Part shown: positions 1 to 64,000 of the stretch, one piece after another
How the letters are laid out: each line of letters opens with the position of its first letter
Position numbering within the stretch: the stretch's first letter is position 1
Assembly: GCF_000626675.1 (NCBI RefSeq)
Contig: NZ_CP006842.1
Span: 868,001-932,000 of the forward strand
DNA from: Corynebacterium glyciniphilum AJ 3170
Lineage (GTDB): Bacteria > Actinomycetota > Actinomycetes > Mycobacteriales > Mycobacteriaceae
DNA: 64,000 bases
Direction: 5' to 3'
Translations under genes and position numbers: made by a program
The notes under the pieces: generated by a model
What the model was told of the DNA's origin: nothing
Databases searched by the model: none
The model's input: only the letters and a program-made list of their open reading frames with translations

Positions 1-1854
1 GTGGCGGGGTGGACGGTGACGGACGCTGACGCACGTCCCACGCCGGTCGGTCTCGTTACCGCGGCGGTGCAGATCCTCGGGGGGGCCGAGGGACTGCGGC
101 ATCCTGCAGCGCCGCTGCGGGCGTTGTACCTGCGCCGTCCCGATGCAGTGGAACCGAAGGCGGTACAGGTTTCCGCGGCCCTCGACTTCAGCAGTGTGGA
201 GGAGGTCGATGACGTCGACGGGGCAGGTAAGGCGGCGTCGCCGGACGATGTGACGGGTGCGGAGCGACCGAGCGTGGGGCCTCTCTCCCCTCAGGCCGCG
301 GCCCGGTGCGCCGAGATCGAGGCGGAGCTCTTCCGCGGGGACTCGCCGTGGCCGGAGGCGGGGTTCGCCAGTGAGATCACCGCGCCGAACACGGTCTATC
401 TGGGCATGGTCACCGGGCAAGGAACATCGCAGGAGCGGTTGGTCGGCTATGCCGGTCTGGCGAAGAACGGTCCGGCTGACGATCCGGAGTTCGAGATCCA
501 TACGATCGGCCTGGAGCCTGCCGTGCAGGGGCGCGGGTGGTCGCGCACGCTGATGGATCCGTTGATGGACCTCGCAGACAGGGACGATGGTCCGGTCTAC
601 CTGGAGGTCCGGACCGACAACGATCCGGCGATCCGTCTGTACCGCAGCTACGGTTTCGACATTACCGGCACCCGCCGGAACTACTACCGGCCTTCCGGTG
701 CGGACGCCTACACGATGTGCCGCCCGGCGCGGTCACAGCGCATCTCGGAGGCGCCCCGCCTGATCATGGGAATCGAGAGCTCCTGTGACGAGACCGGCGT
801 GGGAGTCGTCGAACTGCATTCCGACGGGCGGGTCCGGCAGGTGTCGAACCGGGTGGCCTCATCGATGGAGCAGCATGCCCGTTTCGGTGGGGTGGTCCCG
901 GAGATCGCCTCCCGTGCACACCTGGAATCGATGGGCCCGACGATGACGGCGGCCCTCGACGATCTTGAACGGGCCACGGCGGCCACCGGGAGGCGTCGCC
1001 GTCCGGACGCGGTTGCGGCGACGGTGGGACCCGGTCTCGCCGGGGCACTGTTGGTCGGGGCGGCGGCAGCCAAGGCGTACGCGGCAGCGTGGGGTGTGCC
1101 GTTCTACGGTGTCAATCACCTCGGGGGCCACGTTGCCGTCGGCACGCTCGAGGCGGGCGGTGACTCTGGCGCGGTCGGCGATCTCGATCGCGCGGTCGCA
1201 CTGCTGGTCAGCGGTGGGCACACGCAGATCCTCCGGGTCAACGGGGTCGGCAGTCCGATGGCGGAGTTGGGTTCCACGCTGGACGACGCCGCCGGTGAGG
1301 CCTACGACAAGGTTGCCCGGTTGCTCGGCCTCGGGTACCCGGGAGGGCCCGTGATCGACCGGCTCGCTGCGCGGGGGGACTCCGCGGCGATCGCCTTCCC
1401 CCGGGGGATGAGCCGCCCCGGGGACGCCGCCTACGACTTCTCCTTCTCCGGGCTCAAGACGGCGGTCGCCCGATTCGTAGAGAAGGCCACTACGGAGGGC
1501 CGCAGCATCCCGGTTGAAGACGTCTGTGCCTCCTTCCAGGAGGCGGTCGTGGACGTGTTGACCGCGAAAGCGGTCCGGGCCTGTGTGGACACCGGCGCCA
1601 CGGTGATGCTGCTGGGTGGGGGAGTGTCGGCCAACCGCCGTCTGCGGGCGCTCGCCGCCGAGCGGTGTGCGGAGGCAGGTGTGCGTCTGGTCGTCCCGGC
1701 CCTGCCCCTGTGCACGGACAACGGTGTGATGATCGCGACGCTGGCGGCACGGTTGATCGAGGCCGGTGCCCCGGCCAGTTCACTGGATGCCGCGACGGAT
1801 CCGTCGATGGATGTCGAGGTGCCGGTCTTAGCACCCACCCTTGTTGAGGGCTAG
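1..1854 (+). CDS. tsaD: TsaB(C-terminus)-RimI-TsaD fusion, 5' end cut by window
   Basis: This is an open frame of 617 codons that enters from the window edge. Residues 1 to about 60 look like the C-terminus of TsaB, including a YLRRPDAV motif. Residues about 90-240 are a GNAT acetyltransferase of the RimI type, with an acetyl-CoA loop QGRGW at 176-180. TsaD begins at about Met256 ([11 protein letters not shown]) and carries the HxxxH metal pair H373/H377, [15 protein letters not shown] and [11 protein letters not shown]. TsaD transfers the threonylcarbamoyl group to A37 of ANN-decoding tRNAs together with TsaB. RimI acetylates the ribosomal protein S18 N-terminus. Actinobacteria often have these as adjacent genes, but here they form one reading frame. 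The true start lies outside the window, so the TsaB part can only be inferred from its tail. The stop codon overlaps the CIRCE operator of groES. Confidence 0.9.
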
Positions 1855-1877
1855 CACTTGGCAGGGTAGAGTGCCAA
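1851..1877 (+). promoter_or_regulatory. CIRCE operator (HrcA site) of groES-groEL
   Basis: The sequence CTAGCACTT, nine bases, then GAGTGCCAA matches the CIRCE consensus TTAGCACTC-N9-GAGTGCTAA at 15 of 18 positions. It lies 114 bases before the groES start and overlaps the tsaD stop codon (1852-1854). A second, perfect inverted repeat with 9-bp arms (1855-1863 and 1872-1880) is nested in the same place. HrcA normally represses groE through this element until heat stress. Confidence 0.87.
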
Positions 1878-1990
1878 GTGGTTGTGTGACACACAGTTGT
1901 TCACCCGCGACGACGGCTGTGCAGGATATACCAACCGGAACACAAGACAATTCCGATCACTGCATGTACGCAAACACGGAGGTATTCAAC

Positions 1991-2296
1991 GTGGCTAACG
2001 TCAACATCAAGCCGCTCGAGGACCGCGTCCTCGTCCAGATCGTCGAGGCCGAGACCACCACCGCATCCGGTCTGGTCATCCCGGACTCTGCCAAGGAGAA
2101 GCCGCAGGAGGCCACCGTCGTGGCCGTCGGCCCGGGCCGCTGGCACGACGATGACGACCGCATCCCGATGGACGTCGAGGTCGGCGACACGGTCGTGTTC
2201 TCCCGCTACGGCGGCACCGAGCTCAAGTACGACGGGGAAGAGTACCTGCTGCTCAACCAGCGCGACATCCTCGCCGTCGTCAACTCCGCGAAGTAG
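1991..2296 (+). CDS. groES: Co-chaperonin GroES (Hsp10)
   Basis: This 101-residue protein is the normal length for GroES, the seven-fold lid of the GroEL folding chamber in the cytoplasm. It has the family start [10 protein letters not shown], the mobile-loop region [18 protein letters not shown] and the end [16 protein letters not shown]. The GTG start was chosen because GGAGG lies at 1978-1982, eight bases upstream. The open frame extends further upstream but has no similarity there. It is the first gene of the groES-groEL operon, with a 10-base gap to groEL and the CIRCE element upstream. Confidence 0.97.
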
Positions 2297-2303
2297 GTCA
2301 TGA

Positions 2304-3920
<1,617 letters not shown>

Positions 3921-3939
3921 GAGTTCCGGGCACGTCTGA

Positions 3940-3977
3940 GGCCCCCACACCGGTCATTTCCAGACCGGGTGGGGGCC
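3940..3977 (+). terminator. Terminator of groES-groEL
   Basis: A GC-rich hairpin pairs GGCCCCCACACCGGTC with GACCGGGTGGGGGCC around a 7-base loop, 20 bases after the groEL stop. Only a weak T-run follows, as is common in actinobacteria. Confidence 0.85.
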
Positions 3978-4148
3978 TTGTCGTCGTCGTGTCGTCGTCG
4001 TGTCGTCGCGGTCTGTCTCGCCGGTTGCCGGTGGCACGGAGGCTCCAGGGTGGCTGTGCGGGGTTATTCCACCCCTGGGTCTTCGTCCGGGGTTTGGCCC
4101 TGGGATTAGTCCTGTGGTTGCCCCTTCGGCTGTCCCAGGGCCTGGGGG
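3978..4148. other. Intergenic region between converging groEL and whiB genes
   Basis: No gene is supported here. Bases 3980-4008 are a short TCG-rich tandem repeat (two copies of an 11-bp unit and a partial one). An imperfect inverted repeat (CCAGGGTGG with CCACCCCTGG) lies near 4045-4080. The perfect inverted repeat at 4096-4142 is listed separately. Confidence 0.6.
4096..4142 (-). terminator. Possible terminator of the whiB-like gene
   Basis: Perfect 10-bp arms GGCCCTGGGA (4096-4105) and TCCCAGGGCC (4133-4142) enclose a 27-base loop, directly after the whiB stop on the minus strand. The loop is long and there is no T-run, so the role is tentative. Confidence 0.45.
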
Positions 4149-4469
4149 TCAGGACGCCAGGCGGCGGCTTTCCCGGGCGGGCCGGAGACGCCGGGCGCGT
4201 CCGTTCTGGGCGGCGGCCCGTTCGGATTCGCCCATCCCGCCCCAGATCCCGTAGACCTCCCCGACGCTGAGGGCATGCTCCTTGCACTGGGCCAGTACCG
4301 GGCATTCGTTGCAGATGGCCTTGGCGCGGTGTTCCCGCAATGAGCGTGCCCGCCCTCGTTCTCCGTCAGGGTGGAAAAAGACGGCGGACTCTGCTCCACG
4401 GCAGGAACCGTGGAGTTGCCAGTCCCAGAAGGTGGTGGCGGGGCCGGGGAGGTCGCTCGTCTGTGGCAT
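4149..4469 (-). CDS. whcB: WhiB-family iron-sulfur regulator (WhiB3/WhcB type)
   Basis: This 106-residue protein has the four WhiB cysteines that hold a [4Fe-4S] cluster (C23, C53, C56, C62, with CNECPVLAQC) and the G-[IV]-W-G-G turn at 74-78. A basic C-terminal tail (RARRLRPARESRR) is typical of the DNA-binding end. WhiB proteins act as redox-responsive transcription factors that bind the primary sigma factor. The ATG at 4469 was chosen because GGAGA lies just upstream; the frame continues further but without similarity. Its place between groEL1 and sigD matches whiB3 of mycobacteria and whcB of C. glutamicum, which supports the name. The exact regulon is not visible. Confidence 0.92.
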   Translation of the reverse strand: MPQTSDLPGPATTFWDWQLHGSCRGAESAVFFHPDGERGRARSLREHRAKAICNECPVLAQCKEHALSVGEVYGIWGGMGESERAAAQNGRARRLRPARESRRLAS

Positions 4470-4741
4470 GGCTGTTCTCCTGTACGTCAGTATTTCTGAG
4501 TTCTGAGTTCGGCGGATCTGCGTTTTTCCACCGGCCCCCAGGGTCGTCCCCGTGTGTGAACAACAGGTGTCCGGCAGCTGTTCAGGATGTGACATTTTCC
4601 GTGCCCGGCATCCTGCGGTTCCCGCCGGGTATTACCGGGTGAGTCCCGGGCGCGCGGTTTGCTGTGGTAATTTCACCCCACAGGCAGGCGAGCTTGACCG
4701 GCGAACCGACAGCCTGCCCTGACCGTGGTTTCACGAGGACT

Positions 4742-5326
4742 ATGACAGCGACTGACGACATCGACGAGGCTCTGCCCCGTCTCGTGCCCTCCGCAGTGGA
4801 GGGGGACGGGCGGGCGCTCCAGCGCATCATCGATCTCATCCATCCGCCGGTCGTGCGGTACTGCCGGGCCCGTGTCCCGTCCACGAAGTACCCCACCCCG
4901 GAGGATCTGGCACAGGAGATCTGTCTTGCCGTCGCACGCGCGATACCCGGGTATGAGGACCAGGGCAAACCGTTTATGGCGTTCGTCTACCGGATCGCCG
5001 CAAACAAGATCGTGGACGCCCGTCGTTCGCAGTCGCGTGACCTGTCTGTTCCTACCGACGAGGTACCGGATCAGGAGGTGGTCACGAGCACCCCTGAATC
5101 GGTGGCTGTCGACCTGAGTTCCTGTAACGAAGTCGCGCAGTTGCTCGATACGCTCAGTGACAAGGCACGACAGATCGTGACTCTCAGGGTCTTCGGTGGT
5201 TACTCCGCCGAGGAGACGGCGGAGATCGTCGGGTCGACTGCCGGCGCGGTGCGGGTTGCACAGTTCAGGGCGTTGGCCAAGATGCGGGAGACCCTGGAAT
5301 CCCGTGAGACTTCGAGGACGGAATGA
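4742..5326 (+). CDS. sigD: ECF-type RNA polymerase sigma factor SigD
   Basis: The 194-residue protein has a sigma-70 region 2 (about 20-90, with PTPEDLAQEICLAVARA and FVYRIAANKIVDARR) and a region 4 helix-turn-helix (about 140-185, SDKARQIVTLRVFGGYSAEETAEIVGS). It directs RNA polymerase to a small set of promoters; in relatives SigD controls cell-envelope functions. The ATG at 4742 was chosen because the upstream 26 codons show no similarity, although the GAGG ribosome site is only three bases away. The stop overlaps the start of the following anti-sigma gene by four bases (ATGA), a sign of translational coupling. Confidence 0.93.
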   Translation: MTATDDIDEALPRLVPSAVEGDGRALQRIIDLIHPPVVRYCRARVPSTKYPTPEDLAQEICLAVARAIPGYEDQGKPFMAFVYRIAANKIVDARRSQSRDLSVPTDEVPDQEVVTSTPESVAVDLSSCNEVAQLLDTLSDKARQIVTLRVFGGYSAEETAEIVGSTAGAVRVAQFRALAKMRETLESRETSRTE

Positions 5327-6222
5327 TGGACGAGCACAGGTGGGGCCCGCAGGGTTTCGACGACGACGCCATGAATGGTGTCGACGTCGATGCCGTGCGC
5401 GCAGCCGACCAGATGCTGGACGCCATTGCCGCCGGTGAGAAGGTCGACGGCGCTGACCCGCTCTTCCGTCTTCTCGCGGATGCCCGTGCCGAGAGCGCAC
5501 GGGACATTCCGGCCGCCCCCGTCGTCGGCCCTACTGAAGCGCCGGACGGCGCGGGCTCTGTGACACCTCTGGCCGGTCGCCGACGGCGCCGTGCGATGCG
5601 CCGTGCCGGTGGGGTCGCGGCCCTGGGCGGGGTCTCGTTGACGTCCCTGGTGGTGGGCAGCGGTGTCGCAGCTGCTCTTGTCGTCGGTGGATTCACTGTC
5701 GGAGCCTTGACGACGGGTAACTCCGGGAACTCCGGACAGTCTGACTCCGTCGTCGCCGGATCGGGCCAGCAGGGTGGAGGGGACGACACAGACACGGATA
5801 CGCCGCGGCGTTCCGGCGACACACAACCGGATTCGTCTGCTCCTGCCTCGGAGGGTCATGACGACCCCTCCGCGCCTACCACAGACGACGGTGCGGTTGA
5901 CCGGGGTGCCGATGCGGGCGGCATGGTGCTGGCGGAGCCGGAACCGGGTGCGGAGGCTCAGCCCGTCGATCCGACCGATACCACCGGTGACGGTGGTGCG
6001 GGCACTGACGGGGGAGAGTCGGCCGGTGATGCCGACGCGTCCGAGGTTCCTGCCGAGACCCCCGGACCAGGCGGCCCGATGGTCATGGCGGAGCCGCAGC
6101 GTGGTGCCGCGGCGGCCCCGTCGAAGACGACGTCCTCGACGACGTCATCCACCCCGAGCAGCGCACCGAAGTCTCAGCGCGAGCCGAATGAGCCGGAGCC
6201 CGGGGCAGAGCCCTCCTCCTGA
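5323..6222 (+). CDS. rsdA: Anti-sigma-D factor, RsdA-like membrane protein
   Basis: The 299-residue protein has a short cytoplasmic N-terminal domain with a D-rich helix and LLADARAE, which resembles the sigma-D binding part of RsdA. A basic stretch (86-94) and one membrane segment (about 97-130) follow. The outer part is about 165 residues of low-complexity Asp/Thr/Ser/Pro/Gly sequence. Such proteins hold SigD at the membrane until proteolysis releases it. The start overlaps sigD, which is strong context for this role. Outside the N-terminus there is no conserved domain. Confidence 0.85.
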   Translation: MMDEHRWGPQGFDDDAMNGVDVDAVRAADQMLDAIAAGEKVDGADPLFRLLADARAESARDIPAAPVVGPTEAPDGAGSVTPLAGRRRRRAMRRAGGVAALGGVSLTSLVVGSGVAAALVVGGFTVGALTTGNSGNSGQSDSVVAGSGQQGGGDDTDTDTPRRSGDTQPDSSAPASEGHDDPSAPTTDDGAVDRGADAGGMVLAEPEPGAEAQPVDPTDTTGDGGAGTDGGESAGDADASEVPAETPGPGGPMVMAEPQRGAAAAPSKTTSSTTSSTPSSAPKSQREPNEPEPGAEPSS

Positions 6223-6257
6223 CGAGGACGGTCCCTTCCTGGGACGAGGCGTGGTCT

Positions 6258-6665
6258 CTAGCGGCCCCACTTACGGAATGTCCGCGGTCCACGGCTCAGC
6301 CAGTCGGCGGCGTCGGCGTACCCGGCGCAGTAGTCCCAGGGCACGTAGAAGTCGGGGTCGGGGTCGGCGCCGGGCTCGTGAACCGGCACCGGCCCGTCAT
6401 TGAGCATGGTCGACAGGTTGGACACCAGGATCGGCCAGTCGTAGTAGTGCAGCTCCTGGCAGTCGTCACAGGTCATTGCCACACCCAGAACCCCACGGGG
6501 TTCCAGCAGCTCGCGAAAGCGGCGGACGTTGGCCAGGTCCTCACGCAGGGCGTTGCGCTCGTCGTCGGACAGCGGCTCGTCCACCTCGTCATCGAACAGG
6601 GCCGCCGGATCCTCCGGATCATCGGCGAAGGGGTCCGGGGGCATCAGAGAGTCGTCGAAGTCCAC
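6258..6665 (-). CDS. DUF5319 family protein
   Basis: This 135-residue acidic protein has no known function. It begins with the family signature MPPDPFADDPEDPAALF a few residues in, and has a CDDCQELHYYDWPIL motif followed by VPWDYCAGYADAADWL near the end. The paired cysteines (CDDC) could bind a metal, but that is a guess. A gene of this family sits between the sigD locus and guaB in related genera. The GTG at 6665 was chosen because TAGTCT lies seven bases upstream, which fits a leaderless transcript. Confidence 0.85.
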   Translation of the reverse strand: MDFDDSLMPPDPFADDPEDPAALFDDEVDEPLSDDERNALREDLANVRRFRELLEPRGVLGVAMTCDDCQELHYYDWPILVSNLSTMLNDGPVPVHEPGADPDPDFYVPWDYCAGYADAADWLSRGPRTFRKWGR

Positions 6666-6672
6666 GGACACG

Positions 6673-6678
6673 AGACTA
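6673..6678 (-). promoter_or_regulatory. -10 element of leaderless DUF5319 gene
   Basis: TAGTCT on the minus strand lies seven bases before the GTG start, with no ribosome site between them. Confidence 0.6.
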
Positions 6679-6814
6679 CCTGCTGTGTACGGCAAGGGGA
6701 ACAGCGCCGTACGTCCTGTATGCGTCCTGTCCGCGGATGCCGGGTGCTGATGGCGGATAACCGTGCCCGACGGGTTATCCTGTCTGGTAAACACCCGACG
6801 ACAGTTCCGGCTGA

Positions 6815-8386
<1,572 letters not shown>

Positions 8387-8399
8387 GAACCAGGTACCC

Positions 8400-9551
8400 A
8401 TGCAGGAACAGGTGAACATCGGGATGGGGCGGTCGGCGCGCCGCGTCGTCGGATTCGACCAGATCAACATCGTGCCGTCACGGCGTACCCGGTCGTCCCA
8501 CGATGTCGACACGACCTGGCGCATCGACGCCTACCGTTTCGACATTCCTTTCATGGCGCATCCGTCGGATGCCGTGGTGACCCCGGAGTTCGCCGTGGAG
8601 TTCGGCCGTCTCGGCGGCCTGCCGGTCATCAACGCGGAAGGCCTGTGGGGACGCCACCGTGACCTCGAGGGTGCCCTCGGGAAGGTCCGCGCGGCTGCCG
8701 GTGACTCCGATCCTCTGGGGCTTCCGGCACCGGACAACGCCGCACAACGCGTGCTCCAGGAGCTGCACGCTGCACCGGTGGACCACGGTCTGCTGGCGGA
8801 ACGACTTGCTGAGGTCCGGGACTCCGGCGTGACGTTCGGTGTGCGGGTCTCCCCGCAGAATGCCCGTGACTTCGCCCCGGCGTTGATCAAGGCGGGTATC
8901 GACCTGCTGGTGATTCAGGGCACGCTGGTCTCCGCAGAGCACGTGTACTCCAACGGCGAACCGCTGAACCTCAAGGAGTTCATCGGATCTGTGGACGTCC
9001 CCGTCATCGCCGGCGGGGTGGTGGACTACACCACCGCGATGCACCTCATGCGGACCGGGGCGGCCGGGGTCATCGTAGGCTCGGGCACGACGACGAACAG
9101 TCAAGCGTTGGGGATCGACGTCCCTATGGCCTCCGCGGTCGCCGACGCCGCCGCTGCCCGACTGGACTACCTGGACGAGACGGGGGGCCGGTACGTCCAC
9201 GTCATCGCCGACTCGCATATGGAGGTCGCCGGTGACATCGCCAAGGCGATCGCCTGTGGTGCGGATGCCGTTTCTCTCGGGGCACCGTTGGCCATGGCGG
9301 ACACCTCCGGCGGGCGTGGCCATTTCTGGCCCTCGGTGGCCGCACACCCCAGCCTCCCTCGTGGCGAGGCGGAAGCAGTGTACGGCACCTTCGGTTCCCG
9401 TGAGACTCTGCCACTGGAGAAGCTGCTGTTCGGTCCCACAGACAACCCCTACGGCGAGGAGAACCTCGTCGGTGGGCTGCGACGGTCGATGGCCAAGTGC
9501 GGTTACACCGACCTGAAGAGCTTCCAGAAGGTCCCGTTGGCGGTCCGCTGA
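8400..9551 (+). CDS. guaB3: GuaB3-family IMP dehydrogenase-related protein
   Basis: This 383-residue protein has the IMPDH/GMP reductase TIM barrel but no CBS domains, and belongs to the GuaB3 group found next to guaB in actinobacteria. It keeps the phosphate-binding GVIVGSG and DAVSLGAPLAMA segments. It lacks the GPGSICTTR loop of IMPDH, so the classic catalytic cysteine is not in its usual place. A cyanobacterial GuaB3 has been reported to act as a GMP reductase, so GMP recycling is possible here. The gap to guaB is 13 bases, indicating co-transcription. Confidence 0.88.
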   Translation: MQEQVNIGMGRSARRVVGFDQINIVPSRRTRSSHDVDTTWRIDAYRFDIPFMAHPSDAVVTPEFAVEFGRLGGLPVINAEGLWGRHRDLEGALGKVRAAAGDSDPLGLPAPDNAAQRVLQELHAAPVDHGLLAERLAEVRDSGVTFGVRVSPQNARDFAPALIKAGIDLLVIQGTLVSAEHVYSNGEPLNLKEFIGSVDVPVIAGGVVDYTTAMHLMRTGAAGVIVGSGTTTNSQALGIDVPMASAVADAAAARLDYLDETGGRYVHVIADSHMEVAGDIAKAIACGADAVSLGAPLAMADTSGGRGHFWPSVAAHPSLPRGEAEAVYGTFGSRETLPLEKLLFGPTDNPYGEENLVGGLRRSMAKCGYTDLKSFQKVPLAVR

Positions 9552-9571
9552 CGCCGCTCCCTTCGCTCGCG

Positions 9572-9595
9572 CGGCAGAGGTAACGGTCTCTGCCG
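9572..9595. terminator. Hairpin between guaB3 and the phosphate-symporter operon
   Basis: CGGCAGAG pairs with CTCTGCCG around an 8-base loop in the 45-base gap between two converging genes. It may serve both directions. Confidence 0.6.
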
Positions 9596-9596
9596 G

Positions 9597-9866
9597 TCAG
9601 CCGGCGTCTCTGCCGTCCCCGTCCGAGGCAGTGTCTTCGGCCTGACGGTTCGCGCGGAGTTCCTCCCGCAGTTCGTCGAAGAACAGTCGGGCGTTGCTCC
9701 ACTTCTCCGATGATGCGTTGAGCAGGTGGGGGAGTTGTTCGACGGCGTCATGCTGTTCCCGTAGCCGACGGTGTTCGGCAAGTTCCTCACGTAGAGCCTG
9801 CAGGGCGTCTTCAGCGTCGATGAGAATGCGTTCGAGCTGGTTTTCGGCGGGGTCGGGGGTTGTCAC
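9597..9866 (-). CDS. Small coiled-coil protein of unknown function
   Basis: This 89-residue protein is almost wholly helical and charged (LERILIDAEDALQALREELAEHRRLREQHD and onward), with a likely coiled coil over residues 8-70. The family was not recognised. The GTG start overlaps the stop of the upstream Na/phosphate symporter gene by four bases (GTGA). That points to translational coupling and a role linked to phosphate transport, for example as a partner of the symporter, much as PhoU-like domains accompany other members. This role is inferred from context only. Confidence 0.72.
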   Translation of the reverse strand: MTTPDPAENQLERILIDAEDALQALREELAEHRRLREQHDAVEQLPHLLNASSEKWSNARLFFDELREELRANRQAEDTASDGDGRDAG

Positions 9867-11134
9867 AGAAGCACCGTCAGCAGAATGAGGGTGGCGGGCA
9901 GGACGAGGAAGACCCCGATGACCCAGACGGCCACGTACATCTTGTTCCTGGAGCCGAGACGGGCGAGGGTCGAGGCGCCGGCCGGGGGAAGACACCGCAG
10001 GAAGGGCAGTCCGTAGATCACCAGCAGTGCGAAGACGTTGTACAGGACGTGCACCAGCGCCGCCTGTAATGCGAACTGTGCTTCCGGGCCGCTGAAGGCG
10101 AAGGCGGCGATCAGCGCGGTAAGAGTGGTGCCGACGTTCGCGACGAGGGTGAACGGATAGACCTGGCGGAGGGAGAAGGTGCCGGAACCGGCGAGGGGGA
10201 CGATCAACGATGTGGTGGTGGAGGAGGACTGGACCATCACGGTGATCAGGGTGCCTGAGGCGATTCCGGAGACCGGTCCACGTCCGATGGCAGTGTGCAG
10301 GATCTGCTTGGCGCGTCCGACCATCACCACCTTCAACAGCGTGCCGATGATGCTGATGACCGCCAGGATCATGGCGATTCCCAGGAGGATCAGGATGATT
10401 CCGTCCCAGGGGCCGGGGACGGGGGCGAAGGCCGCGGCGATGACGTTGCCCAGGGGATCGGTGACACCGGTCACCGCGTTGCCCAGGCTGCCGAAGACTG
10501 CGGCGAGGATGCCACCGTCACTGCCTGCCATCTGCGTGGACAGCCAGTGTGAGCTTTTCTCGAGGATGCCGAAGGCCAGCTCCAGCGGGAGAAAGATCAC
10601 CACGGCGAGCAGATTGTAGAAGTCGTGGATGGAGGCGGCGGCGAATGCCCGGCGGAAGGACTCGCGGTCGCGGACCATGCCGAGGCTCACCAGTGTGCTG
10701 GTGAGCGTGGTCCCGACATTGGCGCCCATGAGCATGGGGATTGCGGTGGCCATGGGAAGACCACCTGCGCAGAGACCGACGATGATCGCGGTCACGGTGG
10801 TGGAGGACTGGATCAGCGCAGTGGCCAGCAGTCCGATCATGAGTGCGACCAGGGGGTTGGAGGCGAAGGAGAAGAGTTCCTCGGCCTGGCCGCCGGTAGC
10901 GGCTTTGAACCCGCCACCCACCACGGAGACTGCGGTGATCAGGAGGTAGATTCCCAGGGCCACGCAGAACCAGTTTGCCCAGGCGAGGGGACGTCCGCGG
11001 AGTCCAAGGCGGGTGAGTGGGCTGCGCACCGGTTCGGGTGGGGCGGTGCTGGTGACCTCGCCTGCCTCCGTGTCGTTGGTAACGGTGGAGGCGGGTGAGC
11101 GGTCGGTGACCTCTGCCGGCACGTGGGGCTCCAT
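9863..11134 (-). CDS. Na/phosphate cotransporter family protein
   Basis: This 423-residue membrane protein has the duplicated signature of the Na/Pi cotransporter family: QSSTTVTA with GANVGTTLT in the first half, and QSSSTTTS with NVGTTLTA in the second. Eight or more hydrophobic segments follow a 50-residue cytoplasmic N-terminus. It probably imports phosphate with sodium. There is no fused PhoU domain, unlike the E. coli YjbB form. It is the first gene of a two-gene operon with the small coiled-coil protein. Confidence 0.9.
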   Translation of the reverse strand: MEPHVPAEVTDRSPASTVTNDTEAGEVTSTAPPEPVRSPLTRLGLRGRPLAWANWFCVALGIYLLITAVSVVGGGFKAATGGQAEELFSFASNPLVALMIGLLATALIQSSTTVTAIIVGLCAGGLPMATAIPMLMGANVGTTLTSTLVSLGMVRDRESFRRAFAAASIHDFYNLLAVVIFLPLELAFGILEKSSHWLSTQMAGSDGGILAAVFGSLGNAVTGVTDPLGNVIAAAFAPVPGPWDGIILILLGIAMILAVISIIGTLLKVVMVGRAKQILHTAIGRGPVSGIASGTLITVMVQSSSTTTSLIVPLAGSGTFSLRQVYPFTLVANVGTTLTALIAAFAFSGPEAQFALQAALVHVLYNVFALLVIYGLPFLRCLPPAGASTLARLGSRNKMYVAVWVIGVFLVLPATLILLTVLL

Positions 11135-11279
11135 TCATGGTCGACGACGTGTCGTGGGGTACTCCCCTGAGAGTGTATGGGGTTCACCCCGGTTCGTGAA
11201 GTCCTGAAGTGAACGGCGGATGAACTCTGGACGACAGGGGTTGTCAGCCACCGACGCTAACGGCAGGTGGGGCGTTCGG

Positions 11280-11285
11280 TAGAGT
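11280..11285 (+). promoter_or_regulatory. -10 element of leaderless guaA
   Basis: TAGAGT lies seven bases before the guaA GTG, with no ribosome site between them. No clear -35 box is visible. Confidence 0.6.
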
Positions 11286-11292
11286 AAGCGTC

Positions 11293-12909
11293 GTGACACA
11301 TCAGCAGCAGTCCGGCACATCCGCCGGCAGTCCCCGTCCTGAACCCCGGCCCGTTCCACGTCCTGTGTTGGTCGTCGACTTCGGTGCCCAGTACGCGCAG
11401 CTCATCGCACGTCGTGTGCGTGAGGCACGGCTGTACTCCGAGGTCATTCCCCACTCCATGCCTGTCGAGGAGGTGGCCGCGAAGAACCCGGCGGCCCTGA
11501 TCCTCTCCGGCGGGCCGTCGTCCGTCTACGCCGATGGCGCCCCGGCGCTGCAGAAGGAACTGCTGGAGCTCGGTGTTCCGGTTCTCGGCATCTGCTACGG
11601 CTTCCAGGCGATGACACATGCCCTCGGTGGCACCGTCTCGCACACCGGCGACCGTGAGTACGGCCGTACCGAGATCTCGGTCGACGGTGGTTCGCTGCAC
11701 ACCGGTTTCGAATCCACGCACCAGGCGTGGATGAGCCACGGTGACGCGGTGAGTGAGGCTCCTGAGGGATTCACCGTCACTGCGCACTCCGACGGTGCAC
11801 CGGTGGCGGCTTTCGAATGCCTGGACAAGCGCATGGCAGGCGTCCAGTACCACCCGGAGGTCCAGCATTCACCGCACGGCCAGGAGGTGCTGACCCGCTT
11901 CCTCTACGACGTCGCGGGTCTGGAGCCTACCTGGACCGCAGGTAACATCGCCGAGCAGCTCGTCGAGGCCGTCCGAGAGCAGGTCGGCCCCGACGGGCGC
12001 GCCATCTGTGGATTGTCCGGCGGGGTGGACTCCGCGGTGGCTGCGGCGATCGTGCAGGAGGCCATCGGTGATCGACTGACCTGTGTCTTCGTCGACCACG
12101 GTCTGCTGCGCGCGGGCGAGCGTGAGCAGGTCGAGCATGATTTCGTTGCCGCTACGGGTGCGAAGCTGGTTACCCTGGATGAGCGGGCGGCGTTCCTGGA
12201 CAAGCTCTCCGGGCTCACCGACCCGGAGGCGAAGCGTAAGGCGATCGGTGCGGAGTTCATTCGTTCCTTTGAGCGCGCTGTCGCCGGGGTGCTGGAGGAT
12301 GCGCCGGAGGGGTCATCGGTGGACTTCCTCGTCCAGGGGACCCTGTACCCCGATGTGGTGGAGTCCGGTGGAGGATCGGGTACCGCCAACATCAAGAGCC
12401 ACCACAATGTCGGTGGCCTGCCGGACGACGTGGAATTCACCCTTGTCGAGCCGCTGCGACTGCTGTTCAAGGACGAGGTCCGTGCCGTGGGACGTGAGCT
12501 GGGGCTGCCCGAGGTCATTGTCGGACGTCAGCCGTTCCCCGGACCGGGGCTGGGTATCCGCATCATCGGTGAAGTCACCGAGGACCGCCTGGAGACCCTG
12601 CGTGCCGCGGACGCCATTGCGCGTGCCGAGCTGACTGCCGCCGGTCTGGACAATACGATCTGGCAGTGCCCGGTCGTTCTACTCGCCGACGTGCGTTCGG
12701 TGGGTGTGCAGGGAGACGGCCGCACCTACGGTCATCCTGTCGTCCTGCGCCCGGTGACCAGTGAGGACGCCATGACGGCGGACTGGACGCGGGTGCCCTA
12801 CGAGACGCTGGAGCGGATCTCGACCCGGATCACCAACGAGGTGGCAGAGGTCAACCGTGTGGTGCTCGACGTCACGAGCAAGCCGCCGGGAACCATCGAG
12901 TGGGAGTGA
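11293..12909 (+). CDS. guaA: GMP synthase (glutamine-hydrolysing)
   Basis: This 538-residue enzyme aminates XMP to GMP with glutamine and ATP. The N-terminal class I glutamine amidotransferase domain (about 25-215) has the nucleophile motif GICYG and the His-Glu pair in QYHPEV. The ATP pyrophosphatase domain has the P-loop SGGVDS, and the C-terminal dimer domain ends KPPGTIEWE, as in all members. The GTG start at 11293 is supported by the leaderless -10 element. The gene completes the guanine branch started by guaB. Confidence 0.97.
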
Positions 12910-12923
12910 CCTGACACAGGTGA

Positions 12924-12960
12924 CCCCCTTTCCCTGGACGGTGTGTCCGGGGAAAGGGGG
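12924..12960. terminator. Terminator after guaA
   Basis: A 16-bp stem (CCCCCTTTCCCTGGAC with its complement, one G-T pair) has a 5-base loop and is followed by a T-rich tail. The opposite side is flanked by the end of a converging gene, so it may work in both directions. Confidence 0.88.
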
Positions 12961-12996
12961 TTCTGTGTTTGTCCGTCGGGCTGCGGCTCAGCTGGC

Positions 12997-13443
12997 TCAG
13001 GCGTCGCGGGCGTCGACGGCGGCGAGGTCCTCGAGTTCCCGGGTGCCGTCGATCCGGGGGACGACCTGCCAGGCGTATACGCCGGCGACCGCCCAGGCGA
13101 TGACGGCGATGGCCCAGTTGCCGAATTCGAAGGCGGGGACGAGCATCAGTGCGAGCCAGATCGGGAACAGTGGGACGACCTGCTTGATGCGGGTGGTGTA
13201 ACGGTCCCCACGTGCTTCGACGGCAGCGCGGACGTCGCGACGGTAAGGGTGGCTGAAGAGCCAGAGAAGGCCGGCAGCGAGGAAGGCCAGCATCAGGACC
13301 ACGCGGAACCCCGTGGACAGTGGAGTTGCCAGTGCCCCCACACCGGCACCGATGAGGATCGCGACGCCGGCACGCAGGGGGCGTGGGGTGACGGGGGTGG
13401 GGTTGACGGGGTGCTTGCCGGAGGGCTTCGTGCTGCGTGCCAT
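12997..13443 (-). CDS. Conserved membrane protein, four predicted helices
   Basis: This 148-residue protein has four hydrophobic segments (about 25-45, 47-64, 90-110, 112-130) in two hairpins, separated by a basic loop (HPYRRDVRAAVEARGDRYTTRIK). The family and function are not recognised. The N-terminus is basic and proline-rich. The ATG at 13443 fits a leaderless transcript, since TACGAT (13452-13457) lies eight bases upstream on the minus strand. It converges on guaA across the shared terminator. Confidence 0.75.
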   Translation of the reverse strand: MARSTKPSGKHPVNPTPVTPRPLRAGVAILIGAGVGALATPLSTGFRVVLMLAFLAAGLLWLFSHPYRRDVRAAVEARGDRYTTRIKQVVPLFPIWLALMLVPAFEFGNWAIAVIAWAVAGVYAWQVVPRIDGTRELEDLAAVDARDA

Positions 13444-13509
13444 GGCTGTCCATCGTAGTCGGAGGGTGGCGTTTGACGGTCACCCGAGGGAGGAATAGTC
13501 TGACACCAC

Positions 13510-13525
13510 TAGAACGGGTGTTCTA
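13510..13525 (+). promoter_or_regulatory. LexA (SOS) box upstream of imuA'-imuB
   Basis: TAGAAC-GGGT-GTTCTA is a perfect palindrome that fits the actinobacterial LexA consensus TCGAAC-N4-GTTCGA with one symmetric change in each arm. It lies 100 bases before the imuA' start, as expected for a DNA-damage-induced operon. Confidence 0.82.
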
Positions 13526-13624
13526 ATAGTTCCAGTCGTCGGACGGTGCGTGTCGGAACGTCCTCGTATCGTGGCCGTGGCTGGAATGGTCGTGGATCAC
13601 TGGCAGGACAAGGAGGTGAGGTTC

Positions 13625-14359
13625 GTGGAGCAGGTCGTGGAGGATGCCCAGGGAACGGGTGTGCGAGACCGTGGAGCGATCGTCGCTGAGCTCCGGAGCC
13701 GGATCGCGACGATCGGCGACGGCGGCGGGGACACCACTGCCGACCTGCAGGAGGCTGAACATGTCTCGCGTGTCCCGGTGCCAGGGTGGCTGTCGGGCGT
13801 GCTGGTGGCAGGAGGTCTCCCACGGGGCGCGGTGACTGCCGTGGACGACTGCCCTGCAGCACTCGTGGATCTGTTGACCACCCTGACTGCGGACGGTGGG
13901 TGTGCGGCGGTCGTCGGGTATCCGCGTCTGGCGTTGGCGGCGGTGGCCGCCGGTGGCGGGGATCTGGAGCGGTTGATTCTCGTCCCGGATCCGACGCCGC
14001 ATGCGACAGCTGTCGTGGGCACCCTGGTCGAGGGGGTGGACATGGTCGTGTACGCGGCGCCGTCGGCAGTGGCCCCGTCTGTGGCCCGTCCGGTGGAGGC
14101 GCGTCTGCGCAGGAGTCGGTGTGCTCTGGTCGTCTGTGCCGGTGTCAGGTCGTGGCCGGGGGCACGTCTCCATCTGTCCTGGAGTACCGAGGGGGTCACC
14201 GGGCTCGGTGTGGGGTCAGGCCGGGTGCGCGGCATATCGGTGGTCGGCAAGGCGTGGGGGCAGGGCCAGCCCCCGCAGACGTTCCGTGGCTCTGTGGGGG
14301 CGGATGATGCGGCAGTCGACCTGCGGCAGACCCAGCTTCTGAAGGAGAAGGTGTTGTGA
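13625..14359 (+). CDS. imuA': ImuA'-like mutasome protein (RecA-fold)
   Basis: This 244-residue protein resembles the actinobacterial ImuA' that works with ImuB and DnaE2 in damage-induced mutagenesis. It has a RecA-like core, but the Walker A is degraded (GLPRGAVTAVDD with no GKT), as usual in this group. The GTG at 13625 was chosen because the full anti-16S match AAGGAGGTGA sits five bases upstream (13610-13619); the open frame could start 25 codons earlier at 13550. The stop overlaps imuB by four bases. The LexA box upstream supports SOS control. Confidence 0.82.
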   Translation: MEQVVEDAQGTGVRDRGAIVAELRSRIATIGDGGGDTTADLQEAEHVSRVPVPGWLSGVLVAGGLPRGAVTAVDDCPAALVDLLTTLTADGGCAAVVGYPRLALAAVAAGGGDLERLILVPDPTPHATAVVGTLVEGVDMVVYAAPSAVAPSVARPVEARLRRSRCALVVCAGVRSWPGARLHLSWSTEGVTGLGVGSGRVRGISVVGKAWGQGQPPQTFRGSVGADDAAVDLRQTQLLKEKVL

Positions 14360-16017
14360 GTACGCATCGTGTCGTGGTCCTGTGGTTCCCCGACTGGCCG
14401 GTGTACACCGTGGCTCTGCGCCGGGGGTGGGACCTGCTTGCGCCTGCTGCGGTGGTGGACAATCACCGGGTGCATGCGGCGAATGCCGCGGCGCGCCGGG
14501 CCGGGGTGCGTCAGGGCATGAAAGAGAGACATGCGGTGGGCACGTGCCCGGCTCTGCAGGTCGGTGAGGTGGAGGAGTCGTCGGAGGCTGAGGCACACGA
14601 GGAGGTTCTCCTCGCTCTGGAAGCCGTTGCCGCCGGGGTGGAGACGCTACGGCCGGGGTTGCTGGCGTTCTCCGCCTCCTCCCTGGTGCGCTACTACGGC
14701 GACGAGGCAACGGCCGTGGAGTTGCTGGTGGACGCCGCGGCCCGGGTCGGGGCGGACTGTCTGGCCGGCGCGGCCGACGAGGTTGTCACCGCGGTGTGGG
14801 CTGCCAGGGAGGGACGGCAGGTGTCCACGGGGGGCTCCCGGGACTATCTGGCGGGCCTCCCGTTGCAGGTGCTGGTCGCCGAAAGATCATTGGGTGCCCC
14901 ACGGGAGATGGTGTCGGTCCTGGCACAGTTGGGTATCCGCACGCTGGGTGATTTCACGGCGTTGCCGGTCTCCGATGTCGCCGGACGGTTCGGTGAGGAA
15001 GGGGTGCGTTGGCACCGGATCGCCTCCGGTGAGCCGGAACGTCCGGTCTCCCCGGAACGCACCGCTGTCCCGGTGGAGGTGCGGATTGAGCCAGAGGAGC
15101 CGGTTGCAGACACCGGGACGGCAGCGTTCCTTGCACGCCAGGCGGCCGTCCGTCTGCATGAGCGTCTGGCGGAGACGGGGCAGGTCTGCCTACGCCTGGC
15201 GGTCCGCGCTCATCTGGACCCGCCTGCGGGATACGACGGACCAGTGGTGGTCGAACGGTTGTGGAGGTGCCGGGAACCTTTGGCGGAAGAGGATACCGCC
15301 CAACGGGTGCGCTGGCAGTTGGACGGGTGGCTCACCAGGGTGCGCGCCCACCTCCCGGACACACCGGACGGCGTCGGAGGGATCAGTGCGATCGACCTGG
15401 TTCCGGTGGAGTGCGTGCCCGCCGGTGAGGTGGCTGAGGCTCTCTGGGGAGGTCCGGATGTGGGCATCCGTGCAGCGCGGGCCGCCGCAGCGCGTGCCCA
15501 GGCGTTGATCGGTACCCGTGGGGTGCTGCGCCCGGTCCACCGTGGTGGCCGGGCCGTGGCGGGACGTGTGGTGTCGGTGCCGTACGGTGAGCAGGACCCT
15601 GAGGAGGTCACCGCCGTGCGCGACCGGGCCTGGGACGGGGAGCTCCCTGCACCATTGCCTGCCCTCGTAGGGGCACCGGTGGGGTTGCCGGTATCGCAGG
15701 AGTCGTCGACCACAGACCGACTCCGGGCGCCCGGGCCACGGCATCCCGCCTCTTCTGTCCAGCTTCTGGACGACACTGGTGAACCGGTGTGGGTCACCGG
15801 CCGCGGGGTGATGAGCAGCCCGCCGGTGGCGTTGCGGTGGGGCGGCACGGTCCACCGCCTGACGGGATGGGCCGGCCCCTGGCCGGTCGACGAGATGTGG
15901 TGGTCGGAGAGTGGTGCGGCACGCAGGTACGCCAGGCTTCAGGTCGCCACCGATGAACCGTCGGCGTTCCTGCTGGTGTGCCGGGGCAGGGCGTGGCGGA
16001 TCGAAGCCACGTATTAG
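14356..16017 (+). CDS. imuB: ImuB, Y-family polymerase homologue (mutasome adaptor)
   Basis: This 553-residue protein has the Y-family DNA polymerase fold. It lacks the catalytic acidic residues: the palm motif DxDxFF is replaced by WFPDWPVY near the N-terminus, and the SxDE motif is replaced by SASSLVRYYGDE. Such ImuB proteins cannot synthesise DNA but bring DnaE2 to the sliding clamp in mycobacteria. The thumb helix-hairpin-helix (QLGIRTLGDFTALPVSDV) and little-finger region are kept. The GTG overlaps the imuA' stop, so the two are translationally coupled. dnaE2 itself is 5 kb away at 21353. Confidence 0.9.
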   Translation: MSTHRVVVLWFPDWPVYTVALRRGWDLLAPAAVVDNHRVHAANAAARRAGVRQGMKERHAVGTCPALQVGEVEESSEAEAHEEVLLALEAVAAGVETLRPGLLAFSASSLVRYYGDEATAVELLVDAAARVGADCLAGAADEVVTAVWAAREGRQVSTGGSRDYLAGLPLQVLVAERSLGAPREMVSVLAQLGIRTLGDFTALPVSDVAGRFGEEGVRWHRIASGEPERPVSPERTAVPVEVRIEPEEPVADTGTAAFLARQAAVRLHERLAETGQVCLRLAVRAHLDPPAGYDGPVVVERLWRCREPLAEEDTAQRVRWQLDGWLTRVRAHLPDTPDGVGGISAIDLVPVECVPAGEVAEALWGGPDVGIRAARAAAARAQALIGTRGVLRPVHRGGRAVAGRVVSVPYGEQDPEEVTAVRDRAWDGELPAPLPALVGAPVGLPVSQESSTTDRLRAPGPRHPASSVQLLDDTGEPVWVTGRGVMSSPPVALRWGGTVHRLTGWAGPWPVDEMWWSESGAARRYARLQVATDEPSAFLLVCRGRAWRIEATY

Positions 16018-16028
16018 TGGCGACGTAC

Positions 16029-16034
16029 TAGAAT
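16029..16034 (+). promoter_or_regulatory. -10 element of leaderless Suc/Fer-like gene
   Basis: TAGAAT lies seven bases before the ATG at 16042, just after the imuB stop. This gives the following gene its own promoter outside the SOS operon. Confidence 0.6.
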
Positions 16035-16041
16035 CAGTGCC

Positions 16042-17271
16042 ATGCCCACCACACGGAACCCCCGGTCGGGACTGTGTTCCGACATCACCCGGGAGCCCCT
16101 ACCCGGAACAGTGAAGACGGGGCGGTTGATCGTTGCTGTCGAGTACCCGCACGGGTGGGGGAGGGACATTCTCGACGGAGATGCGCTGGGGAAAGACCTT
16201 GCCGGCCAGGTGAAACGCTGGCTCAAGAAGTACCGTGCGCAACTGCAGTTCATCCGACGCCCCGGTCGGGCAGGACAAGTCAGTGCCGGTGAGGACAGCG
16301 CGGCAGTGGCCTTCATCGCCGATGCTGGAGCTACCCCGCCGACACTCGAACGTCTCGAACTCCCCGGCGGGGTGCGTGACCTGTTGGAGGTGGACCTCTC
16401 GGCGCCCGGGGCTGTTCCCGGTGCCATGCGGGTGGACCATCCCCTCCTGCTGGTCTGTACCCATGGAAAACGTGACCAGTGCTGTGCGGTGAAAGGGCGT
16501 CCCATGGCAGCGGCTCTGGCTGAGCGGTACGGCGGGGACACCGGTGAGAATGTCTGGGAGTCGTCACACACCAAGGGTCACCGGTTTGCTCCGTCGATGA
16601 TTCTCCTGCCACACAACTATTCTTTCGGAGACCTCGACGTCCCCGGTGCCTCGGCGATGATGGAAGCCGTCGCCGACGGTCGGCTGCCTGTTACGGGAAA
16701 CCGGGGGAGAGGAACCTTCGACTCGCCGGGCCAGGTCGCCGAGCTGGCCGTGGCCGCGCTACTTGAATCACAGGGGGAGCCTCCTGCGTTGGGTGAGCTG
16801 ACCGTGGAGAAGTACACGGCTCCGGAGGAGACCGCCGCGCTCTCCCGGAATGCAGGGGGAGCCGGAGTCTCCTCGGCTGAGGCCTATGCTGCATTCTCTG
16901 ACGCGGTGGATCCTGCGCTCCGCCGTCGTGCCGGTGAGCTGATGACCCAACGGATCGAGATGAAGGCGACCGGGCGGTACTCCGAACTCAAGGAGCTGCA
17001 CCGCAGCGGGCATTTCGATGCGGTACGTGACTATGAACGCGCGGTGAAGGACGCGGCGACGGCTCACGGACTCGGCCGCCGGAAAGACAAGAAAGACAAG
17101 CATGCGCGACGCAATCCCATGGTCCGGGTTTGGCGGGCCGGGGAATCCTGGATCGTCACGTTGGAGTCGCAGACCTGTCATCCCGTCGTCTCGTCCTGCG
17201 GCGACCGTCCCAAGGACGGAAGGTCATGGGTTGCGGTCGACGTCCGTGCGGAGGTCAGTTCCGCCGCGTGA
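16042..17271 (+). CDS. Sucrase/ferredoxin-like family protein
   Basis: This 409-residue protein belongs to the Suc/Fer-like family, a thioredoxin-fold group thought to bind a [2Fe-2S] cluster. It has the signature CTHGKRDQCC (139-148), the HTKGHRFAP motif (176-183) and LLPHNYSFG. The C-terminal part (about 285-350) is helical and charged, with a KKDKKDK stretch, and the domain ends in a second Cys region (ESQTCHPVVSSCGD). The biochemical role is unknown. The end overlaps the converging AMIN-like gene by 17 bases. Confidence 0.83.
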   Translation: MPTTRNPRSGLCSDITREPLPGTVKTGRLIVAVEYPHGWGRDILDGDALGKDLAGQVKRWLKKYRAQLQFIRRPGRAGQVSAGEDSAAVAFIADAGATPPTLERLELPGGVRDLLEVDLSAPGAVPGAMRVDHPLLLVCTHGKRDQCCAVKGRPMAAALAERYGGDTGENVWESSHTKGHRFAPSMILLPHNYSFGDLDVPGASAMMEAVADGRLPVTGNRGRGTFDSPGQVAELAVAALLESQGEPPALGELTVEKYTAPEETAALSRNAGGAGVSSAEAYAAFSDAVDPALRRRAGELMTQRIEMKATGRYSELKELHRSGHFDAVRDYERAVKDAATAHGLGRRKDKKDKHARRNPMVRVWRAGESWIVTLESQTCHPVVSSCGDRPKDGRSWVAVDVRAEVSSAA

Positions 17272-17929
17272 CATCCACCACGATGCGGGTCGGAGAGTCC
17301 AACAGGGTGACATTGTAGGTGGGGTTGTCATCAGCGAGGCCGATGACGATACGCTGCATCCCCTCGAAAACACCCTGGACATCCGCTGAACGGACGACGC
17401 CTTCGGCGACGTTGTGGACCGGGGCAGGATCACCCGTGGCGTTGCTGGGCATCTGCACGCCGCGGACGTCGATCACCAGTGCGGTATCGCCCTCGTAACT
17501 GATCGGGAGGCCGGAGCCGTCAGCGGTGGGAGCCTTGTCGGTGGAGACGTACCAGCCCGGGGCCCCCTTACCGTCGAGCTCGATGACGATCCGGTCGAAG
17601 CTCTCGTGACTCCCCGTACGGACCTCCGAGACAGTTACCTCGGTGTCTTCCTCAGGGAGGACATCCAGTGGTTGTGATCCGGTCAGTGGGCCGGATTCAT
17701 TCGACGCGCGGGGGACCGGGGAGCTGAGCTCTGCCCCGGGGGCATCGAGCTCTGCCGTGTGCTGGGCAGTTCCGGTGGCGGCGCTGACCGCCGTGACCTC
17801 CTCGTCCCGAGGAGACTGGTCGGTGCCGGAGCACGAGACCAGCGATACGCAGAGGCACCCGCCGACCAGTGCGGCGCCGACGGTGGCGACGCGACGTCTG
17901 GTGGGACGGGTGTCTGCGGTTGTACTCAC
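17255..17929 (-). CDS. AMIN-like domain lipoprotein
   Basis: This 224-residue protein has a lipoprotein signal with the lipobox ending at Cys33 (LVSC), so it is probably anchored outside the membrane. A low-complexity linker (about 35-95) leads to a beta-rich AMIN-like domain (about 98-222) with FDRIVIELDG, PGWYV and RIVVDVTRR. AMIN domains bind envelope components such as peptidoglycan. The GTG start fits a leaderless transcript, with TATTCT at 17938-17943. The gene lies downstream of metQNI on the same strand but has its own promoter. Confidence 0.82.
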   Translation of the reverse strand: MSTTADTRPTRRRVATVGAALVGGCLCVSLVSCSGTDQSPRDEEVTAVSAATGTAQHTAELDAPGAELSSPVPRASNESGPLTGSQPLDVLPEEDTEVTVSEVRTGSHESFDRIVIELDGKGAPGWYVSTDKAPTADGSGLPISYEGDTALVIDVRGVQMPSNATGDPAPVHNVAEGVVRSADVQGVFEGMQRIVIGLADDNPTYNVTLLDSPTRIVVDVTRRN

Positions 17930-17943
17930 GAGGTCAGAGAATA

Positions 17944-17980
17944 CCCGGCAGTACAGTGAAAAACACTGCTAATGACCGGG
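17944..17980 (-). terminator. Possible terminator of metQ-metN-metI
   Basis: Nested short stems lie 25 bases after the metI stop: CCCGG with CCGGG outside, and CAGTG with CACTG inside. Read on the minus strand, the loop is TTTTT. The stems are short, so the call is weak. Confidence 0.35.
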
Positions 17981-18004
17981 AGATCCCATATTGTGACCGG
18001 ATTG

Positions 18005-18703
18005 TTACCGGCGCATGATCCGGCGGGCCAGCCAGTTACCGAGCAGCTGTGCGGCCTGCACGATCACGATGATCGTGATCAGTGCAACGTAGGTGACGTT
18101 GTTGTCGAAGGCGCGGTAACCGTACTGGATCGCGAAGTCACCCAGACCACCGGCACCGATGTAACCCGCCATGGCGGACATGTCGATGATCGCGATGAAC
18201 ATGAATGTCGCACCCAGGATCAACGGTCCGAGAGCTTCGGGGATGATGACGGTGAAGATGATCCGGAACGGACCAGCTCCCATCGACCGGGCGGCCTCGA
18301 TGACACCAGGGTCGATCGACACGAGGTTCTGTTCCACGATGCGGGCGGCACCGAAGGAAGCGGCGATGATGATCGCGAAGGTCGCGGCGTTGATGCCCAG
18401 AATCGACCCGGTCACGATCTTCGTCAGTGGCCCCAGAGCGGTCAGCAGGATGATGAACGGGATCGGTCGGACGATGTTGACCAGGATGTTCAGGACCCAG
18501 AACACCGGACGGTTGGCCAGCACTCCACCACCTCGGGTGGTGTACAGCAGGATGCCGAGGACCAGTCCGACGACGCCACCGATGACCAGTCCCCAGATCG
18601 CCATGTAGAGCGTCTCGACAATGGCGTCCTGGTAGATGGGTGTCAGGAAGTCCCAGTTGGTGTCCTTGGCGAGAAGGAGGGTGTCAGTGCTGGTGGAGCT
18701 CAT
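18005..18703 (-). CDS. metI: Methionine ABC transporter permease MetI
   Basis: This 232-residue inner-membrane permease has five to six hydrophobic segments and the ABC-permease EAA motif EAARSMGAGPFRIIFTVIIPEALG, which docks on the ATPase. MetI forms the channel of the MetNI importer for methionine. Its ATG overlaps the metN stop by four bases. It is the last gene of the metQ-metN-metI operon, whose upstream McbR-like box links it to sulfur amino acid control. Confidence 0.94.
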   Translation of the reverse strand: MSSTSTDTLLLAKDTNWDFLTPIYQDAIVETLYMAIWGLVIGGVVGLVLGILLYTTRGGGVLANRPVFWVLNILVNIVRPIPFIILLTALGPLTKIVTGSILGINAATFAIIIAASFGAARIVEQNLVSIDPGVIEAARSMGAGPFRIIFTVIIPEALGPLILGATFMFIAIIDMSAMAGYIGAGGLGDFAIQYGYRAFDNNVTYVALITIIVIVQAAQLLGNWLARRIMRR

Positions 18704-19743
18704 CGGATCTCCTCAATCTCGGTCGTGGCGGACAGCGTGCGGTAGAACGTCTCGACGGCTTCTTCGCCCTCAGGGGTGGTGGCGGTCATACGCACCGTGA
18801 GTCGGCCGAAGGAATGGCTCTGCAATGTGGTCACACCGCCGTGGACGATATTCACGCTCACACCGGCCCGTTCCACCTCGGAGATCGCGTGGAAGAACCC
18901 CGCACCCTCCTTCATGGTGACGGTGAAGAGCCGTCCGCTCTGGTGCTGCAGCGCTTCGGATTCCACCATGTCAGGAGTGTTACGCAGGGAGGTGGCCACG
19001 AAGTTCGCCGCGGTCTCGGTCTGGGGCTGAGAGAAGACCTCGTACACGGAGCCTTGTTCGACGACGTGTCCGTTCTCCATGACGACCACCCGGTCACCGA
19101 TGGTGCGCACGACTTCCATCTCGTGTGTGATCACCACGATGGTGATGCCGAGGTCCTCGTTGACCTTACGCAGCAGTTCCAGGACCTCGCGGGTGGTGGT
19201 GGGGTCCAGCGCGGACGTCGCTTCGTCGGCCAGTAGCAGGGAGGGGTTGGTCGCCAGTGCGCGGGCGATGCCCACGCGCTGCTTCTGACCTCCCGAAAGC
19301 TGCTCAGGATAGGACCGGCCCTTATCGGAGAGTCCGACGAAGTCCAGCAGTTCCTTCACCCGTGCCTCACGCTCGGCTTTGCCCATACCCTGCAGTTTCA
19401 ATGGGTAGGCGATGTTGCCGGCGACGGTGCGGGAGCTCAACAGGTTGAACTGCTGGAAGATCATGCCGATGTTGCGGCGGATTCCCCGCAGTTCCCGTTC
19501 GTTGAGCGGGACGATGTCCTGCCCGTCGAGCAGGACCTGGCCACTGGTGGGTTTGTCCAGTCCATTGATCTGCCGGACCAGTGTGGACTTGCCGGCACCG
19601 GAGTAGCCGATGATGCCCACGATAGAGCCGGACGGAACGGTGATCGACACGTCCTCCAGCGCGGTGACGGACTTCTTCCCCTGGGAGAAGACCTTCCCGA
19701 CGTTGCGGAACTCGACGGCGGTGCCGCTGGTCCCACTACTCAT
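18700..19743 (-). CDS. metN: Methionine ABC transporter ATPase MetN
   Basis: This 347-residue ATPase has the Walker A GYSGAGKST (46-54), the signature LSGGQKQR and the Walker B LLLADEATSALD. A C-terminal NIL domain (about 265-347) binds methionine and gives transinhibition in the E. coli MetN. The ATG at 19743 was chosen because GGAGAG lies just upstream and the frame before it is unlike the family. It overlaps the metQ stop by eight bases, indicating tight coupling. Confidence 0.94.
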   Translation of the reverse strand: MSSGTSGTAVEFRNVGKVFSQGKKSVTALEDVSITVPSGSIVGIIGYSGAGKSTLVRQINGLDKPTSGQVLLDGQDIVPLNERELRGIRRNIGMIFQQFNLLSSRTVAGNIAYPLKLQGMGKAEREARVKELLDFVGLSDKGRSYPEQLSGGQKQRVGIARALATNPSLLLADEATSALDPTTTREVLELLRKVNEDLGITIVVITHEMEVVRTIGDRVVVMENGHVVEQGSVYEVFSQPQTETAANFVATSLRNTPDMVESEALQHQSGRLFTVTMKEGAGFFHAISEVERAGVSVNIVHGGVTTLQSHSFGRLTVRMTATTPEGEEAVETFYRTLSATTEIEEIR

Positions 19744-20635
19744 CCGAGCTCTCCTGCTCGCGGATCTTCTGCTCGGTGTCGGCGAGGATGTCCTCGAGTT
19801 CTTCAGGGGTGTTCTCAGCCTTGACGGCCGTTCCTGCGGTGTCGTTGGCAACAGCCTCCTGGACCTCGTCAGAGTGCCAGATCTCGACGAGCTTCTGGTA
19901 GTCCTCGTTGTCCTTGTTTTCCTCGGTGGTCACCCAGACATTGATGTACGGCTGGGAGGCGGGATCGTCCGGATTGTCCTTGAACACTGCATCGTTGGCG
20001 CTGACGCCAGCTGATTCCAGGAAGTTATTGTTGATTACTGCAGCCTGCCCGTCGTTGTAGGCGACGGCGGTCTGTGAGGCGTCGACCGGGGTGACCGTGA
20101 CATCAGAGTCCTCGGTGACGATGTCGGCCGGGGTCGGAGTGAGCAGCTCGTCGTCACGCAACGTCACCAGTCCGGCGGAGGCGAGTACCTTGATGGCGCG
20201 ACCCTGGTTGGTGGAATCGTTCGGGATGACGACGTCTCCGGCGTCGGCGATTTCTTCCACGCTCGAGAAGTCTTTCGCGTAAACGCCCATGGGGAAGGTC
20301 TGAGAGGCGCCGAAGGGCACGAGATTGTTGCCGGAGGCGACGTTGGACTCTGCAAGGAACTGGATGTGCTGGAACTGGTTGACGTCCAGATCACCTTCAG
20401 TGAGAGCCTGGTTCGGCACGTTGTAGTCGGTGAAGGAGACGACCTCGACGTCTACACCTTCCTCTTCTGCCTTCTGCTCGAAGACCTGCCACTGGCTCTT
20501 GTCAGCCTCGGTGGAGCCGATACGGATGGTGTCGCTGTTCTCGTCGTTGCCGTCGCTCATGCAGGCGGTCAGGCCGGCCGCAGAGAGAGTGGCGACGGCG
20601 CCAACGACGGCGGCCTTCTTCAGACGCGTGATCAA
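19736..20635 (-). CDS. metQ: Methionine-binding lipoprotein MetQ
   Basis: This 299-residue substrate-binding lipoprotein of the NlpA/MetQ family has a lipobox ending at Cys25 (GLTAC). The family motif EVVSFTDYNVPNQALTEGDLDVNQFQH follows. The TTG start is supported by AGGAGG six bases upstream. It is the first gene of the importer operon. The McbR-like box lies 68 bases before the start. The sequence ends in an acidic, glutamate-rich helix. Confidence 0.94.
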   Translation of the reverse strand: MITRLKKAAVVGAVATLSAAGLTACMSDGNDENSDTIRIGSTEADKSQWQVFEQKAEEEGVDVEVVSFTDYNVPNQALTEGDLDVNQFQHIQFLAESNVASGNNLVPFGASQTFPMGVYAKDFSSVEEIADAGDVVIPNDSTNQGRAIKVLASAGLVTLRDDELLTPTPADIVTEDSDVTVTPVDASQTAVAYNDGQAAVINNNFLESAGVSANDAVFKDNPDDPASQPYINVWVTTEENKDNEDYQKLVEIWHSDEVQEAVANDTAGTAVKAENTPEELEDILADTEQKIREQESSDE

Positions 20636-20702
20636 GGGGTCCTCCTGGGGACGTCATGGGGGTAGCGGGGTTTCGCGCAATGGTAGTAGTACTACAGGAG
20701 GA

Positions 20703-20718
20703 TGGACCGCTCTGTCTA
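20703..20718 (-). promoter_or_regulatory. McbR-like box upstream of metQNI
   Basis: TGGAC-N6-GTCTA differs at one base from TAGAC-N6-GTCTA, the consensus for the corynebacterial sulfur-metabolism repressor McbR. Its last three bases are also the stop codon of the upstream XRE-cupin gene. It is well placed to control metQNI. Confidence 0.62.
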
Positions 20719-21306
20719 GTTGGTTTTCGGTGTCAGGTGCACTTTTTCTCCGCCGGGGCTGCTGAGCCCGAGATACTCGACGGCGGTGTCGCCACCGGCA
20801 CCGAACCAGTGGGGGACCGTGCACTCGAACTCCGCGACCTCACCGGGGTTGATCAGGTACTCCTGGCCATCGAGGACCAGTCGCAGGGTTCCAGCCAGGA
20901 CGAATACCCATTCTCTGCCGGGGTGGCTGTGCTGACGGGGTGCTTTTTCGGGCCGTCGGTCGGCGGCGACGCCTGGGATCACGTGTTTGAATGCGATCAC
21001 CCCTTGCTCCCCGTCTCCGCCGAGACGCAGGTGTACCGCGCCGCCGCGGTACAACGGGCGGATGTCGATCCGGGGATCCCCGGTCTGTGGGGCGCCGACC
21101 AGGTCGTCGAGTGCCACGCGGTACAGCCGGGCGAGGGGCATGAGTAGCTCCAGGGTGGGGCGCCGGCCGCCGTTCTCCAGCCGCGACAGGGTGCTGCGGG
21201 AGATGCCTGTGGCCTCGGCGGCGTCGGCGATGGTCATTGCGAGCTGCTGTCTCGTGGCGCGCAGGCGTGCGCCGACCTGGTCGAGATCGTCCACGTTGCT
21301 GTCCAT
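20716..21306 (-). CDS. XRE-family regulator with cupin domain
   Basis: This 196-residue protein has an N-terminal helix-turn-helix (about 8-65, with LAMTIADAAEATGISRSTLSRLENG) and a C-terminal cupin (about 110-190, with HSHPGREWVFVLAGTLRLVLDG and an INPGEVAEF turn). This class binds a small ligand in the cupin and represses nearby genes. The start is uncertain: ATG 21306 was chosen for the distance to the helix-turn-helix, but ATG 21324 or GTG 21333 are possible. It is divergent from dnaE2 and reads towards metQNI. The ligand is unknown. Confidence 0.85.
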   Translation of the reverse strand: MDSNVDDLDQVGARLRATRQQLAMTIADAAEATGISRSTLSRLENGGRRPTLELLMPLARLYRVALDDLVGAPQTGDPRIDIRPLYRGGAVHLRLGGDGEQGVIAFKHVIPGVAADRRPEKAPRQHSHPGREWVFVLAGTLRLVLDGQEYLINPGEVAEFECTVPHWFGAGGDTAVEYLGLSSPGGEKVHLTPKTN

Positions 21307-21339
21307 GTCTACAGAGTGTGCCATGTCCGGCACGTGCGC

Positions 21340-21345
21340 TAGTAT
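21340..21345 (+). promoter_or_regulatory. -10 element of leaderless dnaE2
   Basis: TAGTAT lies seven bases before the dnaE2 ATG and shares its last T with the LexA box. Repressor and polymerase therefore compete for the same DNA. Confidence 0.65.
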
Positions 21346-21360
21346 CGAACATATGTTCAG
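21345..21360 (+). promoter_or_regulatory. LexA (SOS) box overlapping the dnaE2 start codon
   Basis: TCGAACATATGTTCAG matches the LexA consensus TCGAAC-N4-GTTCGA except for the last two bases. The dnaE2 ATG (21353-21355) lies inside the box. The box also sits in the short gap to the divergent XRE-cupin gene. Confidence 0.88.
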
Positions 21361-24300
21361 TAACGGTCGAGCGCTTAGCTGGTCGCGCCTGGAACGCATC
21401 CTCTCTGGTATCGACGTCGGGCCACTGCGGATCGTCGGGGAAAGCTCCGGTACATCCGTCGGTGCCGCTGTTCCGGGTGTCCGGTCCGCCACCGCTTTCG
21501 CCGAATTGCATGCTGCCGGGTCCTACAACTTCCTCCACGGTGCCAGCGATCCCGAGGACTACGTGGCGGCAGCGGTGGACCTGGGACTCACAGCTCTCGC
21601 CGTGGTCGACCGGGATGGTCTCTACGGGGCGGCCCGGCTGGCCACTGCCGCTGCAGAGGCCGCTTTGCCCACGGTCTTCGGCGCGGAGCTCTCCGTCTTC
21701 GGCACTGATTCGGCGCCCTTGACCGTTCTCTGCCGTGGTCAGGAGGGGTACAGGCGACTCTCACGCACGATCACCGATGCCCGTATGGCCCGTCGAGACA
21801 AGGACGCAGCGGACTATCCGTCGCTGCGGGAGCTCGCAGACTCCGCTGACGGACGCTGGTACGTCCTTATCGATCACCAGCATCTGCCCCGGGCAACGGA
21901 GATCATCAAGGCGTTTGGCGTGCATGCCTGCCTGGTGGAACTGGGGCAGACCATGAGGCCGGCGGATGTCGACCGGAACCAGGCACTACACGACCTTGCC
22001 CTGGCTCACGGGGTGACCGAGATCATCTCCACTGCCGCGACCTGTGCCACCCCACCTCAGGCACGCCTCGCCGGAGCGAAAGCCGCCCTGTACGCACGGG
22101 AGGACGTCTACGCCGCCACACCCCGGACCCACCCCCTCGGCGGAACCTGGCTGCGCTCTGGCGATGAGATGGTCTCCCTGGCCGGGGACTGTGACTGGAT
22201 TGTCGCAGCTGTCGACGCCAGTGTGCGTGTCGCCGAGGAATGCGCCTTCACTCTCAACCTCATCGCACCTCAGCTGCCGCATTTCCCGGTGGGGGGCGGG
22301 CACACCGAAATGAGCTGGCTGCGTACGTTGACGACCAAGGGCGCGGAGAAACGCTACGGCACCAGGGATGAAAACCCGAAAGCCTGGACGACCATTGACC
22401 ATGAACTGGGAATCATCGAGTCGCTGGGGTTCCCCGGTTATTTCCTCATCGTCCATGAGATCGTCAGCTTCTGCCATAAGAGCAACATCTTCTGCCAGGG
22501 GCGGGGCTCGGCGGCGAACTCCGCAGTCTGTTTCGCTCTGGGTATCACCAATGTCGATGCCGTCGGGCAGGACCTGCTCTTCGAACGCTTCCTGTCGCCG
22601 GAACGGGACGGACCACCGGACATCGACCTCGACATCGAGTCCGGCCGCCGCGAGGAGGCGATCCAGCATGTCTACGCCCGGTACGGTCGTGACAATGCGG
22701 CCCAGGTCGCCAATGTCATCAGTTACCGGCGGAAAGGAGCACTGCGCGACGCCGCCCGGGCCCTCGGATACGATCCGGGCCGTGTCGACGCGTGGTCCCG
22801 TCGGTTGGAGGAACCACCGGAGCCGGTGACGTCCCTGGCGGATTCATTGAAAGGCCAGCCCCGTCACCTGGGGATCCACTCCGGCGGGATGGTTATCTGT
22901 GACCGGGCCATTGCCGACGTTGTCCCCACCGAATGGGCACGCATGGCGGACCGTTCCGTCCTGCAGTGGGACAAGGACGACTGTGAGGCCGTCGGACTGG
23001 TGAAGTTCGACCTTCTCGGCCTCGGCATGCTCGAGGCGCTGCATCACATCGTTGACCTCATCAAGGAGACCACGGGCGAATATATCGAGCTGTGGAAACT
23101 CCAGCCCACCGACCCGGACGTTTTTGCCATGCTCGCCCGTGCCGACGCCGTGGGGGTCTTCCAGGTGGAGTCCCGCGCGCAGCTCACCACCCTGCCGCGG
23201 CTGAAGCCTGAGGAGTTCTATGACCTGGTCGTCGAGGTCGCGTTGATCCGGCCGGGACCGATCCAGGGTGGTTCGGTGCACCCCTACATCCGCCGACGCA
23301 ACAAGGTGGAGGAGGTCGTCTACGACCCGCCGGAACTCGAAGACGTCCTGAAGCCGGTTCTGGGGCGCACCTACGGCATTCCGCTGTTCCAGGAGCAGCT
23401 GATGCAGATGGCTGTCGCCGTCGCAGGGTTCACCCCCGCCGAGGCCGACAATCTGCGCCGCTCCATGGGATCAAAACGGTCCCCGGAGAAGATGGAGCAG
23501 ATGCGTGGCCGTTTCATCGGTGGTGCCTGCGACCTGCACGGTATTGACCTGAAGGAGGCAGAGAAGCTCTGGCACAAGATCATCGCCTTCGCGTCCTACG
23601 GATTCCCGGAGTCACATGCACAGTCCTTCGCCTCCCTGGTGTACTTCTCCGCCTGGTTCAAGTACCACTATCCCGCCGAGTTCTGTGTGGGCCTGCTGCG
23701 TTCCCAGCCGATGGGATTCTATTCGCCGCAGTCACTGGTCGCCGATGCCCGGCGACACGGTGTCGGCGTACGACCGGTGGACATCAACGCCTCGCTGGTC
23801 GAGGCCACCGTGGAAGACGGTGACATTCGCCTCGGTCTGGGCTCGGTGAAAGGGATCGGGAAGGAGGCCGCGGATCGGCTGGTGAATGCACGCTTGGACC
23901 GCGGATCCGACTTCACCGAGATCGCCGACCTGTCACGCGAAGCCGGCCTCACCGTGGACGAGGTGTCTGCTCTGGCGCGGGCAGGAGCCTGCGACAGTCT
24001 GGGGCTCACCCGTCGGCAGGCGCTGTGGGCTGCCGGGATCGCAGCCACTGAGCGCGCCGGGATGCTGCCTGGAACCTCCACGGTCTCCACCCCCGCGTTG
24101 CCCGGGATGAGTGCCTTCGAACTGGCCGCGGCGGACGTCTCCGCCACCGGGGTTACCGCTGACGGTCACCCGGTCCGACTGCTGCGGGCTCGTCTGGACG
24201 CCTGGCCGGGAAACTTCCCGGTGGTGCCGGCGTCCTCATTGCTGTCGGTGGAGAACGGACGACGCATCCTCGTCGCGGGGGTGGTGACCCACCGTCAACG

Positions 24301-24538
24301 TCCGATGACCGCCGGTGGGGTGACCTTTCTGGGGATGGAGGATGAGACCGGCCTGGTCAACGTGATGGTGTCCCCAGGGCTGTGGCGGGCGCAGCGGAAG
24401 GTGGCGACCACGGCGCGCATGCTCATGGTCAGGGGCATCGCCCAGAACGCCGGCGGTGCGGTGACCATCGCCGCCGATGCACTCGAACCCCTGGAAATGG
24501 CCGATGTCCTGGCATCCTCATCCCGGGATTTCCGGTGA
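21353..24538 (+). CDS. dnaE2: Error-prone DNA polymerase III alpha subunit DnaE2
   Basis: This 1061-residue enzyme is the C-family polymerase of the SOS mutasome. It copies past DNA lesions with ImuA' and ImuB. The PHP domain comes first but has lost the usual HxH metal pair (ELHAAGS). The catalytic aspartates are D423, D425 and D427 in PDIDLDIE. A helix-hairpin-helix region and an OB fold near the end (ILVAGVVTHRQRP and GGVTFLGMEDETG) complete the family layout. The ATG at 21353 is supported by the -10 element and LexA box; the open frame starts earlier but has no similarity there. Confidence 0.95.
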   Translation: MFSNGRALSWSRLERILSGIDVGPLRIVGESSGTSVGAAVPGVRSATAFAELHAAGSYNFLHGASDPEDYVAAAVDLGLTALAVVDRDGLYGAARLATAAAEAALPTVFGAELSVFGTDSAPLTVLCRGQEGYRRLSRTITDARMARRDKDAADYPSLRELADSADGRWYVLIDHQHLPRATEIIKAFGVHACLVELGQTMRPADVDRNQALHDLALAHGVTEIISTAATCATPPQARLAGAKAALYAREDVYAATPRTHPLGGTWLRSGDEMVSLAGDCDWIVAAVDASVRVAEECAFTLNLIAPQLPHFPVGGGHTEMSWLRTLTTKGAEKRYGTRDENPKAWTTIDHELGIIESLGFPGYFLIVHEIVSFCHKSNIFCQGRGSAANSAVCFALGITNVDAVGQDLLFERFLSPERDGPPDIDLDIESGRREEAIQHVYARYGRDNAAQVANVISYRRKGALRDAARALGYDPGRVDAWSRRLEEPPEPVTSLADSLKGQPRHLGIHSGGMVICDRAIADVVPTEWARMADRSVLQWDKDDCEAVGLVKFDLLGLGMLEALHHIVDLIKETTGEYIELWKLQPTDPDVFAMLARADAVGVFQVESRAQLTTLPRLKPEEFYDLVVEVALIRPGPIQGGSVHPYIRRRNKVEEVVYDPPELEDVLKPVLGRTYGIPLFQEQLMQMAVAVAGFTPAEADNLRRSMGSKRSPEKMEQMRGRFIGGACDLHGIDLKEAEKLWHKIIAFASYGFPESHAQSFASLVYFSAWFKYHYPAEFCVGLLRSQPMGFYSPQSLVADARRHGVGVRPVDINASLVEATVEDGDIRLGLGSVKGIGKEAADRLVNARLDRGSDFTEIADLSREAGLTVDEVSALARAGACDSLGLTRRQALWAAGIAATERAGMLPGTSTVSTPALPGMSAFELAAADVSATGVTADGHPVRLLRARLDAWPGNFPVVPASSLLSVENGRRILVAGVVTHRQRPMTAGGVTFLGMEDETGLVNVMVSPGLWRAQRKVATTARMLMVRGIAQNAGGAVTIAADALEPLEMADVLASSSRDFR

Positions 24539-24558
24539 CGGTCGGTACCGCCACCACA

Positions 24559-24592
24559 GGAAGTGTTACCACTTTCCGGTGGTAACACTTCC
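24559..24592. repeat. Palindrome copy 1 (AAGTGTTACC-N10-GGTAACACTT)
   Basis: Perfect arms of 14 bases enclose a 6-base loop between the converging dnaE2 and DUF559-like genes. The core AAGTGTTACC-N10-GGTAACACTT (24561-24590) recurs with the same 10-base spacing at 26852-26881. It may be a bidirectional terminator or a protein-binding site. Confidence 0.85.
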
Positions 24593-24606
24593 GGAGGTCG
24601 CATGGT

Positions 24607-25698
24607 CTACCGCTGGCTGCGTCGTTGTTCGCACAGACGAATCCCGTCCAGCACCGTTGTCTGGAGCAACTCACGGTCCTTCAGATGTCCCCATGTGAGC
24701 CTCAGGACATGCCAATCCAGGTTGCCGAGCTCCGTGTTGACACGGGAGTCACGGTCACGCGTGCTCACCGCCAGATGTCCGGAGCCGTCGTACTGGAACG
24801 CCAGTTTCAGGTTCGTACAGCCGAGGTCAAGCCGTGCCACGATACGTTCCGGTCCGGTCGGCCCACCGTGGACCGGGTCGGACACTGAGCCGTCGGCGTG
24901 GACGACGAGCTGACTCGTGAACTCCTCCGTCGTCACCGTTGCGGCAGTCGACCGGACCATGAGCCGCATCAGCGTTTCCGGTGGGGAATCGGCACCCCGG
25001 TCACAGAATCCGACGACAGTGCGCAGAAAATCCTGGTTGATGTGGTGGGCGCAGGCTGCGGGGAGGTCCTCCGGGTCGATCCTGAACGTCCTGCACAGAC
25101 TGTCGATGAGCTGTACCGCGCGGACGCCGTTGTCGCTCAGCCCGGTGCCGCGGAGCACCTGCCAGCTGTGGCCCTCGCCGAGAACGGACTGCAGACAGTG
25201 GATGAGCGTGAGAATCGGCGGTGTGACCTGAAGATGCGGAAAATGCGGGTCAGTCTGCACAGCAGGTATCGCGAGGAGCTGGCGGGTCCGTCGACGCCGT
25301 GACACATCCTCCGGCCCGAGGGCGTGACGGGTCACACCAGAGGTCAGAGCGCAGGTGTCTGCATTGTCGACGAAGTACTCCAGACCCCACTGTGCCGCGG
25401 CGCTCCACTCCGCGAGCGTCCACGACGGCCGACGGATGTGCAGCAGGCGCGAACGGGTCAGTGCATCCAGGTCGTAGCGGGTATGGCGGGGATGGGTGGA
25501 GGCGCCGAGAGCCACGTCGCGGTCCTCCCGCAGACAGGAGCGGGGGACATGGAGTCCCTGTAGTGTCACCCATTCGCCGTCCTCCTGTCCCGGCGGCCTC
25601 TTGTCTGCGGTGACTGGTACCGGACGCCATGTCATCTGCTCCGGTGGTGTCCAGTTCCGTCGAATATGTTCATCCAGTGCCGTGCCCTGGTACGCCAC
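24607..25698 (-). CDS. DUF559-like protein with PD-(D/E)xK nuclease-type C-terminus
   Basis: This 363-residue protein has a C-terminal segment of the DUF559/Vsr type, including RLDLGCTNLKLAFQYDGSGH, then an RDRDSR turn and the ending NLDWHVLRLTWGHL. This is the usual order of a restriction-endonuclease-like fold. In related proteins the central motif reads EYDG; here it is QYDG, so catalysis may be altered. The N-terminal two thirds (with RRRTRQLLAIPAV) resemble AbiEi/DUF559 regulators only weakly. The start is uncertain (25698 or 25635). The gene is divergent from a ParA-like ATPase across three 10-bp repeats. Confidence 0.72.
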   Translation of the reverse strand: MAYQGTALDEHIRRNWTPPEQMTWRPVPVTADKRPPGQEDGEWVTLQGLHVPRSCLREDRDVALGASTHPRHTRYDLDALTRSRLLHIRRPSWTLAEWSAAAQWGLEYFVDNADTCALTSGVTRHALGPEDVSRRRRTRQLLAIPAVQTDPHFPHLQVTPPILTLIHCLQSVLGEGHSWQVLRGTGLSDNGVRAVQLIDSLCRTFRIDPEDLPAACAHHINQDFLRTVVGFCDRGADSPPETLMRLMVRSTAATVTTEEFTSQLVVHADGSVSDPVHGGPTGPERIVARLDLGCTNLKLAFQYDGSGHLAVSTRDRDSRVNTELGNLDWHVLRLTWGHLKDRELLQTTVLDGIRLCEQRRSQR

Positions 25699-25724
25699 GT
25701 CCCCGCGCCCTCTCCCCGTTTTTT

Positions 25725-25754
25725 CGTGAAATCACGTGAAATCACGTGAAATCC
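25725..25754. repeat. Three tandem 10-bp repeats in a divergent promoter region
   Basis: CGTGAAATCA occurs twice in tandem, followed by CGTGAAATCC. The junctions form the palindrome TCACGTGA. The array lies 27 bases before the DUF559-like start and 93 bases before the ParA-like start. It looks like an iteron-type operator for the gene pair. Confidence 0.75.
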
Positions 25755-25847
25755 CCTCCGACAGCGAAGACTACCAGTTACCCTCGTTGCCAGGACCGGG
25801 ACGACAAGGGGGTCCGGCCTGAACACCACACAGGGGGATTTTCATCT

Positions 25848-26816
25848 ATGACCGTACCTGCACACGCACCGGCACAGATCGACGGACTCGACGCATCCGC
25901 CATGGTCGGCGCGGTATCTGCCGCCCTTCCGTCGGGGTGGCGCCGCCTGGTCCACCGGGTTTCCGGTGGACGGGTGAATCCGGGGGAGTCGACTGGTCAG
26001 GCCGCCGAGCGGGAGGTGCTGGAACGTATCCGCACACCGTTGCGCGGCGACTACCGGATCGCGGTCCTCAGTCTCAAGGGTGGTGTGGGGAAGACGACCA
26101 CCACCGTCGCCCTCGGCGGGACGTTCGCCTCGTTACGCGGTGACCGGGTGATCGCCGTGGACGCCAACCCTGATCTCGGAACGTTGGCACGGCGGGTCGT
26201 GGACGACTCCTCCGCTGCCGCTCCGACTGTCCGGGATCTGCTGGAGCTCCCCGACGCGTCGCGGTACCCACAGGTCAGGTCGTGCACGAGTCAGGCGCAG
26301 AGCAGACTGGAGGTCATCGGCTCGGACCGGGACCCGGCTGTCTCGGAGGCGTTCAGTGAATCCGACTACCGTCGTGCCGTGGATATCCTGCAACACCACT
26401 ACAACATCATTCTCACGGACTGCGGCACCGGCCTGATGCACTCGGCCATGACCGGGGTGCTGGACCTGGCGCACATGCTGGTCCTGGTCACGTCCCCGGC
26501 ACTGGACGGCGCGAGATCGGCGGAAGCGACGTTGGACTGGCTCGACCACCACGGTCACGGGGATCTGGTGGCTAACGCTGTGGTCGTGGTGTCCGGCGCG
26601 CATCCGGGGCAGGCTGCCGTAGACCCGGAGGTCCTCGTCTCCCATTTCTCGGCGAGGACGCGGGCGGTCCGGGGTGTCCCGTTCGACCGGCACCTGTCGG
26701 AGGGCGGCGTGGTCGACCTGGACCGGTTGGCCCCGGCGACCTTCCGTGCCTACCGGGAACTTGCGGCGACGGTGGCGGAGGATTTCGCCAGCTGGCACCG
26801 GCATGCTGCGGTGTAG
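25848..26816 (+). CDS. MinD/ParA-like P-loop ATPase
   Basis: This 322-residue protein has a deviant Walker A, KGGVGKTT (77-84), then VDANPDLGTL (switch region) and the Walker B-like NIILTDCGTGL. It belongs to the actinobacterial MinD/ParA group that also includes ATPases near type VII secretion genes. No ParB or ESX gene is visible here. The ATG at 25848 is preceded by AGGGGGA nine bases upstream. It is divergent from a DUF559-like gene, and the palindrome lies 35 bases after its stop. The role is unknown: partition, positioning or a defence-type function are all possible. Confidence 0.82.
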   Translation: MTVPAHAPAQIDGLDASAMVGAVSAALPSGWRRLVHRVSGGRVNPGESTGQAAEREVLERIRTPLRGDYRIAVLSLKGGVGKTTTTVALGGTFASLRGDRVIAVDANPDLGTLARRVVDDSSAAAPTVRDLLELPDASRYPQVRSCTSQAQSRLEVIGSDRDPAVSEAFSESDYRRAVDILQHHYNIILTDCGTGLMHSAMTGVLDLAHMLVLVTSPALDGARSAEATLDWLDHHGHGDLVANAVVVVSGAHPGQAAVDPEVLVSHFSARTRAVRGVPFDRHLSEGGVVDLDRLAPATFRAYRELAATVAEDFASWHRHAAV

Positions 26817-26851
26817 GCTCCGGGCCGGTGCGTCGGCCCCGGGGGTCGTCG

Positions 26852-26881
26852 AAGTGTTACCGGTTTGTCGTGGTAACACTT
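26852..26881. repeat. Palindrome copy 2 (AAGTGTTACC-N10-GGTAACACTT)
   Basis: Both 10-base arms are identical to copy 1 at 24561-24590 and the spacer is again ten bases, but the spacer sequence differs. A third half-site, GGTAACACTTCCGG (26923-26936), lies 41 bases further on and matches the right end of copy 1 over 14 bases. Confidence 0.85.
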
Positions 26882-26964
26882 TTCGTGACCTGCAGTTTTC
26901 CCGCGACAGCTCTCGCCGACACGGTAACACTTCCGGGGGAGCCGTCCCCGGACCCCACCTGCAC

Positions 26965-28320
26965 CTAGAACCGCCCGCAGTTACTGGGCGCGGGCCGATC
27001 ATTGAAGCGGTCCACCATGTAGCTCATCGCAGGCCCGGCGTTGGTGAGCATCGGCACCGCGTGGTTGATCGCGGACTTCGGGAGGATCGACGGCAACGGA
27101 TCGGTGACGAACTGGACGGTGCCGCCAGCCTCGCAGTACCGTGCGGCGGTCTCGCGGGCCTGACCCCAGGGGATGGTGTCGTCGTTCTTACCGTTGGCGA
27201 TCATGAGGGGGGCGTTGAGATCGGTGTAGGCGGAAGCCAGTTTGTAGCTCTCCAGGACGCTGCGCAGACGTTCGTCGTCGCGGGCGATCTCGCCGAAGGA
27301 ACGGCCGTCCTTCGTCATCGTGCGGGTGTCGGTCAACCCCCAGCGGACGACAGAGTCACCGATGCAGCGGTCCTTGGTGTCCGCGAGGAATTCTTTGCCG
27401 CGGTCGTTGAAGTACTCGTCCTGCAGAGACGCCAGTTCCGGGTGCCGTTCCATGGCTCCGTTCAGGGCGTAGCCGAGAACCCCGGTGATGGCGTGACGGT
27501 CGACAGCGTCGACGACCTCCAGCAGGTCAGCAGGCGGCGCGCCGGCGAACGTCCCCTTGACGTTGAGTTCCGGGGCGTAGCTCGACGCCATCTCGGCGGC
27601 GGACGCCGCCGACCCGCCGCCCTGTGAGTAGCCGAAGAAGCCGACAGGGGAGTCCGACGGCAGGCCGAGCTGCGACAGCCCGGCCCGGGCGGCGTCGAGA
27701 GTGGCCTGCCCCTGCTCCGGGTTGTTGACGTAGGTGTGCTGACCGGGGGTGCCGAGTCCGATGAGGTCGACGACGACCACGTTCATGCCCAGCGCACTGG
27801 CTGCGGCGTGGAACGGGTATTCGTAGTTGAGGTTGACCGCACCGTTGCCGGTGTCGACCCCGAAAAGCTGGTACGAACTCCTCGACGGTGCACAGATGTC
27901 GCCTGAGCCGCGGGTGCCGGGTGAATAGACCAGGGTGGGGGCGGGCCCTTTGCCGTGCCACGTGCCGGACGCCTTGAGTACGACTCCGCTGGCCGCGACC
28001 CGGTCCCCGTCCTCGGTGGTGGAGGTGTACAGGATCTTCTCCGCGCTACCGGGCCCGTCGGTGCCGGCCAGGTCGAGCAGTTGGGGAGCGTCCTGGGTGC
28101 GGATGACCTCGCCCGGCGTGTCGGGCAGGCTGTCCGGCGGGAGGTAGAAAGGGTCGGAGTCGGTGGTGGCGGGCGCGCCGGCGGGTGGGGGCCAGGAGAT
28201 GCCCGGAATGCTGTCGGAGCCCTGGGCGGCGGCGCCGGTGATGCCCGCTGCGAGGGTGATGACCGTTGCCGTGGAGAGTGCGGTGGCCCGTGTCAGGAGC
28301 CGTCTCGTGAAGTACGTCAT
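26965..28320 (-). CDS. Secreted lipase-family alpha/beta hydrolase
   Basis: This 451-residue protein has a signal peptide (about 1-32, with hydrophobic ALSTATVITLAAG and a cleavage-like AAAQG) and is probably exported. It belongs to the secretory lipase family, with the nucleophile elbow GYSQGGG, an Asp region (MIANGKNDDTIPWGQ) and a final His (INHAVPMLTNAG). Such enzymes cleave lipid esters outside the cell. The ATG at 28320 fits a leaderless transcript. It is divergent from a second esterase gene. Confidence 0.88.
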   Translation of the reverse strand: MTYFTRRLLTRATALSTATVITLAAGITGAAAQGSDSIPGISWPPPAGAPATTDSDPFYLPPDSLPDTPGEVIRTQDAPQLLDLAGTDGPGSAEKILYTSTTEDGDRVAASGVVLKASGTWHGKGPAPTLVYSPGTRGSGDICAPSRSSYQLFGVDTGNGAVNLNYEYPFHAAASALGMNVVVVDLIGLGTPGQHTYVNNPEQGQATLDAARAGLSQLGLPSDSPVGFFGYSQGGGSAASAAEMASSYAPELNVKGTFAGAPPADLLEVVDAVDRHAITGVLGYALNGAMERHPELASLQDEYFNDRGKEFLADTKDRCIGDSVVRWGLTDTRTMTKDGRSFGEIARDDERLRSVLESYKLASAYTDLNAPLMIANGKNDDTIPWGQARETAARYCEAGGTVQFVTDPLPSILPKSAINHAVPMLTNAGPAMSYMVDRFNDRPAPSNCGRF

Positions 28321-28327
28321 ATCGGTC

Positions 28328-28333
28328 AGCTTA
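28328..28333 (-). promoter_or_regulatory. -10 element of leaderless lipase gene
   Basis: TAAGCT on the minus strand lies seven bases before the ATG at 28320. No ribosome site is visible. Confidence 0.5.
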
Positions 28334-28441
28334 TAGGCGCCGACCATCGCTGTTGTCATGTTCAATACAATTCGACAAAAGAACATGGGGACGCGCGTGG
28401 TGTGGTTGCTTCTGAGTGTCCTGACCAGTAGAAATGGGAGG

Positions 28442-29602
28442 GTGCAACAGTCCAATCCGCAAGATCTCCGAGACCTGCCCCCGGTCCGGCGGACGTCGGG
28501 TCCGGTCCCCGATCCCCGCCCGGCTGAGAGCGACGACGGTGGCCGCAGTCAGAGCCCCGTCCGCCGTCGGATCGGCAGGTCGTTGGCCGTCCTCACCGCC
28601 ACGGTGATGGTCGGTGCCCTGGTGTGGGTGGGGCATTCGCCGGCGGGTGAGAATGAGGCGGCTCTCGAGGAGTACCGGGAGCAGACGGTCCGGGAGAACG
28701 CGGTCGCCGCGTCGGAGAGCATCGTTCCCACGGCTGCGGAGGCGGAGCTGGGCAACGGCCCGAAGCTGGACGGTCCCGCGCCGGGAAGTTCGAAGAAGAT
28801 CTCCCTGAGCAGCGGTGACCGTACCCGCGAAGGCGTGTTGTCTGTGCCGGAGGGGTATGACCCGGCGAAGCCGTACCCGGTGCTGCTGACCTACCACGGC
28901 TACCGTGAGAGCGCCCAGGGGTTCCACGACTACGCAGGTTTCGATGAGAAGCCCGCCATTACCGTGTCCATGCAGGGCATCGGGGATTCCTGGGAGGGGG
29001 CACCGTACGCGAAGACGAAGGACGGTGAGGACGTCCGCTTCACCCGCGACATGCTCGCAGCCCTGAACACGACGTACAACATCGACCGGTCCCGGATCTA
29101 CGCTGCGGGGATGTCCAACGGTGGCGGCATGGTCGCCAAGCTGGCCTGCCGCGAACCCCGCCTGTTCGCCGCAGTCGCCTCCGTCGCAGGCGCCTACTAC
29201 AGCGGGACGCGCACCAACTGCGTGGAGGACGCCGGCCGTGCCCCGTCCTTCCTGGAGATCCACGGGACCAAGGATGAGACCATCAACTACCAGGGCGGGT
29301 CGCGCCACGGCGGTACCTACATGGCTGTCCGGGACCTGGTCGAGGACGTTGCCAGCAGGAACCACTGCCAGAGCACCCCGGTGACCACCGCCCTGGCAGG
29401 AGACGTCCGTCGTCAGCAGTGGCCGATGTGCTCGCCGGGTACCTCGGTGGTGCACCTGCGGGTCGGCGACGGCGGACACACGTGGCCGGGTGACGCCTCC
29501 GGGGCGTCAGGAGCGGCCTCGGACTCTGCCGAGGCGACGTCCTATTCGTTGGACGCCACCACGGAGGTATGGTCCTTCCTTTCGGGCCACCAGCTCACCT
29601 GA
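28442..29602 (+). CDS. PHB depolymerase-like secreted esterase (LpqC type)
   Basis: This 386-residue protein has a cytoplasmic proline-rich N-terminus, one signal or anchor segment (about 43-63) and an esterase domain. The domain has LTYHGYRE (oxyanion), the nucleophile GMSNGGG, HGTKDETI (Asp) and GDGGHTWPG (His). This matches the PHB-depolymerase/LpqC esterase group acting on polyesters or feruloyl-type esters. The start is uncertain: GTG 28442 was chosen because upstream codons are atypical, but ATG 28385 is possible. It converges on the pepC pair with an 18-base gap. Confidence 0.82.
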   Translation: MQQSNPQDLRDLPPVRRTSGPVPDPRPAESDDGGRSQSPVRRRIGRSLAVLTATVMVGALVWVGHSPAGENEAALEEYREQTVRENAVAASESIVPTAAEAELGNGPKLDGPAPGSSKKISLSSGDRTREGVLSVPEGYDPAKPYPVLLTYHGYRESAQGFHDYAGFDEKPAITVSMQGIGDSWEGAPYAKTKDGEDVRFTRDMLAALNTTYNIDRSRIYAAGMSNGGGMVAKLACREPRLFAAVASVAGAYYSGTRTNCVEDAGRAPSFLEIHGTKDETINYQGGSRHGGTYMAVRDLVEDVASRNHCQSTPVTTALAGDVRRQQWPMCSPGTSVVHLRVGDGGHTWPGDASGASGAASDSAEATSYSLDATTEVWSFLSGHQLT

Positions 29603-29620
29603 CACCGGGCCCGGATCTGA

Positions 29621-31009
29621 CTACCGTGCCAGGGCACCCATCGGGTCCCAGGCAGGCAGGACGTTCGGGCTGGTGGACAGGGCCTTGTGGTACTGCTGCG
29701 GCAGCCGGTCACGGTGCACTGCGATCTCGAAGACGTACTGGTCGAACCAGTTGTCGTTCATCGTCCAGAAACCCTTGTCCGCAGCCTTCGGACCCCAGGA
29801 GTTCTCCACACGCCAGCGCAGAGGACGCCCGTTGTCATCGATGTCGACGCCGGTAAACACCATCGCATGGGTCATCTGCGATTCGCCGGTGAGGAGCCGC
29901 TGTTCCTTGGACAGGTCCAGGTCCACGCCGTAGAAGCCTTCGTAGTCGTGGAGTCGGGCGTCCCAGACGCCGCGGTCACGGTGCGACTGTGCGGCGGTGT
30001 CGCACCCGAACCACACGGGGCGGCCGTCCTGCAGGGACTCCAGCACCGCAGCCTTGATGACCTCGATCGGGGCGTTGAGGTAGGTCACCGGTGCGCCGCC
30101 GACGACATTGCCGAGGTGCTCCACGGTGAACAGTTCCCCCTTGGGGGACGACGTCCGGGGGTCGTCGACGACGCAGACGTAGTCGTCCAGGTCGCGGGGA
30201 AGGTACTCGGCGGCGAAGTCGAGCGGGGTCATCTCTCCGATGCGGTGGAATTCGTCGTTCTTGTCCCGGTACTGCCAGACGAAGCGCTCCGGTGGCGTAC
30301 CGAGGTGCGCGGTGAGGATGCGGTGGACGTCGGCGAGGGTATCGCGGTGGACGGCACCCACAGCGCTGCCGGCGGCGTCGGTGCCGTCGGTACCGGCGGT
30401 CTCCCACGCCTCACGCATGCGTGCCGTCCCGGCGCGCAGGGAGGTCGACAGGTCCCGGTTCATCGCCCGGGTGTCCGAGGAGGAACGGGTTTCGGGCATG
30501 GCGTACTTCGGCACGGCGCCGTACTTGTCCACGAGGGCGACGAACATGTTCCACTGCCCACCGTCCTCCACCGGGTCGGCGAGCAGGTGCTGGACGGTGC
30601 GGTCGGTGATGTCACGGTCGACAAGACCGGCCATGGCACCGAGGAAGTGGTTGGCCTTCTCCAGTTTGTCCCAGTAGTGCAGGTAGGTCTGGGACAGCTC
30701 GAGGTCCTTGACGCCGGTGGTGTCGATGACACCGCCGGTGCCGCCGCGTAGGGCGTTGAGTCCGGCGAAGATCCAGCAGCGGCCGGACTTCTTCTGGTCG
30801 GCGACGGACCAGGAGTCCAGCTTCACCGAGGTGGAGCTGTCGGTCGTGGCCAGGACGTCGCGGTCGAGGGTGACGGTCTCGACATTGGCGGCGGTCGCCG
30901 CGTTGCGGGCCATGCGGAAGGACGGGTCGGCCCGCAGATCGTCACCGAGGGTGGTGAGGTGTGCCGGGTCGAGCCCGGTGTGTGTCGTTGTGGTCGTTGC
31001 TGTAGTCAT
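29621..31009 (-). CDS. pepC: C1B-family peptidase (PepC/bleomycin hydrolase type), second copy
   Basis: This 462-residue protein is a papain-fold cysteine peptidase of the PepC/bleomycin hydrolase family, normally a cytoplasmic hexamer acting as an aminopeptidase. The catalytic Cys78 lies in QKKSGRCWIFAG, with the His in MTHAMVFTGVD and the Asn in WRVENSWG. Its ATG overlaps the stop of the upstream paralogue by one base, so the two are coupled. The C-terminal residues, which in relatives enter the active site and give aminopeptidase activity, read DPMGALAR here. Confidence 0.92.
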   Translation of the reverse strand: MTTATTTTTHTGLDPAHLTTLGDDLRADPSFRMARNAATAANVETVTLDRDVLATTDSSTSVKLDSWSVADQKKSGRCWIFAGLNALRGGTGGVIDTTGVKDLELSQTYLHYWDKLEKANHFLGAMAGLVDRDITDRTVQHLLADPVEDGGQWNMFVALVDKYGAVPKYAMPETRSSSDTRAMNRDLSTSLRAGTARMREAWETAGTDGTDAAGSAVGAVHRDTLADVHRILTAHLGTPPERFVWQYRDKNDEFHRIGEMTPLDFAAEYLPRDLDDYVCVVDDPRTSSPKGELFTVEHLGNVVGGAPVTYLNAPIEVIKAAVLESLQDGRPVWFGCDTAAQSHRDRGVWDARLHDYEGFYGVDLDLSKEQRLLTGESQMTHAMVFTGVDIDDNGRPLRWRVENSWGPKAADKGFWTMNDNWFDQYVFEIAVHRDRLPQQYHKALSTSPNVLPAWDPMGALAR

Positions 31010-32433
31010 CAGGCCATCGCATCCCAGATCGGAAGGTCAGTGGTGTCGCCGCGGTCGAGGGCGTCCAGTGCCTCTTCGAGGTCACTGGTGGTGTCGGTCA
31101 GGCGTCGTCGGGGGACCACGACCTGGAAGACGTTGTCGGCGAACCAGTTGTCGGCCATGGTGCCGTAGCCGCCGCCGGCCAGCTCGGTGTGCTGCGCGTG
31201 GCTCTTGGTGCCCCAGGAGTTCTCCACGCGCCACCGCAGTTCCCCGGAGGGGGAGCGGTCGTAGCCGGTGAAGACCATGCCGTGGGTCAGCCGGGATTCA
31301 GCGGTCTCCATCTGTTCGGCTTTGGTGGTGGCGGAGTCGGTGCCGTAGAGCGCGTCGAGTTCGAGCAGGTTGGCGTCCCACACCCCGGAGGTGGCCACGA
31401 ACTGCCGGTTGACGTCGCAGGCGAACCATACCGGTTCGCCGGCGTCGAGACTGTCGGTGACAAGGCGGCGCAGGGTGTCGATCCCGGCGGTGAGGTAGCT
31501 GAAGTCAGGTGTGCCCCACACGTTGTTCTCGTGGGTGATGCTGAACGCCTGCCCTTCGGCGTGGCGGGGGTCGTGGACGACGCTGACGTAGCTGTCGATA
31601 CCGTCGGGCCCGGTCGGGAGCATCTCGGCGGCGAACTGCTGCGGGGTGTAGGTGCCGCCCCGGTGGAAACCGTTGTCGGAGTCGCGGTACTGCCAGGTGA
31701 ACTCCGTCGGCGGCAGGCCAAGGTGGACGGCGGTGACGCGGTGGGCGTCGGCGAGGGTGTCGGAGATGATGCGCTCTGTCTCGTCGATGTCCGAGTTCTC
31801 GCCTGCGAGCACCGCCTCACGCAGGCGCAGTGCCCCACGGCGCAGGACGGTGCGCAGCCGGCCGTCCAGCTGCGGGGTCCGTCCTGAACCGAAGGTCTCC
31901 GGCATGGCGTAGGACGGCACGACGCCGTACTTCGCCACGAGGTTGGTGAAGTAGTTCCACTGGCCCCCGTCAGACGCCGCGCCCTGCAGCAGGGCGGCGA
32001 CGGTGCGGTCGTCCAGGTCGGTGACACCGGCGCGGAACAGCTGCTCCAGTGATCGCAGGACATGGTTCGACTTCTCGACCTTGTCGAAGAACTGCAGGTA
32101 TGTGTGGGAGAACTCGAACTCCTTGACGCCGAGCTTCTCCGCCACGCGGTGACGGAAGACATTGTAGGCGGCGAACATCCAGCACCGGCCCGACTGCTTC
32201 TGGTCGCTGACTCCGAGGGAGTCGAGCTTCACCTCGGTGGTGGGGTCCAGGGCCACCACCGCATCACGGTTGAGGGCGACGGCGTTGACGTCCGCCGCAG
32301 TCACGGCGTTCCGGGCGATGCGGAGCGCCCGGTCACCGGCGGCGGTTCCACGCAGCTCGACGAGAAGATCAGGGGTGAGTTCCGGGGGAAGGCCCCGGAG
32401 CTGTTCCGGGGACAATGGGGGTGAAGTGCTCAT
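31009..32433 (-). CDS. pepC: C1B-family peptidase (PepC/bleomycin hydrolase type), first copy
   Basis: This 474-residue paralogue of the next gene has the catalytic Cys84 in QKQSGRCWMFAA, the His in LTHGMVFTGYD and the Asn in WRVENSWGTK. The two share their layout but differ along the whole length, so the duplication is not recent. The ATG at 32433 was chosen because TATAAC lies six bases upstream, which fits a leaderless transcript. The divergent ligase gene begins only 33 bases away, so both promoters overlap. Confidence 0.92.
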   Translation of the reverse strand: MSTSPPLSPEQLRGLPPELTPDLLVELRGTAAGDRALRIARNAVTAADVNAVALNRDAVVALDPTTEVKLDSLGVSDQKQSGRCWMFAAYNVFRHRVAEKLGVKEFEFSHTYLQFFDKVEKSNHVLRSLEQLFRAGVTDLDDRTVAALLQGAASDGGQWNYFTNLVAKYGVVPSYAMPETFGSGRTPQLDGRLRTVLRRGALRLREAVLAGENSDIDETERIISDTLADAHRVTAVHLGLPPTEFTWQYRDSDNGFHRGGTYTPQQFAAEMLPTGPDGIDSYVSVVHDPRHAEGQAFSITHENNVWGTPDFSYLTAGIDTLRRLVTDSLDAGEPVWFACDVNRQFVATSGVWDANLLELDALYGTDSATTKAEQMETAESRLTHGMVFTGYDRSPSGELRWRVENSWGTKSHAQHTELAGGGYGTMADNWFADNVFQVVVPRRRLTDTTSDLEEALDALDRGDTTDLPIWDAMA

Positions 32434-32439
32434 GCACCC

Positions 32440-32460
32440 GTTATACCCTTCGACTAGCGT
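32440..32460. promoter_or_regulatory. Overlapping divergent promoters of pepC and ligase fusion
   Basis: In the 33-base gap, TATAAC on the minus strand (32440-32445) lies six bases before the pepC ATG, and TAGCGT on the plus strand (32455-32460) lies six bases before the ligase ATG. Both genes are probably leaderless and share one regulatory site. Confidence 0.6.
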
Positions 32461-32466
32461 GGCCCC

Positions 32467-35070
32467 ATGGGCACCACCGTGAGAGTGGAAGAGGACCTGT
32501 ACATCGTCGACCAAGCCGTTCGCGCACCTGCCCCGTGCGCGGACGAGATCGTGGCGCGGCTGGGGGACCTGGCGCGGTTCTCTGCGCTACGCGACGCTGA
32601 CCGTCTGATCTCCCGGACGTCACCGCACCCCGGTCTGACAGGTCTACTCGCTGAACTCCGCCGGAACAGGAGTCTGGTGGCACAGGCGGCCGGCCAGGTG
32701 GACGGTGACTGTGCGCCGTTGGCCGCCGGTGTCGTCCCCTGGGCTCGCCGGGGCGTGCATTCTACCGGCGGGCTCCGGGTCACCGTGCAATGCAGTGACG
32801 GCAGCAGTGACGGGGGCGGCGACGTTCTGGCGGTCTGCCGTGGGGTGTCCCGGCACCTGCCTGCGCTTCTGGCGATCAGTGCGTCCTCCCCGCTGGACGA
32901 CGAGGGCGTGGATACCGGGTACGCCAGTTCCCGGGCGCTGCAGGCGCCGCGGTGGCCGGCGTCCGGCGCCTACCCTGAGGCCGCGACCATGGACGACTAC
33001 CGCAGGGACGTGGAGTTTCTGCAGCACACCAGGGTGATTACCGGGCCTGAGATGATGCATTATGACGTCCGGCCTGCCCGGCAGGTGACAGACGGGGATG
33101 CGACAGACGGGGTCGAGATCCGGCTGTGCGACGCCTGTTCGTCGTCGGCGACGGTGGGGGTGATCGTCGCGCTGTGCCGGGCACTGGTCTCCCGGGAGAA
33201 CACGCTGGTGCAGAGGGGCACTCCCACGCCGCCGTTACCGGTGCTCCAGCAGCGTACCGCGACCTGGCGGGCGGCCCGGTCCGGTATGGAGGGCGAGCTG
33301 CTCGACCCGTCGGACCTGGAACTGAAGCCGGCGGAGGACGTCATCGTCGCGCTGGTCGAGCTCCTCGCCGATGAACTCGGGGACGATGGCGGGTGGGTCA
33401 GGGACACTGTCGGACACCTGCTGCGTGCCGGATCGGGTGCCTACCGGCAGCGTCGGACACTTCGCCGTCGGGGCAGGACCGATGATGTCGTGGGCCTGCT
33501 GATCGCCGAGACCCTCGACACCGTCGGGCTGGAGGACGCGACCCCGCGCACACCGCTGGGCCTGTCGGCCTACGAGCCCAGCGTCGTCGACGATCTCGGG
33601 GAAGCATTCTGGGACGAGGCCGTTGACGCCACCGGAACTCCCCGGCCCGTCTCCGCCCCGGCCCTGTCGACGATGGTGCAGACCGGCGCGCTGCGACTGC
33701 GGTCCAGGTTGCGGGCGTCCGAAGAGGAACTCACCGGCAGGGGAATCACCTTCCGTGCCAGCGGCACGGACCGTCACCTGGTCTTCCCGATTGACCCGGT
33801 GCCGAGGATCATCACGGAATCGACGTGGGACACTCTCTCTGCGGGCGTGGAACAACGGATGCGGGCGATCAACGCCTTCCTCGACGACATCTACGGTGAC
33901 CGGGAGATCGTCCGCGCCGGGGTGGTGGATCTGGCCACCCTGGAACGCGCGCCGGGATTCCGCAGGGTCGGGCGCCACACGCCCCCAGGGCGGGTCCGTA
34001 ACCACATCAACGGCGCTGACCTGGTGTGCTCCGACGACGGGCGCTGGCAGGTTCTCGAGGACAATGTACGCATGCCGTCGGGCCTGACGTTCGCCCTGGC
34101 GGCACGGGACGTCACCTGCCACCATTTCCCGGAGATGCTCGACGCCACCGAGCGCGAGTTCGGTGAGGTCATCGATCCGGCTGGTTCGCTGGAGACGATG
34201 TGCACCACACTGCGCGCGGCAGCACCGCCCGGGGTGGACCCGGAGCACGCACATGTCATCGTGGCCTCGGCAGGGGAGGAGGACAGCACCTTCGCCGAGC
34301 AGTCGCTCATTGCCGGGGTGGGCGGATTTTCCGTGTGCACCACCGACCAGATCCTGGTGGACGCCGACGATGACGGGACGCCCACCCTGTGGGACGTCTC
34401 CCGCACACGGCGGCGACGGGTGGACGTGGTCTACATGCGGATGGAGGAGGAGATGTTCCTGTCCTCCACCGGGGCCGACGGGACGGTGCTGCGTGAACCT
34501 TTCCAGGCCGTGCTCGCCGCAGGCACGGTCGCAGTGGCGAACGCCCTGGGCAACGGGGTCGCCGACGACAAGGCGATCTACGCCCACGTTCCGGCGATGA
34601 TCGACTTCTACCTGGGCGAACGCCCCGCACTGGACCAGGTCACGACGTACCTCTGCTCGGTGCGGGAACAGCGTGACAAGGTCCTCGACCGTCTCGGGGA
34701 ACTGGTCGTCAAACCGATCGACGGGTACGGCGGGGCCGGCATCACCGTCGGACCGGAGTGCACCGAGGCACAGTTGGCGGCACGGCGCCGGGAACTGTTG
34801 ACCCACCCGGACCAGTTCATCGCCCAGGAGGTCGTGCGGCTGTCGACGCTGCCGACGTTCGACGGTCTCGGAATCCAGCGTCGCCACGTGGACCTGCGGA
34901 TGTTCTCCCACCTGCGGCAGCCCGGCGGTCCCGGCACCGAGGTGGACGCCCTGACTGTCCCGGCAGGCCTGACCCGTGTCGCTCCGGCGGGGTCGATGAT
35001 CGTGAACTCCTCGCGCGGTGGTGGCGGCAAGGACACGTGGATCCTGCGGGGCAGGCAGCGCAGCGGGTAG
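32467..35070 (+). CDS. Carboxylate-amine ligase (YbdK) fused to circularly permuted ATP-grasp
   Basis: This 867-residue protein has two ligase parts. Residues 1 to about 370 resemble the glutamate-cysteine ligase 2/YbdK group, with LLAISASSPLDDEGVDTGYASSRA and a SRWPxxG-like segment. Residues about 390-860 are a circularly permuted type 2 ATP-grasp, with LEDNVRMPSG, DVVYMRMEEE and VVKPIDGYGGAGI. Both parts form amide bonds from a carboxylate and an amine using ATP. The substrate is unknown. Related ATP-grasp genes usually lie next to an alpha-E protein and a transglutaminase; neither is present here. The gene is divergent from the pepC pair and followed by an S9 peptidase. Confidence 0.85.
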   Translation: MGTTVRVEEDLYIVDQAVRAPAPCADEIVARLGDLARFSALRDADRLISRTSPHPGLTGLLAELRRNRSLVAQAAGQVDGDCAPLAAGVVPWARRGVHSTGGLRVTVQCSDGSSDGGGDVLAVCRGVSRHLPALLAISASSPLDDEGVDTGYASSRALQAPRWPASGAYPEAATMDDYRRDVEFLQHTRVITGPEMMHYDVRPARQVTDGDATDGVEIRLCDACSSSATVGVIVALCRALVSRENTLVQRGTPTPPLPVLQQRTATWRAARSGMEGELLDPSDLELKPAEDVIVALVELLADELGDDGGWVRDTVGHLLRAGSGAYRQRRTLRRRGRTDDVVGLLIAETLDTVGLEDATPRTPLGLSAYEPSVVDDLGEAFWDEAVDATGTPRPVSAPALSTMVQTGALRLRSRLRASEEELTGRGITFRASGTDRHLVFPIDPVPRIITESTWDTLSAGVEQRMRAINAFLDDIYGDREIVRAGVVDLATLERAPGFRRVGRHTPPGRVRNHINGADLVCSDDGRWQVLEDNVRMPSGLTFALAARDVTCHHFPEMLDATEREFGEVIDPAGSLETMCTTLRAAAPPGVDPEHAHVIVASAGEEDSTFAEQSLIAGVGGFSVCTTDQILVDADDDGTPTLWDVSRTRRRRVDVVYMRMEEEMFLSSTGADGTVLREPFQAVLAAGTVAVANALGNGVADDKAIYAHVPAMIDFYLGERPALDQVTTYLCSVREQRDKVLDRLGELVVKPIDGYGGAGITVGPECTEAQLAARRRELLTHPDQFIAQEVVRLSTLPTFDGLGIQRRHVDLRMFSHLRQPGGPGTEVDALTVPAGLTRVAPAGSMIVNSSRGGGGKDTWILRGRQRSG

Positions 35071-35073
35071 GAT
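35068..35073 (+). promoter_or_regulatory. -10 element of S9 peptidase gene, using the ligase stop codon
   Basis: TAGGAT begins with the TAG stop of the ligase fusion and lies nine bases before the GTG at 35083. Confidence 0.5.
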
Positions 35074-35082
35074 CACGGGTCT

Positions 35083-36882
35083 GTGAGACATACCTACGCC
35101 CCCAGCCTCGCCCCCGACGGGTCTGCCATCGCCTACGTCATGCATGACGGCGTGTCTCCGCGTGCGATGCAGTCGCGGCTCACCGGGGGTGAACGCCCGG
35201 TGGTCATCCCTACGGAGGGGCCGGCAGTGGCGGTGCGTTACTCGCCGGACGGTCGTTGGCTGGCGGTGGAGGTCTCGCCGCAGGGCACCGAGCGCAACGA
35301 GATCTGGCTGGTGTCCAGCGACCCGGACGACCCGTCCGCGGTGCTGGTCCGGGACAGCGGCGATGCGAAGACGTCGGTCGTGGAGTGGGACAATGATCTG
35401 CTCGCCGTGGATGCGGTCGGTTCCGACGGGGTGGCCGAGGGGCGTCGGTTCGACCCGGAGACCGGCCGTACCGAAGTGGTGGACCGCAGGGCCGACGGGC
35501 AACTCGTCGCCGCCGAGAGCGGTTATGCACTGATGCGGGTCGGTCCGCGGGGGAACCGGGAACTGCTGGTGATCCGTCCTGACGGTTCCTGGCGGCCTGT
35601 CCTGCCGCCGCAGCCGGGCTCCACCACCGATGACGGCCATATTCTGCCACCGGTGGGGGATGAACCACCGGTGCTCTTGGTCATCGGTGACCATGGCGCG
35701 GACCGTCGACGGGTGATGAGGATCCGGGAGCGGGACGGGGTGATGTCGGTCCGTGAACTGATCGGTCACGCCAACGCCGACGTCGACGAGTTCATCGTCA
35801 GCGAGGACCGTGGTACCGCTGCGGTGCTCTGGAACCAGGACGGGGTCTCCTCCCTCGAGGTGTTTCTCCTGGACGCCCACGAACGGGTGACGGTGCGGCG
35901 TTCCGTCCGCCTGCCCGGCATGGTCGGCCGTGGGCTGACCCTCACCGGGGACGGCCGTCGGCTCGCGTTGGCCGTGGAGAGCCCCGACATCCCGCCGGCG
36001 GTGCACCTGGTGGACTGCCGTAGCGGCGTGGTCACATCCCTGAACACCGCCCCCGTCAGTCCAGACCGGCCGCTGCTGGCGGAGGTGCAGCAACCCCAGC
36101 TACTGCACTTCACCGCCCGGGACGGGGTCGAGTTGTCGGGCTGGCTGTACCGCGGGGCGAATCCCGAGTTCGAGCCGGCACGGGGGACACGTCCGGTCCT
36201 GCTGCACTTTCACGGCGGGCCGGAGGGGCAGTCGCGCCCGGAACACCACGACGTCCTGCGGGAGGTCATTGACGCAGGGATCACGGTGTTCACCCCGAAT
36301 GTGCGTGGCTCCTTCGGCGGCGGGCGGACGTTCATGCACGCCGACAACCGGTACGGCCGCTTCGCCGGCATCGACGACCTGGAGGACTGTGTCCGGTTCC
36401 TGGTGTCGATGGGGGTGGCGGACCCGGACCGCATGGCGATCAGTGGCCGGTCCTACGGCGGCTACCTCACGAACATCGGCGTCACCTGGTTCCCCTCCCT
36501 GTTCCGCGCGGCGGTGAGTGCCTGCGGTATGAGTGACCTCGAGACGTTCTACCGTGACACCGAGCCCTGGATCGCCAGTGCGGCCTACCCGAAGTACGGG
36601 TATCCGATTCAGGACGGGGAACTGCTGCGGGAGGTGTCGCCGCTGCACCGGGTGGACCGTGTGCAGACCCCGGTGCTGTTCATCCACGGTGCCAACGACA
36701 CCAATGTGCCGCCGAGTGAGTACCGGCAGATGAAGTCCGCGATGGACGCACGAGGTGTGCCCACCAGCGAACTGGTGATGCAGGACGAGGGCCATGAGTT
36801 CGTCAAGGCGGTGAACCGGCAGCGGATCGCCGAACGGATGGTCTCCTTCCTCCGGGAGCACGGGGTCGCCCCCGCCTCCTGA
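35083..36882 (+). CDS. S9-family prolyl oligopeptidase-like serine peptidase
   Basis: This 599-residue protein has an N-terminal beta-propeller (about 1-330, with repeats such as TYAPSLAPDGSAIAYVMHDG and RYSPDGRWLAVEVSP) and a C-terminal alpha/beta hydrolase domain. The catalytic Ser457 is in GRSYGGY, the Asp in HGANDTNVP and the His in DEGHEF. It probably trims short peptides in the cytoplasm, since there is no signal peptide. The GTG follows the ligase stop after 12 bases. The position next to a ligase and the PepC pair suggests a shared peptide substrate. Confidence 0.92.
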   Translation: MRHTYAPSLAPDGSAIAYVMHDGVSPRAMQSRLTGGERPVVIPTEGPAVAVRYSPDGRWLAVEVSPQGTERNEIWLVSSDPDDPSAVLVRDSGDAKTSVVEWDNDLLAVDAVGSDGVAEGRRFDPETGRTEVVDRRADGQLVAAESGYALMRVGPRGNRELLVIRPDGSWRPVLPPQPGSTTDDGHILPPVGDEPPVLLVIGDHGADRRRVMRIRERDGVMSVRELIGHANADVDEFIVSEDRGTAAVLWNQDGVSSLEVFLLDAHERVTVRRSVRLPGMVGRGLTLTGDGRRLALAVESPDIPPAVHLVDCRSGVVTSLNTAPVSPDRPLLAEVQQPQLLHFTARDGVELSGWLYRGANPEFEPARGTRPVLLHFHGGPEGQSRPEHHDVLREVIDAGITVFTPNVRGSFGGGRTFMHADNRYGRFAGIDDLEDCVRFLVSMGVADPDRMAISGRSYGGYLTNIGVTWFPSLFRAAVSACGMSDLETFYRDTEPWIASAAYPKYGYPIQDGELLREVSPLHRVDRVQTPVLFIHGANDTNVPPSEYRQMKSAMDARGVPTSELVMQDEGHEFVKAVNRQRIAERMVSFLREHGVAPAS

Positions 36883-36888
36883 CTACTC

Positions 36889-36949
36889 CTGGGACGGACA
36901 CTCAGGGGTGGCGTAGTGCCGGAAAAACAACCGGAGGTGTCCGTCCCAG
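36889..36949. repeat. Inverted repeat between S9 peptidase and M18 aminopeptidase genes
   Basis: Perfect 13-bp arms CTGGGACGGACAC (36889-36901) and GTGTCCGTCCCAG (36937-36949) enclose 35 bases that hold two CCGG sites around AAAAACAA. It lies seven bases after the S9 stop and may be a terminator, but the loop is long. Confidence 0.7.
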
Positions 36950-36974
36950 ACGCGGTCCGGGTGCGACCGGGTGG

Positions 36975-36980
36975 TTTACT
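36975..36980 (+). promoter_or_regulatory. -10 element of leaderless M18 aminopeptidase gene
   Basis: TTTACT lies seven bases before the ATG at 36988, with no ribosome site. Confidence 0.45.
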
Positions 36981-36987
36981 GGTCCCC

Positions 36988-38280
36988 ATGACTGATTCCA
37001 CCGGTCCCGCCGACTTCATCGACTTCATCGACGCGTCCCCCAGCAGCTACCACGCCGCCGCGGAGGTCGCGTCACGGTTGGATGCCGCCGGGTTCGCCCG
37101 GCAGGACGAGAAGGCACCGTGGGACGCCAGCCCCGGCGGACATTACATCGTGCGCGGTGGAGCGGTGTTGGCCTGGCGGATCCCGGAGCCTGCCGGAGAG
37201 AGGGAACGGCCGCAGGGGTTCCGCATCGTCGGGTCCCACACCGATTCACCCGGCCTGAAGCTGAAACCGGTCGGCGACATCACCGGACCGGGCGGATGGC
37301 GACAGGCGGCCGTGGAGGTCTACGGCGGTGCGATCCTGCCGGCGTGGCTGGACCGCGAGCTGAGGCTCGCCGGGCGGGTCGTCCTGGCCGACGGCACTGA
37401 GCACCTGGTGTGTACAGGCCCGGTACTACGGGTCCCGCACCTGGCGATCCACCTGGACCGTGCCGTCAACAACGGGCTCACCCTGGACCGGCAGCAGCAC
37501 ATGCAGCCGGTGTTCGCCGTCGGAGAGGGCGCACCGACGATCGGCGAGGTCATCGCGGACGCCCTCAGCGTCGAGGGAGTGACACCCGGGGACATTCTCG
37601 CCCATGACCTGATCACCGTCGACGCTCAGCGCGGCGAGGTGTTCGGTGCGCAGGACGATTTCATCGCCGCGGGGCGCATGGACAACCTCAGCAGCGTCTT
37701 CACCTCCCTGCAGGCGTTCCTGGCTGCCGGAACCGACGACGCCACCGGTGGCATCATCCCCGTGCTCGCAGCCTTTGACCATGAGGAGGTAGGAAGCGCG
37801 ACAACCAGCGGGGCGGCCGGTCCTGTGCTCGAGGATGTACTGACCCGTACCGCCGCTGCACTGGGTGCCGGTGCAGAGGAGACCCGGGCGATGTTCGCCC
37901 GGTCATCCTGCGTCTCCGCCGACGCCGCGCATTCCATCCACCCGAACTACGCCGGTAAACATGATCCGGTGCATCGTCCGGTGATCAACGGCGGACCGGT
38001 GCTGAAGGTCAACGCCAACCAGCGGTACGCCTCGGACGCCACCACGTCGGCGGCATGGCGGGCGGCATGCCGTAGCGTCGGGGCTCCCGACCAGGTTTTC
38101 GCGGGGAACAACGACGTCCCCTGTGGGTCCACCATCGGACCGATCACCGCGACCCGGCTCGGTATTCCGACGGTGGACGTGGGTATACCGCTGTTGTCGA
38201 TGCACTCCGCCCGGGAGATGGCCGGCGTCCACGACCTCGCTTGGTTCACCGACACGCTGCGGGCATGGTGGGAACAGTGA
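36988..38280 (+). CDS. pepB: M18-family aminopeptidase
   Basis: This 430-residue metallo-aminopeptidase of the M18 (aspartyl aminopeptidase) family releases acidic residues from peptide N-termini. Metal ligands are visible as H84 and D86 in GSHTDSPGLKLKP, AFDHEEVGS and the late His in LLSMHSAREM. The ATG at 36988 was chosen because of the -10 element; the frame could start at 36916 but the extra codons lie in the inverted repeat. It leads an operon with trmL, folD, the DUF3017 gene and an oxidoreductase. Confidence 0.92.
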   Translation: MTDSTGPADFIDFIDASPSSYHAAAEVASRLDAAGFARQDEKAPWDASPGGHYIVRGGAVLAWRIPEPAGERERPQGFRIVGSHTDSPGLKLKPVGDITGPGGWRQAAVEVYGGAILPAWLDRELRLAGRVVLADGTEHLVCTGPVLRVPHLAIHLDRAVNNGLTLDRQQHMQPVFAVGEGAPTIGEVIADALSVEGVTPGDILAHDLITVDAQRGEVFGAQDDFIAAGRMDNLSSVFTSLQAFLAAGTDDATGGIIPVLAAFDHEEVGSATTSGAAGPVLEDVLTRTAAALGAGAEETRAMFARSSCVSADAAHSIHPNYAGKHDPVHRPVINGGPVLKVNANQRYASDATTSAAWRAACRSVGAPDQVFAGNNDVPCGSTIGPITATRLGIPTVDVGIPLLSMHSAREMAGVHDLAWFTDTLRAWWEQ

Positions 38281-38768
38281 CTGACACGAACCCCTACTGC
38301 CACATCCTTTTCGAGCACCCTGTCATTCCCGGCAATACCGGCAGTGCCATCCGCCTGTGCGCCGGTACCGGTGCCTCCCTGCATCTGGCGGAGCCCCTGG
38401 GGTTCAACTTCGACGACAAACACCTCAAGCGCGCCGGGCTGGACTACCACGACCTTGCGGACGTGCACGTTCATCCGTCGCTGGACGCCGCGCTTACCGA
38501 TCTGGCCGACCTGGCGGGGGCGCGGGTCATCGCCTTCACCGCCCACGCCGAAACCTGGCACACCGACATCACCTATGAACCGGGCGATGTCCTGCTTTTC
38601 GGTACCGAACCCACCGGGCTGACGGAGGACGCGCTCGCCGACCCACGGATCACCCGGCAGGTGCGCATTCCGATGCTGCCCGGCAGACGCAGCATGAACC
38701 TCTCCAACGCCGCCGCAGTGGCAGCGTACGAGGCCTGGCGGCAGGCGGGGTTCCCGGGCGGACGCTGA
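38277..38768 (+). CDS. trmL: tRNA (cytidine/uridine-34-2'-O)-methyltransferase TrmL
   Basis: This 163-residue SPOUT-fold methyltransferase modifies the wobble ribose of certain leucine tRNAs. It has the family motifs EHPVIPGNTGSAIRLCAGTG, LLFGTEPTGL and IPMLPGRRSMNLSNAAAVAAYEAWRQ, the knot that binds S-adenosylmethionine. The GTG overlaps the M18 stop by four bases (GTGA), so it is translated by coupling. folD follows after 18 bases. Confidence 0.93.
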   Translation: MTDTNPYCHILFEHPVIPGNTGSAIRLCAGTGASLHLAEPLGFNFDDKHLKRAGLDYHDLADVHVHPSLDAALTDLADLAGARVIAFTAHAETWHTDITYEPGDVLLFGTEPTGLTEDALADPRITRQVRIPMLPGRRSMNLSNAAAVAAYEAWRQAGFPGGR

Positions 38769-38786
38769 GGGTGCCATACTGGTGCC

Positions 38787-39668
38787 GTGACTGAGATCGC
38801 TGAGACCGCTGAGACCGCTGAGACTGCCACCACACTGGATGGAAAACTCTACCGCGACGAGATCGTCGAGGACCTCACCCGCCGGGTGGCGGCGCTGAAG
38901 GAGAAGGGAGTCACGCCGGGACTGGCCACCGTCCTGGTCGGCGACGACCCCGCTAGCCATTCCTACGTGAAGATGAAGCACCGCGACTGCGAGCAGATCG
39001 GTGTGAACAGTATCCGGCGTGACCTCCCTGCGGACGTCAGCCAGGAGGAGCTCAATGCCGTGATCGACGAGCTCAACGCCGATCCGGAGTGCACCGGCTA
39101 CATCGTCCAGCTGCCGTTGCCGAAACATCTTGACGAGAACGCGGTCCTCGAACGTATCGACCCGGCCAAGGACGCTGACGGGCTGCACCCGGTGAACCTC
39201 GGCAAGCTCGTGCTGATGGAGCCTGCTCCGCTGCCCTGCACCCCCAACGGGGCGATCTCCCTGCTGCGCCGCTACGGCGTGGAACTCGACGGGGCGAAAG
39301 CGGTCGTCATCGGTCGCGGTGTGACTGTGGGGCGCCCCATCGGTCTGATGCTCACCCGCCGGTCGGAGAACTCCACCGTGGTGCTGTGTCACACCGGCAC
39401 CAGGGACCTGGTCAAGGAGACCCGCGACGCCGACATCATCATCGCCGCTGCGGGTAAGCCGCACATGCTCACCGCCGACATGGTCAAGCCCGGTGCTGCG
39501 GTCCTCGACGTCGGAGTCTCGCGCGTGGATGGCAAACTCGCTGGTGACGTGCACCCCGATGTGTGGGACGTTGCCGGTGCGGTGTCGCCGAACCCCGGTG
39601 GTGTGGGGCCGCTGACGCGCGCTTTCCTGATCCACAATGTCGTGGAACGTGCGGAGCGGCTGGTGTGA
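38787..39668 (+). CDS. folD: Methylene-THF dehydrogenase/cyclohydrolase FolD
   Basis: This 293-residue bifunctional enzyme converts 5,10-methylene-THF to 10-formyl-THF with NADP. It has the active-site [27 protein letters not shown], the Rossmann [11 protein letters not shown] and the ending [12 protein letters not shown]. The first 15 residues ([13 protein letters not shown]) come from 9-bp tandem repeats and are absent from the family core. The GTG start has no clear ribosome site; CATACT lies six bases upstream. The stop overlaps the DUF3017 start. Confidence 0.95.
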
Positions 39669-40057
39669 GTGAGGAGGGGGCCGGCAGTACCGCCGGGGCA
39701 GACAAGGCCGATCTTGTTGAACTGACACCGGCGGAGCGCAGGACGCTGCTGCGTAACCCGCATGATGCGGACGTGCCGCATTCGCGGTTGAACCAGACGC
39801 TGCAGATGCTGCTGGTCATCGGCTTCGTCCTGGTGATGGTCGTGGGGCTGGTGTTCCTGGTGGCGGACCGGTGGCGTCGGGGGACGGTCACCGTGGGCAC
39901 CGGCATGCTTGTCCTCGGCGCCCTGCGGTGGGTGGTCGACGGGGAGATTCTGGGGGTCCTCTCGGTCCGGTCGCGGAGGTTCGATTCGTTGTTCTGTCTC
40001 GCGATCGGGGCATCGATGCTGCTGGTGGCGGTGTCGGTCGATTCACTGGGGAGCTGA
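39665..40057 (+). CDS. DUF3017 family membrane protein
   Basis: This 130-residue protein has a charged N-terminus (about 45 residues with [24 protein letters not shown]) and three hydrophobic segments (about 48-68, 76-92, 107-127). DUF3017 is a small actinobacterial family of unknown function often found after folD. The GTG overlaps the folD stop by four bases. The context links it to the folate operon, but no activity can be inferred. Confidence 0.85.
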
Positions 40058-40059
40058 CG

Positions 40060-41028
40060 GTGGGCACCGTGGGGACAGTCGCCGGTCTGCCGGGGATGCG
40101 CAGGGCCTTCGCGGAGGGCGAGCTGACCCTGGGCCTGAGTCTGCCGATCGGGCCGGGCGAAAGCACGGATAACGCTGACGACGGAGGGGATGTCACACGC
40201 CAGGTGGAACTGGTCAGGGCGGCGGAAGCGGCCGGGGTCGCGGTGGTGTGGGCACGCGACATCCCGTTGCGGGTCGACACCTTCGGGGATGTCGGGCAGG
40301 TCCACGACCCCTTCATGTTCCTCACGTGGCTGGCGGCGCACACGGAGACGATCGCGTTGGGCACGGCGGCTGTTGTGCTGCCGTTGGCGCACCCCCTGCT
40401 GCTGGCGAAACGGTCCGCGGGTCTGGACCGGCTCAGTGGGGGACGTTTCCTCATGGGGGTGGCCAGCGGCGACCGTCCTGAGGAGTTCCCGGCCTTCGGC
40501 ATGGAGAAAGGAGACCGTGCCGCGGTGTTCCGTGAGCACCTGGAGGTGCTGCAGGCCGGGTGGTCATCCACCGGCCGTCCGGTGCGGTGGGCGCGGGGCC
40601 GCATGGGCGGAGCGGACGTCGTCCCGAAACCGACGGTCGGGCGCGTGCCGGTGCTGCCGACGGGGTCGTGCCAGCAGAACATGGATTACAACGCGGCCCA
40701 CGGCGACGGGTGGATCACCTACCACCGCTCCCTGCCCCAGCAGAAGGTGATGGCCGACCGGTGGCGGGCATCCTGCGGTGAGATGTTCGCGCCGTTCGCT
40801 GAGTCGATGTGGATCGATCTGGCGGAGGACGCCGACCTGCCGGTCGAGGGGCGTGACTTCGGGTACCGGACGGGGCGGCACGGGCTGTTGAGGATCCTGT
40901 CCTCGCAGCGTGACATGGGCGTCAACCATGTGTCACTGCACCTCAGGAGCAGGACGAGGCCTGTCGACGAGATGCTGGCGGAGTTGGCGGAGTACGTGCT
41001 GCCGGAGTTTCCTGCGCTCAGCGACTAA
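40060..41028 (+). CDS. Luciferase-like flavin-dependent oxidoreductase
   Basis: This 322-residue protein has the LLM-class TIM barrel, with AAEAAGVAVVWARDIPL, GTAAVVLPLAHPLLLAKRSAGLDRLSGGRF and MGVASGDRPEEF. It probably uses FMN or F420. It resembles the luciferase-type oxidoreductase group of single-copy proteins with no assigned substrate. The GTG at 40060 lies two bases after the DUF3017 stop; ATG 40096 is an alternative start. It is the last gene of the operon that begins with the M18 aminopeptidase. Confidence 0.82.
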   Translation: MGTVGTVAGLPGMRRAFAEGELTLGLSLPIGPGESTDNADDGGDVTRQVELVRAAEAAGVAVVWARDIPLRVDTFGDVGQVHDPFMFLTWLAAHTETIALGTAAVVLPLAHPLLLAKRSAGLDRLSGGRFLMGVASGDRPEEFPAFGMEKGDRAAVFREHLEVLQAGWSSTGRPVRWARGRMGGADVVPKPTVGRVPVLPTGSCQQNMDYNAAHGDGWITYHRSLPQQKVMADRWRASCGEMFAPFAESMWIDLAEDADLPVEGRDFGYRTGRHGLLRILSSQRDMGVNHVSLHLRSRTRPVDEMLAELAEYVLPEFPALSD

Positions 41029-41105
41029 TTGAGCACCTGATTCCATTCGGTGTGAATCGAACTCTGCGGAGTGTGCCGGGTGGCCGGATAGTGTCTCCTG
41101 CGTAG

Positions 41106-41121
41106 TAGACAGAGCAGTCTG
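41106..41121 (+). promoter_or_regulatory. McbR-like box upstream of the sulfate-type ABC transporter
   Basis: TAGAC-N6-GTCTG differs at one base from the McbR consensus TAGAC-N6-GTCTA. It lies 21 bases before the start of the substrate-binding gene, which suits a repressor. Confidence 0.6.
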
Positions 41122-41142
41122 TGCGGAGGAGAGGGAATCGTC

Positions 41143-42321
41143 GTGGCGTTCAAACCCAGCCTGGGAGCGGTGCTTGTCGGCGTCGGCCTGGTGGCCGTCG
41201 CCGGGGTAGCCGTGCTGCCCGGCGGAACTGTCGACGATCCTGATGTGGTGGACGTGTCGTCAGGCGACCAGAGACTGAACCTCGTCGCCTACGCCGTCCC
41301 GAAGCCGGGATTCGAGGCCGTCATCCGCGGGTTCCGGAGCACGCCCGAGGGGCAGGACACCGGCTTCGCGGAGAGTTACGGTGCCTCGGGTGACCAGTCC
41401 CGTAAAGTCGCCCGGCACCTGCCGACCGACATCGTGAACTTCTCCGTCGAACCCGACGTGACCCGGCTCGTCGACGGTGGCCAGGTGGCAGAGGAGTGGC
41501 GGGACAACGTGCCCGACGACGAGTCCGCGCGTTCCGTCCCCTTCGGCTCGGTCGTCGCCTTCGTCACCCGCGAGGGCAACCCGCACGGCGTCCAGAGCTG
41601 GGATGATCTGCTGGAGCCCGGGATCGAGGTCATCAGTCCGAATCCCGCGAGCTCGGGGTCGGCGAAGTGGAATCTGCTCGCCCCGTACGCCAGCTGGTTC
41701 TTCCAGGCGCTCAACTCCGGTGCCGGCATACAGACCGCCCACAGTGAGGCGCTCGACAAGCTCACCCGGCTCGTCGGCGAACACTTCACCGTCCGACCGA
41801 AGTCGGGGCGCGAGGCGACGTCCGCGTTCGAGGGAGGGCAGGGCGACGTTCTCCTGTCCTACGAGAACGAGGCCATCGAACTCGACCGCAATGGTGGACG
41901 CATTGACTACACCGTCCCGGACGACACCTTCCGCATCGAGAATCCGGTGGCCGTGGTCGACACGACCGACGACCCCGACGGGAACATCGAGAAAGCCACG
42001 CAGTTCCGTGACTACCTGTTCACCCCGGATGCGGAGAAGCTGTGGGCGGCCGAAGGATTCCGGCCCGGCCCGGACCTGTTCTCCGACTCCACCGACGTGA
42101 TCGACGGTCTCCCCACTGCGCAGCGTGAGGCATTCCGGCCGCTGAGTACCGTGCACACCATCGACGAACTCGCCGACGCGTTCCGCGACCTTGACCCGTC
42201 CCTGGACCCCGACCAGGATACGGCGGACTGGGACGTGGTGGACGCGGTGCTGTTCAAGCGTGCCAAGCCTGGCAGCGGTGACACCAACGGCGCCATCACG
42301 ACGATCTACCAGGCAGTCTGA
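41143..42321 (+). CDS. sbp: Sulfate/thiosulfate-type ABC transporter substrate-binding protein
   Basis: This 392-residue exported protein has an N-terminal signal segment (about 8-26, without a lipobox cysteine) and a sulfate-binding-type fold, with NLVAYAVPKPGFEAVI, SYGASGDQSRKVA and NPASSGSAKWNLLAPY. It delivers sulfate or thiosulfate to the CysTW permease. The GTG has GGAGGAGAGG upstream. The lack of a lipid anchor is unusual for a Gram-positive; the N-terminus may stay as an uncleaved anchor. Two permease genes and an ATPase follow on the same strand. Confidence 0.9.
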   Translation: MAFKPSLGAVLVGVGLVAVAGVAVLPGGTVDDPDVVDVSSGDQRLNLVAYAVPKPGFEAVIRGFRSTPEGQDTGFAESYGASGDQSRKVARHLPTDIVNFSVEPDVTRLVDGGQVAEEWRDNVPDDESARSVPFGSVVAFVTREGNPHGVQSWDDLLEPGIEVISPNPASSGSAKWNLLAPYASWFFQALNSGAGIQTAHSEALDKLTRLVGEHFTVRPKSGREATSAFEGGQGDVLLSYENEAIELDRNGGRIDYTVPDDTFRIENPVAVVDTTDDPDGNIEKATQFRDYLFTPDAEKLWAAEGFRPGPDLFSDSTDVIDGLPTAQREAFRPLSTVHTIDELADAFRDLDPSLDPDQDTADWDVVDAVLFKRAKPGSGDTNGAITTIYQAV

Positions 42322-42331
42322 GAAGGGCGAC

Positions 42332-43114
42332 ATGAGAACGAAACTCAGTATGGGCACCGCCACCCTGTGGCTGTCCGTTATCGTCCTGCTGCCACTGGTG
42401 GCCCTGACCACGGAGGCCTTCTCCGGCGGGCTCGGCGGTTTCTGGGACGCCGTGACCGCACCAGGCGCACGGGACACACTGTGGGTGACTGCGAAAGTCT
42501 CCCTCGCCGTCGCGTTGATCAACATGGTGACCGGCACGCTGATCGCCTGGGTGCTGGTGCGTGACGACTTCCCCGGGAGACGCATCGTGGACGCGGTCAT
42601 CGACCTGCCCTTCGCCCTGCCCACCATCGTCGCCTCCCTTGTGCTGCTCAGTCTGTACGGGCCGGACAGTCCGATGAACATCACCCTCAACGCCACCCAG
42701 CCTGCACTGGTCATCGCGCTGGCGTTCGTCACTCTGCCGTTCGTCGTGCGCTCGGTGCAGCCCGTGCTCATCGAGCTCGACCACGACGTCGAAGAAGCCG
42801 CAGCGTCGCTTGGAGCATCCAATGCCACGATCTTTCGGCGCATCATCCTGCCGGCACTGTGGCCGGCGGTGCTGTCAGGAACGGGCCTCGCGTTCGCCCG
42901 GGCGATCGGTGAGTACGGATCGGTGGTGCTCATCGGCGGGAACATCCCCGGGGAGACGCAGGTCGCGTCGCAGTACATCCAGGAACAGATCGAGTCGGAC
43001 GTCCCGTCCGCCGCCGCGGCGGTGTCCGTCGCGCTGCTGGCCATCACCTTCATTGTCCTCCTCGTCCTCCGCCTCGTCGGAGACCACAGCTCCCGGAAGG
43101 AACAGGACGCATGA
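42332..43114 (+). CDS. cysT: Sulfate-type ABC transporter permease CysT
   Basis: This 260-residue permease has about six hydrophobic segments and the coupling motif EEAAASLGASNATIFRRIILPALWPA. It forms one half of the sulfate channel with CysW. The ATG lies 10 bases after the sbp stop and was chosen because the earlier in-frame codons overlap sbp. Its stop overlaps the cysW start by four bases (ATGA). Confidence 0.92.
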   Translation: MRTKLSMGTATLWLSVIVLLPLVALTTEAFSGGLGGFWDAVTAPGARDTLWVTAKVSLAVALINMVTGTLIAWVLVRDDFPGRRIVDAVIDLPFALPTIVASLVLLSLYGPDSPMNITLNATQPALVIALAFVTLPFVVRSVQPVLIELDHDVEEAAASLGASNATIFRRIILPALWPAVLSGTGLAFARAIGEYGSVVLIGGNIPGETQVASQYIQEQIESDVPSAAAAVSVALLAITFIVLLVLRLVGDHSSRKEQDA

Positions 43115-43914
43115 ACCAGTCCAGAATCAGTGTCCTGACACTGCGCACCCTCGCCCTGGTCTACCTGGCCATCCTCGTCGCGCTGCCGGTCGGCACCATC
43201 CTGTGGCGCACCGTGGAACCCGGCCTCGGGCAGTTCTGGGAGTGGATCACCACCCCGGCGGCCGTCTCGGCACTGCAGACCTCACTGCTGATCGTCGCCA
43301 TCACGGTGCCGCTGAACGTGATCTTCGGTATCGTCGTCGCGCTCGGGCTGGTCCGGGGTCGGTTCCCCGGCAAGGCTCTGGTCCAGGCGGTGGTGGACCT
43401 GCCTTTCGCGGTCTCTCCGGTGATTGTCGGTGTCGCGTTGATCATGCTGTGGGGCACCGACGGATGGTTCGGGGGAGTCGAGGACCTCGGCTTCCGCGTG
43501 ATCTTCGGCCTGCCCGGCATGGTGTTGGCCACGGTGTTCGTCACCCTGCCGTTCATCGTGCGGGAGGTGGAGCCCGTCCTGCGTGAGATCGGTACCGAAC
43601 AGGAGCAGGCGGCGTCCACCCTGGGCGCCTCATCCTGGCAGACGTTCCGGCGCATCACCCTGCCGTCGATCCGCTGGGGCCTGTCCTACGGCATCGTGCT
43701 GACCGTCGCCCGGTCCCTCGGGGAGTTCGGCGCGGTGATCATGGTCGCCTCCGGGTTCGCCGGAGGAGGTCAGACCCTGACTCTGCTGGTGCACTCCCGC
43801 TACCTCGACGACAACAACGTCTACGGCGCCTACGCCGCGGCGACCCTGCTGATGATCGTCTCGGTGATCGTCCTGGTCGTCATGACCCTGCTGCAGAAGA
43901 AGAAGGTTTCCTAA
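43111..43914 (+). CDS. cysW: Sulfate-type ABC transporter permease CysW
   Basis: This 267-residue permease has six or seven hydrophobic segments and the EAA-like motif [26 protein letters not shown], plus the sulfate-family [16 protein letters not shown] segment. It pairs with CysT. The ATG overlaps the cysT stop, and cysA follows after one base, so the four genes form one operon. Confidence 0.92.
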
Positions 43915-43915
43915 G

Positions 43916-44917
43916 ATGGCTATCTCCGTCTCCCACGCCGTGAAAACCTACGGCTCCTCGCCGGTGTTCACAGCCCTCGACGACGTCTCCCTCGACATCC
44001 CCGAGGGATCCCTCACCGCCCTGCTGGGGCCGTCCGGATCCGGCAAGTCCACACTGCTGCGCACCATCGCCGGCCTGGAACGGCCCGACTCCGGAGCAGT
44101 GGTCATCGACGGTACCGACGTGACACGGCTGGCGCCCCAGGACCGGGGCATCGGTTTCGTCTTCCAGCACTACGCCGCCTTCAAACACATGACCGTGCGC
44201 GACAACGTGGCCTTCGGTCTGTCGGTGCGGAAACGTCCGAGGAAAGAGATCGACCAGCGGGTCGATGAGCTGCTGGAGATCGTCGGTCTCGCCGGGTACC
44301 ACACCCGGTACCCGTCACAGCTCTCCGGCGGACAGCGGCAACGGATGGCGTTGGCGCGTGCGCTGGCCCCGAACCCGGGCGTCCTGCTGCTCGACGAGCC
44401 TTTCGGGGCGCTGGACGCCAAGGTCCGCGAGGACTTGCGCACCTGGCTGCGGCATATGCACGAGGAATTCACCGTCACCACCGTCCTGGTCACCCATGAC
44501 CAGGAGGAGGCCCTCGACGTCGCCGACCGTATTGCGGTGATGGGTGACGGACGGATCGAACAGGTCGGAACTCCCACCGAGCTCTACGACGCCCCGGAGA
44601 CGCCGTTCGTCCGGTCCTTCCTGGGGCATGTCACCGAACTCGCCGGGCAGACCGTTCGTCCGCATGACATCAGGCTCGGCCGTAATGCCGACCCGGAGGT
44701 TCCGGGCAATGAAGTCGCCGCCACCGACGTGCGCGAGGCAGTGGTCGAGCGGGTCGCGGTGCTGGGATTTGAGGTCCGGGTAGAACTCACGGACGTGGAG
44801 AACGGCGGGCGGTTCACTGCACAGATCACCCGTGGCGACGCCCGGACGTTGGGCCTGGGGGCCGGCAGTGTGGGTGAGACCGTGTACGCGCGGGCGACGG
44901 AGGCGGCGTCCGCCTGA
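43916..44917 (+). CDS. cysA: Sulfate-type ABC transporter ATPase CysA
   Basis: This 333-residue ATPase drives the importer. It has the Walker [10 protein letters not shown] (38-46), Q-loop, the signature [14 protein letters not shown], and the Walker [15 protein letters not shown] with the switch [16 protein letters not shown]-terminal beta-barrel (about 240-333, TOBE-like) follows, as in CysA and MalK. It ends the operon before a strong terminator. Confidence 0.93.
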
Positions 44918-44930
44918 CCTGACCAAAAAA

Positions 44931-44980
44931 GCACCGTCCTGTGCACGCTCCGGAAGTTGAATGCGTGCACAGGACGGTGC
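44931..44980. terminator. Bidirectional terminator between cysA and metX
   Basis: A perfect 18-bp stem (GCACCGTCCTGTGCACGC and its complement) encloses a 14-base loop. AAAAAA precedes it (44925-44930) and a T-rich tail CCTTTTC follows. It therefore has a T-run in both directions and can serve both converging operons. Confidence 0.92.
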
Positions 44981-45001
44981 CCTTTTCGATGCGTCGAGAC
45001 C

Positions 45002-46123
45002 CTACCGCTGCGCCAGCAACGCCGCCTTGGTGAGGAACTTGTCGAGGATGATCGTCATCTGACGCGTCTCGGTCAGGAAGCCGTCATGGCCGGTGGGGGA
45101 GGTGATCTTCGACAGGCCGATGAAGTCCCCGAGGTTGCGGGAGAGGTGCTCCTGCTGGTGGTACGGGTAGAGGATGTCCGTGTCGATGCCGGCGACCATG
45201 GTCGGGACCTGGGAGGAGCCCAGTACGGCGTTCATGCCGCCGCGGCCGCGTCCGACGTCATGGCGGTTCAGCGCGTCAGTGAGGGTCACATAGCTGCCGG
45301 CGTCGAATCTGGCCTCCAGTTTCTCGGCCTGGCGGTCGAGATAGCTCTCGACGGCGAAACGCTCGGTGGGGGAGTGGTAGGGACCGTAGGGATTCTCCCC
45401 CGGCTGGGGATCGGTGGAGAACCGCTCGTCGAGTTCCAGCTCACCGCGGTAGGTCAGGTGGGCGATCCGTCGGGCCTGGCCGAGTCCGTGGGACGGGATG
45501 TTCCCGGAGCCGTGGTAGTCGCCGTTCTGCCAGCAGGGGTCGGCGGTGATGAAGCGGATCTGAGCGGACTGGATCCCGATCTGCCAGGCCGAGGCACGGG
45601 CGGAGACGGCGACCGGTAGCGCGGCCTCCACCACCTCGGGGTACATGAACGTCCACTCCAGGACACGTGCGCCACCCATGGATGCACCGACCACACCGCG
45701 GATCCGGCGGATCCCCAGTACGTCGATGAGCAGTGTCTTCTCTGCGGTGACGAGGTCACGGATCGAGAGGGCGGGAAAACGGGACCCCCAGTGGCCGCCG
45801 TCCGGATGTGCAGAGGACGGGCCCGTCGAGCCCTGACAGCCGCCCAGACAGTTCGCGCAGAGCACCAGGTAGCGTTCGGTGTCGAGAGCGAGCCCGGGGC
45901 CGATCATGCCGGCCCACCAGTCGTCGGCGTTGCCGTCGGCGGTCAGAGCGTGCTCGATGACGATCACGGGTCGTGCCACCGCCTCCTCGGCGCTGCCCTC
46001 GTACCAGGCGAAGAGACGTAGCTCTGTGCCCGGGATGTCCACCCCCGCCTCGGTGGTGAAGGTGCCGATGGGGACGGAGACGGACGAGTGGGACGCGGGC
46101 AGGGACCGGGGGTCGATGGTCAT
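45002..46123 (-). CDS. metX: Homoserine O-acetyltransferase MetX
   Basis: This 373-residue alpha/beta hydrolase-fold enzyme activates homoserine with acetyl-CoA for methionine synthesis. The nucleophile Ser148 is in GASMGG, with the Asp in GIDTDILYP and the His in SPTGHDGFL. EHALTADGNADDWW and NCLGGCQGSTGPSS near the N-terminus are family marks. It lies 11 bases after metY on the same strand, so MetX and MetY supply and use O-acetylhomoserine together. Confidence 0.95.
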   Translation of the reverse strand: MTIDPRSLPASHSSVSVPIGTFTTEAGVDIPGTELRLFAWYEGSAEEAVARPVIVIEHALTADGNADDWWAGMIGPGLALDTERYLVLCANCLGGCQGSTGPSSAHPDGGHWGSRFPALSIRDLVTAEKTLLIDVLGIRRIRGVVGASMGGARVLEWTFMYPEVVEAALPVAVSARASAWQIGIQSAQIRFITADPCWQNGDYHGSGNIPSHGLGQARRIAHLTYRGELELDERFSTDPQPGENPYGPYHSPTERFAVESYLDRQAEKLEARFDAGSYVTLTDALNRHDVGRGRGGMNAVLGSSQVPTMVAGIDTDILYPYHQQEHLSRNLGDFIGLSKITSPTGHDGFLTETRQMTIILDKFLTKAALLAQR

Positions 46124-46134
46124 GGACGGTGGCC

Positions 46135-47475
46135 TCAGTTGATCGCGTCGAAGCCGAGCTGGAGGTCGGCGAGGATGTCCTCGATGTCCTCGATGCCGAC
46201 GGACAGGCGGACGGTGGCGAGGTTCACGCCGGCCCGCGCCAGACCCTTCTGGTCGGACTGCGAGTGGGTGGTGGTTGCCGGGTGGACGACGAGAGAGCGG
46301 ACGTCACCGACATTGGCCAGGTTGGAGTGCAGCTTGAGCGCGTCGATGAAGGCCCAGGCCTTCTCGCGTGCCTCATCGGACCAGACGTCGTCGACGGCGA
46401 GGTCGAAGGAGAGCACGGAGCCGGTGTATTCCAGGCCGAGCTTCTCCTTGGTGGCGTACCAGGGGGAGTCCGGAAGGCCCGCGTAGTTCACCGTCGCCAC
46501 GGCCGGGTTCTCGGCGAGGGAGCCGGCGACGATCTCGGCGTTCTCGTTGTGTTTGCGCACCCGCAGGGCGAGCGTGTCCAGTCCCTGAATGGTCACCCAG
46601 GCGTTGAACGCCGAGAGAGCGGCACCGGTGTCACGCAGCAGGCCGACGCGGGCCTTCAGACCGAAGGCAGCGGCACCGAGGTCGGCGTACTTGAGACCAT
46701 GGTAAGCGGGGTCGGGGGTGACGAAGGAGGGGAAGACCGGTTCGCCGTCGCGCTCGACGGTCCAGTCGAAGGAACCACCGTCGACGAGGATGCCGCCGAG
46801 CCCGGAACCGTTGCCGGTGTAGAACTTCGTCAGCGAGGCGACGACGATATCCGCGCCGAGCTCCAGCGGACGCACCAGGGCAGCCGTGGCGATGGTGTTG
46901 TCCACGATGAGCGGGACATTGTTGCGGTGCGCGACCTCTGCCAGTGCCGGGATGTCCAGGACGTCGGCCTGCGGGTTGGCGAAGGTCTCGCCGTAGAAGG
47001 CTTTCGTGTTCGGCTGGACGGCGGCCTGCCAGGAGTCGAGGTTATCGGGCTCCTCGACGAAGGTGACCTCGATGCCGAGGCGGGCGAGTGTGATCCCGAA
47101 CAGGGTCTCCGTGCCGCCGTAGAGACGGGGCGAGGTGACGATGTGGTCGCCGGCGCCGGCGAGGTTGAAGATCGCGGCGGTCTCGGCGGCCTGTCCGGAG
47201 GCGAAGGCCACGGCGTGCACGCCGCCCTCCAGGGAGCCGATGCGGTTCTCGAGGGCTTCCTGGGTGGGGTTGGTCAGCCGGCTGTACACCGGGCCGAGGT
47301 CTTCGAGAGCGAAGCGCTGCTTGGCGTGCTCGGCGGAATCGAAGACATAGGAGGTGGTGAGATAGATCGGCTGGTTGCGGGCGCCGGTGTCGGAGTCCAC
47401 GGTCTGTCCCGCGTGGACAGCGCGGGAGGCGAATCCCCAGGAGGCGGAGTCGGAGTTGTCGTACCTGGTGCTCAT
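46135..47475 (-). CDS. metY: O-acetylhomoserine sulfhydrylase MetY
   Basis: This 446-residue PLP enzyme makes homocysteine directly from O-acetylhomoserine and sulfide. The PLP lysine is K217 in VASLTKF, with the phosphate-binding FASGQAAET and the family segment SRLTNPTQEALENRI. The ATG at 47475 was chosen because the homologous MSTRYDN start fits and GGGA lies upstream; the frame before it is unlike the family. It is the first gene of the metY-metX operon. A large nested palindrome lies about 75-140 bases upstream. Confidence 0.95.
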   Translation of the reverse strand: MSTRYDNSDSASWGFASRAVHAGQTVDSDTGARNQPIYLTTSYVFDSAEHAKQRFALEDLGPVYSRLTNPTQEALENRIGSLEGGVHAVAFASGQAAETAAIFNLAGAGDHIVTSPRLYGGTETLFGITLARLGIEVTFVEEPDNLDSWQAAVQPNTKAFYGETFANPQADVLDIPALAEVAHRNNVPLIVDNTIATAALVRPLELGADIVVASLTKFYTGNGSGLGGILVDGGSFDWTVERDGEPVFPSFVTPDPAYHGLKYADLGAAAFGLKARVGLLRDTGAALSAFNAWVTIQGLDTLALRVRKHNENAEIVAGSLAENPAVATVNYAGLPDSPWYATKEKLGLEYTGSVLSFDLAVDDVWSDEAREKAWAFIDALKLHSNLANVGDVRSLVVHPATTTHSQSDQKGLARAGVNLATVRLSVGIEDIEDILADLQLGFDAIN

Positions 47476-47549
47476 GTGTGGTGGTCCCTTCGGGAGGTTG
47501 GGTGTCGTTTCGCTGGGAACACGATAACCCACCGGAGGGGTACCGGCAA

Positions 47550-47613
47550 ACAGCTCGGTCTACTTTTATTCAAAGGCGCAGGTAGGCGCCTTATGTCAAG
47601 TAGACCGAGCTGT
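47550..47613. repeat. Nested palindrome between icd and metY
   Basis: Perfect 16-bp outer arms ACAGCTCGGTCTACTT (47550-47565) and its complement (47598-47613) enclose a second stem, AAGGCGC/GCGCCTT (47573-47579 and 47586-47592), with a 6-base loop. Each outer arm contains a TAGAC half-site of the McbR type. It could be the icd terminator, a metY operator, or both. Confidence 0.85.
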
Positions 47614-47630
47614 ACGTTGGCGGAAGGGGG

Positions 47631-49886
<2,256 letters not shown>

Positions 49887-50249
49887 GGGCCGGTGTCTCC
49901 CTCTTCAATAGTCAGTGCAGCGTCGCGTCGGTTGTCCCCTCGTGAGGGACACAGACGGGCGCACCTGCGATTATTCGTCTCGTTCTGTGGTGATGCCTTC
50001 GTGTGGAAGGGTGCCGCTCGGGCATCTACTATCGCGATAATACGGCAATGCCGATTGCCCTGACGGTCGCGGGGCGGCGGATACCCTACACCCGGGGAGA
50101 GACCGTTATCTGGATATCAGTGAAATCTTCCGGAGGAAATCACGTCAGAACCGGGAATAGATCTGAATCGATACCGGTTGCCCTCTCCTGTGGCACCCGC
50201 CGAGTGACACCAGACCGACCCGAGCGCGCCGACTCCCGAGGAGCATTTC
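49887..50249. other. 363-base region between divergent icd and MFS genes
   Basis: No gene is supported. An 84-codon open frame (50003-50257) reads across it without family similarity. A perfect 10-bp palindrome TATCGCGATA lies at 50030-50039. A hairpin with a one-base bulge (TGTCCCCTC with GAGGGACA) lies at 49933-49951, closer to icd. Both are possible operator sites for the two promoters. Confidence 0.55.
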
Positions 50250-51587
50250 GTGACTGAACGACCGACAGCACCGCCGACAGCACCACCGACCGACGCCACG
50301 ACCCGGAGAACAACCGGGAGACCTACCCAGAGAACCACGAGGCTGCAACGTCTGGCCGACCTGCCACGTCCGTCCGTCCGGCCCAGCCGGCGCCCCCTGC
50401 CCCGGCAGACGGAGATGGGCCGTCGTCGGCGACCGATCGCCATCCTCATGCTCGCCCTCGGCGGCTTCGGTATCGGGACGACCGAGTTCGTGGCGATGGG
50501 ACTGCTCAACTACATCGCCGACGACTTCTCTATCAGTGAGGCCACCGCCGGACACGTGATCACCGCCTACGCCCTCGGCGTGGTGGTGGGTGCCCCGGTG
50601 ATCACGGCGTTCACCGGGTCGATGCCCCGACGGCGGCTCGTCCTGATCCTCATGGGCGCCTTCACGGTGGGGAACGCGCTCAGTGTGCTGGCGGGGTCGT
50701 ACGGGCTGCTGATGCTGTCCCGGTTCATCGCCGGGATCCCCCATGGCGCCTACTTCGCCGCTGCCGCGCTGATCGCCGCATCCATGGCGGACGCCGGACA
50801 GCGCGGACGTGCCGTCGCGCAGGTCTCCATGGGACTGTCGGTGGCGACGGTGGCCGGCGTGCCGGCTGCCCAGTGGGTCGGTCAGACACTCGGGTGGAAT
50901 GCAGCTTTCGCCGTGGTCGCCCTGATTGGCCTGGTCACGCTGATTGGCCTGTGGTACTCGCTGCCGCACATGACGCAGATGCCTGCGACACGACCGAGGA
51001 CCGAGCTCAGCGCCCTGGTCAACCCCCAGGTGATGCTCACGTTGCTACTCGGCACCGTGGGCTTCGGCGGTATGTTCTGTGTCTACACCTATATCTCCTG
51101 GACAATGACCGAGCGCGCTGGTTTCCCGGAGGGCCTCATGTGGCTGGTGCTGATGGTCTACGGCATCGGCATGGTGGCGGGTACTTTCGTCGGCGGACGG
51201 CTTGCCGACATCAACGTGGAGGGGTCGATCTTCGGCGCCCTGGTCGCCATGGTCCTGATGCTCGGGGCGTTCTACTTCACCAGTACGATCGCGCCGCTGG
51301 CGATCGTGAACTTCGGTCTGGTCGCGATGTCGGGCTCGGTGATGACGATCAACCTGCAGACCCGGCTGATGGACGTCGCCGGCAAGGCACAGAACCTGGC
51401 TGCCTCGATGAACCACTCGGCGCTGAATCTGGCGAATGCCGCCGGTGCTGCGGTCGGCGGAGCGGTGATCAGCGCCGGTTACTCGTACTCTGCGCCCGCG
51501 TTGGCGGGTGTGGGCATGGCACTCTGCGGCATTGCGGTCTTCGTCCCGACCTACCTGCTGCGGCGCCGCAGCGAGGCCCGCCGCTAG
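50250..51587 (+). CDS. MFS transporter, DHA1/AraJ-type efflux
   Basis: This 445-residue protein has a 60-residue basic, proline-rich N-terminus and then twelve likely membrane helices. The MFS loop motif is visible as GSMPRRRLVLILMG, and GTTEFVAMGLL is typical of the AraJ/CmlA drug-exporter branch. It may export a sugar or drug; the substrate is unknown. The GTG has GGAG upstream. The xth gene starts 10 bases after its stop. Confidence 0.87.
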   Translation: MTERPTAPPTAPPTDATTRRTTGRPTQRTTRLQRLADLPRPSVRPSRRPLPRQTEMGRRRRPIAILMLALGGFGIGTTEFVAMGLLNYIADDFSISEATAGHVITAYALGVVVGAPVITAFTGSMPRRRLVLILMGAFTVGNALSVLAGSYGLLMLSRFIAGIPHGAYFAAAALIAASMADAGQRGRAVAQVSMGLSVATVAGVPAAQWVGQTLGWNAAFAVVALIGLVTLIGLWYSLPHMTQMPATRPRTELSALVNPQVMLTLLLGTVGFGGMFCVYTYISWTMTERAGFPEGLMWLVLMVYGIGMVAGTFVGGRLADINVEGSIFGALVAMVLMLGAFYFTSTIAPLAIVNFGLVAMSGSVMTINLQTRLMDVAGKAQNLAASMNHSALNLANAAGAAVGGAVISAGYSYSAPALAGVGMALCGIAVFVPTYLLRRRSEARR

Positions 51588-51590
51588 TCT
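51585..51590 (+). promoter_or_regulatory. -10 element of leaderless xth, using the MFS stop codon
   Basis: TAGTCT begins with the TAG stop of the MFS gene and lies seven bases before the ATG at 51598. Confidence 0.55.
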
Positions 51591-51597
51591 GGACCGC

Positions 51598-52566
51598 ATG
51601 ACTGTCACTGTCGCCACCGTCAACGTCAACGGCATCCGTGCCGCAGCCAAGGTCCGCAACGAGGACAACCACGGGATCCTGCCGTGGTTGGAGAGCACCC
51701 CGGCGGACGTGGTGCTGTTGCAGGAGGTGCGTGCCACCCCCGACCAGACCGAGAAGGCACTGGCCCCGGCCCTGGAATCCGGGTGGAGCCTGGTGCAGGC
51801 CGAGGCTGCGGCCAAGGGGCGTGCGGGTGTGGCGATCCTGTCCCGTCACGGTATCGACGACGTTCAGGTCGGTTTCGGTGAGGGTTTCAGCACTGAGTTC
51901 GACGATGCGGGACGCTACATCGAGGCCACCACTGCCGGGCTCCGGGTCGCCAGCGTCTACCTGCCGTCCGGGGCCGAGGGCACGGCCAAGCAGGACGAGA
52001 AGTTCCGCTTCCTCGATATCTTCGGTCCGTACCTTGAACAGCAGGCCGGAGCACATGAGCAGATGGTCGTCGGCGGGGACTGGAACATCTGCCACCGGCG
52101 CCAGGACCTGAAGAACTGGCGTCCGAACCGGAAGAAGTCGGGGTATCTTCCGGCGGAGCGCGCGTTCATGGATTCGGTGTTCGGCACGTTCCCTGACGAG
52201 TCCACGCAGATCGGTGACCCGACGGACGCAGGACGCACCGGCAACCCCGCCGGCGCCCCGTCGGACTTCTTCGGTGCGGTGGACTACACCCCCGGTGACG
52301 TAGCTGCCCAGCGGCTGGAGAACGGGGCGACGGGAGAGCCCCGGTGGTTCGACGCCCTGCGCCGACTGCACCCGGACGAGGACGGCCCCTACTCCTGGTG
52401 GACGTGGCGTGGCAAGGCCTTCGACACGGGAGCCGGGTGGCGTATCGACTACCAAGCGGCGACGTCGGCGTTGATGCAACGCGTGGAGTCCGCGTGGGTG
52501 GACCGGGCCGAGCACTACGACCTGCGCTGGAGTGACCATTCGCCGGTCCTGGTCACGTACCGCTGA
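51598..52566 (+). CDS. xth: Exodeoxyribonuclease III (AP endonuclease)
   Basis: This 322-residue enzyme cuts at abasic sites and trims 3' ends in base-excision repair. It has the family start VATVNVNGIRAA, the metal-binding LLQEVR, GGDWNICH and the final SDHSPVLVTY. A long insert (about 200-255, DPTDAGRTGNPAGAPSDFF and onward) makes it larger than E. coli Xth. The ATG at 51598 was chosen from the -10 element. The last 52 bases overlap the converging TDT gene. Confidence 0.92.
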   Translation: MTVTVATVNVNGIRAAAKVRNEDNHGILPWLESTPADVVLLQEVRATPDQTEKALAPALESGWSLVQAEAAAKGRAGVAILSRHGIDDVQVGFGEGFSTEFDDAGRYIEATTAGLRVASVYLPSGAEGTAKQDEKFRFLDIFGPYLEQQAGAHEQMVVGGDWNICHRRQDLKNWRPNRKKSGYLPAERAFMDSVFGTFPDESTQIGDPTDAGRTGNPAGAPSDFFGAVDYTPGDVAAQRLENGATGEPRWFDALRRLHPDEDGPYSWWTWRGKAFDTGAGWRIDYQAATSALMQRVESAWVDRAEHYDLRWSDHSPVLVTYR

Positions 52567-53471
52567 CAGAGCGCCACGGCGAGTCCCGCTGCAGCCAGGG
52601 TGACGTGCAGGACCAGCAGGAAGAGGAGCACTACGCTGACCCCGTCCAACCACCCGACACCGGTACTGAGCGAGAGCTGGTGAGCGCCCAGGCTGCAGGT
52701 GCCGACGGGGAAGGTGGCGGACCACCACGCAGGACTGTAGGCGGCTGCCGACGCCGCGGGAGACGTCCGCAGCAGGGTTCCCCAGTGGTTCCAGAGCGCC
52801 CACGCTGCGGCCGGGACACCGACAGTGAGCATGACACCGGCGTAAATTCGGCCGACGTCGGCGAGGGACGACCCGTCGGAGAGCAACAGGGCTGCCGCGC
52901 TGCTCTGGCCGACGATGCCGAGCGGGATCCACGTCGTGGCGGCGGTAGGGGGCGCCGGGCGTCGTCCTGAGCCGAGGTAGATAAGGAGGAAGGCGGGGAC
53001 GCCGGTCAGCAGCGACGCCGCGAAGCAGAGGATTCCAGGGAGCGGGTGCCCGAGTTGGGCGGCGTTGGTCGCCGCCACCATCGGGGTAACCAGGGGAAGA
53101 GCCGCGGGAAACGTGCGTGGCAGTGTGCCTCGTACGAGCTTCACTGCCTGAGGCGTGAAGACGATGACGGAGGCGACCGTCCCGACCACCCAGGTGACCT
53201 GGTGGACGCTGACGAATCCCAGGGTGCTGTCGGCAGCGGAGCCGAGAGCGAGAATCCCCATGGTGACCATCGACCACGGGGGGAGATCCGTGGTCAGCCA
53301 GCTCCGCCCGCCGGTAGCCAGGACCAGCAGGACCATGGCTGCCAGCACGGTCACGATGCCACCGGTGGGCGTCCCGACATGAACTCCTGTCATGGACGCG
53401 GTGATGGCGATTCCCATCAGCGCGCCGGCCCAGGCGGGGCCGGGTGGCGGAAGCTCGGTCGTGGTGTCCAT
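52515..53471 (-). CDS. TDT/SLAC1-family transporter
   Basis: This 318-residue membrane protein has about ten hydrophobic segments and the family mark WWSATFPVGTCSLGAHQL near the C-terminus, as in TehA and plant SLAC1. The family moves anions such as malate, sulfite or tellurite-related compounds. The ATG at 53471 was chosen because the upstream codons lie in the promoter region. It is divergent from a LysR gene. The last 52 bases overlap the end of xth. Confidence 0.87.
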   Translation of the reverse strand: MDTTTELPPPGPAWAGALMGIAITASMTGVHVGTPTGGIVTVLAAMVLLVLATGGRSWLTTDLPPWSMVTMGILALGSAADSTLGFVSVHQVTWVVGTVASVIVFTPQAVKLVRGTLPRTFPAALPLVTPMVAATNAAQLGHPLPGILCFAASLLTGVPAFLLIYLGSGRRPAPPTAATTWIPLGIVGQSSAAALLLSDGSSLADVGRIYAGVMLTVGVPAAAWALWNHWGTLLRTSPAASAAAYSPAWWSATFPVGTCSLGAHQLSLSTGVGWLDGVSVVLLFLLVLHVTLAAAGLAVALCQRYVTRTGEWSLQRRS

Positions 53472-53531
53472 GGGTCCTGACCGTAGACGGTCGCCCGGGC
53501 GTCCAGGGATAACAGGCCAGGTGGAAAGGGG

Positions 53532-53537
53532 TACAGT
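53532..53537 (+). promoter_or_regulatory. -10 element of leaderless LysR gene
   Basis: TACAGT lies six bases before the ATG at 53544 in the gap to the divergent TDT gene. Confidence 0.55.
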
Positions 53538-53543
53538 GAATGT

Positions 53544-54440
53544 ATGTACCCTCATGTCCCGCAGATCGGCCAACTCGCCACACTCGTGGCCGTCGATGAG
53601 CGTCGCAGCATCGCCGCGGCGGCACGTGACCTGGGGCTGAGTCAGCAGACGGTGAGCGCGCGGGTGGCGGCTGCAGAGAAGACCCTCGGTGTCGCGGTTT
53701 TCCGGAGAGGAGTGGGGGGATCAGAGCCGACCGAGCGAGGGAGGGTCGTGTTGACGGCGGCCCGGGAGCTGCTCAGCGCTGCGGGAGAGTTCTCCCGCGC
53801 TGTCTCTGCGACGACGCAGCCGGATGCGGTCCGGTCGCTGCCCGTCGCCGTCTCCAATACGATCGCGGAACTGTATTTCCCCTCGTGGGCGGCGCGGTTC
53901 CACCGGGAGAACCCGACCGTCCGTCTGCAACTGCGTTCCCGCAACAGCACAGAGGTGTGTGACGCGGTGGCGGGCGGGGAGTGTGTGCTGGGGTTCGTCG
54001 AAGGGGCGGAGGTATCGCATGGCCTGGCCTCGGACGTGGTGGGGGTCGATGACTTGATTCTGGTGGTCCCGCCGACGCACTCCTGGGCAGGTTCGGAGGT
54101 GGACGCGGGACAGCTACGACGGACACCGCTGGTCACCCGGGAGCGAGGGTCCGGGAGCCGGGAGATCGTGGAGGCGGTCCTCGGCACGATCGCTGAACCC
54201 GCGGGCGAGTTTGGGTCGTTGTCGGCCCAGCGGGCGGCGGTGACCGGGATGGGGGAGCCGACAGTCATTGCGGCACGTGCCGTGGAGTCGCAGGTGTCGT
54301 CCGGCGAACTGGTCCGGGTGCCGGTGAAAGGGGTGACGTTCCGCCGTCTGTTACGTGCCGTCTACCCCCGGGGACGGCCGCTGGGGGTGAGTGACCCGGA
54401 TGCCGAGGCACTGCTGCGGATCGCTAAAGTGCCCGGGTAA
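53544..54440 (+). CDS. LysR-family transcriptional regulator
   Basis: This 298-residue regulator has an N-terminal winged helix-turn-helix (about 5-65, with RSIAAAARDLGLSQQTVSARVAAAEKTLGVAVFRR) and a C-terminal ligand-binding domain (about 95-295). The ligand is unknown. LysR regulators usually control a divergent gene, so the TDT transporter is the likely target. The ATG at 53544 fits a leaderless transcript. Its TAA stop forms the start of the trpS -10 hexamer. Confidence 0.9.
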   Translation: MYPHVPQIGQLATLVAVDERRSIAAAARDLGLSQQTVSARVAAAEKTLGVAVFRRGVGGSEPTERGRVVLTAARELLSAAGEFSRAVSATTQPDAVRSLPVAVSNTIAELYFPSWAARFHRENPTVRLQLRSRNSTEVCDAVAGGECVLGFVEGAEVSHGLASDVVGVDDLILVVPPTHSWAGSEVDAGQLRRTPLVTRERGSGSREIVEAVLGTIAEPAGEFGSLSAQRAAVTGMGEPTVIAARAVESQVSSGELVRVPVKGVTFRRLLRAVYPRGRPLGVSDPDAEALLRIAKVPG

Positions 54441-54443
54441 CAT
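54438..54443 (+). promoter_or_regulatory. -10 element of trpS, using the LysR stop codon
   Basis: TAACAT begins with the TAA stop of the LysR gene and lies eight bases before the trpS ATG. No ribosome site is visible. Confidence 0.5.
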
Positions 54444-54445
54444 GA

Positions 54446-55468
<1,023 letters not shown>

Positions 55469-55513
55469 GGAGGGAGAATCCCGCGGCGCATAGCCGAAAT
55501 GAACTAGGGTAGG

Positions 55514-55543
55514 GCCCCACGGTCCCATCGTGCGCGGTGGGGC
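55514..55543 (+). terminator. Possible terminator of trpS
   Basis: GCCCCAC pairs with GTGGGGC around a 16-base loop, 45 bases after the trpS stop. ATT follows rather than a full T-run. Confidence 0.5.
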
Positions 55544-55579
55544 ATTGACTATGAAGAGACACACAAGAGGAGTCCTCTG

Positions 55580-56671
55580 ATGGCTCGCACGATCACCGCC
55601 TCCGACCGGGACAAGTTGGACGACCACGGCATCGAACGGTCCACGGACGACTCACCGGGGGCGATTGACCGGTACCGTGACAAATGGCCCTGGTTCGACC
55701 ACGTGATGCGCATGAACGAGCGCTACACGGATCAGGGCGGCAACAACTTCGCTGCCGGCATCACCTACTTCTCCGTCCTCTCGATCTTCCCGCTGATCAT
55801 GCTGTGCTTCGCCACCGTCGCCATGGTGGTCGCCGGAAACCAGGAACTGATCGATAAGATCACGGAGACCGTCACCGACTCCGCCGGCGGTGAACTCGGG
55901 GACACCCTCAACGACATCATCATGCAGGCGATCGACCAGCGCGGCAGCGTCTTCGGTATCGGTCTTGTGCTGGCGCTGTGGACCGGCCTGGGGTGGATGG
56001 GCAATCTCCGCATCGGGGTGTCCAACATGTGGAAGACCCCGGGACAGGCCGACAACTTCATCAAGGGAAAGATCAGCGACCTGATCGGTCTGATCGGCCT
56101 TCTGCTGGCTCTTGTCGTCGCGTTCGCCGTGACCGCCTTCGGTGGCGGTGGTTTCACCAGCAGTGTCCTCGAGACCATCGGGCTGGGCGACATTCCCGGT
56201 ATCCGGATTCTCACCTGGTTGGTCGCCCTGGTCGTCGCCCTCATCGCAAACTGGATCGTCTTCTTCTGGTTGATGCTCTATCTGCCGCGCACCCGCGTGC
56301 CGCGTCCGGCGGCGGCACGGGCCGCCGTGATCGGTGCACTGGCCTTCGAGGTAATCAAGCAGATCGCCACCGTCGTCTTCTCCAACGCGTTGTCGAATCC
56401 GGCGGGTGCGGCCTTCGGTCCCGTCATCGGTGTGATGGTCGTGCTCTACCTCGTGTGGCGCGTCACGCTCTACCTCGCGGCATGGACCGCTACGACGCCG
56501 GAAGCGCTTGCATCCATGATTCCCGAGGCGCCGCCTGCCGCAGTGATCCGCGTGCGCCAGGAGGTGCGCCCCGGTGCCCGCAACATCAGCACCGCAGGGC
56601 TGGTTGGCCTCGGAACCGCTGTCGGTGCGACTGCGGTTGGTCTGCTCGGTAAGGCTTTCCGCCGGAAGTAG
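55580..56671 (+). CDS. YihY/BrkB-family membrane protein
   Basis: This 363-residue protein has about six hydrophobic segments and the YihY family pattern FAAGITYFSVLSIFPLIML, GWMGNLRIGVSNMW and the late AFGPVIGVMVVLYLVWRVTLYLAAW. The family was once called ribonuclease BN but is now thought to act in membranes; its role is unknown. The ATG has AGGAG upstream. It converges on the D,D-carboxypeptidase gene with a 12-base gap. Confidence 0.88.
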   Translation: MARTITASDRDKLDDHGIERSTDDSPGAIDRYRDKWPWFDHVMRMNERYTDQGGNNFAAGITYFSVLSIFPLIMLCFATVAMVVAGNQELIDKITETVTDSAGGELGDTLNDIIMQAIDQRGSVFGIGLVLALWTGLGWMGNLRIGVSNMWKTPGQADNFIKGKISDLIGLIGLLLALVVAFAVTAFGGGGFTSSVLETIGLGDIPGIRILTWLVALVVALIANWIVFFWLMLYLPRTRVPRPAAARAAVIGALAFEVIKQIATVVFSNALSNPAGAAFGPVIGVMVVLYLVWRVTLYLAAWTATTPEALASMIPEAPPAAVIRVRQEVRPGARNISTAGLVGLGTAVGATAVGLLGKAFRRK

Positions 56672-56683
56672 GCGACGCCCGGC

Positions 56684-58006
56684 CTACCGGCGACGGAAGC
56701 GCGCAGCCCCCGCCGCAAGGCCGAGGAGGAGCAGGACGGCGATACCCGCGCCGACGATGGCACGCATGTCGATGACGTCTGCGTCAGAGGCGTCCCCGTC
56801 GACGACGTCGGACGTCCGGGGCTGCGCTGCACCGTCGTCGCCGGCCTCCGCCGGAGCGTCGTCGGCCGGGGTATCGAGCGTGCCGATGCTCGCGCCAGCG
56901 GGGGCGTCGAATGCTGCGTCAAGAACAGCTCTGGCCTGTTCCGCGGGGCGCCCCGCGGCAATCGTGGAATTCAACAGCACCATGCCCAACTTCCGGCCGT
57001 CGCGTTCAGCGGCGACAGAGAATGTGTGCCGGGCGTTATCGGTGAAGCCGGTTTTGCCGCCGATGGTGCCGGGATAGTTGAACAGCATCTCGTTGTCACT
57101 GGAGAGCTCGAAACCCTCCATGTCCCCGTAGCCGGGGAAATCCGTCGTCTCCTCACCGAGAAGCTCCCGGACGTCCCCGCGCTGGAACGCCGCCCGGTAG
57201 ATCAACGCCATGTCGTAGGCGGTCGTCTGCACGCCGGCGCTGTCGAGACCGTGCACAGTCATCACCCGGGTCGCCTGTGTGCCCAGGGAGTCCGCCAGGT
57301 CCTGCATACGCTTCACGGTCTCGTCCTGCCCGCCCATGGCCTCGGAGAGCGCGATGGCGGCGTCGTTACCGGAGCGCATGACGAGCCCGAGCAGCAGTTC
57401 GCGCGCTGTGTAACGTCCACCCGGCCCGACGCCGACCTGTGAACCGTCGATCGCGACGGCTTCGTCACTGACGGGGACGACCTGATCGAGGTCGAGTTCA
57501 TCCAGTGCGGTCATCACCAGCAGTGCCTTGATGATGGAGGCCGGGCGGTAGAGCCCGTAGGGGTCCTTCGCCGCCAGGATGTCCCCTGAGTCGACGTCGT
57601 ACACGAGATAGCTGCCGAGGCTGAGGCGATCGGGAACCTCCATGCCGGGCACGGAGACCGGGGCGCAGGTGTCGAGCGCTTCACCGGCCGGCCCCGGATG
57701 CTCCACGGTGAGGGGTGCAGGAGCGTCCTCACCGTCGGACGGCAGGGCGTCCTCGTCGAAAGCCGGTGGCAGGTCATCGGCGAAAGGGCAGTCGTCGGTG
57801 TCGAGGAACGGGTCGTCCGGCAATGGTGCCCCCGGGTCGACCGTTAGGGGGAGCCAGTCGTCCTTCTCGATGTTGTTGAGGCCGGTCTCCGCGACGGCTG
57901 GTGCGGTGAGGGGGCCGGTGAGGCTGATCGTCAACGTCGCCGCGAGGGCAGTGGCCAGTGTCGTGGCTCGGAGCGTCCGGCGCCGGGGGAGAGTGTGTGC
58001 AGTCAT
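56684..58006 (-). CDS. dacA: D-alanyl-D-alanine carboxypeptidase (PBP5 type)
   Basis: This 440-residue enzyme trims the terminal D-alanine from peptidoglycan side chains. It has a signal peptide (about 1-39), an acidic linker (about 60-115), and the penicillin-binding motifs S157-I-I-K160, S212-G-N214 and K318-T-G. A C-terminal membrane helix (about 413-434) anchors it. The catalytic serine and lysine are all present. The stop converges on the YihY gene. Confidence 0.92.
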   Translation of the reverse strand: MTAHTLPRRRTLRATTLATALAATLTISLTGPLTAPAVAETGLNNIEKDDWLPLTVDPGAPLPDDPFLDTDDCPFADDLPPAFDEDALPSDGEDAPAPLTVEHPGPAGEALDTCAPVSVPGMEVPDRLSLGSYLVYDVDSGDILAAKDPYGLYRPASIIKALLVMTALDELDLDQVVPVSDEAVAIDGSQVGVGPGGRYTARELLLGLVMRSGNDAAIALSEAMGGQDETVKRMQDLADSLGTQATRVMTVHGLDSAGVQTTAYDMALIYRAAFQRGDVRELLGEETTDFPGYGDMEGFELSSDNEMLFNYPGTIGGKTGFTDNARHTFSVAAERDGRKLGMVLLNSTIAAGRPAEQARAVLDAAFDAPAGASIGTLDTPADDAPAEAGDDGAAQPRTSDVVDGDASDADVIDMRAIVGAGIAVLLLLGLAAGAARFRRR

Positions 58007-58064
58007 CAGTTGTCAGAGTCTATCGGTAGCAGGGTCCGCCACGGACAGGAACCGGGAGCAGCGG

Positions 58065-58070
58065 TATCGT
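58065..58070 (+). promoter_or_regulatory. -10 element of leaderless adenosine deaminase gene
   Basis: TATCGT lies eight bases before the ATG at 58079, with no ribosome site. Confidence 0.5.
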
Positions 58071-58078
58071 GGGGCACC

Positions 58079-59404
58079 ATGAGCGACAGCGAATTCAGTG
58101 AGACCGAAGCTACCTCCACCGTCGACCCGGACGTTGTCCGGCGTCTCCCCAAGGTGGAACTCCACGACCACCTGGACGGCGGTCTCCGACCGCAGACCAT
58201 CATCGACATCGCAGCTGAGACCGGGTATGACGGCCTGCCGACGACCGACGCCGCGGAGCTGGAGAAGTGGTTCTTCGACGCCGCGAACTCCGGCGACCTG
58301 CCCACCTACCTCACCACCTTCGACCACACCACTGCCGTCATGCAGACACGGGACTCACTGGTGCGCGTGACCCGTGAGGCTGTCGAAGACCTCGCCGCTG
58401 ACGGCGTGTGCTACGCCGAACTGCGCTTCGCTCCCGAGCAGCACCAGGCCAAGGGGCTGAGCCTGCAGGAGGTCGTTGATGCGACCGTGCAGGGCGTCAA
58501 GGAGGGGGAGCGCGTTGTCTCTGCACGCGGCGGACGGATCCACGTCCGGCTGCTGATGTGCGCGATGCGACATGCCGACCGCGCCGCGGAGATCGCCCAG
58601 TTGACCGTCGACAACCACGGTGAGCACACCCCGGGCGAGGGGTACGTCGTCGGTTTCGACATCGCCGGCGCGGAGGACGGCTTCCCCCCGTCGAATCATG
58701 TCGAGGCGTTCCGGATCCTGCGCGAGAACCTGGTTCCCGTCACCGTCCACGCCGGTGAGGCGGCCGGCGTGGAGTCCATCGCCGACGGACTCCGTCAGGG
58801 TGCGGTGCGCATCGGGCACGGTGTGCGCATCTACGAAGACCTCGACGCCACCATGAACGGCATTGAGCTCGGTGAGGTCGCCAAATTCATCCGGGACCGT
58901 CGTATCCCCTTGGAGATCTGCCCGACGTCCAACACCCAGACCGGGGTCTGCGACACCGTCGCCGACCACCCGTTCAACCTTCTCTACGAGCTGGGTTTCA
59001 CCTGCACGGTGAACACGGACAACCGCCTGGTCTCCGGATGCACGATGACCGGCGAGATGCTGGCTCTGGCGGAGAACTTCGACCTGGAGTACTGGCAGTT
59101 CCTGGAGTTGACCACGAACGCCCTGGACAACGCTTTCTGCGATCAGCCGCTGCGCGAATCCCTGGAGCGCGAGGTCATCTACCCGGCCTACGCGGAACTG
59201 GGCGGAACCCTGAGCTCGGGTGAGGGGGATTCCGAAGGACTCGGCGAACTCCATGGGGACCACGGACATGTGCACGGTGCCGGTGTCGAGGAAGTGCAGT
59301 TGTCGATGGAGAACCTGCGGGCCGAGCTTGCGGAGCTGGGTTTGAGTCTTGATGACGAGGACGACGAGGACAGCGAAGATTCCGAGGAGACGGAAGAGAA
59401 GTAG
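58079..59404 (+). CDS. add: Adenosine deaminase with acidic, His-containing tail
   Basis: This 441-residue TIM-barrel enzyme deaminates adenosine to inosine. It has the metal-binding HDHLDGGLRP, HAGEAAG, and the catalytic region TSNTQTGV with NTDNRLVSG. The C-terminus goes beyond the usual end with GDHGHVHG (about 398-405) and a strongly acidic stretch (EDSEETEEK at the end). The ATG at 58079 was chosen from the -10 element. It converges on the DUF1707 gene with a five-base gap. Confidence 0.94.
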   Translation: MSDSEFSETEATSTVDPDVVRRLPKVELHDHLDGGLRPQTIIDIAAETGYDGLPTTDAAELEKWFFDAANSGDLPTYLTTFDHTTAVMQTRDSLVRVTREAVEDLAADGVCYAELRFAPEQHQAKGLSLQEVVDATVQGVKEGERVVSARGGRIHVRLLMCAMRHADRAAEIAQLTVDNHGEHTPGEGYVVGFDIAGAEDGFPPSNHVEAFRILRENLVPVTVHAGEAAGVESIADGLRQGAVRIGHGVRIYEDLDATMNGIELGEVAKFIRDRRIPLEICPTSNTQTGVCDTVADHPFNLLYELGFTCTVNTDNRLVSGCTMTGEMLALAENFDLEYWQFLELTTNALDNAFCDQPLRESLEREVIYPAYAELGGTLSSGEGDSEGLGELHGDHGHVHGAGVEEVQLSMENLRAELAELGLSLDDEDDEDSEDSEETEEK

Positions 59405-59409
59405 TAGGT

Positions 59410-60075
59410 CTAGCCGGAGAGCCAGTCCCACCAGCTCTTCTTCAGGGGGACGCCCGGTTCGGCGACGGTGATCTTCACATCGCCGAACGTCGTGTGGCCG
59501 GTGAGGACGACGACAGGAGCGCCGGGGCTGAGGCGGGGCCCCTGGTCGGCTTTGACGTCGCCGAAGACGAGCGACATCCGGTTCTCTACCCGGATTCCGG
59601 GCGGGACGGTGATCTTCACGTCCCCGAAGATCGAGGCGATGTTCAGCGTGGTTGTCGGCGCGGACAGTGAGGCCTCACGGAGGTCGAGGTGTACGTCTCC
59701 GAACAGCAGGAAGAAGCTTTCCCGCGTGGCCAGCTGCATGTCCCCGCCGCGCTTGAGGTCGCCGAACCAGAGGTTCTGAGACGGCGAACTGACCTGGGGA
59801 ACCGTCTGGGGACGTGAGAACTCCGGCACCGGAGTAGCTGCCTTGGCTGCGAGCTCCTCGACATCCCGGCGACCGTTGTTCCCCATGACAAGGGTCTCGA
59901 GGCGCTCGAACCGGGCCACGTCGGTGGTGGACCAGACCTCATCACTGAGTTCGGAGAATTCCGTGAGATCAATGCGTCCTTGTCCGACGGCAAGTGTCAA
60001 GGCGTCGCTGAGTCGGTGTCGGCGCTCGTCAGGGATGCGGTCGGGGTGGTGGGGGCCGTCGGGGATGAGGTCCAT
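59410..60075 (-). CDS. DUF1707 protein with LiaF-like C-terminal domain
   Basis: This 221-residue protein has an N-terminal DUF1707 domain (about 12-60, with RIPDERRHRLSDALTLAVGQGRIDLTEFSE). A beta-rich repeat region of the LiaF/DUF2154 type follows, in which GDxxL or GDVKI recurs (FGDLKRGG, FGDVHLDL, FGDVKITV, FGDVKADQ). LiaF proteins sense envelope stress; no sensor kinase is nearby. The ATG at 60075 fits a leaderless transcript. It is divergent from the cbrC-like remnant. Confidence 0.82.
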   Translation of the reverse strand: MDLIPDGPHHPDRIPDERRHRLSDALTLAVGQGRIDLTEFSELSDEVWSTTDVARFERLETLVMGNNGRRDVEELAAKAATPVPEFSRPQTVPQVSSPSQNLWFGDLKRGGDMQLATRESFFLLFGDVHLDLREASLSAPTTTLNIASIFGDVKITVPPGIRVENRMSLVFGDVKADQGPRLSPGAPVVVLTGHTTFGDVKITVAEPGVPLKKSWWDWLSG

Positions 60076-60082
60076 GGGGTTC

Positions 60083-60099
60083 AGGATAGCGGCTACCAT
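60083..60099. promoter_or_regulatory. Divergent -10 elements of the DUF1707 and cbrC-like genes
   Basis: TATCCT on the minus strand (60083-60088) lies seven bases before the DUF1707 ATG, and TACCAT on the plus strand (60094-60099) lies seven bases before the cbrC-like ATG. The two starts are 31 bases apart. Confidence 0.55.
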
Positions 60100-60106
60100 C
60101 ACGGTC

Positions 60107-60681
60107 ATGAGTTCCTTCCCCCGGCTCACCTATTTCCCTGACCCATCCGAATCCTTCCGGGAGACCATCGAAAAGTGTTCCTGCTGTGGGCAGATGAGGG
60201 GCTGGGAGTACAAGCAGAACGTCTACTGCGTGGGTGAGAACCCGAAGCACCTCTGTCCCTGGTGCATCGCTGAAGGGAGCATGTCCGCGCCGCAGACGGC
60301 GTGATCACTGGCCTGTACCCGGACTTCCTGCCGGGGTGTATCGTTCCCGCCGATCTGCAGCCTGGGGTCGCGTACCGCACTCCGGCTTTCCTCACGTGGC
60401 AAGACCCGCAGTGGTTGGCGTGTTGCTCCGTGCCTGCGCAGTACCTTGGTCAGCCGACCGGTAGCGAGCTGAAGAAATGAGTGGGGGCTGAAAGTCTAGT
60501 AGATGTCGGGGAATGCCTGGTTGCTACGTCGAACTGGGATCCGCAGACTGTGCAGGAGCAGTTGGTGTCTGCAGGGCCACGAGAGGAAGAGGCCGTTTAC
60601 CTGTTCTTCTGCAAGAACTGTGAGCGGTACACCGCTTACTCGGACACGGCGTGGGGCACTAGACGGCGGAGACGCTCCTAA
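60107..60681 (+). pseudogene. CbrC/UPF0167-like gene with frameshift and in-frame stop
   Basis: The first frame (60107-60304) encodes 65 residues with the CbrC pattern YFPDPSESFRETIEKCSCCGQMRG and CPWCIAEGS, then stops. From about 60295 a second frame continues with DGVITGLYPDF and RTPAFLTWQDPQWLACC, as in intact relatives, up to an in-frame TGA (60478-60480). The same frame then carries on to YLFFCKNCERYTAYSD (ends 60681), the usual family C-terminus. One deleted base and one stop break the gene. In E. coli CbrC affects colicin tolerance. Confidence 0.78.
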
Positions 60682-60732
60682 CTGAGGCGTGCACGTCGGT
60701 TTCACTGATCTCTGAACTGGTCGGCCTCCCCG

Positions 60733-60768
60733 CAGGTAGGACCACCTGAACCGATCAACTGTATCGGT
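60733..60768. promoter_or_regulatory. Two short palindromes upstream of the sugar ABC operon
   Basis: CAGGT-N6-ACCTG (60733-60748) and ACCGAT-N7-ATCGGT (60750-60768) lie side by side, 57 bases before the substrate-binding gene. They may be operators for a local repressor, but no regulator gene is in view. Confidence 0.4.
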
Positions 60769-60825
60769 AAAGTCGCAGGTCAGCCGGTTTGACTTAACCG
60801 CTTCAGACGCATTGACTTTCGGTTT

Positions 60826-61839
60826 GTGACTTTCAAGATGCGCTTCCGCACCGTCCTGACCGCCGCCGTGACGGCAGTCGGACTGACCACCGCCCTCGCG
60901 GCCGCCGGGTGCTCCGCCACCGGCGGTGCGCCCCGCGCTTCCGACGGGGACGGGGGCGGTGGCACCGTCGACACCCCGCGCTACGTGGTCTCCATGATCA
61001 GCCACGGTGCTCCCGGAGACACTTTCTGGGATCTGGTGCGTAAGGGAGCCGAGGATGCGGCCAAGAAGGACAACATCGAGCTGCGCTACAGCTCCGATCC
61101 GCAGGCGCCCAACCAGGCCAGCCTGGTCCAGTCTGCTGTCGATTCCGACGTCGACGGCATCGCTGTCACCATGCCGAACGCCAACGCTATCGGGCCAGCT
61201 GCCCAGCGCGCCGTCGACGCGGACATTCCCGTCGTCGGTCTGAACGCCGGCATGGAGGACTACGAGGACTACGGACTCACCGGATTCTTCGGCCAGGAGG
61301 AAGGCGTCGCCGGGGAGAAGGCCGGTGAGCGACTCCAGGAAGAGGGGGCGAAGAAAGCCCTCTGCGTGATCCACGAACAGGGCAACTCCTCACAGGAGGC
61401 GCGGTGCGCCGGCATCCGCAAGGGGCTGACCGGCGGCTCCGTGGAGATCCTCTACGTCAACGGCCAGGACCTCACCTCGGTGAAGTCCACCGTGCAGTCC
61501 AAACTCGCCCAGGACAGCTCCATCGACTGGGTCATGGGACTGGTCACCCCCGTTTCCCTCGTCGCGGCAGATGCCGCCGAGTCGACCGGTGCCGACGTGA
61601 ACATCGGGACCTTCGACACCAATGCCGAACTGGTCCCGGCGATCCAGAACGGACGGATCAGCTTCGCCGTCGACCAGCAGCCCTACCTGCAGGGGTACAT
61701 GGCTGTGGATGCACTGTGGCTCGCCAAACGCAACGGGACAACGGTCGGTGGCGGACGTCCCGTCTACACCGGACCGAGCTTCGTTGACGAGAGCAACATC
61801 GACACCATCGCCGACGCCGCGAAGGAGGGCCTGCGATGA
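60826..61839 (+). CDS. Sugar-type ABC transporter substrate-binding lipoprotein
   Basis: This 337-residue lipoprotein has a lipobox ending at Cys29 (AAAGC) and the type I periplasmic-binding fold of the ribose/xylose group, with HGAPGDTFWDLVRKGAEDAA and PVVGLNAG. A glycine-aspartate linker (about 38-46) follows the anchor. The sugar is unknown. The start is GTG 60826; ATG 60838 is equally possible since no ribosome site is seen. Its stop overlaps the permease start by four bases. Confidence 0.88.
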   Translation: MTFKMRFRTVLTAAVTAVGLTTALAAAGCSATGGAPRASDGDGGGGTVDTPRYVVSMISHGAPGDTFWDLVRKGAEDAAKKDNIELRYSSDPQAPNQASLVQSAVDSDVDGIAVTMPNANAIGPAAQRAVDADIPVVGLNAGMEDYEDYGLTGFFGQEEGVAGEKAGERLQEEGAKKALCVIHEQGNSSQEARCAGIRKGLTGGSVEILYVNGQDLTSVKSTVQSKLAQDSSIDWVMGLVTPVSLVAADAAESTGADVNIGTFDTNAELVPAIQNGRISFAVDQQPYLQGYMAVDALWLAKRNGTTVGGGRPVYTGPSFVDESNIDTIADAAKEGLR

Positions 61840-62824
61840 GGTCCGCGGCACTCCTGCGACGCCCGGAGTTCGCCAGCCTCATCGGGGCGGTCGCGATCTT
61901 CATCCTGTTCATGATCGTCGCGCCCAGTTTTCGCTCGATGGACGCTGTCGCCACCGTTCTCTACACCTCGTCGACGCTCGGCATCGTGGCCTTGGCCGTC
62001 GGGCTGTTGATGATCGGCGACGAGTTCGACCTCTCCACCGGTGTCGCGGTGACCACGACAGCCCTGGCGGCGACGATGATCGCCTACAACTTCCACCTGC
62101 AGACCTGGGTCGGCTCGCTGCTGGCTCTGGCCATCGCCCTGGCCATCGGGTTCTTCAACGGTTGGATGGTCACCCGTACCGGCATCCCCAGCTTCCTGAT
62201 TACTCTGGCGACCTTCCTCATGCTCCAGGGGCTCAATCTGGCGGTCACCAAACTCGTCAACGATCAGGTCGCCACCCCCGTCATCTCCGACATGCAGGGC
62301 TACGAGTTCTGCCGTCGACTCTTCGCCGGCTCGTTGACGGTCTTCGGCGTGACCATCCAGGTCACGGTCTTCTGGTGGATCCTCTTTGTTGCCGTCGCCA
62401 GCTGGGTGCTGTTCAAGACCCGCTTCGGCAACTGGATCTTCGCCGTCGGAGGAGACAAAGACGCCGCCCGTGCCGTCGGTGTGCCAGTGGACCGGGTGAA
62501 GATCATCCTGTTCATGACCGTCGCCGCATCCTGCTGGTTCGTCGGGCAGCACAACCTGTACCAGTTCGACTCCATCCAGGCCGGCCAGGGTGTGGGCAAC
62601 GAGTTCCTCTACATCATCGCCGCGGTCGTCGGGGGTTGCGCGATGACCGGCGGCAAGGGCACGGCGGTGGGCACCGCCATTGGTGCGTTGATCTTCGGTA
62701 TGACCAACCAGGGCATCGTCTACGCCGGTTGGAACCCCGACTGGTTCAAGTTCTTCCTCGGCGGTGTCCTGCTTCTCGCGGTCCTCGCCAACAACTCCTT
62801 CTCGAAGTACTCGGAGGCCCGACA

Positions 62825-62828
<4 letters not shown>
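61836..62828 (+). CDS. Sugar-type ABC transporter permease (RbsC-like)
   Basis: This 330-residue permease has about eight to ten hydrophobic segments and the RbsC-type pattern GIVALAVGLLMIGDEFDLSTG, with VGGDKDAARAVGV in a cytoplasmic loop. The binding protein and ATPase flank it, both overlapping by four bases. A long open frame on the same strand in another phase overlaps it and is not a gene. Confidence 0.88.
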
Positions 62829-63613
<785 letters not shown>

Positions 63614-63617
63614 GAAG

Positions 63618-64000
63618 ATGTCGGGTATGACGTTCCCCCGCCTGTTCCCCGGCCAGGTCCTCATCGACGACCAGATCGGCCACCGTGTTGCGCTCAGTCC
63701 CGGCCAGTCACTCACCCTCGGGCGCGCGGCGGATTTCCCCCTGGGGTTGGACGACGAATTCATGCACCGGCAGTTCCTGCAGGTCTGGGACTCTGACGGC
63801 ACCTGGATGATCACGAACCGGGGTGGCCGACTGAGCGCCAACATTCAGCCGCGTGCGGAGAACTCGTTCAGCCAGAGTCGGTTGGGGCCTGGTGCCAGCC
63901 TGCCGTTGCCCTTGGGGGAGTCCGCGGTGGTGTTCGCTACCTCAGTGACGACCTACGAACTCGACTTCACTGTCGCTGCGACGCTACGTCCACCGACGGG
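63618..64000 (+). CDS. FHA-like domain protein, 3' end beyond window
   Basis: An open frame of 127 codons starts four bases after the ABC ATPase stop and runs out of the window. Residues about 25-70 resemble the start of an FHA domain (LTLGRAADFPLGLDDEFMHRQFLQVWDSDGTWMITNRGG), with the LGR, DDxxxxRQ and WxIxNxG positions. FHA domains bind phosphothreonine. GGA lies six bases before the ATG (63618); ATG 63627 is an alternative. The rest of the protein cannot be seen. Confidence 0.7.
   Translation, partial: MSGMTFPRLFPGQVLIDDQIGHRVALSPGQSLTLGRAADFPLGLDDEFMHRQFLQVWDSDGTWMITNRGGRLSANIQPRAENSFSQSRLGPGASLPLPLGESAVVFATSVTTYELDFTVAATLRPPT

Follow-up and report, generated by a model that had tools for sequence, protein, structure and literature searches.

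A single-frame TsaB-RimI-TsaD fusion gene in Corynebacterium glyciniphilum and its relatives

The fused gene and its genomic surroundings

The window, by which we mean the whole 64,000-nucleotide stretch analysed (G000:C1:868001-932000), opens with a single reading frame (positions 1-1854) that extends upstream of window base 1 into the overlapping locus stretch L003 (G000:C1:862001-880000). From stop to stop this frame spans L003:5341-7854, comprising 837 codons with no internal stops, and codon 175 of the fused gene begins at window base 1. The sequence-only reading had recognised in the visible part a TsaB tail, a RimI acetyltransferase and a complete TsaD in one frame, and this is confirmed. 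The three genes belong to an essential tRNA-modification pathway and are usually found next to one another. All three domains score above their NCBIfam cut-offs, namely TsaB (TIGR03725; 151.8 bits vs. 69.3; residues 49-265 of the 837-codon frame), RimI (TIGR01575; 92.1 bits vs. 86.4; residues 321-459) and TsaD (TIGR03723; 402.6 bits vs. 296.1; residues 475-805), and a Pfam scan concurs in finding TsaD-type and GNAT domains in the fused protein. When extended upstream, the frame reaches a full TsaB without a stop. Neither a frameshift nor a stop separates the TsaB tail from RimI, and the in-frame stop just upstream of base 1 that the same reading had named as evidence against a fused gene is absent.

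The most likely start of the fused gene is the ATG at L003:5479 (C1:867479), 522 bases 5′ of window base 1. The computed product is 791 aa in length (81.7 kDa), identical in length to the database protein P0001 (791 aa). This start is favored over a TTG at L003:5341, since the covarying RNA element described below lies in the stretch before the ATG and a stop closes the TsaB frame one to seven codons ahead of its start in four relatives (L009, L010, L014 and L018). The C. variabile frame (L013) is open for 38 codons further upstream, which is uninformative on the choice of start. The homologue queries initially consisted of L003:5482-7851, i.e. the protein minus its first Met, and the database search for the same layout proposed in the sequence-only reading returned many proteins with a query coverage of 99-100 percent. 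In each of six aligned sequences a TAGGAT hexamer (TAGAAT in C. variabile) precedes the ATG by approximately 8 nt (L003:5465-5481), and it may serve as a -10 box for leaderless transcription. Scans for sigma-70 promoters and terminators in the region upstream of the fusion identified none.

Table 1. Coordinates of the fused gene, its parts and upstream features. Positions without a prefix are those of the window.
Feature	Position	Strand	Remarks
Alr-TsaE fusion, 604 aa	L003:3482-5296		Gene preceding the triple fusion
Covarying RNA element	L003:5378-5447 (G000:C1:867378-867447)		Between alr-tsaE and the fusion, upstream of the window
TsaB, residues 1-174	G000:C1:867479-868000	+	Upstream of the window
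TsaB domain, C-terminal part with conserved tail	1..168	+	Residues 175-230
TsaB-RimI linker	169..264	+	Residues 231-262; partly pLDDT <50
RimI-type GNAT domain	265..738	+	Residues 263-420
Possible internal start (GTG)	274..276	+	GGAG at 261-264; beginning of RimI domain
Acetyl-CoA loop QGRGWS	526..543	+	Residues 350-355; last position Ser
Glu376	604..606	+	Glu in 33/33 fused rows
Tyr388	640..642	+	Tyr in 33/33 fused rows
RimI-TsaD linker, short	739..756	+	
TsaD domain, complete	757..1851	+	Residues 427-791
HLGGH (H547 and H551)	1117..1131	+	His at both positions in 233/233 rows
Asp747	1717..1719	+	Asp in 233/233 rows
Stop codon (TAG) of the fused gene	1852..1854	+	Within CIRCE-like site

The positions expected for catalysis are retained (Table 1). 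We take Glu376 and Tyr388 to be the positions of the RimI general base and general acid, respectively, while H547 and H551 of the HLGGH motif presumably constitute the metal-binding histidine pair of TsaD, with Asp747 the assumed third metal ligand. The TsaB tail is invariant from Y217 to D222 in 73 aligned rows. Between the profile ends, the linkers of the 33 fused proteins described below vary from 19 to 98 aa (TsaB-RimI) and from 7 to 50 aa (RimI-TsaD), and the RimI and TsaB domains of these proteins are about as divergent as those of unfused relatives, with no clear difference between fused and unfused RimI. Pfam and NCBIfam scans at E ≤0.001 identified no Bud32 kinase, TsaC or TcdA domain in the fused protein, and only the Kae1 part of the Kae1-Bud32 model PRK09605 was matched (192.1 vs. 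cut-off 447). A PF00814 search of the genome revealed no locus besides the fused gene, which is the sole TsaB and TsaD found in the genome.

TsaE was likewise found once, as the C-terminus of the alanine racemase encoded directly upstream of the fusion. Alr and TsaE share one frame in 16 of the 26 fused rows whose locus includes both genes, compared to 7/77 such unfused rows. Two Sua5/YrdC-type (TsaC-type) genes are present in the genome. Downstream of the fusion lie groES and groEL, as read by eye from their translations. Two CIRCE-like inverted repeats are located upstream of groES (window 1851-1877 and 1828-1854; three mismatches each; 0 in 100 shuffles), the former of which contains the stop codon of the fused gene. 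Beyond groEL, a small Cys-containing frame on the minus strand (window 4149-4506) appears WhiB-like by eye.

The RNA element between alr-tsaE and the fusion comprises a 5′ hairpin (GGAUCACC-GUGAGG-GGUGUAUCC) followed by a long GC stem. It was identified by motif in 21 of the 33 fused loci (a first pattern gave 20) and in none of the 138 unfused rows, for which the 320 nt before the TsaB match were searched, this being the wrong place in up to four rows where TsaB lies outside the stretch. Seventeen of the 21 elements were folded and fall into a short type, represented by 10 rows (7 distinct), and a long type of 7 rows. Two-sided changes affect 6/22 and 10/24 pairs, and 100 and 98.8 percent of the cells are paired, in the short and long types, respectively, with the structures derived from the same alignments as these covariation counts. 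The 5′ hairpin shows no two-sided changes, and one of five measures failed to beat shuffles in the short type. Each model finds the other type, with E-values of 0.0004 to 0.008 for the long-type model against the short type and 0.003 to 0.07 for the reverse. At E ≤1 the long-type model found no unfused locus among 100 sources, while the short-type model also weakly matched L038 (E 0.27) and L103 (E 0.9), besides minus-strand echoes. No Rfam family matched L003 at the gathering threshold, the best below it being Scr3202 on the minus strand (22.6 vs. 52 bits), and the five matches in six relatives are all below gathering. The element is a candidate leader or small RNA.

Distribution and origin of the fusion

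The genus survey covered 242 Corynebacterium genomes, one per species, of which 240 gave a match, and the loci of 113 genomes were read individually. TsaB, RimI and TsaD are all encoded in one frame in 33 of the genomes read and in three separate frames in 72. A further four (L139, L187, L190 and L193) have separate RimI and TsaD frames with TsaB outside the fetched stretch, three (L181, L189 and L194) have TsaD alone within it, and G239, with separate TsaB and TsaD, was classed on those two domains alone. No half-fused form, in which a single junction is fused, was observed among the genus loci with a readable junction. The other 129 genomes were classed by listed TsaD frames of <700 codons, no match (G065 and G189) or a fragment (G168). 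The listed frame length, which exceeded the true frame in several loci (as in G238; 792 vs. 350 for TsaD in L131), was used for exclusion alone. PF00814 gave no match in the complete genomes of G065 and of the control C. glutamicum, which presumably does have gcp, and these missing matches are likely due to withheld or masked sequence. Eighty named loci comprised five fused (L034-L038, including C. variabile, L036) and 75 separate ones, the fused loci appearing to duplicate fused genomes already in the genus survey.

A FastTree phylogeny of 233 rows (distinct TsaD domains) groups the 33 fused Corynebacterium rows as a single clade and contains two changes of fusion state in total, for TsaD alone and the concatenation alike. 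The clade received an SH-aLRT support of 99 in an IQ-TREE analysis of 90 rows, made up of all 40 fused rows with a random draw of 34/138 unfused near relatives and 16/54 others, and no unfused row falls inside it in either the FastTree or this subset. Several origins within the genus were rejected on the grounds of this single clade, recovered in the TsaD-only and concatenated FastTree phylogenies and the IQ-TREE subset. A common origin with the fusions of the Coriobacteriia was also rejected, as forcing the 40 fused rows into one clade costs 264 in log-likelihood (p-AU 6e-6). The fusion arose a second time, independently, in the Coriobacteriia. We infer the class of this second group from the source name of P0142 (given as far as '[Egg') and the published example of Coriobacterium discussed below.

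In a phylum sample of 40 stretches, picked mostly for long frames, seven genomes carry the fusion (families f26 and f40). One genome of family f48 (G372; L226 and L266) resembles the fusion in bearing RimI on the TsaD N-terminus, but its TsaB is encoded in a separate frame. A class-wide draw revealed one stop-free TsaB-to-TsaD match in at least 60 of 149 genomes, the count being a minimum because it omits matches that contain a stop or are split between domains. Furthermore, three of the four stretches fetched from a search of 138 genomes of the Coriobacteriia family f26 (L336, L337 and L338) harbor a four-part TsaE-TsaB-RimI-TsaD protein of ~1040-1115 aa in a single frame, two of which were confirmed by NCBIfam, while the fourth stretch (L339) is broken before TsaD. 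The database protein P0195 shows the same four domains, with RimI just below its cut-off (80.8 vs. 86.4). Such a protein represents the whole bacterial TsaBDE core plus RimI.

The sequence-only reading had described these genes as usually adjacent or, at most, joined in two-domain fusions. This limit is overstated or wrong, as the same three-part order was published in 2013 for the yeaZ::rimI::ygjD fusion of Coriobacterium glomerans, described in the extracts available from Oberto 2013 (PMC3571937), and the source name of the homologue P0002 begins with 'multifunctional tRNA ... dimerization subun'. The gene described here agrees with the triple fusion as defined there, with three domains in identical order in one stop-free gene, and is distinguished from the C. 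glomerans kind by its separate origin and by an acetyl-CoA loop ending in Ser, where those of the seven Coriobacteriia rows end in Ala. The same extracts report alr fused to yjeE in Clavibacter and propose that the complex has RimI and Alr among its partners (PMC3571937). Gene order and neighbours are shared with the M. tuberculosis operon alr-tsaE-tsaB-rimI-tsaD-groES-groEL1, whose genes are separate in the cited excerpt (PMC5335608), whereas here two fused genes, Alr-TsaE and TsaB-RimI-TsaD, are found. Two-part fusions reported for M. leprae, Bordetella and Achromobacter join TsaB to RimI as here, but in a chain without TsaD, as far as the quoted passages extend (PMC5335608, PMC4926160, PMC3157347). 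Judged by their titles, TsaN (PDB 8ide) and Kae1-Bud32 (3en9, 2vwb) also have TsaD/Kae1 fused to pathway parts, but the partners are TsaC/Sua5/TcdA or the Bud32 kinase and neither TsaB nor RimI is named. Searches of the open-licence PMC literature, none of them for the four-part protein by name, turned up no description of a triple fusion in Corynebacterium or of a TsaE-TsaB-RimI-TsaD protein. The triple fusion is an already known kind, to which the Corynebacterium instance is new; the separate origin, the clade of 33 species, the disappearance of start sites and the altered loop are results of the present analysis.

Internal start signals and the number of products

Start signals within the frame bear on whether one chain or several products are made. 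A Shine-Dalgarno (SD)-like start near RimI is found in 56/138 unfused rows vs. 3/33 fused rows and one near TsaD in 84/138 vs. 2/33, while an ATG near the RimI start is present in 84/138 unfused rows vs. 1/33 fused rows. An ATG near the TsaD start is kept in 25/33 fused rows, of which none has an SD-like 4-mer in the scanned spacing. This clade-wide pattern fits, but does not prove, the loss of unused signals after fusion. The sequence-only reading had regarded ribosome data for a start at about residue 85 as evidence against the fusion. The GTG at about that residue (window 250-252) is not preceded by an SD-like 4-mer in the scanned spacing. The GTG at window 274 makes the gene one of the three fused rows with an SD-like GTG before RimI and is a possible start. 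Approximately 14 nt ahead of the TsaD-start ATG (window 766) lies a GGAGG (747-751), outside the scanned spacing.

Separate proteins, produced alongside or instead of the single chain through internal initiation at RimI or TsaD or through linker cleavage, would be in keeping with the GGAG before GTG 274, the GGAGG before ATG 766, the ATG retained near TsaD in 25 of the 33 rows and the predicted disorder of the TsaB-RimI linker. The drop in SD-like starts between unfused and fused rows and the lack of any unfused row inside the fused clade argue against separate products, which we consider quite unlikely. An open frame produced by a sequencing or assembly artefact, through a lost stop or frameshift, has next to no probability, given that 33 genomes show the same layout, the gene is situated on a 3.5 Mb contig and many database proteins span virtually the whole query; nothing was found in its favor and it was rejected.

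Predicted architecture and the role of the RimI domain

The AlphaFold2 model of the fusion (73 sequences, of 120 homologues listed) has a pLDDT of 88 and a pTM of 0.85, the latter suggesting a defined arrangement of the domains. A model of a Coriobacteriia fusion, built from an alignment of 36 rows (4 from Corynebacterium and the other 32 of its own kind), was weaker, with a pLDDT of 78 and a pTM of 0.72. Each of the three domains has a match among solved structures (TsaD, YeaZ and Ard1/RimI), and none of the 37 solved sequences matched at E ≤1e-5 has its best stretch extending beyond one domain. Bacterial t6A synthesis requires a TsaB-TsaD pair formed via a helical bundle, as stated in the excerpted text of PMC9654439, and the TsaB part is expected to fold back on the TsaD of the same chain to form such a helical-bundle pair, as in the separate TsaB-TsaD complexes. 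This cis pairing rests on the predicted pTM. Together with TsaE and TsaC, the paired core would pass the threonylcarbamoyl moiety on to A37 in ANN-decoding tRNAs. An intertwined dimer, in which the TsaB of one chain pairs in trans with the TsaD of another, is permitted by the linkers and has a parallel in the TsaD2B2 tetramers reported in passages on Thermotoga and Aquifex (PMC11648230); it seems rather unlikely, the pTM of 0.85 for the one-chain model being indirect evidence against it.

The GNAT acetyl-CoA loop has the consensus Q/R-x-x-G-x-G/A. In QGRGWS, the Q and first G are kept and the last position is Ser, bearing out the slight alteration of the loop remarked upon in the sequence-only reading. 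The last position is Ser in 29 and Ala in four of the 33 fused rows, compared to Gly in 108, Ala in 29 and Ser in one of the 138 unfused rows, and the loop ends in Ala in all seven Coriobacteriia fused rows. Across the aligned rows, the terminal Ser is a feature of the fused Corynebacterium clade, and probably goes back to a single substitution or a few along the tree rather than to 29 events.

The same reading had tied the t6A synthase to acetylation of ribosomal protein S18 through RimI. A single S18 gene was identified in the genome, with the N-terminus MKRTNHKKAR, and hence without the Ala after the initiator Met of the classical RimI substrate. With start codons chosen as the candidate approximately 17 residues before KKNP, the residue after the S18 start in 31 genomes is Lys in 17/17 fused and 12/14 unfused genomes, with Ala in the other two unfused genomes (G226 and G519, the latter of another genus and with a second S18). 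The proposed tie is unsupported, since none of the 17 fused species examined has the classical S18 with its N-terminal Ala, and the Met-Lys terminus is not linked to the fusion, as it predominates in the unfused genomes as well. The RimI domain between TsaB and TsaD is predicted to be a tethered, probably active N-alpha-acetyltransferase, for which an S18 with N-terminal Ala is an unlikely substrate because the organism's own S18 starts with Met-Lys. As the RimI of M. tuberculosis is described in the cited extract as having relaxed, NatE-like specificity (PMC4926160), Met-Lys ends or other proteins are, by analogy, possible substrates.

The alternative that the RimI domain serves as a spacer or acetyl-CoA sensor, having lost its acetyltransferase activity, would accommodate both the loop-end Ser (29/33 fused vs. 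1/138 unfused rows) and an S18 without the classical Ala, but the Glu and Tyr are kept in all 33 fused rows, the domain diverges no faster than in unfused relatives, its profile score exceeds the RimI cut-off and Met-Lys S18 proteins occur in 12 of the 14 unfused genomes too, and we judge it unlikely. According to the excerpt consulted (PMC11648230), the binding of TsaE and tRNA in Aquifex is controlled by the C-terminal tail of TsaB together with a hairpin of TsaD. In the fusion this tail leads into RimI and forms the arm that bears it, and the fusion may, by inference, also influence the TsaE/tRNA-binding step. A reading in which RimI is a built-in acetyl-CoA-binding regulator of t6A synthesis, linking tRNA modification to acetyl-CoA supply, with the domain on the TsaB tail gating TsaE/tRNA, the loop re-tuned by Ser and no acetylation of an S18 N-terminal Ala, which is missing in this lineage, is quite unlikely. 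Speaking against a one-chain core with a tethered GNAT, RimI-TsaB and TsaB-TsaD contacts were not seen in the part of a two-hybrid-like study cited here, and the folded TsaB-TsaD complex was not acetylated by RimI (PMC4926160). Cis pairing is a prediction, as is any influence that RimI may have on t6A synthesis.

As a whole, the locus is very probably best explained by one 791-residue chain, in which a TsaB-TsaD t6A core, presumably paired in cis, carries a tethered GNAT domain. The frame is unbroken, the domains are complete, the catalytic positions are kept, the fused rows form one clade and few internal start signals are present, while one RimI loop residue deviates from the GNAT consensus. 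Going by its sequence, we conclude that the fused protein is a putative covalent TsaB-TsaD pair with a tethered GNAT, and from the single frame a 1:1:1 stoichiometry of TsaB, RimI and TsaD is therefore predicted. The passages cited leave open why rimI is located alongside the t6A genes (PMC3157347, PMC4926160), and the fusion provides a single purifiable protein for direct tests of the link between RimI, TsaB and TsaD. The occurrence of two independent triple fusions, one of which is kept in all 33 rows of its clade with few internal starts, suggests an advantage in combining the three activities in a single molecule.
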